Positions 1-26,006 of a stretch of DNA of 26,006 bases are shown in pieces. The DNA comes from a virus. Numbering within the stretch: the stretch's first letter is position 1; every line of letters starts with the position of its first letter. Under the pieces are notes generated by a model. That model ran no database searches and was not told where the DNA came from. It saw only the letters and a list, made by a program, of their open reading frames with translations. A program made the position numbers and the translations under genes. The stretch covers positions 1 to 26,006 of IMG/VR virus record IMGVR_UViG_3300023170_000153. One strand, written 5' to 3'.

Positions 1-246
1 TATGGACAAGGTATAGAAACCCACCAAGGTGGGCCGGGGCCGACTGTAGATATAGATTACCTGTACGATATTGCGGGGAGCAGTATATTTAACCCGGCTA
101 TGGGTAGGACTGAAGAAGAAGAAGAAAAAGAAGCCAAGAAGAACAAACGCGGCCCCTATGTATACGCACGTAGCGGTGGTATGATACAGAATAATTACGA
201 TTACGACTTGACAAACGAGATTTTGCGTTTGTTGCGGAGAAGATAA
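1..246 (+). CDS. C-terminal end of an unidentified, probably structural, phage protein (5' truncated)
   Basis: Reading frame 1 is open from the window edge to TAA at 244-246, giving the last 81 residues of a longer protein. The visible part holds a Glu run and a Lys/Glu cluster (about residues 37-48), then YARSGGMIQ and a Tyr/Asp-rich stretch, ending in Leu/Arg residues. The YARSGGMIQ piece resembles the Gly-Gly motifs in the next genes (FARGGLASL, ADGGIVAFQEGG), which suggests the same late virion-protein block. The stop lies one base before the next ATG at 248, so the two genes are almost certainly co-transcribed. No domain is recognised and no function is assigned. Confidence 0.75.
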   Translation, partial: YGQGIETHQGGPGPTVDIDYLYDIAGSSIFNPAMGRTEEEEEKEAKKNKRGPYVYARSGGMIQNNYDYDLTNEILRLLRRR

Positions 247-247
247 G

Positions 248-1561
248 ATGAGTGGGATAACAGATTGGCTAAAAACTGATACTGGTAAAGCTGTAACTGC
301 TATTGGTGGCAGTTTGCTTGGCTATTTTGGCGGTCAAGGTGACGGGCAATCTCAAGGCTCGCAGGGTTACACCGGTGGTATCCCGGAATACAAGGCAAAA
401 CGCACCCCTTACCTGAAACGGTTTAATCCCGCTTATGGAGGGCAACGTGACCCCACCACTTATAATCCTTACGGTTCAAATGCCCCGGATACTCCCCCGG
501 TTTATACGGAATTAGAAGGAGCGCGTCGCCCCGGGCAATTTGGGCGTAGTTATTTTACTAACGTGGATTACATCCCGAAAAAAGACGCCGAAGGTATCCA
601 GACTGTTATGGGTGGAGATTATCTTGCCCAATTAAACGCTGACGCACTTGCTAGGCAACAAGAACAGCAACGGCAAGGTTTAGGCTTATTGTCTTTACTT
701 ACTGGCGTAAGCGTAGATGAGCTACCCAATTACTTTAAAAACCGCGCTGTGGGTGCTACTGGTGACGGTACTACTGACCCGACTGAACCATATTTTGATC
801 CCGCAACTGGCAATAAAATTGTACCCCGTGCGGAAGGGTTGCCTGCTCTTACATTAACCCCGTACAGACAAGGTTTTGAACCCCCGCAAACGATTAGTGG
901 CGGGGTAATACCCGGAAGCGACACTGATATGTACGAGCCAGCGTATAACACACTAAACCAAATACTGGCAGGGGTAAATACGCTGCCTGAACAGATAGAA
1001 ATCTTTGATCGGTTTGGTATTTCTGACACAACAGCAGCTAAGTATTTGGGTATAACCCCGAGCGATTTAGTTACAGCCCGCGAAAACATTGAGAACAAAA
1101 GAATAGCCGATGAATCAAGAGCGGAAAAAGCAGCAACTGATGCATTCAATGCAAAATACCCAGAGGCAGGGGCCGACGTAAAACCCTTCATTAACCCCTT
1201 TACTGCTAAACCTTTAATCAATAAAGACGGCGCTTGGCGAGGCACTGACGGTATATACTACAGAGGTAACCCTCCCGGTTTTGCCCGAGGTGGACTTGCA
1301 TCGCTGAATAGAGGTTACTATTTGGGCGGCACTACTGATGGCATGGCTGACAATGTGCCAGCAACTATTGATGGTAGAGAACCGGCTCGGCTTAGTGATG
1401 GTGAGTTTGTAATACCGGCTGATGTGGTAAGCCACCTTGGTAACGGCAACTCAGATGCAGGTGCAAAAAACCTGTACTCCATGATGGACAGGGTGCGCAA
1501 AGCGCGTACAGGAACAACCAGACAGGGGAAACAAATAAACCCCCAAGATTATTTAGTTTGA
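248..1561 (+). CDS. Phage virion-associated protein with conserved C-terminal 'DGEFVIPADVVSHLGNG' region
   Basis: A 437-residue protein. The ATG at 248 follows GGAG eight bases upstream. The N-terminus (about residues 1-30) is a Gly/Ala-rich, partly hydrophobic segment, and the middle is Pro/Tyr/Gly-rich low-complexity sequence. The last 90 residues are the recognisable part: FARGGLASL near residue 345, then LGGTTDGMADNVPATIDG, then LSDGEFVIPADVVSHLGNG, then a basic end with MMDRVRKARTGT. From memory, this C-terminal block recurs in structural-region proteins of marine and freshwater phages; its precise role is not known to me. Position among late genes, 10 bases before the next ORF, supports a virion or tail-associated role. 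That role is inferred, not shown by a catalytic motif. Confidence 0.8.
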   Translation: MSGITDWLKTDTGKAVTAIGGSLLGYFGGQGDGQSQGSQGYTGGIPEYKAKRTPYLKRFNPAYGGQRDPTTYNPYGSNAPDTPPVYTELEGARRPGQFGRSYFTNVDYIPKKDAEGIQTVMGGDYLAQLNADALARQQEQQRQGLGLLSLLTGVSVDELPNYFKNRAVGATGDGTTDPTEPYFDPATGNKIVPRAEGLPALTLTPYRQGFEPPQTISGGVIPGSDTDMYEPAYNTLNQILAGVNTLPEQIEIFDRFGISDTTAAKYLGITPSDLVTARENIENKRIADESRAEKAATDAFNAKYPEAGADVKPFINPFTAKPLINKDGAWRGTDGIYYRGNPPGFARGGLASLNRGYYLGGTTDGMADNVPATIDGREPARLSDGEFVIPADVVSHLGNGNSDAGAKNLYSMMDRVRKARTGTTRQGKQINPQDYLV

Positions 1562-1571
1562 GGACAGAAAG

Positions 1572-2366
1572 ATGGGTGACGACGATAATCCTTTAACAGC
1601 CCTAGCTACTCCCGATGCAACGCGTTTAGGGCAGTCTTCTTCCCTTTCTCCTTGGGCTGGCCCGTATGTCACTCAAATGCTTGGCAAAGGCGCTGCTCTT
1701 GCTGGTATGGGCTATACCCCGTACCAAGGCCCACTAACTGCGGGTCAATCTGAACTGCAAGGACAAGCATTTCAAGGTTTGGCTAATCTTGCTGTGCCTA
1801 CTGCGACGACCACAGGGTCTTTTACTGCTCCGGGTGTAGCCCAGCAGTACATGAACCCATATATGGATATGGCGCTTCAACCGCAAATGGAAGAAGCACG
1901 CCGTCAATCACAGATAGAACAGCAAAGACTTCAAAGCCAGTACGGTAGAGCCGGTGCGTATGGTGGGGGCCGTCAGGCTGTAGCCGAAGCCGAGTTGTCC
2001 GGGGCGCTGCAAAGGAACCTTGCCAACATATACGGTACCGGAATGCAGCAAGCCTACGACAAGGCCGCAGATTTGTTCGGTCAAGAAAGGCAGTACGGGT
2101 TACAGGGGCTTCAGCAACAACTTGCCGCAGGCCAACAGCAACGTGCTATCGAACAAGAAGGTGTACTGGCTGACATTGCGCAGTTTGAAGAAGAACGTGA
2201 CTACCCATATAAGCAAGTTCAGTATATGCAGTCGTTGCTACAAGGACTTCCGATTTCCACACAGTCCTACCAATATGCGCAACCTAGCACGCTGCAAAAC
2301 ATTGCCGGTGCGGGGCAATTTGGTTTGGGTATATATGATTTACTTGAAAAATATTTCCCCTCTTAA
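1572..2366 (+). CDS. Gln-rich phage virion-associated protein (possible internal/ejection protein)
   Basis: A 264-residue protein whose ATG follows GAGGA with suitable spacing. Residues about 90-215 are Gln/Ala/Arg-rich with heptad-like spacing (YMNPYMDMALQPQMEEARR, then GRAGAYGGGRQAVAEAE), suggesting long helices or coiled coil with a Gly-rich hinge. Proteins of this composition with a YMNPY...EARR...GAYGG pattern occur in the structural module of many environmental podo-like phages, usually unannotated. Its place between two other virion-type genes and before a giant protein is consistent with an internal virion or DNA-ejection protein. That is inference from context and helix-rich composition. 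No enzyme motif is visible. Confidence 0.75.
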   Translation: MGDDDNPLTALATPDATRLGQSSSLSPWAGPYVTQMLGKGAALAGMGYTPYQGPLTAGQSELQGQAFQGLANLAVPTATTTGSFTAPGVAQQYMNPYMDMALQPQMEEARRQSQIEQQRLQSQYGRAGAYGGGRQAVAEAELSGALQRNLANIYGTGMQQAYDKAADLFGQERQYGLQGLQQQLAAGQQQRAIEQEGVLADIAQFEEERDYPYKQVQYMQSLLQGLPISTQSYQYAQPSTLQNIAGAGQFGLGIYDLLEKYFPS

Positions 2367-2378
2367 AGGTATTACGCG

Positions 2379-4478
2379 ATGGCTATGGGAATAGACAGAC
2401 AAATACAAGCTCTTATGGCTTTAGGCCCGGATCGTTTACAGCAAAAGTATGCTATGGACCCGGATACTTTAACCCTTATTGCCTTACAGAAAACGAATAA
2501 CCAAATAGAAGCTAATAAAAACGCCATACAAGCCAGTATGCAAACTAATCCCGCCACGGTAAAGAATCAGTTAAAGCAACAAGCAATAGCGGGTAACAGA
2601 GAAGGTATAGCTTCCATGATGCCGGGTATTCAGATGCAGGGGCAGCGTATGCAGCAGGCTCAAGCTAGGCAGATGGCTGGTATACCCTCACAATCCGCAC
2701 CGAATATGGCTCGCATGGCGGACGGCGGCATCGTTGCTTTCCAAGAAGGTGGTATGCCAAGGTCTGATGCAGAATCTATAGCCTACGATATGCTCGCTAT
2801 AGAAAGACAGATGAGGAAACCGGACAAAACCGAAGAAGAACTGAAGCAGCTAGATACTAGGCGGATGGAGCTTAGCGCTCGTATGGCTAATGACCCCACA
2901 GGTAATCTACGTGCTGATGTATACAAGACTATGGATGTCATTAGGGCAGGGGGTGCTGAACGGCTACACCTAAACAACACTATACAACAAATGCCTATTG
3001 GTGGATTTACTGCAAAGCTAATAAATTATCTACGTGACGGTGGGTATAAGCCTGAAGACAAAGAAGATGATGCTTTTGTAGGCCCAACAAAAGATATGCT
3101 CAAAGGTATGTACGGTGGCGGCATTGTCGGCTACGCCCCCGGCGGTTTATTAAATACCGAAGAACTGCAACTTGCAGAAGAAATGATGGCAGATAGACCT
3201 GCTGTTAGCCCCCCTACTGCTATATCACCTGCTGAACGTAGGGCGCAGCGAGAAGCTGAAAACGCAGCTTCAAGAGCAAGATACGCAGAAGAACGGCGTA
3301 AACGTGAAGAACTAGCAGCTATGGGTTTAACGGTTCCCGAAATAAATGCTTTCATGGAACGGGACGAACAAGCAGCTACGCAAGCACCTAAAATGCCCGA
3401 CGAAGAGTTAGAAAGCATACTTAGCATGATGAAAGACCCCAATGACTACAGTCAGCAGGAAGTCCCGACACGCGAGACATTAAATCGCTACGAAGAGGGT
3501 GAGGGTGACGCATCTACAGTAATGGGGCAAACTTCTGTAGACGATATATTAGCGGACATGGGGCTTTTGGTTGATTCCGAATCAAGGCCAACAACTAGCA
3601 ACGAAATGAGCGAGCTAACTGACTTACTTAAAACGCGTACTGAGACAATTTTAGACCCCGATTACGCTGAAAGCCAGCGTTCGGCAAGAGAATCAGCGGC
3701 GAAAACAGCCTATGCGGTTCCAGAAGAGTTAAAACAGTTGTACAGAGATCGTCAAACAGAACTAGAAAGTCTAAAACGTAGCCCGGAAGACATACGCAGG
3801 AAAGAACTAGCTGCGTTGCTGGGCGGAATTGCAAGCAGTCCGTATATCGCCCGTTCCGGTACGCAAGCCTATCGGGGTATGGAGCAGGTACGAGAGCAAG
3901 CTAGACAAGAAAACATTGCGACTGCGCAAAAAAGTTTTGATATGTCTAAAGAATTAGTCAATCTTGACAGAGATGCGTCTGTAAAAGCCTTTGATGCTGG
4001 TCTAACCGCACTGGGTGAAGCTAATGCTGCCCAAATAACTGCAATACAAACTGTGAACAATATGATTCAAGGCGTGCAGAACCGAGAGTTAGAAGCAACT
4101 TTAGCAAATCAATCAAACAAACTTTCGTATTTACAAGCTCAATTCCAGAATGAGTTGAAGAAAATAGATGTGGCGACAGGTATAGACAGAGATCGTCAAG
4201 CAACCTTACGAACGCTATATACGAACGCTACAGACTTCTACGACAATATAGTGACGAGCAAAGCAGAACAGTCAGCTTTATTGGGTGCGGACCCCGAAAT
4301 GATGCAGAATATAAACACAATTTATGATTCGCTAATAACCGGTGCTGCAAATACAATAGACTCTATTTCACAACTTTTAGATGTTGGCGGTACAATCCCT
4401 CCAATTACTAGGCCAGCTACTTCTGGTACTTCTTCGGCGGTTTCGGCGGCAGATGAAATTTTAGGGATAGAAGAGTAG
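2379..4478 (+). CDS. Large phage virion-associated protein with two Gly-rich 'GGIV' motifs and coiled-coil C-terminal half
   Basis: A 699-residue protein starting 12 bases after the previous stop, with AAAGG upstream of ATG 2379. The N-terminal 110 residues are Gln/Met-rich (IQMQGQRMQQAQARQMAGIP). Two copies of a short hydrophobic Gly motif follow: ADGGIVAFQEGG near residue 115 (DNA about 2719-2754) and YGGGIVGYAPGGLL near residue 245 (about 3111-3150). The rest is charged and mostly helical (Glu/Arg/Lys/Ala-rich), with long predicted coiled coils at about residues 280-310 and 440-620. No catalytic signature is visible. Equivalent proteins lie beside giant virion proteins in marine phages. 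An internal-virion, scaffold or tail-interior role is plausible but inferred. Confidence 0.78.
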   Translation: MAMGIDRQIQALMALGPDRLQQKYAMDPDTLTLIALQKTNNQIEANKNAIQASMQTNPATVKNQLKQQAIAGNREGIASMMPGIQMQGQRMQQAQARQMAGIPSQSAPNMARMADGGIVAFQEGGMPRSDAESIAYDMLAIERQMRKPDKTEEELKQLDTRRMELSARMANDPTGNLRADVYKTMDVIRAGGAERLHLNNTIQQMPIGGFTAKLINYLRDGGYKPEDKEDDAFVGPTKDMLKGMYGGGIVGYAPGGLLNTEELQLAEEMMADRPAVSPPTAISPAERRAQREAENAASRARYAEERRKREELAAMGLTVPEINAFMERDEQAATQAPKMPDEELESILSMMKDPNDYSQQEVPTRETLNRYEEGEGDASTVMGQTSVDDILADMGLLVDSESRPTTSNEMSELTDLLKTRTETILDPDYAESQRSARESAAKTAYAVPEELKQLYRDRQTELESLKRSPEDIRRKELAALLGGIASSPYIARSGTQAYRGMEQVREQARQENIATAQKSFDMSKELVNLDRDASVKAFDAGLTALGEANAAQITAIQTVNNMIQGVQNRELEATLANQSNKLSYLQAQFQNELKKIDVATGIDRDRQATLRTLYTNATDFYDNIVTSKAEQSALLGADPEMMQNINTIYDSLITGAANTIDSISQLLDVGGTIPPITRPATSGTSSAVSAADEILGIEE

Positions 4479-4487
4479 GTATAAACG

Positions 4488-7400
4488 ATGGCGACAAATG
4501 AAGAACGCCTTGAACGTTATGCTGAATGGATTGTTGCAAATAAAGACAAACAAGGTTCGCAAGAGTTTGCAACAGTATCTGCTGCGTACAGAGAATTACG
4601 GCAACAGCCGTTGGGTATCGCACCTACACCAATAGCACCTACGGAAGAAGATACTTCTTTATTTGGCTATATACCGGAAACCGCTAAAGCTCTAGCCGCT
4701 GGTACTACTGGGCTTCTTGAATCTGCCGCTACCGGTGCCGCTTTCCTACTCCCCGAAAAACAAGAACAAGCTGCCCGCAAAAAGATAGCCGAAGTAGGTG
4801 GACGCGTTCAGGAAGCACTCGCCCCAGACCAAGCCTATGAAGGTTGGTATTTAGACCTGATGCGTGGGGTAGGTTCCACCTTACCTTTCTTTGCTGCTGC
4901 CGCTACTGCGCCTATATCGGCCCCACTAGCTTTAATTTCCGGTACTGCTATGGGTGTAGGTGCTGGTGCTGGCGAAGCCGCCCAGCGTGCTGAAGCTGCC
5001 GGCGCTACCGAAGAAGAGATAAGTAAAGCTGCTGGATTGGGTATGCTCCCCGGCGCACTAGAAATGGTGGGGCCAGCAGGGGTTATTAGACGAGCAAGAC
5101 GCGTACTGGGTAGAAACACAGATGAAGTAGTAGAAGCACTAGACAACACATTGCGGTCTAGGTTGAAACGCGTCTATGACAGTAAGGGTGGACGTATAGG
5201 CCGCGCCGCACTTGATGAAGCGGTACAGGAAGCTGTCAGTGAAGTCGGACAGAATCTTATACAACGTGGCATATACGACCCAGAACGCGGGGTATTTACC
5301 GATACTGGTGAATCTGCGGCACTTGGCGGTGGTGTAGGTGGTCTATTAGCTACCCTAACCGAAATAGTTATGCCCGGTGTACAGAGATTCCGTAGTCGGG
5401 GTGTCACACCCGAAGCCGCACCAGAGGCCGCACCAGAGGCCGCACCAGAGCCGACGCCCACTGCCACCACCCCGCCCCCTGCTGGAGATTTATTTGGCCG
5501 GGAAGAAGCCCCCACAGAACTGTCCCTTGATGATATTGAAGGGCTTGGTATTGATTTAGACAGACCTACTGCTGAAAGTTTATACGGGTTGGATTTGGCA
5601 AACCCTGAAGAACAGGCAAAAGCGTGGAGGATATTAGCCTTGTACCGCAACAGGATAGACGAACGGGGGTCAGACCCAGAGACAGTATCCCGTATAGATT
5701 CCTTGTTGCGTAGTGAGATATTCCGAGGGGCAGCTCCTGCCGAGGTAACAGAACCTACTGTTGCACCAGAGCAAATTACGCTAGAAGAGCAGGCAAAAGC
5801 CGCTGAAGAGACTACCCGTCAGCGGGAAGACGAACAACAACGCCAAGCAGAAGCCATCCAGCAAGCCGAACTAACTGCGGTACAGGAACGTATTGAGAGT
5901 ACCCGTCAGCGGGAAAGCGAACAAAAACGCCGGGAAGTCCTCCTACCTATAATTGAGCGCGGCGAAATTACCAATGCCGAAAACATGGCCCGTGCTTTTA
6001 GCGCGGAACTTGGTAGACAGGGTTTTACAAATACTACCCCTACACAATCGGAACTAGCGCTTATAGACCGTGCGTTGGGCGTAGAAGAAGCGATAACCGC
6101 TAAAGAACAGGAGCAGAAAGCTACAGCCACAGCCGCCGAAACAGAACAACGCGCCGGTGCCGCTGCAATAGAACAATTTGTACCTGAAAGAACAGAACCG
6201 ACAGCCCCTGTCGAGCCAGTAGAACCTGAACCCCCGGCAGGCTTAACTAACCGAGAACGTCTTGACCGCACCGGTAGAATACCGCTTTCTGGAGAAGCTC
6301 AGTTAGAAATACCTACTATCGAACGCCCGGAACAAGCCATACGTCGTTTAGATATACCCGAAGGTGCAGTTGTTTCTCCCCTACCGGAAGTCGAAGAAAC
6401 ACAGGTACCTGAAGAGCAAATAAGTGCAATAGAGCCAGAAAACGGTATACCTAAAGAAGGGGTCGAAGCAACTAGGCGTAGGCAGCCACAACAGAATTTA
6501 ACTGATTTAAACGTCTTACAAAACGTAACCATACCAAAAGACCCACCAAAAGGTACTAGCGTAGGGTATGCGATGGCGCACTACGTACAGAACACAACTG
6601 ATTTTGACCAAGCGTTGCGGTCTATCGCCTTTGAGTTAGTTGCCCCTGAGAAGGCCAAGTCTTTATCTATTAACTATAAAAATGAACAACGTAGAGCAAA
6701 CAAAGCTAAACAGTGGGTAAAAAATAACACAACTCCAGAAACGTTTAAGTTACTGGAAGACTACACTGCTCAAGAACGATTAAAAGAAAAGCAACGTGTC
6801 GAAAAAGACACGACACGTACCAAAGAAGAGACACAAGCAACTGACTATGGTAAGACAGAAATAGAGAGTGTTACTGACGCGGATTACACTGATTTTCTAT
6901 CCGAAGAAGTTGTTAATGAGTTTACCGACATTGATGAATTCCTTACTAAGAACGCCGTTGCAGCTAGTATGGGTACAGTTTCGGCAGAAGTTGAAAACGC
7001 ACTATTTGATAACAAAATTGACTCCGCACTTAGACAGTTAGCTAATTCTACACCTAACCCAGATGTAAAACGCACAGCAAATAAGTTAGCCGCTGCTATA
7101 AAAGACCTAGGTATTACTATTGAGTTTGTAGATGGCGGTATCGTAAATCAGAAAGGCGACATTGCTGTAGCTGCGTATAACCCGAACACTAAAACTATCA
7201 GCTTTGATATAGACAGTGACACATCTGTACATGCCGTATTACACGAATCAGCCCACGCCGTACTGCATGAAATAATCAAAAATAAGAACCATCCCGTTAC
7301 AAAAGCGCTTACAAAACTGTTCAACAATGTAGCTAACAGGTTACCCACTGCTTATGGTACTCAGTCCCTAGCAGACTTTGTTACTGAAGCGTTCGTAAAC

Positions 7401-10400
7401 CCCGAATTCCAAGCGTTACTAGCCGCGCATAAAATTACTGGAGAGAAAACAACTGCATGGCGTAAGTTTGTCAACGCAGTGGCTCGTTTCCTAGGACTTA
7501 GCACCAAACCTATAACCGTTGCTGATGCCGCTTCAGCTTACGTGGACATGATACTTGGTACAGAGATTGATACACGAACCGCTACTCAGATAAACCAAGC
7601 TATAGCGGAAGGTAACACAGACCAAGCACTCAATCTGATGCTTGGTGGTAGGCGGTTCGTGTCTAACAAAACTTTAGACGAAACAAGAACAGGCTTTCTT
7701 GCCAACGTAAATAATTTTACAACTAAGCAGTCAGTCAATTTCTTGAACGGTATGGGGCTACAAGCCATAGTTGATTTGGCTAAAAAAGGGCCGAAAGAAT
7801 ATGCCGACTCAATAGACAACGTACAAGAAATATTCTACCAGATAGACGGTATACGCAACGAAGAAATGAAACGGTTTACGGGCATCGTAAATGACGCAAA
7901 GAAAGCATTTAAACTTGGCCCATTTAGAGAAGATAGTAAGAATATAGCTATTGCTAATGAGTTAGTAGGAAACATGACTCTGGAAGGTATTGATGCGTTT
8001 ATACCAGAAGCAGAAGAAAAGTATTCTAAAAACGCATTAACATACGGCGTGCGTATAGCCGACGGTAAATTTGAACAGAAGACAGAATATTTTGACACTG
8101 TTAAAGAACTTGATGCCAAAGAAACCGAACTACGTAATGAGCGAAAAGAAGCTATACGGAAGAAAGAACAAGCTAGGACTTTCGGTAAGATAACCAGACA
8201 AGAAACATCTGCGGAGCGAGTTGAAAAATACAAAGAACTACGCGAGAAAATGAAGCAACTTACGCCCAGTCAGCGTGGTGCAATAAAGAAAATACGCGAC
8301 GAGTATTCAAGACTTGACGAAAAAATACGAGCCGCAGAAGACGCAAACATTGAGAAGATAAAGATAGCCAACGATAAAGAATCGGAAGTTAGAATAAAAA
8401 ATGGTGTGCGTGAAATACTGTTCCGCAAGCGTTTGGAATTTGGTCGTATAGACCCGTACTTTAAACTTTATCGTGAAGGTGAGTATTGGTTGGAGTTTGA
8501 GTACATAGATGGTAAAGGGCAAGTCACTTATGGTACCGGGTCTTATGAGACAACAGGAGATAGGGAAGTTGCTATAAAAAGACTACAAGCACAACCCGCA
8601 GTTGAAAGGGGTAGTGGTCAGCCGGGTATAATCGCAGGTACCATAAACCGTAGAAAAACTGAAGATATTAGGAACAGGATAAGCCAAGGAAACATACCGT
8701 CGATAGAGTTTATAACTGAACTACAGACACGCATTAATAATGTATTTAAAAGCATTCCTGAATTAGAAGGCGACGCCAAAGAACAAGTAGCTAAAAGCAA
8801 AGTCCAAGTTACTGAATTTCTACAAGATTTGGTATTACGTTCACTACCGGAAAAAGGAATTATTGAATCTAAACAAGCTAGAGAAGGCATACACTTTTTT
8901 GAAGGTGATTTTATACACGCGTTTGAACAAACAATGCCTAGGTTTATAACAAGTTATGCAAACATAGAACACAAAGTAGATTTAGCAGAAGCAGCGCAGG
9001 AAGTACGAATTGCTAGAGACGCACTCCCCCAAGACCAACCGTTCCTAAAAGAACTAGCTACTGTAATAGCGGGTACAACGGCAGACACGGACGCACAGCC
9101 GGGTAAATTACCGAGCTATGTAGAATTTGCTAAAAACCCCTACCTACCAAGCTGGGCACGTACTGCCCGCGCATTGACTTTCAATATGACACTTGGAGCC
9201 AACGTAAGCTCTGTAGCCGTAAACGTATCCATAATGCCTATAGTGTTACAGTCTAGGCTGGCTGGCGAATATGGGCCTTTAAAGGCAACCGCAGCTACTA
9301 TGGAAGCGATGGGCCTGTACCTAAAAACATTCGGTAAAGTAGCGCGGGATGGTGTTTTGGATGTAGATGAAAACGGAAACCCACTGTCAGAAGATAGCGT
9401 CATACGCGAACTAGGCGGCTTTAGCGTAACTAATGAATTGGGCCAAGAAATGGCGGCTTTCCAGAAATACGCTGCGCCTATCATACAAAGATTAAAAACA
9501 CTCGGCATGGATACACGTACCATAGCCGCCGAAACTTCCCAACTGGATAGCCCTGCGTCACCGTTTTTGAACAAAGTATCGTACGTTAGCGGCTTCTTGT
9601 TTAACCATAGCGAACGATTTATACGCCAAGTAAGCGCACTTAGTACCTACATACTGGAGATGGAAAAGCAAACCGGTAAGAAGGTAGAGAATTTAACTGA
9701 CGCTGATATTAAGAAATACGGTGATGCCGCTGCAAAGAAAGCTACTGATGTCACTCTGTGGGTAAACTCCTCCCCCCTCCTTACGACTGCGCCTAGATTT
9801 GGGCAAACTTTCTTGGGTGGTGCTGGAAGTCTTATGATGCAGTTTAAACAAGTACCGGCACAATTCTTGTACACACATCTGCGTATGGTTGACGCCGTAT
9901 TCAAGACTATGACTGGGAAGGCCATGTCTAAAGAAGAAGCAGAAGAAGCAAGGGTGCTTAGAAATACGTTTATGTACTTGACCGGAACAGGCGCTACGCT
10001 TGTTGGGGTGAAAGGTATACCGTTCTACGGCTTGTTTGTAATGATTGCAAATATGTTCTTAGGCGATGACGAGGACGACGCTAATACTATAGTCGCTAAA
10101 CAAATAGGGTTGGGTTGGTACTACGGGGCAATCTTTAAGTATCTTGGAATTGACCTGACAGATCGTATAGCCTTAACCAACTTAATGATTAGAGATAGAG
10201 GTAATTACGTACCAGACAACGAATATGAATACTGGATGGAAGCCATCGGTGGCCCTGCTTTGAGTATAGGTAAACGCACTTTTGAATCGGTATCAGAGTT
10301 AATGGACGGCGACCCAAACAACAATGAACGAGCGTTTAGGCAAGCTATGCCAACACCTATAAACAATATAATGCGAGGCTATGAGTTTTATACAAAAGGG

Positions 10401-10802
10401 TACGAGACATCCCGTGGTGATGTAATTGTGGGGGAAATTGGATTAGGAGACGCATTAGCACAAGCGTTTGGTTTTGCCCCAGCCATAAACAGGGTAAAAA
10501 GGGACGAACTATCTAGGAATACAAGGGTAACACGCGGTATAGCCAATCGTAGAAGTAAACTCCTAGACAGATTTGCAAATATAACTAAGAAAGAGCGTAA
10601 AGAATCTGCTTCTGATGTAATAAACGACATCACGCAGTTTAATATAGACCATCCCGATAACGTTATTTCACCAGACGATCTAATGCAATCGTTGCGGTCA
10701 AGGTCTGCCCGGACACTAAACGCTACTGTAACGGGCGGTTTACCCACCACAAAACAATATATACGAGAAGTTTTAGAATCTAACCGGGAATTTGAAGACT
10801 AA
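4488..10802 (+). CDS. Giant phage virion protein with HExxH metallopeptidase motif and LPD38-like C-terminal region (polyvalent-type)
   Basis: A 2104-residue protein, the largest here and the last gene of the rightward block. The N-terminus (ERYAEWIVANKDKQG...) is a start seen in giant proteins of aquatic phages. Residues about 125-200 contain Ala/Gly-rich hydrophobic segments. Residues 290-640 are Pro/Glu/Ala low-complexity and charged coiled coil, including an AAPE repeat. A zincin-like motif, LHESAH, has H919-E920 and H923; E967 in TEAF is a possible third ligand. A helical, charged region covers about 1080-1440. From about 1550 to 1960 is a helical region with FNHSERFIRQVSALSTY and MMQFKQVPAQFLYTH, resembling the large polyvalent protein associated domain LPD38. 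Size, end-of-block position and domain mix suggest an internal virion protein ejected with the DNA, like T7 gp16 in role but not visibly in sequence. Protease activity is inferred from the motif. Confidence 0.85.
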   Translation: MATNEERLERYAEWIVANKDKQGSQEFATVSAAYRELRQQPLGIAPTPIAPTEEDTSLFGYIPETAKALAAGTTGLLESAATGAAFLLPEKQEQAARKKIAEVGGRVQEALAPDQAYEGWYLDLMRGVGSTLPFFAAAATAPISAPLALISGTAMGVGAGAGEAAQRAEAAGATEEEISKAAGLGMLPGALEMVGPAGVIRRARRVLGRNTDEVVEALDNTLRSRLKRVYDSKGGRIGRAALDEAVQEAVSEVGQNLIQRGIYDPERGVFTDTGESAALGGGVGGLLATLTEIVMPGVQRFRSRGVTPEAAPEAAPEAAPEPTPTATTPPPAGDLFGREEAPTELSLDDIEGLGIDLDRPTAESLYGLDLANPEEQAKAWRILALYRNRIDERGSDPETVSRIDSLLRSEIFRGAAPAEVTEPTVAPEQITLEEQAKAAEETTRQREDEQQRQAEAIQQAELTAVQERIESTRQRESEQKRREVLLPIIERGEITNAENMARAFSAELGRQGFTNTTPTQSELALIDRALGVEEAITAKEQEQKATATAAETEQRAGAAAIEQFVPERTEPTAPVEPVEPEPPAGLTNRERLDRTGRIPLSGEAQLEIPTIERPEQAIRRLDIPEGAVVSPLPEVEETQVPEEQISAIEPENGIPKEGVEATRRRQPQQNLTDLNVLQNVTIPKDPPKGTSVGYAMAHYVQNTTDFDQALRSIAFELVAPEKAKSLSINYKNEQRRANKAKQWVKNNTTPETFKLLEDYTAQERLKEKQRVEKDTTRTKEETQATDYGKTEIESVTDADYTDFLSEEVVNEFTDIDEFLTKNAVAASMGTVSAEVENALFDNKIDSALRQLANSTPNPDVKRTANKLAAAIKDLGITIEFVDGGIVNQKGDIAVAAYNPNTKTISFDIDSDTSVHAVLHESAHAVLHEIIKNKNHPVTKALTKLFNNVANRLPTAYGTQSLADFVTEAFVNPEFQALLAAHKITGEKTTAWRKFVNAVARFLGLSTKPITVADAASAYVDMILGTEIDTRTATQINQAIAEGNTDQALNLMLGGRRFVSNKTLDETRTGFLANVNNFTTKQSVNFLNGMGLQAIVDLAKKGPKEYADSIDNVQEIFYQIDGIRNEEMKRFTGIVNDAKKAFKLGPFREDSKNIAIANELVGNMTLEGIDAFIPEAEEKYSKNALTYGVRIADGKFEQKTEYFDTVKELDAKETELRNERKEAIRKKEQARTFGKITRQETSAERVEKYKELREKMKQLTPSQRGAIKKIRDEYSRLDEKIRAAEDANIEKIKIANDKESEVRIKNGVREILFRKRLEFGRIDPYFKLYREGEYWLEFEYIDGKGQVTYGTGSYETTGDREVAIKRLQAQPAVERGSGQPGIIAGTINRRKTEDIRNRISQGNIPSIEFITELQTRINNVFKSIPELEGDAKEQVAKSKVQVTEFLQDLVLRSLPEKGIIESKQAREGIHFFEGDFIHAFEQTMPRFITSYANIEHKVDLAEAAQEVRIARDALPQDQPFLKELATVIAGTTADTDAQPGKLPSYVEFAKNPYLPSWARTARALTFNMTLGANVSSVAVNVSIMPIVLQSRLAGEYGPLKATAATMEAMGLYLKTFGKVARDGVLDVDENGNPLSEDSVIRELGGFSVTNELGQEMAAFQKYAAPIIQRLKTLGMDTRTIAAETSQLDSPASPFLNKVSYVSGFLFNHSERFIRQVSALSTYILEMEKQTGKKVENLTDADIKKYGDAAAKKATDVTLWVNSSPLLTTAPRFGQTFLGGAGSLMMQFKQVPAQFLYTHLRMVDAVFKTMTGKAMSKEEAEEARVLRNTFMYLTGTGATLVGVKGIPFYGLFVMIANMFLGDDEDDANTIVAKQIGLGWYYGAIFKYLGIDLTDRIALTNLMIRDRGNYVPDNEYEYWMEAIGGPALSIGKRTFESVSELMDGDPNNNERAFRQAMPTPINNIMRGYEFYTKGYETSRGDVIVGEIGLGDALAQAFGFAPAINRVKRDELSRNTRVTRGIANRRSKLLDRFANITKKERKESASDVINDITQFNIDHPDNVISPDDLMQSLRSRSARTLNATVTGGLPTTKQYIREVLESNREFED
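5409..5456 (+). repeat. 12-bp in-frame tandem repeat encoding Ala-Ala-Pro-Glu units
   Basis: Four adjacent 12-base units lie inside the giant virion gene. The two central copies (5421-5432 and 5433-5444) are identical (ccagaggccgca) and the flanking copies are degenerate. They encode a flexible Ala/Pro/Glu linker before the acidic low-complexity region. Because the unit is a multiple of three, copy-number slippage would change linker length without breaking the frame. Confidence 0.8.
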
Positions 10803-10806
10803 AAAA

Positions 10807-10826
10807 AGCCCCCTAGGGAGGGGGCT
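10807..10826 (-). terminator. Intrinsic terminator at the convergent junction, oriented for leftward transcripts
   Basis: A perfect 8-bp GC-rich stem (AGCCCCCT at 10807-10814 and AGGGGGCT at 10819-10826) has a 4-base loop. Read on the - strand, the hairpin is followed by seven T residues (complement of A10801-A10807), the classic rho-independent layout. Read on the + strand, the stem is followed by TAAAAG, a poor tract, although GTTTCTCTCTT comes a little later. It therefore ends the leftward early/replication transcript about 95 nt after its last gene. It starts only 4 bases after the rightward giant gene stops, so some bidirectional action is possible. Confidence 0.85.
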
Positions 10827-10879
10827 AAAAGTTTCTCTCTTGGAGAATGATGAGCCTGTATAGTATCAAAATTCACCCA

Positions 10880-10909
10880 GTACAGTCCAGTAGCATCCAA
10901 TAGCATCCA
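10880..10909. repeat. Three-copy 10-bp tandem repeat in the convergent intergenic region
   Basis: Three consecutive 10-base units read gtacagtcca, gtagcatcca and atagcatcca on the + strand. A degenerate preceding unit (aattcaccca, 10870-10879) keeps the terminal 'cca'. The array sits between the terminator hairpin and the end of the last leftward gene, where no coding frame is plausible. Short phased direct repeats of this kind can be protein-binding iterons or recombination-site arms. Nothing in the sequence decides between these, and no integrase gene is in the window. Confidence 0.6.
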
Positions 10910-10921
10910 ACACCACACAAC

Positions 10922-11143
10922 TCACTGCAATCGCCAGACTCGCACCCCGTACTTACCATTCTCTATACAAACGCGTTTTTCTATCTCGTTTTTATTGAGG
11001 CGGCCTGCTTTTCTTACGTGTTCAATGGCTTTGTCGGTATTTATGGTGGGTATGAAAATAGAAGTTCCGGGCACAAACTTACTCCAATCTATAACTATAC
11101 GCACCCCGTCTGGGGATATATCAGCTATGTTTATCCGCGTCAT
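10922..11143 (-). CDS. Small conserved phage protein, unknown function (paralogue of the gene at 21663-21908)
   Basis: A 73-residue protein, the last gene of the leftward block. Its start overlaps the end of the primase-helicase gene by 23 bases, so it is probably translationally coupled. The core pattern is GTSIFIPT, a helix with charged residues, then VCIENGKYGVRVWRL at the C-terminus, consistent with a small alpha/beta fold. The same G-x-x-(I/V)-F-(I/V)-P-T ... YGV-x-x-W layout occurs in the small gene at 21663-21908, so the two are probably homologous. Similar tiny proteins are common and unannotated in environmental phages. No function can be assigned. Confidence 0.7.
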   Translation of the reverse strand: MTRINIADISPDGVRIVIDWSKFVPGTSIFIPTINTDKAIEHVRKAGRLNKNEIEKRVCIENGKYGVRVWRLQ

Positions 11144-13970
11144 CTTTAGCCCACGACATTTCTATAACGCGTTGGAGGGGTAGGTCTAACTTGGTACCGC
11201 GCCCCAACCTAAGTCTAGTTTCCTTACCATGCAGTTGTTTTTCTATTAGTTCCTTCACGCTGTCAAAATGATGCCCCTTGGATACGCACCACTCCCGCAA
11301 CGCAGCCGGTCTAACGTAGAATTTAGATACATCGTACTCATGCCTACCAACCCACTTGTACATGGGCGTACCATCCGGCGTTACTATGTTCTGCATATCC
11401 TCGTCCAGCACCCCCATGCTTTTCACGCGTAGTATGTTGCGGACGTGTTCGGCATAGAATTGCGCTATTACTTCGTGTACGTCTAACTTCATTTCTTCCA
11501 AATTATGACGGGACATCATAAGTTTGTTTATTATCCAGCCATACAGGTTATCTAAATCCCAGTCTATCAGCCCAAGTCTTTTTGCTATAGACAAACCCGT
11601 ATAAACCGTAGCCGCTTGTGCAGACCAATGCCTATGTTGGGCTTCCAGATTAGCTTCTTTGATAATCTTGTTACGTATGCTGTTTACAAATTTCTCGGTG
11701 GCTTCGTACTTCTTTATGATTTTCTGTATGTACACTACACCGGCATGTCCGTAGTTTGCCGCCAAGTCAGAGTTCAACGCATTACCTATTATAGCCCCAT
11801 CAGAACCAAACAACCGCTGGTGTACGGTAGCTTCCAGTACGCGTCCGGCTTCACCTTTAGGCATGGCTCGTTTACTACTTATCGTCTCAAGCAAACTACC
11901 GTTACCTGAAGTACCGCAGTTCAACCCCCATTCCTCGCCGCGATAGCGCTCTACGTTTGCCCCCTTGTTTGAAAGCCGGTTTCGTTGTTGTCCGGCAGAT
12001 ATGGCGTAGGCAAAATCACTAGCTTCCTTTGCGTTGTAATTAGATAACTCGTCTACATATAACGGTATGTTCTTGTAGACTTCGGCTCTGTTCCATGCGG
12101 AGTTAGCGGTATCATTACCTTGCAACACTAGCAACTTATGGTCGCCCCACACTGACGCGCCACCCCACATACCTGTGGTTTTACCGTGACCTGTCTCACT
12201 ACTCATAACGTGGAATATACAGCCTGATATGTTCGGTATCATCGCCATCAAGGGCGAACCAAAACTCAAACCAAACATGTACTGATGCTCTTCAAAACCG
12301 GGTTTGTTGTAAAACTTGACGGTTTCTTTCCAGCCATCCAACGTGCCTTTGCTACCAAAATGGGGAAAATACTGAGCAGTTCTACTACCCGCAGGATTCT
12401 TTTCTACACGGTCAGCAAATACTTCTCTATCTCCTATGACAAAAGACTTGTGGTCTGGTGTCCACCCAAATTGCGTACGTACGTGTATAACGTCTTGTGT
12501 AGCTTTAAGTTTTTCAACCCACTTAATCATGTAATTTTGTAAATCCGATATGTTTTTAGGTATAAATGTTATGTCATTTAAGGCTATTTCTTTACGAAAC
12601 TGCTCCAGTACAGCTAGTTGAGTAGCTTTAAGTACGAATCTATGTATACCATCTCGCGTAGTATGGTGTACAACCTCATAACACGGCCCACCCTCTGGCC
12701 CCGGCTCGTGCATACGTTTAGTTAAATACAAGTCTTGTTGGTAAATAGTTTCTGTGTCGGTATTGCCATCCTTATCTCTTGTATACCTGCCAACACCACC
12801 CGTTGCTAATCTGAAATACGGCTCTGGGTATTCAGGAATGTCTATGCGTTGTGTTCTTACAGGTTCTACTATGTCTTCTTCGCCTTCAGCCATAGGCTGT
12901 ATAACTTCTATGGGCACCTCTACCGAATTAGATTCGGCTTCCCGTAACTCCATACACAGCGAGATAGGCGATTTCATCTTAGCGTTTTTCTTATGTGGAC
13001 ATCCTTCACAACCTTTAGGATTGTTTGTTTCAAACGTAGTGCAGTAGTGAGGGGAGTTTATAGACGCGGCTGTCTTTTCTGTTTCTTGTTCGCTGTAACC
13101 TTCATAGCCACATGATATGGCATGTATCGCGCTGTCTTTATCGTCACAATGTTTAGCTATAGACAATAAGTCAAGCCATAACTGATACCCAACTGAATTA
13201 GGTTCCAGCATTGCATCACGTACTTGCTTACAACCGCCGCCGCTAAGTGATGCCTTCAATAGTTTTATGAACGTCTTTTTATGGGTTTGCCCCATAGCGT
13301 TCTGCATATCTTTTTTGTCTAGTTCACTGTATTCGCGAACAGCAGGAACTGGTGTCAATGCCTCTGGCAGATTTTCAACAAACACGTTTATATCAACGTG
13401 GTCTTCGGTAAACGTAAGTATGCGCACATCAGAAGCGGGGTCTGATTTAAAATTATGCGTATTAGGTATGCGTAGTATTCGGGCGGCGTCAGCAGTAACA
13501 ACCGGGTCTGCTTCTAGCCCAAACTGTACGCATGCCGATTTTAATCTTTCGGCAACGGGTAGCCATTCCTCCCTAGAGTAGCATTGCGACAAACTCCAAT
13601 AGACGTGTACGCCACGCCCGGAGTTCACCATACTGGTTGGGTTGGGTAAATTAAAGTTACGGCAAAAAGCTAGTAGGGCTTTTAACGCCTCGGTCTGTGT
13701 GGCGTACGGTTTACCTTCACCACAATCTAAATCAAGAAATAACGCACGTATTTCTAGTACGTTATCAGCTTTGCGTGTTGTGCCTTCTTGGAACGTGCTT
13801 AGTGCGAAATAGGTATCGTGCCCGTTGCTGTCTAGGTTAGTAGCAATCTCGGCTATATCATCAATAGATTCGTAAAATTTCTGATGTTTAATTGTTTTAT
13901 CTTTAATACCTACTACGCAATATAATCCCTTCGGACTTAACACCGAATTAAAGAATTGTTTTGCATCCAT
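11121..13970 (-). CDS. DNA primase-helicase fusion (AEP/RepB-like primase + DUF927-type helicase)
   Basis: This is likely the replicative primase and helicase. From the chosen ATG at 13970 it is 949 residues. An in-frame TTG at 13985 would add five residues, but ATG with MDAKQFF is the simpler start; neither has a strong Shine-Dalgarno. The N-terminal part has FLDLDCGEG (DLD at about 80-82), SGRGVHVYW (about 117-125) and a later ADAARILRIPNTHN segment, as in archaeo-eukaryotic-type primases of plasmids and phages. A Cys cluster (CEGCPHKK, with upstream Cys) in the middle suggests a zinc knuckle. The C-terminal half is a DUF927-type P-loop ATPase: SSETGHGKTT (Walker A, K597) and IPLYVDELSN (Walker B, D640-E641). 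Gene order after the probable ssDNA-binding protein fits a replisome operon. A mutually exclusive hairpin pair just upstream may modulate it. Confidence 0.88.
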   Translation of the reverse strand: MDAKQFFNSVLSPKGLYCVVGIKDKTIKHQKFYESIDDIAEIATNLDSNGHDTYFALSTFQEGTTRKADNVLEIRALFLDLDCGEGKPYATQTEALKALLAFCRNFNLPNPTSMVNSGRGVHVYWSLSQCYSREEWLPVAERLKSACVQFGLEADPVVTADAARILRIPNTHNFKSDPASDVRILTFTEDHVDINVFVENLPEALTPVPAVREYSELDKKDMQNAMGQTHKKTFIKLLKASLSGGGCKQVRDAMLEPNSVGYQLWLDLLSIAKHCDDKDSAIHAISCGYEGYSEQETEKTAASINSPHYCTTFETNNPKGCEGCPHKKNAKMKSPISLCMELREAESNSVEVPIEVIQPMAEGEEDIVEPVRTQRIDIPEYPEPYFRLATGGVGRYTRDKDGNTDTETIYQQDLYLTKRMHEPGPEGGPCYEVVHHTTRDGIHRFVLKATQLAVLEQFRKEIALNDITFIPKNISDLQNYMIKWVEKLKATQDVIHVRTQFGWTPDHKSFVIGDREVFADRVEKNPAGSRTAQYFPHFGSKGTLDGWKETVKFYNKPGFEEHQYMFGLSFGSPLMAMIPNISGCIFHVMSSETGHGKTTGMWGGASVWGDHKLLVLQGNDTANSAWNRAEVYKNIPLYVDELSNYNAKEASDFAYAISAGQQRNRLSNKGANVERYRGEEWGLNCGTSGNGSLLETISSKRAMPKGEAGRVLEATVHQRLFGSDGAIIGNALNSDLAANYGHAGVVYIQKIIKKYEATEKFVNSIRNKIIKEANLEAQHRHWSAQAATVYTGLSIAKRLGLIDWDLDNLYGWIINKLMMSRHNLEEMKLDVHEVIAQFYAEHVRNILRVKSMGVLDEDMQNIVTPDGTPMYKWVGRHEYDVSKFYVRPAALREWCVSKGHHFDSVKELIEKQLHGKETRLRLGRGTKLDLPLQRVIEMSWAKDDADKHS

Positions 13971-13994
13971 ATTTTGACCATACAAAAGAGAAAC

Positions 13995-14027
13995 ACGGGC
14001 ACCACTAGGGTGCCCGTTGCAGTGGTG
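13995..14027 (-). promoter_or_regulatory. Possible attenuator: terminator-like hairpin with a competing alternative hairpin
   Basis: In leftward RNA, directly after the TAA of the ssDNA-binding-protein gene, CACCACT can pair with AGTGGTG (complements of 14021-14027 and 14000-14006). Alternatively ACGGGCACC pairs with GGTGCCCGT (9 bp, complements of 14009-14017 and 13995-14003; 5-base loop), followed by a pyrimidine-rich tract containing TTTCTCTTTT. The two structures share bases, so only one forms at a time. The second is terminator-like but its T-tract is interrupted. Its location in the only sizeable gap between two replication genes suggests it tunes read-through into the primase gene. The hairpins are seen directly; regulation is inferred. 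Confidence 0.5.
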
Positions 14028-14945
14028 TTAATCATCAAACTCGTCTAACAAATTAGCAAGATCAACTTGTTCCGGCGGGGTTTCCGTCTTTTTCTTAGAT
14101 TTCTTCACGGTAGGTTCCGCAACAATTTCGTCTGCTTGAACTTCCGCCCCAGCAGACTCCTCAACCGCCGGGGGTAGGGGGGAGACTGTATCATTAGTCA
14201 ACTGCTTTGTGCCAGTATCTTCTTTAGGTTTTACTGACATCGTGACTAACTTCTGTACATCCGGGTCTTTTTGTGCGTTTACCACTAGCCCTAGTTCTTC
14301 CTTGGACACCACACGCTCAGGCTTGAACAATAGCTTAGGCGTACTACTATCAGTATCAAAACGTATTTCTGTAACTATGGATGCTAAATAAGCGTTTTGA
14401 GTATTGAGCAGTTTAGCGTAGCTTTGTAGCCCCATCTTCTTCTTGTCATCACCGAACACGCTGGTAGCGGGGAGGATAAGTAGGTAGATTTCGTTGCTAC
14501 GTATCACGCCATCTTGGTCAGCCAGAAGTACCGCAATACGCTGTTGGAACCTACACGCACGGCTTTCACCCTGCCCGGAACCCTTGATATTCTGCTTGCA
14601 ATCGAAACAGGAGGCAGACTGCCTGTCAGTAACCAATACGTCCTCAGACGGTGCGCCTTTAGTAGTATCAGCAGACCAGCATTTAGGGGGATTGTTCTGT
14701 CCCGCCACGTACTGTCCTTCGTAGTAAGTCCTTGATATAGGTGAGGTTTTTACAATAACAGCTTTGAGGCTACGTTCTTCCAACTCAGCTATTTCGTTAC
14801 CGTTTACCACCTTACGAAAGACACCACCACGGATACTCAAACGGCGCATACCACCAGAGGTTGCTACGTTTTCCGGTTCTAACTGCGCCAGCAACTCCTT
14901 ATAGTCATCCGGCATGTTTTCGAACAGAGTGATTTGCGTACTCAT
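14028..14945 (-). CDS. Probable phage single-stranded DNA-binding protein with four-Cys zinc site and acidic C-terminal tail
   Basis: A 305-residue protein. The N-terminal two-thirds carry a conserved-looking core: GGMRRLSIRGGVFRKVVNG (about 31-49), RTYYEGQY, and four cysteines at C89 (PPKCW), C113 and C116 (SCFDCKQN) and C131 (ACRFQQ), a likely structural zinc site. From about residue 225 it becomes a low-complexity Lys/Thr/Glu/Pro linker and ends in LANLLDEFDD. An ordered core, flexible linker and short acidic hydrophobic tip are the layout of ssDNA-binding proteins such as SSB and T7 gp2.5, whose tips recruit replication partners. ATG overlaps the preceding HTH gene stop by 4 bases (ATGA), and the primase follows. 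The function is inferred from layout and context; no OB-fold could be confirmed by eye. Confidence 0.6.
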   Translation of the reverse strand: MSTQITLFENMPDDYKELLAQLEPENVATSGGMRRLSIRGGVFRKVVNGNEIAELEERSLKAVIVKTSPISRTYYEGQYVAGQNNPPKCWSADTTKGAPSEDVLVTDRQSASCFDCKQNIKGSGQGESRACRFQQRIAVLLADQDGVIRSNEIYLLILPATSVFGDDKKKMGLQSYAKLLNTQNAYLASIVTEIRFDTDSSTPKLLFKPERVVSKEELGLVVNAQKDPDVQKLVTMSVKPKEDTGTKQLTNDTVSPLPPAVEESAGAEVQADEIVAEPTVKKSKKKTETPPEQVDLANLLDEFDD

Positions 14946-15247
14946 ATATCTTCGTCCTCGTTAAAATCTAGTTCTAATTGTTCTGTGATACCCTCGTCCT
15001 CGGATTCAAAAAGTTCTTCCTCAAAGGACTGAACAATATCGTTTATGTGTGTTGGCACTTCTTCCTGTGGTACGGGTTCTTGCTTTAATCCCGCAACTAC
15101 ACTAGGGATATTAAAACGGTAGGTACTGCCAACCTTGATATAGCCAGTCTTGGCTATGTAGCCTTTCTGCACCCAAGTGCGCACGGTACTTACCTTTACC
15201 GATAGATACTTGGCTAGTTCGTCTATCGGGACATAGGTGTCGCTCAT
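14942..15247 (-). CDS. Excisionase/MerR-type helix-turn-helix protein with acidic tail
   Basis: A 101-residue protein. Residues about 4-52 (YVPIDELAKYLSVKVSTVRTW, then VQKGYIAKTGYIKVGSTYRF) match the short winged-helix HTH of the excisionase/MerR-like DNA-binding family (HTH_17). Its remaining half is strongly acidic and ends LELDFNEDEDI. Both ends are coupled by 4-bp ATGA overlaps, to the Gam-like gene upstream and the probable ssDNA-binding gene downstream. It could be a transcription regulator of this operon or an accessory DNA-architecture factor. No integrase is present, so an excisionase role is not supported. Confidence 0.75.
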   Translation of the reverse strand: MSDTYVPIDELAKYLSVKVSTVRTWVQKGYIAKTGYIKVGSTYRFNIPSVVAGLKQEPVPQEEVPTHINDIVQSFEEELFESEDEGITEQLELDFNEDEDI

Positions 15248-15645
15248 TTTTTTCTCCTTACGGTTACGGTGTATTCGCTATCGACATTCAATCCGGGCGG
15301 TAGCAAATCTGGGTTTTCCTCAAGGAACAGACGCATATTACCTTGATGGATACGTTTCTCCATTAGGTCTACCGCGTCATGTTCGATAATAAACTTACCC
15401 ATAGCCTCCCAATCGCCCGTCCAGTATTTAGTTTTGGTAGAGCGATAAAAGGTACCATGTTCGGTGCGCACTGATTCCACATTGTTTTCTTTGCAATGTG
15501 CTAGTAACGCGTCGTTTACTACCTTGAGTTTAGTATCTAGTTCGGCCAACTTAGCATTTAACTCGTTGGTCAACTGTGCTTTTTTGTCACGTATTTTTAA
15601 GTATACAGCGACAATGCGGTTAAGGTCTGCTTTTACATCAGACAT
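15244..15645 (-). CDS. Small coiled-coil phage protein, Gam-like (possible host-nuclease inhibitor)
   Basis: A 133-residue protein starting at 15645 behind GGAGG with an 8-base spacer. Residues about 5-50 are an amphipathic Leu/Lys/Ala/Glu helix (coiled coil). They are followed by EHGTFYRSTKTKYWTGDWEAM and a C-terminal part with FLEENPDLLPPGLNVDSEY and a basic tip. A long N-terminal helix followed by a small Tyr/Trp-rich domain recalls phage Gam-type proteins that bind DNA ends or inhibit host exonucleases. The position between an SNF2 helicase and an ssDNA-binding protein fits a recombination or DNA-protection role. The family match is from pattern memory only; siphovirus Gp157-like proteins have a similar shape. 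Confidence 0.6.
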   Translation of the reverse strand: MSDVKADLNRIVAVYLKIRDKKAQLTNELNAKLAELDTKLKVVNDALLAHCKENNVESVRTEHGTFYRSTKTKYWTGDWEAMGKFIIEHDAVDLMEKRIHQGNMRLFLEENPDLLPPGLNVDSEYTVTVRRKK

Positions 15646-15696
15646 TTCATCATCCTCCGGGCTTATTATGTTTTGTGTAATATAGTGGAGTATTAT

Positions 15697-17247
15697 TTAT
15701 AATTCAAGTACATCGTTATATAAATCTATCATTTTTGTATGTACATCTATTCTGTCGTCCAGAAGGCTATAGATTCGCTTCTCAACGCCGGAACCTTGTA
15801 ATTGCACCACGGTACAGGGGTGCTTCTGACCTGACCTGTGAACGCGTGCATTCGCTTGTGCGTAAGTCTCTAGTGAGGATACCGGCCCCCACCATACAAT
15901 CGTATTCGCCGCTGTTAGTGTTACCCCATGAGCCGCCGCTTGTGGTTGGATAATCAGGACTCGTGGGTCTTGTTCTTCTTGGAATCGTTTGAATATCTCG
16001 GTACGTTTTTGTGCAGACACATCCCCACGAATCAAATCACTCGTGATCCCATCTCTAGTTAATTTTTCTTTAAGTAAATCAATGACATGCTTGAACGGCA
16101 CAAAAATAAGAATCTTCTGGCTGGACTCGTCTATGACTTCCCGCAGTACCTTGTAGCGGTTCTTGATGTCAAACTCCACTGTCTCTCCAGTGTCGGTGTA
16201 GACGGCACCGCAAGATATTTGTAGCAACTTGTTCATAACAACAGCAGCGTTAGCTGCCGTTATCTGTTCTCCCGCAGCTACGGAAATCATCTCTTTCTTT
16301 AACTCGTTGTAGTATTTCTTTTGCTGGGTGGTAAGTTCTACCTCACGCTTGGCATAGGTCATTTCCGGTAGGTCGAGGCATTGCTCCTTGGTAAAACGTA
16401 TCGCTGGCTGTAGCGCATTAAACACAACTTCTATGGCGGTTGGTTTCGGCACCCATTTGAATTGGGTAACCTTGTACATCACCATCTCTCGGAACGCCCC
16501 GAAAAATCTAGGTACAGCTTTGGGGTTTACAAGTTTGGCTAACCCGTACGCGTCTACGGGGGATTGAGCCGCCGGTGTACCGGTCATCATCCAGAGCCAG
16601 ATGTTGGGGTTTGTATTGAGAATATAATTAAGTATCTTCCAGCGTTTCGATTGCGCGTTTTTATAGTGGGTAGCTTCGTCAACAATGATAAGGTCGAACC
16701 CGCCGTTTGCTATCTCGTCCTTTACTATCTCCACACCATCGTAGTTTATGATTACGTATTCTGCACTTCCGTTTATTATCTCTTGGCGTTTAGTCCGTGA
16801 ACCATACGCTATGTCTACGGTACGGTGCATGGCAAAGTTAAACAGGTCAGCCCTCCATGCGGAATCCATAATAGATAACGGGCAGATAATCAGGACTCGG
16901 TTAATCTTACCCTCGTTAAGCAAGAAGTCAGATGCCCAGATAGCAGAACCCGTTTTCCCAGTTCCCTGCTCGTTGAAACAGAAAGCCCGTGAATTCATAG
17001 TAAGGAAAGACGCGGTTGTTCTTTGATGGTCGAACGGTGCGTACCTTCCGGGCCAAGCATATTTACCCAGTATTGGCGACGGTACGTTGCGTATATTCAG
17101 GTTGTTTAGAACGCGGGACTCGTCTATACCCCACTTAACTAGAACACTGTTGTCACCTAAATACTTACTGTTGGGTATAGCCATTGTTATTTTTTGAGGG
17201 TCACGAACCCGCAGGAGCAACCCCCTGTTGTCTACTACTTTCATCAT
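15697..17247 (-). CDS. SNF2-family DEAD/DEAH-type ATPase/helicase
   Basis: A 516-residue superfamily 2 ATPase. Motifs in order: a Q-type FDHQRTT (72-78), Walker A EQGTGKT (93-99), Walker B VDEATH (189-194), motif III MTGTPAAQSP (221-230), and near the C-terminus the SNF2-type motif VI ANARVHRSGQ, where the arginines act as fingers. This is the compact phage form without chromatin-reader domains. Such enzymes probably remodel or translocate on DNA during phage replication and recombination. ATG 17247 (or 17244) follows AAGGAAG. It lies between a small basic protein and the Gam-like gene in a co-directional operon. The assignment to the SNF2 family is firm; the exact substrate is unknown. Confidence 0.92.
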   Translation of the reverse strand: MMKVVDNRGLLLRVRDPQKITMAIPNSKYLGDNSVLVKWGIDESRVLNNLNIRNVPSPILGKYAWPGRYAPFDHQRTTASFLTMNSRAFCFNEQGTGKTGSAIWASDFLLNEGKINRVLIICPLSIMDSAWRADLFNFAMHRTVDIAYGSRTKRQEIINGSAEYVIINYDGVEIVKDEIANGGFDLIIVDEATHYKNAQSKRWKILNYILNTNPNIWLWMMTGTPAAQSPVDAYGLAKLVNPKAVPRFFGAFREMVMYKVTQFKWVPKPTAIEVVFNALQPAIRFTKEQCLDLPEMTYAKREVELTTQQKKYYNELKKEMISVAAGEQITAANAAVVMNKLLQISCGAVYTDTGETVEFDIKNRYKVLREVIDESSQKILIFVPFKHVIDLLKEKLTRDGITSDLIRGDVSAQKRTEIFKRFQEEQDPRVLIIQPQAAAHGVTLTAANTIVWWGPVSSLETYAQANARVHRSGQKHPCTVVQLQGSGVEKRIYSLLDDRIDVHTKMIDLYNDVLEL

Positions 17248-17259
17248 TCTTCCTTTTGG

Positions 17260-17583
17260 CTAGGATTTCTTCTTTTTACTACGTTCGCGTTTGCTAGTTT
17301 CTGAAACTAATTTGCCTTGCGAATCTCTACGGAAAGAACGGTTACTGGACTTGCTTTGTATCTTTACACCGTCAGCGTTCTTACCGCCGTTGCTCAATGC
17401 TTTCTTGTGTGACACATCCTTGCCTTCGCGTTTGTCAGCTTTACCGTTTTTGTTCCGGTCTACGCCATCCTTATCTATAGCGCGTCTAGCACGTTGGCGT
17501 TCCATGCGGTCTGGATGTTCACCACGTTCTTTCTGCTGTTGGTATTCTTTTTTGTACGGTCTGGGTTTGTTTTTGTACGGCAT
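17260..17583 (-). CDS. Small very basic protein with HNH-like pattern
   Basis: A 107-residue protein rich in Lys and Arg with no hydrophobic core of note. After a basic N-terminus (YKNKPRPYKKEYQQQ) it has RARRAIDKDG, GKADKREGKDVSH, then ALSNGGKNADG and SSNRSFRRDS. The spacing of His, Asn and a final Asn-Arg is reminiscent of a reduced HNH/treble-clef nuclease, but metal-binding Cys pairs are absent. A nucleic-acid-binding protein is the safe reading. Its ATG shares one base with the stop of the nuclease gene upstream (TAATG), implying coupled translation, and the SNF2 gene follows after 12 bases. An HNH function is a hypothesis only. Confidence 0.6.
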   Translation of the reverse strand: MPYKNKPRPYKKEYQQQKERGEHPDRMERQRARRAIDKDGVDRNKNGKADKREGKDVSHKKALSNGGKNADGVKIQSKSSNRSFRRDSQGKLVSETSKRERSKKKKS

Positions 17584-18269
17584 TATCGTCTCCCGTTATG
17601 TGGGCACTCCAACACAATGCAATGAGCGCGGCAAAGCCCCGTGGGGCGTGGATTCCATACATCATTCTCGTAGGATTTCTCCATCTTGCCGTACTCCATT
17701 AGCCATTTCTGCCAAAGTGCCGGTTCTTGTTGTACTTCGTATGTTTCTTTTATAAACGCGTTACAGACGACAAACAATAGGCCGCCTTTTACTGTGTGTA
17801 TTTCTGGGAAGTGTTTGAATATAGCCAACGCCATAAGTTCAAGCTGTCCCTTGTCTGCATACTTCGCAGACTTGCCGGTCTTGTAGTCAATCACCCTAGC
17901 TATACCGGATTCTCTGTCCAGTATGGCTAAGTCAACTACACCCCTAAACCAAACATTACTATCAAAGAAACCGCATGGGTCGAGGTTAGCTGTAAGCCCC
18001 ATTTTGTGTTCACACAGTTTCTCACCTTTCATGCCTTTGAGCCGGTTCAATGCGCCCTCGGCATACTCAAAGCGTGGGTCTAAGCTATCAACGACGCCTT
18101 TGACATATTCTTCGGCGGCTTTGTGAAACTCGTTTCCATAAAGTATCGCTTCGGTTTCAAAATTTTCTTCGTAATCTTTCGCAACTTTTAAGTGGTAGTA
18201 TTTTTTCGGGCATTGGTCAAACGTCTTTATACTACTGAAAGACCAAGCTGGTTTTGTCGTGGTACCCAT
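17583..18269 (-). CDS. PD-(D/E)XK nuclease of the RecB/Cas4 type with four-cysteine (possible Fe-S) arrangement
   Basis: A 228-residue exonuclease-family protein. RecB-type motifs appear in order: FSSIKTFDQCPKKY (11-24), GNEFHKA with H49, RGVVDLA with D113, VIDYKTGK with D128 and K130, and QLELMALAIF with Q142, the full catalytic set. One Cys near the N-terminus (C20) and three at the C-terminus (C213, C217, C222, in LCRAHC and LECPHN) reproduce the 1+3 layout that binds a 4Fe-4S cluster in Cas4 and AddB. It begins inside the 3' end of the polymerase gene (43-base overlap). Likely role: phage recombination or end-processing exonuclease working with the neighbouring polymerase and SNF2 ATPase. 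No Cas1/Cas2 is present, so CRISPR adaptation is not supported. Confidence 0.88.
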   Translation of the reverse strand: MGTTTKPAWSFSSIKTFDQCPKKYYHLKVAKDYEENFETEAILYGNEFHKAAEEYVKGVVDSLDPRFEYAEGALNRLKGMKGEKLCEHKMGLTANLDPCGFFDSNVWFRGVVDLAILDRESGIARVIDYKTGKSAKYADKGQLELMALAIFKHFPEIHTVKGGLLFVVCNAFIKETYEVQQEPALWQKWLMEYGKMEKSYENDVWNPRPTGLCRAHCIVLECPHNGRR

Positions 18270-20101
18270 TTCTTACAATTCCCGTAGTCCTTACCAACTT
18301 CCACGTCACCACGAACGGGGAGTCCTTTAGCCCATTCCGGTACGTACGCCATGCACTCGCTAACGTAGCTTGCGGCTTCGTCAACCTCGGAGTCATTGAC
18401 ACAGCATACCACAGAATCATGTACTGTAAGTGCTATAGGGTATCTTTTAGATATACGCAACATCTGCTCTGCCATCACGCAACGTGCTATGGCTTGGCAC
18501 ACATTCTCTATAACCTTGCCACCATATATTTTCACTCGGCCTAGACGGGTCTTGTAAGTAAACTGAAGTCCCTTTTCTTCTTCCTCCCCTTTTAAGTCCT
18601 CGTACCGCATGAGTAGGCCAGATGGTAACTTTATAGCAACATGTTCGTGTAACACCTTTAACACGCCCGGCCTGCCGAACGCTAAACTTTCGCCCATATC
18701 CATACCGACAAGAGAAGCCTGTGCATCACGCCATAACTGAGTAATCTGACCGTTGGCCTCGCGGTACACTCGGATGATACGGCGACATTCTTCTTCGTCC
18801 ACATCTACACCAAACGTCTTTAGCTGGTCGCGGAATCGTGCCGCACCCATACCGTATCCTGCACCTAGTATAGTAGTCTTACCAATGAAGCGTTCGCTGT
18901 CGGTAACAAGTTCCTCTTTCTTGTTGTATATAATAGAAGCCATCTTCTTATACACATCTTCGCCTTTCTCAAACGACTTCACTAGGTTGTTCTGCTCGGC
19001 TAACCACGCTAGGACACGCGCTTCAATCTGCGCTGAGTCTGATTCAATTAAAGTATATCCTTCGGGCGCGACTATGCAGGATTTGAGTACCTTCGCGTTC
19101 TCACCACGGGAGGGTAAGTTCTGTAGATTCACCTTGTCCGCACCACCCCACCGTCCGGTATGAGCCGCGTAGTAACGGATAGGCACAGGTAGTTTGCCAC
19201 GAATAGCTATGTCTATAAATCTTTCAGTACGCGTTTCCTCAAGTGTACTTTTTAATCCTATGCGAGCCGCGACTAAAGCCTGTACTTTCGGGTTCTCGTG
19301 CTCTTGTAGTTCCTTGAACGCTTCGTCATTCTTGGCTAGGGCGTACGTTTCCTTACCAGTGCGCAATGATACTTTGGTCGGGGGTTCTACCCCCAGTGCG
19401 CGGAGGGCTTCGGCAAACTTAGGGTTAGACATAAGTTCGTCTTTCGTAATATGACATTCTTCCAGCAGTCGGTCTTTTGCGGATTTAAGTGTATAGAGGT
19501 GTTCGTTTAATTTAATTAAGTCAAGCTCAAGCTGCGGATTAGTGTACATCTTCAACGTCATATCTATGACTTTGACTTCTTTCATTGGGAATCCGTTGTT
19601 CATAAATATGTTGAACAATCGGTGAGTAAGTTCGACATCGTTGACACAGTAGTCACCGTATCGGGCAAGTTCTTCGGGGGAGAAATCGGCACGGCGTTTC
19701 CCCAACGCATTTATTACCTCGTTGCCTTTTTCACCCACCCCATATATCTCGCTAACTTTACGCAGAGATGCAGACACTTCGACACCATGCGTCCCCCTAG
19801 CCATACACATAGTATCAAGCCATAACTTAGGACGTATGCCAAAAAGCCAACTGAGAATAGCACCATCGAACATAGTGTTATGAGCCAGTACCGCAGACTC
19901 CGCCCAATCGTAGTTATTATGTAAATAAGTTTTGATAGCATTGAAGTCTCCACTGAGCCATATAGATTCTCCATCGTTTAGTTTTACACCAACACCTATT
20001 ACTTCAAACCTAGGACTACGTATGTATTCCTCTGTTGTTATCTTCGACAAACTAAAATCTTTATCGTAGTACGTTTCAAAATCTATTGTTATTAAATTCA
20101 T
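18227..20101 (-). CDS. Family A DNA polymerase with 3'-5' exonuclease domain (Leu at the 762-equivalent position)
   Basis: This is the phage replicative DNA polymerase, 624 residues from ATG 20101. That start gives a 4-bp ATGA overlap with the preceding gene and has AAAGG seven bases upstream. A longer in-frame start at 20134 would sit inside the preceding gene. The 3'-5' exonuclease is complete: IDFETYYD (D7, E9), LAHNTMFDG (D79) and YCVND (Y151, D155). Polymerase motif A is ESDSAQIEARVLA (D355). Motif B is RFIGKTTILGAGYG, with R404, K408 and L412 where E. coli Pol I has F762. Motif C is TVHDSVV (H561, D562), with Ser replacing the usual Glu. There is no 5'-3' exonuclease domain. In viral PolA surveys, Leu at 762 is a common environmental form proposed to correlate with slower or temperate-like replication; that link is not proven here. 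Confidence 0.95.
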   Translation of the reverse strand: MNLITIDFETYYDKDFSLSKITTEEYIRSPRFEVIGVGVKLNDGESIWLSGDFNAIKTYLHNNYDWAESAVLAHNTMFDGAILSWLFGIRPKLWLDTMCMARGTHGVEVSASLRKVSEIYGVGEKGNEVINALGKRRADFSPEELARYGDYCVNDVELTHRLFNIFMNNGFPMKEVKVIDMTLKMYTNPQLELDLIKLNEHLYTLKSAKDRLLEECHITKDELMSNPKFAEALRALGVEPPTKVSLRTGKETYALAKNDEAFKELQEHENPKVQALVAARIGLKSTLEETRTERFIDIAIRGKLPVPIRYYAAHTGRWGGADKVNLQNLPSRGENAKVLKSCIVAPEGYTLIESDSAQIEARVLAWLAEQNNLVKSFEKGEDVYKKMASIIYNKKEELVTDSERFIGKTTILGAGYGMGAARFRDQLKTFGVDVDEEECRRIIRVYREANGQITQLWRDAQASLVGMDMGESLAFGRPGVLKVLHEHVAIKLPSGLLMRYEDLKGEEEEKGLQFTYKTRLGRVKIYGGKVIENVCQAIARCVMAEQMLRISKRYPIALTVHDSVVCCVNDSEVDEAASYVSECMAYVPEWAKGLPVRGDVEVGKDYGNCKKWVPRQNQLGLSVV

Positions 20102-20430
20102 ACGTAAACCTTTGTAATTAAATACTTTCCCCATGCGTCACAATCTCTTTCCCACTCTGGGCTGTCCACAGGGTACTCACGAAACCAATCACCGACTTCT
20201 ACTTCGTCGTCTGGGTCAGTATCCCATCCCCCCTCTTCTGTAGCGTCAGCGTAATGTATATAAGGCACACAAAAACTCATAGTTCGGTCTGCGGGTAGTT
20301 TAATTACATCAACAGAAAAGGGGTCACCAAACTCGTCTATGTTGTGGAATATATCGTCCCATGTACGCCCTTCAACAAATCCTACCCATGCTTTATCGCC
20401 TTCAGGTTTAAATCTAAACAGTACTCTCAT
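20098..20430 (-). CDS. Acidic hypothetical protein directly upstream of the DNA polymerase
   Basis: A 110-residue protein with a good start: AAGGAG six bases before ATG 20430. It is rich in Asp, Glu, Trp and Tyr (WDDIFHNIDEFGDPF, then WDTDPDDEVEVGDWF) and begins with MRVLFRFKPEGDKAWVGF, suggesting a compact beta-rich domain. It is coupled to the polymerase by a 4-bp ATGA overlap and is the first gene after the bidirectional terminator, so it opens a new transcription unit or is reached by read-through. I do not recognise the family. Its acidic character could suit a DNA-mimic or polymerase partner, but that is speculation. Confidence 0.75.
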   Translation of the reverse strand: MRVLFRFKPEGDKAWVGFVEGRTWDDIFHNIDEFGDPFSVDVIKLPADRTMSFCVPYIHYADATEEGGWDTDPDDEVEVGDWFREYPVDSPEWERDCDAWGKYLITKVYV

Positions 20431-20455
20431 GTCATTCTCCTTTTACATTTTACTG

Positions 20456-20484
20456 TTGACATCTCCGCTAGTAAGTAATATATT
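20456..20484 (+). promoter_or_regulatory. Near-consensus sigma70 promoter on the + strand, driving a short RNA
   Basis: TTGACA at 20456-20461 and TATATT at 20479-20484 are separated by exactly 17 bases: a perfect -35 and a 5/6 -10. It lies in the only gap between two leftward operons and points rightward, against all nearby genes. The expected start is about 20491-20493. No coding frame follows before the terminator at 20528-20556. On the opposite strand no comparable promoter for the polymerase operon was found. Confidence 0.75.
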
Positions 20485-20491
20485 TTGTTTT

Positions 20492-20556
20492 GAGGAACCA
20501 GGATTTCTGTCTCCAGATGTTCTGACTAAAAACCCCAGCTTCGGTTGGGGTTTTTT
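20492..20556 (+). ncRNA. Candidate phage small RNA of about 65 nt (promoter, stem-loop, UUCG terminator)
   Basis: From the predicted start the RNA has a short unpaired 5' leader (GAGGAAC). A stem-loop follows: 20499-20509 pairs with 20514-20524 around a TCTC loop (11 positions: eight Watson-Crick, two G-U, one mismatch). After a 3-base linker comes a 12-position terminator stem (20528-20539 with 20544-20555, one G-U) capped by TTCG closed by a C-G pair and followed by a T-run through 20556. The C(UUCG)G tetraloop is exceptionally stable only in + strand RNA, which argues the structure evolved for this direction. The only ATG (20516-20518 area) reads Met-Phe-stop. The target is unknown; the RNA is antisense to any leader of the 110-residue/polymerase mRNA extending this far and to the 3' end of the hydrolase mRNA. 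Confidence 0.6.
20528..20555. terminator. Strong bidirectional intrinsic terminator
   Basis: AAAAACCCCAGC and GTTGGGGTTTTT form a 12-position stem with one G-U pair and a TTCG loop. T-runs follow the stem on both strands. On the - strand it ends the cell-wall-hydrolase transcript: the TAA of that gene (20555-20557) overlaps the stem. On the + strand it ends the candidate small RNA. It separates the upstream small-gene/lysis unit from the polymerase operon. Confidence 0.9.
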
Positions 20557-20959
20557 ATTGCCTGTAAAAAACATGGTTGTTTACTTGTGTTGTTATGTTC
20601 ATCGGTAAACTCCATGCCGGATTTACCCACGTTGTGTGGTAGTGTGTTGCGCCGTTAGTCGGGTCTGAAAACCAGCCCATGTACACTATGCTTGCGTATA
20701 TAAACGCGTTGCCCCACGCCTCATGGTTCGCCACTACTTCGGGTTTACCATCACACCAGAAACTAAACTGGCACTGATGCCTTAGAGGAACGTGTTTCCA
20801 GTACCGCCCCTGTTTAACTACCGCACATACGGAATCGGGGTAGCTATCGCTTTCTACGCGGTTCATTACTACGTGGGCTACTGCCATCTGCCCCAGCGGG
20901 GGTTCCCCCCTCGCCTCGAAGTACACCGCCATCGTCAGGCACATTATCGCTTCTAGCAT
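20555..20959 (-). CDS. SleB/CwlJ-family cell wall hydrolase (probable endolysin)
   Basis: A 134-residue peptidoglycan hydrolase. ATG 20959 has GGAGG seven bases upstream. Almost the whole protein is the SleB domain: MAVYFEARGEPPLGQMAVAH with the presumed catalytic Glu in FEARGE, then VVMNRVESDSYPDSVC, CQFSFWCDG, and the C-terminal THYHTTWVNPAW and HVFYRQ. The family cleaves peptidoglycan; in phages it serves as an endolysin or virion lysin. There is no signal peptide or membrane segment, so a holin elsewhere would be needed for export. It is placed among replication-side genes rather than with structural genes. Its first 116 bases are also read in another frame by the zinc-ribbon gene, and its stop sits in the terminator stem. 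Confidence 0.9.
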   Translation of the reverse strand: MLEAIMCLTMAVYFEARGEPPLGQMAVAHVVMNRVESDSYPDSVCAVVKQGRYWKHVPLRHQCQFSFWCDGKPEVVANHEAWGNAFIYASIVYMGWFSDPTNGATHYHTTWVNPAWSLPMNITTQVNNHVFYRQ

Positions 20960-21113
20960 GGCATGGCCTCCAAGTTCGTTCTCGTCCTATCGCTTTGGTG
21001 AAGCCTCTGCAATTACTACAGTACCACCCAACCCGTAGGTTTTGCTCGGCGTTGATTACCTCGGTTCTTTCCCCACCACAGTTGCAGGGTATTACTTTCA
21101 TTGAGTCAGTCAT
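20844..21113 (-). CDS. Small zinc-ribbon protein overlapping the hydrolase gene
   Basis: An 89-residue ORF (ATG 21113; an alternative ATG at 21101 gives MKVIPC). Residues about 8-40 form a zinc ribbon, PCNCGGERTEV ... GWYCSNCRGF (C-x-C and C-x2-C), similar to Lar-like/restriction-alleviation and other small phage zinc ribbons. After that the frame runs 116 bases into the hydrolase gene, and the tail is Gly/Arg/Ser/Pro low-complexity, typical of a frame shaped by the other gene. No clear Shine-Dalgarno is seen. Either the gene genuinely ends inside its neighbour, or a sequencing frameshift hides a shorter or fused protein. A role in anti-restriction is possible but unproven. Confidence 0.55.
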   Translation of the reverse strand: MTDSMKVIPCNCGGERTEVINAEQNLRVGWYCSNCRGFTKAIGRERTWRPCHARSDNVPDDGGVLRGEGGTPAGADGSSPRSNEPRRKR

Positions 21114-21148
21114 TTGGGTTTATTACTTCTAATAGTGCGTACTTAACA

Positions 21149-21679
21149 TCAGTGAAATGTGACATTATCTAATGGGTACTCGTAGTTAATAGTTTCTACA
21201 TTCGGGCTAAGTAGTATAGCCCCGTTGTTGGTGTGAAACTCCATCGCCATTCTTGTGGGGGGAGACATTGTAATAACATGCGTGACGTGTGGGAAGTTCA
21301 ATGGTATGAAGTCTAGTAACTCGTTTATAAGTCTTTTACCAGAGCCTTTCTTGTATGACCACAAACTATACGGCGTAAATATCGTAGCTAACTTATCATC
21401 ACCCACCGCTTTCATCAGTTGCTTATGCATCTCTGTCGTTTGTTCTTGGCTATCACTTATATCACGCAGGAGTTCTTCAGACTGTAATACAAACGGACTG
21501 ATTACAGCACACAAGACAGCGTTTACTACACGCTGTCCTGTATCCTCGTTAATGTCTATATCCGCAAACACATAGAAGTTATTTTCAAAACGCGTTATGT
21601 CATTCTCAAATAAATGTGGCCGCACTGGGTCATCTTTTATGTATTGTAGATACGTTTCTGGGTCACAAATCGTCAACAT
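21149..21679 (-). CDS. Probable GNAT-like acyltransferase
   Basis: A 176-residue protein. The middle has beta-strand-like hydrophobic stretches (NFYVFADIDIN and VVNAVLCAVISPFVLQ). Then KKGSGKRLINELLDFI resembles the acetyl-CoA-binding loop and helix of GNAT enzymes. The end, RMAMEFHTNNGAILL followed by an N-Y-E-Y-P-L strand, matches the C-terminal GNAT helix-strand pattern seen in small phage acetyltransferase-like proteins. It starts 16 bases inside the preceding small gene, implying coupling. The substrate is unknown; phage GNATs may modify host proteins or toxins. The classification rests on pattern similarity, not a complete motif set, so moderate confidence only. Confidence 0.6.
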   Translation of the reverse strand: MLTICDPETYLQYIKDDPVRPHLFENDITRFENNFYVFADIDINEDTGQRVVNAVLCAVISPFVLQSEELLRDISDSQEQTTEMHKQLMKAVGDDKLATIFTPYSLWSYKKGSGKRLINELLDFIPLNFPHVTHVITMSPPTRMAMEFHTNNGAILLSPNVETINYEYPLDNVTFH

Positions 21680-21908
21680 CTAAAAACCCCCACACGCCAT
21701 AAGTTCCGTCACCTTGTTTACGTATTGCTACCTTAGTAAACCCATGAGTTTTCAATGCGTTTGCAAGAGAATTAGCGTTCGTCATGGTCGGTACAAAGAC
21801 GCAATCACCGGACTGCATCTTCAGGGCTTTGCTTTTCCATCTACCTGACTGCCCCGTTGCCTTTTCGGGTAAAGGTATGTTTGTATGTATTGGATATTCT
21901 TCATTCAT
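21663..21908 (-). CDS. Small conserved phage protein, unknown function (paralogue of the gene at 10922-11143)
   Basis: From ATG 21908 (MNEEYPIH) the protein has 81 residues. An in-frame ATG at 21935 would add nine mostly Lys/Met residues that overlap the acidic end of the preceding gene, so the shorter form is preferred. Its C-terminal two-thirds read MQSGDCVFVPT, a helix with Leu/Ala, then VAIRKQGDGTYGVWGFL. This repeats the layout of the 73-residue protein at the other end of the block (GTSIFIPT ... GKYGVRVWRL). No function is known. It overlaps the GNAT-like gene by 17 bases. Confidence 0.68.
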   Translation of the reverse strand: MNEEYPIHTNIPLPEKATGQSGRWKSKALKMQSGDCVFVPTMTNANSLANALKTHGFTKVAIRKQGDGTYGVWGFLDVDDL

Positions 21909-21912
21909 CTTC

Positions 21913-22125
21913 TTAATCTTCTTCATCTTCTTCATCTCCTGTTGAACCTATTGCACTTAATTGTATGCACGTACCGTTCATGCTTACATTTAATACTTCT
22001 TCCGTTATACCAAAACCACCGCAATCATATAACACTAGAATCTTAGACTTGTTTAACTCTATTAGCGTAGCAAGGTCGCTAGTTGTAAGTTCATTTGCTA
22101 CTGCTATAAGTTGTTTCTTCTCCAT
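21913..22125 (-). CDS. Small acidic-tailed hypothetical protein
   Basis: A 70-residue protein from ATG 22125 (MEKKQLIAVANEL), which has AAGGAG nine bases upstream. The in-frame ATG at 22158 lies inside the preceding gene with no such site. A helical N-terminus (residues 1-28) is followed by a short hydrophobic strand (KILVLYDCGGFGITEEV) and a final Asp/Glu run (GDEEDEED). It overlaps the 50-residue gene upstream by 35 bases in another frame and ends 4 bases before the next start. No family is recognised. Confidence 0.65.
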   Translation of the reverse strand: MEKKQLIAVANELTTSDLATLIELNKSKILVLYDCGGFGITEEVLNVSMNGTCIQLSAIGSTGDEEDEED

Positions 22126-22243
22126 ACTTCTTGTCTCCTTCATTGAGTTCGTGCTCAAACCAGTCCTCTAGCCTCTGCTCCGGAGTGCCGTAAGTCTCAT
22201 CGTAATCACGTTGCTGTTCTGCTATATCTACTGGGTCACGCAT
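22091..22243 (-). CDS. Very small acidic hypothetical protein (50 residues)
   Basis: ATG 22243 to TGA 22091 encodes 50 residues beginning MRDPVDIAEQQRDYDETYG and continuing with EQRLEDWFEHEL. It fills the gap between the ribbon-helix-helix gene and the next gene. CAGGAG lies 8 bases upstream of the ATG, inside the last codons of the previous gene, whose stop overlaps this start by 8 bases. The composition (charged, helical, one Trp) is that of a real small phage protein rather than a chance ORF. Function unknown. Confidence 0.62.
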   Translation of the reverse strand: MRDPVDIAEQQRDYDETYGTPEQRLEDWFEHELNEGDKKYGEETTYSSSK

Positions 22244-22454
22244 GTTCATTCTCCTGCGGGGTGAGCCTTTTTTTCACTTCTTCAAAGCGTTCACGCAGGT
22301 ACTCAGGGTTATCCAGTGCATAACGTATCTCTTGCTGGGCTTCTTCGTAGTGCTCCTGTAGTACTCTGCGTATGTACTCAGATTTATTTGGCGTACTGGC
22401 GTAGAACCTATCTGCTTCTTTGCTTATGCGTACGCTGATATGTACAGTTCCCAT
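22236..22454 (-). CDS. Ribbon-helix-helix (Arc/MetJ-like) DNA-binding protein
   Basis: A 72-residue protein. ATG 22454 has AGGAG six bases upstream and lies two bases after the preceding stop. A short strand with alternating residues (TVHISVRISKEADRFY), followed by NKSEYIRRVLQEHYEEA, matches the ribbon-helix-helix fold, in which the paired strand contacts the DNA groove and the Ser/Glu-Tyr helix forms the dimer core. The charged helical C-terminus (about residues 40-70) may be an oligomerisation tail. It is likely a small transcription regulator of the phage early region. Its operator is not identified. Confidence 0.7.
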   Translation of the reverse strand: MGTVHISVRISKEADRFYASTPNKSEYIRRVLQEHYEEAQQEIRYALDNPEYLRERFEEVKKRLTPQENEHA

Positions 22455-22456
22455 AG

Positions 22457-22708
22457 TTACTCCTCTTCATAAATATGCTCAACGGTCTTTGCAAAGCAGA
22501 CCATGAGTGTCGTGGCAGAAATGCCTACCTGCTTCGCCATAATTGCAGTAATAATCGCCAGATGTTCCATCACATCAACCAAAAGAATATCCTTATCGTC
22601 TAGGGCTGAATCCAGCGCATTAGCAATCACTTCAAACAAATCTCCGGTAGTTTCGTTTCCTTTTCCCTCAACGGCTTTCTTAAACTGAACGATGTTATCT
22701 TTTTTCAC
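22457..22708 (-). CDS. Small helical hypothetical protein
   Basis: An 83-residue protein beginning MKKDNIVQFKKAVEG. The rest is three or four predicted helices (DLFEVIANALDSALDDKD, then LLVDVMEHLAIITAIMAKQ, then TTLMVCFAKTVEHIYEEE), amphipathic rather than membrane-spanning. Similar short helical proteins accompany early genes of aquatic phages, with no known function. It overlaps the previous small gene by 14 bases and precedes the ribbon-helix-helix gene by 2 bases, so all three are probably one transcript. Confidence 0.68.
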   Translation of the reverse strand: MKKDNIVQFKKAVEGKGNETTGDLFEVIANALDSALDDKDILLVDVMEHLAIITAIMAKQVGISATTLMVCFAKTVEHIYEEE

Positions 22709-22853
22709 GTTTCATCTCCTTAATACGTTTCTTGTAAGTAGCAGTCGGCTCCATAAAACTACGGCTACTGTAGGTTGTTGGGGTTATTGTTACTATTGTT
22801 CTTTCTTTGAAGTCGGGTTCTGGGGCACGAACACCGTGTGGTTTGCTTTTCAT
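22695..22853 (-). CDS. Very small basic hypothetical protein (52 residues)
   Basis: Three consecutive in-frame ATGs occur at 22859, 22856 and 22853. GGAG at 22864-22861 is best spaced (7 bases) for the last, giving MKSKPHGVRAPEPDF... and a basic end (KKRIKEMKREKR). The frame stays open further upstream to 23015, but that extension would translate the GC-rich hairpins and reads as low-plausibility sequence, so it is excluded. No domain is visible. Placed first after the structured intergenic region, it may be subject to control by that region. Confidence 0.55.
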   Translation of the reverse strand: MKSKPHGVRAPEPDFKERTIVTITPTTYSSRSFMEPTATYKKRIKEMKREKR

Positions 22854-23077
22854 CATCATTCTCCGTACTTGTTTATATATTATGTTTGCCTTGTGGGGGT
22901 AGCGGGAGTAGGCGAGAGAGCCACCCCCACAAGGACTAGCCGTAGCGTGGCTTCCCCGGTATGCACCCGGATAGGAGGACAATAACTCGCATGAGATTAC
23001 GTCACGTTCCGTCACATACAGCCGGTGTTTTTACATGACAGCCCACCTCCGGCTGGGACCGCCTAGGTTATGTGCGA
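22854..23077. other. GC-rich structured intergenic region without a gene
   Basis: This 224-base gap is the longest non-coding stretch among the leftward genes and is visibly more GC-rich than its surroundings. It holds a long inverted repeat (22889-22934), a 7-bp inverted repeat (CAGCCGG at 23019-23025 with CCGGCTG at 23049-23055), a 4-bp stem with 7-base loop (AGCC/GGCT around 22937-22952), and CCGCCTAGG at 23059-23067, repeated at 23087-23095 inside the end of the VRR-NUC gene. No tRNA T-loop, terminator T-run or consensus promoter was found. It may be a structured RNA leader, an RNase III processing region or a replication origin. Confidence 0.55.
22889..22934. repeat. 12-bp perfect inverted repeat forming a strong hairpin
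   Basis: CCTTGTGGGGGT (22889-22900) is the exact reverse complement of ACCCCCACAAGG (22923-22934). The stem can extend by two more pairs after one A-C mismatch, leaving a 16-base purine-rich loop on the + strand. Neither strand has a T-run after it, so it is not an intrinsic terminator. In leftward RNA it lies about 36 bases before the start of the 52-residue gene. Confidence 0.8.
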
Positions 23078-23395
23078 CTATGCACCCCGCCTAGGACGGG
23101 CTAGTAGACTTTCTAATGCTACTTTTACGCTGTCTACATTGGACTCATTAACTACCCAAGCGACACCGCCGGATTCGTTTATTTTTTTAATTTCAAAGTC
23201 TTGCAGTTTAGTTGTGGTGTTGCTCCCTGCCTTACATTCAATCGCAAAGAACATACCTTTATAACAGCCTACTATGTCCGGCACACCACTACGTCCATAA
23301 CCACCGGTTGCCGGAAAGAAATAGTATATGTCCTTTCCGTATTCTTTCAAGTATTTTACTACTTTTTCCTTTACTTTTTTCTCAGGGGTTGTCAC
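23078..23395 (-). CDS. VRR-NUC family nuclease (PD-(D/E)XK fold, Holliday-junction-resolvase-like)
   Basis: A 105-residue single-domain nuclease. GTG 23395 is chosen because AGGAGG lies 7 bases upstream and it gives a 4-bp GTGA overlap with the preceding gene. An in-frame ATG at 23425 would add ten residues inside that gene. Core motifs: an N-terminal helix with KKVKEKVVKYL (E10), then RSGVPDIVG (D40), AIECKAG (E53, K55) and LQDFEI (Q65), then a GGVAWVV strand. VRR-NUC proteins act as structure-specific nucleases, and in phages often as resolvase-like enzymes during replication or packaging. The C-terminal codons lie in the start of a GC-rich structured region. Confidence 0.88.
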   Translation of the reverse strand: MTTPEKKVKEKVVKYLKEYGKDIYYFFPATGGYGRSGVPDIVGCYKGMFFAIECKAGSNTTTKLQDFEIKKINESGGVAWVVNESNVDSVKVALESLLARPRRGA

Positions 23396-23655
23396 AAAGC
23401 GTCCTCCTCTGGGCAAAATACCCAATACACGTTGTTGTCAATGCGCCTACCGATACCAGTTACTACATCGGTTGGAGGTTCTGGTGACATACTCGATAGT
23501 ACAGCGATACGTTTTTGTATCCACATCGGTAAGTCATTTACTTCGTAGTACCTATCTACATTCGGCATATCTCCTGTTATTTCAAATTGGTCTACTCTTG
23601 CGTACCCGTTCGTAAACTCTACTCTGTAATAAGGTTCGTCACGCGTCATGGTCAT
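23392..23655 (-). CDS. Hypothetical small phage protein
   Basis: An 87-residue protein (ATG 23655, alternative ATG 23649 giving MTRDEPYY) that overlaps the end of the 327-residue gene by 17 bases and the nuclease start by 4. It opens with a strand-rich YYRVEFTNGYARVDQFEITG, then DLPMWIQKRIAVL, and ends acidic with VFCPEEDAL. No domain is recognised. The overlaps make it very likely to be translated. Confidence 0.65.
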   Translation of the reverse strand: MTMTRDEPYYRVEFTNGYARVDQFEITGDMPNVDRYYEVNDLPMWIQKRIAVLSSMSPEPPTDVVTGIGRRIDNNVYWVFCPEEDAL

Positions 23656-24622
23656 ACTTTGTTCCTTGGTTGATTAACTTCTGTACTACATCCTCCACCT
23701 CATCCTCACTTATAAACAACGCGTAATGCGTGTCGGTCAGTAAGTCATTGGCTTGTGATGCCATAAAACCTGCGTCACAATCGTGCCCCTCCACTATGTT
23801 CACTGTGTGTATGTGCCTCTGTACTGCTTGCGGTAATGCTTCGATACTCGGTACTTGCACAAACCATGCCTCCGTTTCCCACGTGCCTACCCCTTTTGAA
23901 TACCCTAGATATAACTTATCTTTAAGTTGTGCTACATGTAAGATAACACGTTTACCTAAGTCGTTTATTGTATTTGCTAGTTCGTTTGCTGTTTTTACAC
24001 ACTCTCTGTATTTTTGTACGATAGAATTACCTTCCGACAATGTAACCACATACTTACCATCCATAGCATTTATTGTCTGTTCAATAAACTCAAATAGAAT
24101 ATTGCGTTTGTCTTTTTTCTCATCCCCCCAGTTACTACCGCAAATTTCATCCGTAAAATTATCCCTGCATTTTGAAAAATTGGTTTGGTTGCGTACTAAC
24201 TTAGGTCTTGCACAACGTTCTACATTTTTAATTGAAATGCCGACTAACTCGGTATCTGTTATGGGCGCAAGTCTGCTTATTGTATTAGCCGCTTTTCCTA
24301 AGTTTGTTGTACTCACGGTGTGGTAACTGTCTCTACCCATATGATACTTTGCACGGTCACAATCAATACGGAATGATTTTATTACGTACTGCCGTTTCGA
24401 TTCTTTAGTCGTGTAGCAAACTCTGCATATAAGATAGTCTGAATTTTTGTGGGTTATTCCTACGTGGTCACCTAAATCATAATACTTAAACCGATTCCTA
24501 TACTTTTTATCTAACGCTTTTATTAGTTCGTCATGGTCTGGTATGTGCCCAAGGAATATCTCTCGGCTTGGTAAGGCATATTTAATTAAGTCGTCACGGG
24601 TTGGTTTAGTATTAAAGCGCAT
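23639..24622 (-). CDS. Hypothetical phage protein of 327 residues
   Basis: ATG 24622 has AGGAG seven bases upstream, a clear start. The protein is mixed alpha/beta, with Cys and His scattered through the middle (YLICRVCYTTKESKRQYVI and IKNVERCARPKLVRNQ) but no clear paired zinc motif. Its C-terminal third is acidic, with an FISEDEVEDVVQKLINQG helix. No catalytic signature or known family was recognised. It sits between the HExxH/VWA gene (11 bases away) and small genes, in a co-directional unit that looks like an early or middle region. Confidence 0.75.
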   Translation of the reverse strand: MRFNTKPTRDDLIKYALPSREIFLGHIPDHDELIKALDKKYRNRFKYYDLGDHVGITHKNSDYLICRVCYTTKESKRQYVIKSFRIDCDRAKYHMGRDSYHTVSTTNLGKAANTISRLAPITDTELVGISIKNVERCARPKLVRNQTNFSKCRDNFTDEICGSNWGDEKKDKRNILFEFIEQTINAMDGKYVVTLSEGNSIVQKYRECVKTANELANTINDLGKRVILHVAQLKDKLYLGYSKGVGTWETEAWFVQVPSIEALPQAVQRHIHTVNIVEGHDCDAGFMASQANDLLTDTHYALFISEDEVEDVVQKLINQGTKYDHDA

Positions 24623-24633
24623 GATTTGTCTCC

Positions 24634-25821
24634 TTATATGTTTATGTCAACGCGTTTGCCTACAGTTGGATTCGCGTCTTTGTTATCAAGAATGCACCAG
24701 AGCAATGGCATAGACCACGTACCCCAGTCACCACCTAAGTACCCATCAGTCAATACCACAACGGCTTCGGCTTTGATGTTCTTTTCACGTATGTAATTGC
24801 ACACACAGTTCACATCAGTACCGCCACCACCTTGTGGTTTAGTTGACCTAACAAGTTCGTCTATTGGTCTGTGTGTACCACCATACTGTTCGTCACCTAC
24901 TACCTCATGCCCCCAGTACAGCAGTCGTACACCGGATGGTTTGACCACATCACAGATAGATTTGACCTCGGTAAGAAACGCACTAAGTTGCCTATCACCA
25001 ACACTACCACTCGTATCTACTGCAATAACAAGTTCACCTACCTGTTCGCTTATTGTGCTTGGCATGTACACACCGTGAGACATGTACCTACGGTTGGGTC
25101 TGTTGTATGTGCTGTAGTCTTTACCCATACACGTTGATGTAAGAAACTCACGCAGTATCTCACGCCAATCTACCTGTGGTTGTAGTAATTCCTTCATACC
25201 TCTCGGCACGTCTGCACCCATCTTACCGGCAGTCAACGCACCCTGTCGTATGGCAGAGTCAATGTCCTGTTCAAGTTCACGTTTCTCGGCTTCGGACATT
25301 TCCTGTGCGCTCTCCCAATCGTGTTCGTCAATGGAACCCCCACTGCCACCACTACCAGAACCACCTTCGCCACCTTGTTCCTCATATATTATGTTGAACA
25401 CGTCCTGAGAGTTCTTACCTTTGAACCGTTTGTCAATCAACGCACCGTGGGGTAGTACAGCAAACCCGTCTGGATTCTCGTCAATAATCTCCAGATTGAT
25501 AACGTAGTCACACGCCATGTTCGCGCACTGCGCATCTATCTCCCATAAGTTACGCCACGTAGTAAGGTGTCTGTATAACTTGTGCTTACACTCGTGGAGT
25601 ATTATCCCTCTGAGTTCGGCATCGGTAAGACTATCCACAAACTTCCTACCATACTTAACGTCACGTCCGTTGGTACATGCAGTTGGTATGTCGTCCGATA
25701 CCTCACTCTTACCCATGATGAGAACACCGGCTAATGCGATATACCTCCGGCTGTTCATTATTGCGATAGTCTCACGCTGTACGCGTTGCTCCGCTGTCAG
25801 TTGTAAATTTATTGCTAACAT
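24634..25821 (-). CDS. VWA domain protein with N-terminal HExxH metallopeptidase-like domain (DUF2201-like)
   Basis: A 395-residue protein starting behind AGGAG (9-base spacer). The N-terminal domain (about 1-145) has GIILHECKHKLYRHL with H76-E77 and H80, a zincin-type zinc site, followed by DAQCANMACDYVINLEI, as in the predicted metallopeptidases called DUF2201. A Gly/Ser linker (about 150-163) and an acidic helix follow. The C-terminal VWA-like domain has a complete metal-ion-dependent adhesion site: DTSGS (269-273), GGGGTD (T335) and LTDGY (D359). In bacteria such proteins usually pair with a MoxR-type AAA+ ATPase encoded next door. The adjacent upstream gene is cut off by the window and its visible end is not diagnostic. 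In phages the biological target is unknown; protein remodelling or host-protein processing is inference. Confidence 0.85.
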   Translation of the reverse strand: MLAINLQLTAEQRVQRETIAIMNSRRYIALAGVLIMGKSEVSDDIPTACTNGRDVKYGRKFVDSLTDAELRGIILHECKHKLYRHLTTWRNLWEIDAQCANMACDYVINLEIIDENPDGFAVLPHGALIDKRFKGKNSQDVFNIIYEEQGGEGGSGSGGSGGSIDEHDWESAQEMSEAEKRELEQDIDSAIRQGALTAGKMGADVPRGMKELLQPQVDWREILREFLTSTCMGKDYSTYNRPNRRYMSHGVYMPSTISEQVGELVIAVDTSGSVGDRQLSAFLTEVKSICDVVKPSGVRLLYWGHEVVGDEQYGGTHRPIDELVRSTKPQGGGGTDVNCVCNYIREKNIKAEAVVVLTDGYLGGDWGTWSMPLLWCILDNKDANPTVGKRVDINI

Positions 25822-25843
25822 GTTTGCCTACTCCTGTTAGTTG

Positions 25844-26006
25844 TTAAACGCTAATTGCGTAGTTGTTTGCAAGACACCACTCTTGGTATTCCTTGGTGTT
25901 GACCACTATGTCACGCTTACTGTAGTCCTTAACGCGTACGCCGTTGACAAACAAACCCTGCGTTTCTTTGGGTAACCTGTTCAGGTAAACCATCCACGGT
26001 TTGATA
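25844..26006 (-). CDS. C-terminal end of an unidentified protein (5' truncated by the window edge)
   Basis: The - strand frame is open from the right edge to TAA at 25844-25846, giving the last 53 residues: an aromatic/basic stretch (IKPWMVYLNRLPKET), then LFVNGVRVKDYSKRD and a helical end with EYQEWCLANN. Its stop lies 22 bases before the VWA gene start. By analogy with bacterial loci this could be the MoxR-type AAA+ partner of the VWA protein, but no ATPase motif falls within the visible part, so it stays unassigned. Confidence 0.6.
   Translation of the reverse strand, partial: IKPWMVYLNRLPKETQGLFVNGVRVKDYSKRDIVVNTKEYQEWCLANNYAISV

Follow-up and report, generated by a model that had tools for sequence, protein, structure and literature searches.

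The window analysed here (IMGVR_UViG_3300023170_000153, a 26006-base IMG/VR virus record, taken whole) contains a compact unit on the + strand that looks like a small-RNA gene. The unit has a promoter, a predicted RNA of about 65 nt, and a terminator (Table 1). We put the probability at roughly 60% that it is an autonomous sRNA gene with a sigma-70 promoter and a two-hairpin RNA, that it is mobile, and that its product is most likely an early riboregulator that acts in trans. We read the unit as an sRNA gene because its sequence, conservation, and folding support this, and it probably encodes a real regulatory RNA.

Table 1. Features of the unit and its surroundings (coordinates in the window), and contigs that carry the other versions of the unit
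Feature	Position or contig	Strand	Remarks
-35 hexamer TTGACA	20456..20461	+	invariant in 5/5 versions
-10 hexamer TATATT, 17-bp spacer	20479..20484	+	invariant in 5/5 versions
Predicted small RNA, ~65 nt	20492..20556	+	folding, shuffles; 131 bits with model R1 (the window is one of the 5 sequences R1 was built from)
Hairpin 1	20499..20524	+	stem 20499-20509 with 20514-20524, loop 20510-20513, one U-U mismatch
Intrinsic terminator	20528..20556	+	12-bp stem, UUCG loop, U run
110-aa ORF	20098..20430	-	without Pfam or PHROG match
Endolysin (Cell Wall Hydrolase, PF07486)	20555..20959	-	Pfam match; converges on the unit
Version B	L115 (= L007) and L106		L106 contig breaks off in the terminator
Version C	L103 (= L008) and L117 (= L009)		
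Version D	L217		
Version E	L225		

A sequence-only reading of this DNA had described a TTGACA-17-TATATT promoter followed by a C(UUCG)G intrinsic terminator, and both are at the positions it gave. The distance from the -10 hexamer to the terminator is 43 nt. The arms of the terminator (20528-20539 and 20544-20555) enclose a TTCG loop, and its T run covers 20551-20556. We infer that the RNA starts at about 20492 (7-9 nt past the -10 hexamer). Two successive stem-loops had been proposed, and the predicted fold of 20491-20557 agrees: it forms two successive hairpins with an energy of -27.5 kcal/mol (z = -3.98; 0 of 200 shuffles were as good). The loop had also been described as super-stable, which holds for the C(UUCG)G on the + strand of the window but not for version E, where the closing pair gives U(UUCG)A.

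The unit was said to lie in a gap within a block of genes on the opposite strand, and this is correct (the gap is 20431-20554, with - strand genes on both sides). The adjoining gene is the 110-aa ORF and not the polymerase. Beyond this ORF are a family-A polymerase, a PD-(D/E)XK nuclease, and an SNF2 helicase. (Among the best 20 of 2700 records in a phage collection, the top relatives of the helicase, at about 40% identity, are from Pseudomonas phage Rollin and Rhizobium phages.) On the other side, the stop codon of the endolysin (20555-20557) sits in the unit's terminator. It is plausible that this hairpin also ends the converging endolysin gene, as a weaker terminator for that direction.

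We rejected a coding function for the unit. As the sequence-only reading had claimed, the RNA has no usable ORF: on either strand, no frame runs through the whole unit without a stop in all five of the versions that we found. The + frame that starts at the -35 hexamer is uninterrupted across the unit in the window and E and is stopped in B, C, and D. An 89-aa + frame (20339-20608) also spans the unit, but it begins before the promoter and is interrupted in B, C, and D. The - frame that begins in the end of the endolysin gene is open in the window and in B, mostly open in C, and stopped in E; in D, no - strand frame is open through the unit. Since the frames are broken in different versions, no protein explains all five. 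The start codons within the RNA are an AUG that is soon stopped (AUG-UUC-UGA), as well as UUG codons close to its 3' end, which are not followed by a stop before the RNA ends.

The unit in the window is more than chance. The site at 20456-20484 is the sole 11-of-12 promoter match within 14000-26006. Promoter-like sites in that region are not above expectation (14 found versus 21.1 expected), so only the quality of this site stands out. A simple terminator scan omits the unit's terminator, presumably because the stem uses up the T run; other scans and folding detect it, also in the relatives. Joined promoter-terminator units were present in 1 of 150 dinucleotide-shuffled windows at loose thresholds and in 0 of 150 at strict thresholds. 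In 1.47 Mb of loci, a scan of the reversed sequence gave one unit at loose thresholds. With repeats removed, the forward scan gave the window, version C (twice, with two promoter matches), three units of the type in L055 (described below), and two unrelated units, in L099 and L101. Across 163 related loci, five had a strong terminator opposite a matched gene: C, B, L030, L031, and L055. In C, B, and L055, a promoter with 11 or 12 matches lies 42-49 nt upstream of the terminator. L030 and L031 have nearly the same hairpin, near the end of the locus, with little upstream DNA that could be scored. (Within L055, the unit and the genes beside it share a strand.)

The L055 unit (L055:1224-1335, - strand) is a separate one, and it also occurs in L056, L057, and L066; the four contigs are 3300006345_000365, 3300006413_000057, 3300030108_002400, and 3300037847_002729. 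It has a 12-of-12 promoter (TTGACA-18-TATAAT), an RNA of about 75 nt, and a strong terminator, and in L055 it lies about 250 nt upstream of terS. In sequence, it does not look related to the unit of the window. We rejected the terS-linked units of L055, L057, and L066 as homologues: they scored 25.8-29.2 bits with model R1, and two of the three were misaligned at the promoter.

We sought relatives of the window's unit by neighbouring proteins and by DNA patterns, which gave four more distinct versions (B to E); with the window, there are five sequences in seven contigs. All five keep both hexamers, the 17-bp spacing, a first hairpin, and the terminator. Loss of the hexamers in related phages had been named beforehand as a refutation, and all 12 of their columns are invariant, as compared to 8/17 in the spacer, 4/14 in the leader, 13/30 in hairpin 1 and the linker, and 19/28 in the terminator. 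Retention in five distinct versions gives good support to the central claim of the sequence-only reading, namely a candidate small RNA of a phage that has a promoter and a terminator of its own.

All five versions are predicted to fold as two hairpins on the + strand. For the full-length unit in the window, B, C, D, and E, the z scores are -4.03, -4.53, -4.02, -3.44, and -4.16 on the + strand, versus -2.24, -2.44, -2.36, -0.40, and -1.16 on the - strand. For hairpin 1 alone, the P values on the + strand are 0.135, 0.085, 0.029, 0.126, and 0.025 (in the same order), and for version C, the - strand of hairpin 1 folds equally well (P = 0.013). In the terminator, C-G pairs have changed to U-G in C, D, and E, which preserves pairing on the + strand only, and version E has a double change from A-U to G-C. 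Sliding the pairing partners drops the pairing to 42-60%. Across the five sequences, the percentage paired was not above that of column shuffles (88.8 versus 88.4; 232 of 500 shuffles were as high). Two pairs have changed on both sides, a count that was reached by 170 of 500 shuffles and by one slid version. (These pair counts use a single register for hairpin 1, which suits B and E less well than the window, C, and D.) When hairpin 1 of the window was compared to that of B, a substitution test was not significant (P = 0.19-0.32). Loss of compensatory changes had also been named beforehand as a refutation, and on this point the comparison is only weakly informative.

Model R1, which was built from the five versions, gives 96.5-131 bits on its own members. 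In searches of related viral records, strong matches were found in 2/50, 0/50, 1/50, and 1/50 records, or 4 of 199 distinct records (one record was in two batches). These four are versions that were already in the model, so R1 added no member. The other matches were two weak ones in the first batch and a terminator-only match in each of the third and fourth. The unit's family is rare among these 199 records. Absence from these records is weak evidence, since many of them are fragments. We rejected conservation of the unit throughout the clade: in a scan of the regions upstream of terS at 80 loci (each up to 900 nt, with candidates below 8 left out and version E straddling the 900-nt limit), no unit had a promoter score above 9.

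Hairpin 1 varies in a different way from its surroundings. The window and B are identical across the spacer (17/17) and the terminator (28/28), but they agree at only 18/29 positions of hairpin 1. From the -35 hexamer to the start of the endolysin gene, they differ at 12/29 positions in the hairpin-1 stretch as compared to 37/475 elsewhere (P = 2.8e-6, with the caveats that this stretch was picked after the alignment had been seen and that the differences also cluster at a second place, within the endolysin gene). Hairpin 1 agrees at 25/29 positions between the window and D and at 23/29 between B and E; the agreement is 16-17 of 29 for window-E, B-D, and D-E. Version C's hairpin 1 is closer to those of the window and D (21/28 and 20/28) than to those of B and E (17/28 and 15/28). 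In the spacer, D agrees with the window and B at 9/17 positions and E at 12/17. The simplest reading of these comparisons is that hairpin 1 was replaced or recombined between versions. Because it seems to have been exchanged between otherwise identical promoter and terminator frames, hairpin 1 is possibly the changeable part of the RNA that gives it specificity. The swapped hairpin provides a concrete hypothesis as to which part carries the specificity.

Comparing these genomes also indicates that the unit changes place and orientation among the gene ends of related phages. In the window, B, and C, it lies antisense behind the endolysin gene, while in D and E it is in the sense orientation in the small-gene/terS region. 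In B, the endolysin is 92% identical to the window's, the genome is rearranged, and the polymerase is 50% identical and lies upstream. In D, the unit is directly behind a gene for a 138-aa protein and upstream of terS (so called because it matches genes annotated as small terminase subunits). At the corresponding site in the related L225, there is just a plain UUCG terminator, and version E is one gene further upstream. L006 and L010 have an endolysin and a polymerase that are 98% and 99% identical to the window's, and in these contigs the endolysin gene runs directly into the polymerase gene, with neither the unit nor the 110-aa ORF. Occurrence in both orientations and absence from close relatives suggest that the unit is an accessory gene, that it is mobile, and that its product most likely works in trans. 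We propose only tentatively that the unit moves between operon ends, in either orientation, as an RNA accessory gene whose specificity is changed by swapping the hairpin within a fixed frame of promoter and terminator.

The 110-aa ORF, which is acidic, accompanies the unit in the window and in C and was not found in the stretch of B's contig; its location appears to be a site for accessory genes. The contigs of L001, L002, L003, and L106 break off within or beside the unit and this ORF, as expected if the site varies within populations.

In the mechanism that we favour, a host-type sigma-70 promoter would drive the predicted RNA early, and the RNA would act in trans (we infer both the use of the promoter and its timing). 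Hairpin 1 and the flanking single strands would contact an RNA (or RNA-binding) target. The terminator hairpin and the U tail would give stability and might bind Hfq. We prefer an autonomous trans-acting gene to a cis-acting leader because the unit changes its place and orientation. A search by duplex energy against translation starts in the five phage contigs (26 ORFs in the window, 14 in B, 16 in C, 7 in D, and 6 in E) gave no significant, repeated target. The best duplexes were at background or close to it: the RNA of D with terS reached -25.1, as compared to a 5% limit of -25.0, and this was not repeated in E.

The sequence-only reading had suggested cis control of the polymerase-operon leader as one of two options. 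This one is disfavoured: in B the polymerase is upstream and the 110-aa ORF does not follow, D and E are not antisense to an apparent neighbour, and L006 and L010 do without the unit. Since D and E are in the sense orientation elsewhere, the unit is not a by-product of one leader. We also think it unlikely that the unit is a cis antisense element, in which the RNA or its transcription would control read-through from the opposing endolysin gene into the 110-aa ORF and the polymerase, as in lambda's OOP. The antisense location in the window, B, and C, with a terminator shared with the endolysin gene, would fit, and there is a precedent in PAK_P4as15, an antisense RNA of about 550 nt that acts in cis on a phage endolysin gene (PMC12197685). 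Like PAK_P4as15, the window's RNA is opposite an endolysin gene, but its length is about 65 nt, and it reaches only to the end of that gene, so that it overlaps the coding region at the stop codon only. Furthermore, there is no apparent opposing gene for the unit to overlap in D and E, and neither the 110-aa ORF nor the polymerase follows the unit in B.

A trans-acting RNA might also be a decoy or mimic that binds a host protein (a defence nuclease, a CRISPR effector, or Hfq), in which case hairpin 1 would track the host protein. The exchange of hairpin 1 inside a conserved promoter/terminator frame is consistent with this, and RNA anti-CRISPRs (Racrs) are small non-coding RNAs that are encoded by phages (PMC10651486). 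But unlike the Racrs, the unit has no similarity to CRISPR repeats in Rfam: no repeat family matches 20400-20600 at E values of up to 5, so we rejected a CRISPR-repeat mimic. No other mimicry was seen, and we consider a decoy improbable. That the unit is just a mobile terminator seems very unlikely to us. In that case, the promoter would be fortuitous or idle, the hairpin would end the neighbouring operon, and the short transcript would have no role. In each of the five versions, the unit does follow the end of one gene and precede the next, in D it stands where L225 has a plain UUCG terminator, and the same TTTTTTATTGCC tail is seen on a hairpin terminator of an unrelated genome. However, the hexamers and their spacing are invariant although the spacer sequence varies, a first hairpin forms in every version, and the + strand folds better even where the neighbouring gene is on the other strand. 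We rejected two other ideas as well. A replication primer or origin does not fit the GC skew, which has no switch at 20.5 kb, or the relatives without the unit. An ATTGCC tail past the terminator (in the window, B, C, and E) might have been a trace of the end of an endolysin gene, but the tail also follows an unrelated terminator, so we dropped this reading.

The window had no Rfam matches at the gathering threshold. Below the threshold, the region resembles several generic sRNA families, and the best hit was to Pseudomon-1/ErsA (29.1 bits versus a threshold of 50; E = 0.00036 for 201 bases). In INPHARED, there was no match to the 2 kb around the unit. The unit itself (131 bases) was matched partially by 54 records, none of which covered 80%, and the best 20 of these 54 all matched the terminator-bearing 3' part. 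We also scanned 84,980 species genomes with two patterns. One scan found nothing, and the 3 matches of the other were judged on reading to be chance. When R1 was run on 289 genomes of one class, the single match (44 bits) was to the 3' end of a small gene with a generic terminator. We rejected a host origin, as these scans of bacterial genomes gave only matches judged to be chance or a generic terminator.

Lambda's OOP RNA is about 77 nt, ends at the terminator tO, and is encoded beside the replication gene O. OOP has a promoter of its own, is encoded opposite phage genes, and is antisense to cII (PMC12197685). Going by that description, the window's unit is similar in being a small RNA from its own (predicted) promoter, opposite to phage genes; it differs in that it overlaps a stop codon only and that D and E are in the sense orientation. 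Trans-acting phage sRNAs include PreS from lambda (about 88 nt) and VpdS from VP882 (about 50 nt) (PMC12197685). Going by their published descriptions, the unit's RNA is in the same size class and presumably also acts in trans. In the literature that we searched non-exhaustively, including the sections of PMC12197685 cited here, no sRNA is described for this group of phages. Most of the phage sRNAs named in these sections of that 2025 review are from phages of cultured enterics, vibrios, pseudomonads, or cyanobacteria (PMC12197685). The phages that carry our unit are known here from IMG/VR contigs only, and the compact anatomy of the unit rests on comparison rather than expression. A phage-encoded sRNA is a known kind of gene; the apparent hopping between positions and the exchange of a hairpin are unusual.

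Two other observations concern the neighbouring regions. Directly upstream of terS, there is a non-coding stretch of some hundred bases (L225:2200-2470, L217:2470-2700, L227:400-730, and L230:2150-2500). It contains a long T run, GGCTYGGAGGCC-like and GTAACC-like pieces recur in it, and it is possibly a packaging site. And the start of the window's endolysin gene (20844-20959) overlaps an 89-aa ORF (20844-21113, - strand) in another frame. Both of these overlapping frames are matched in L006, L007, and L103.
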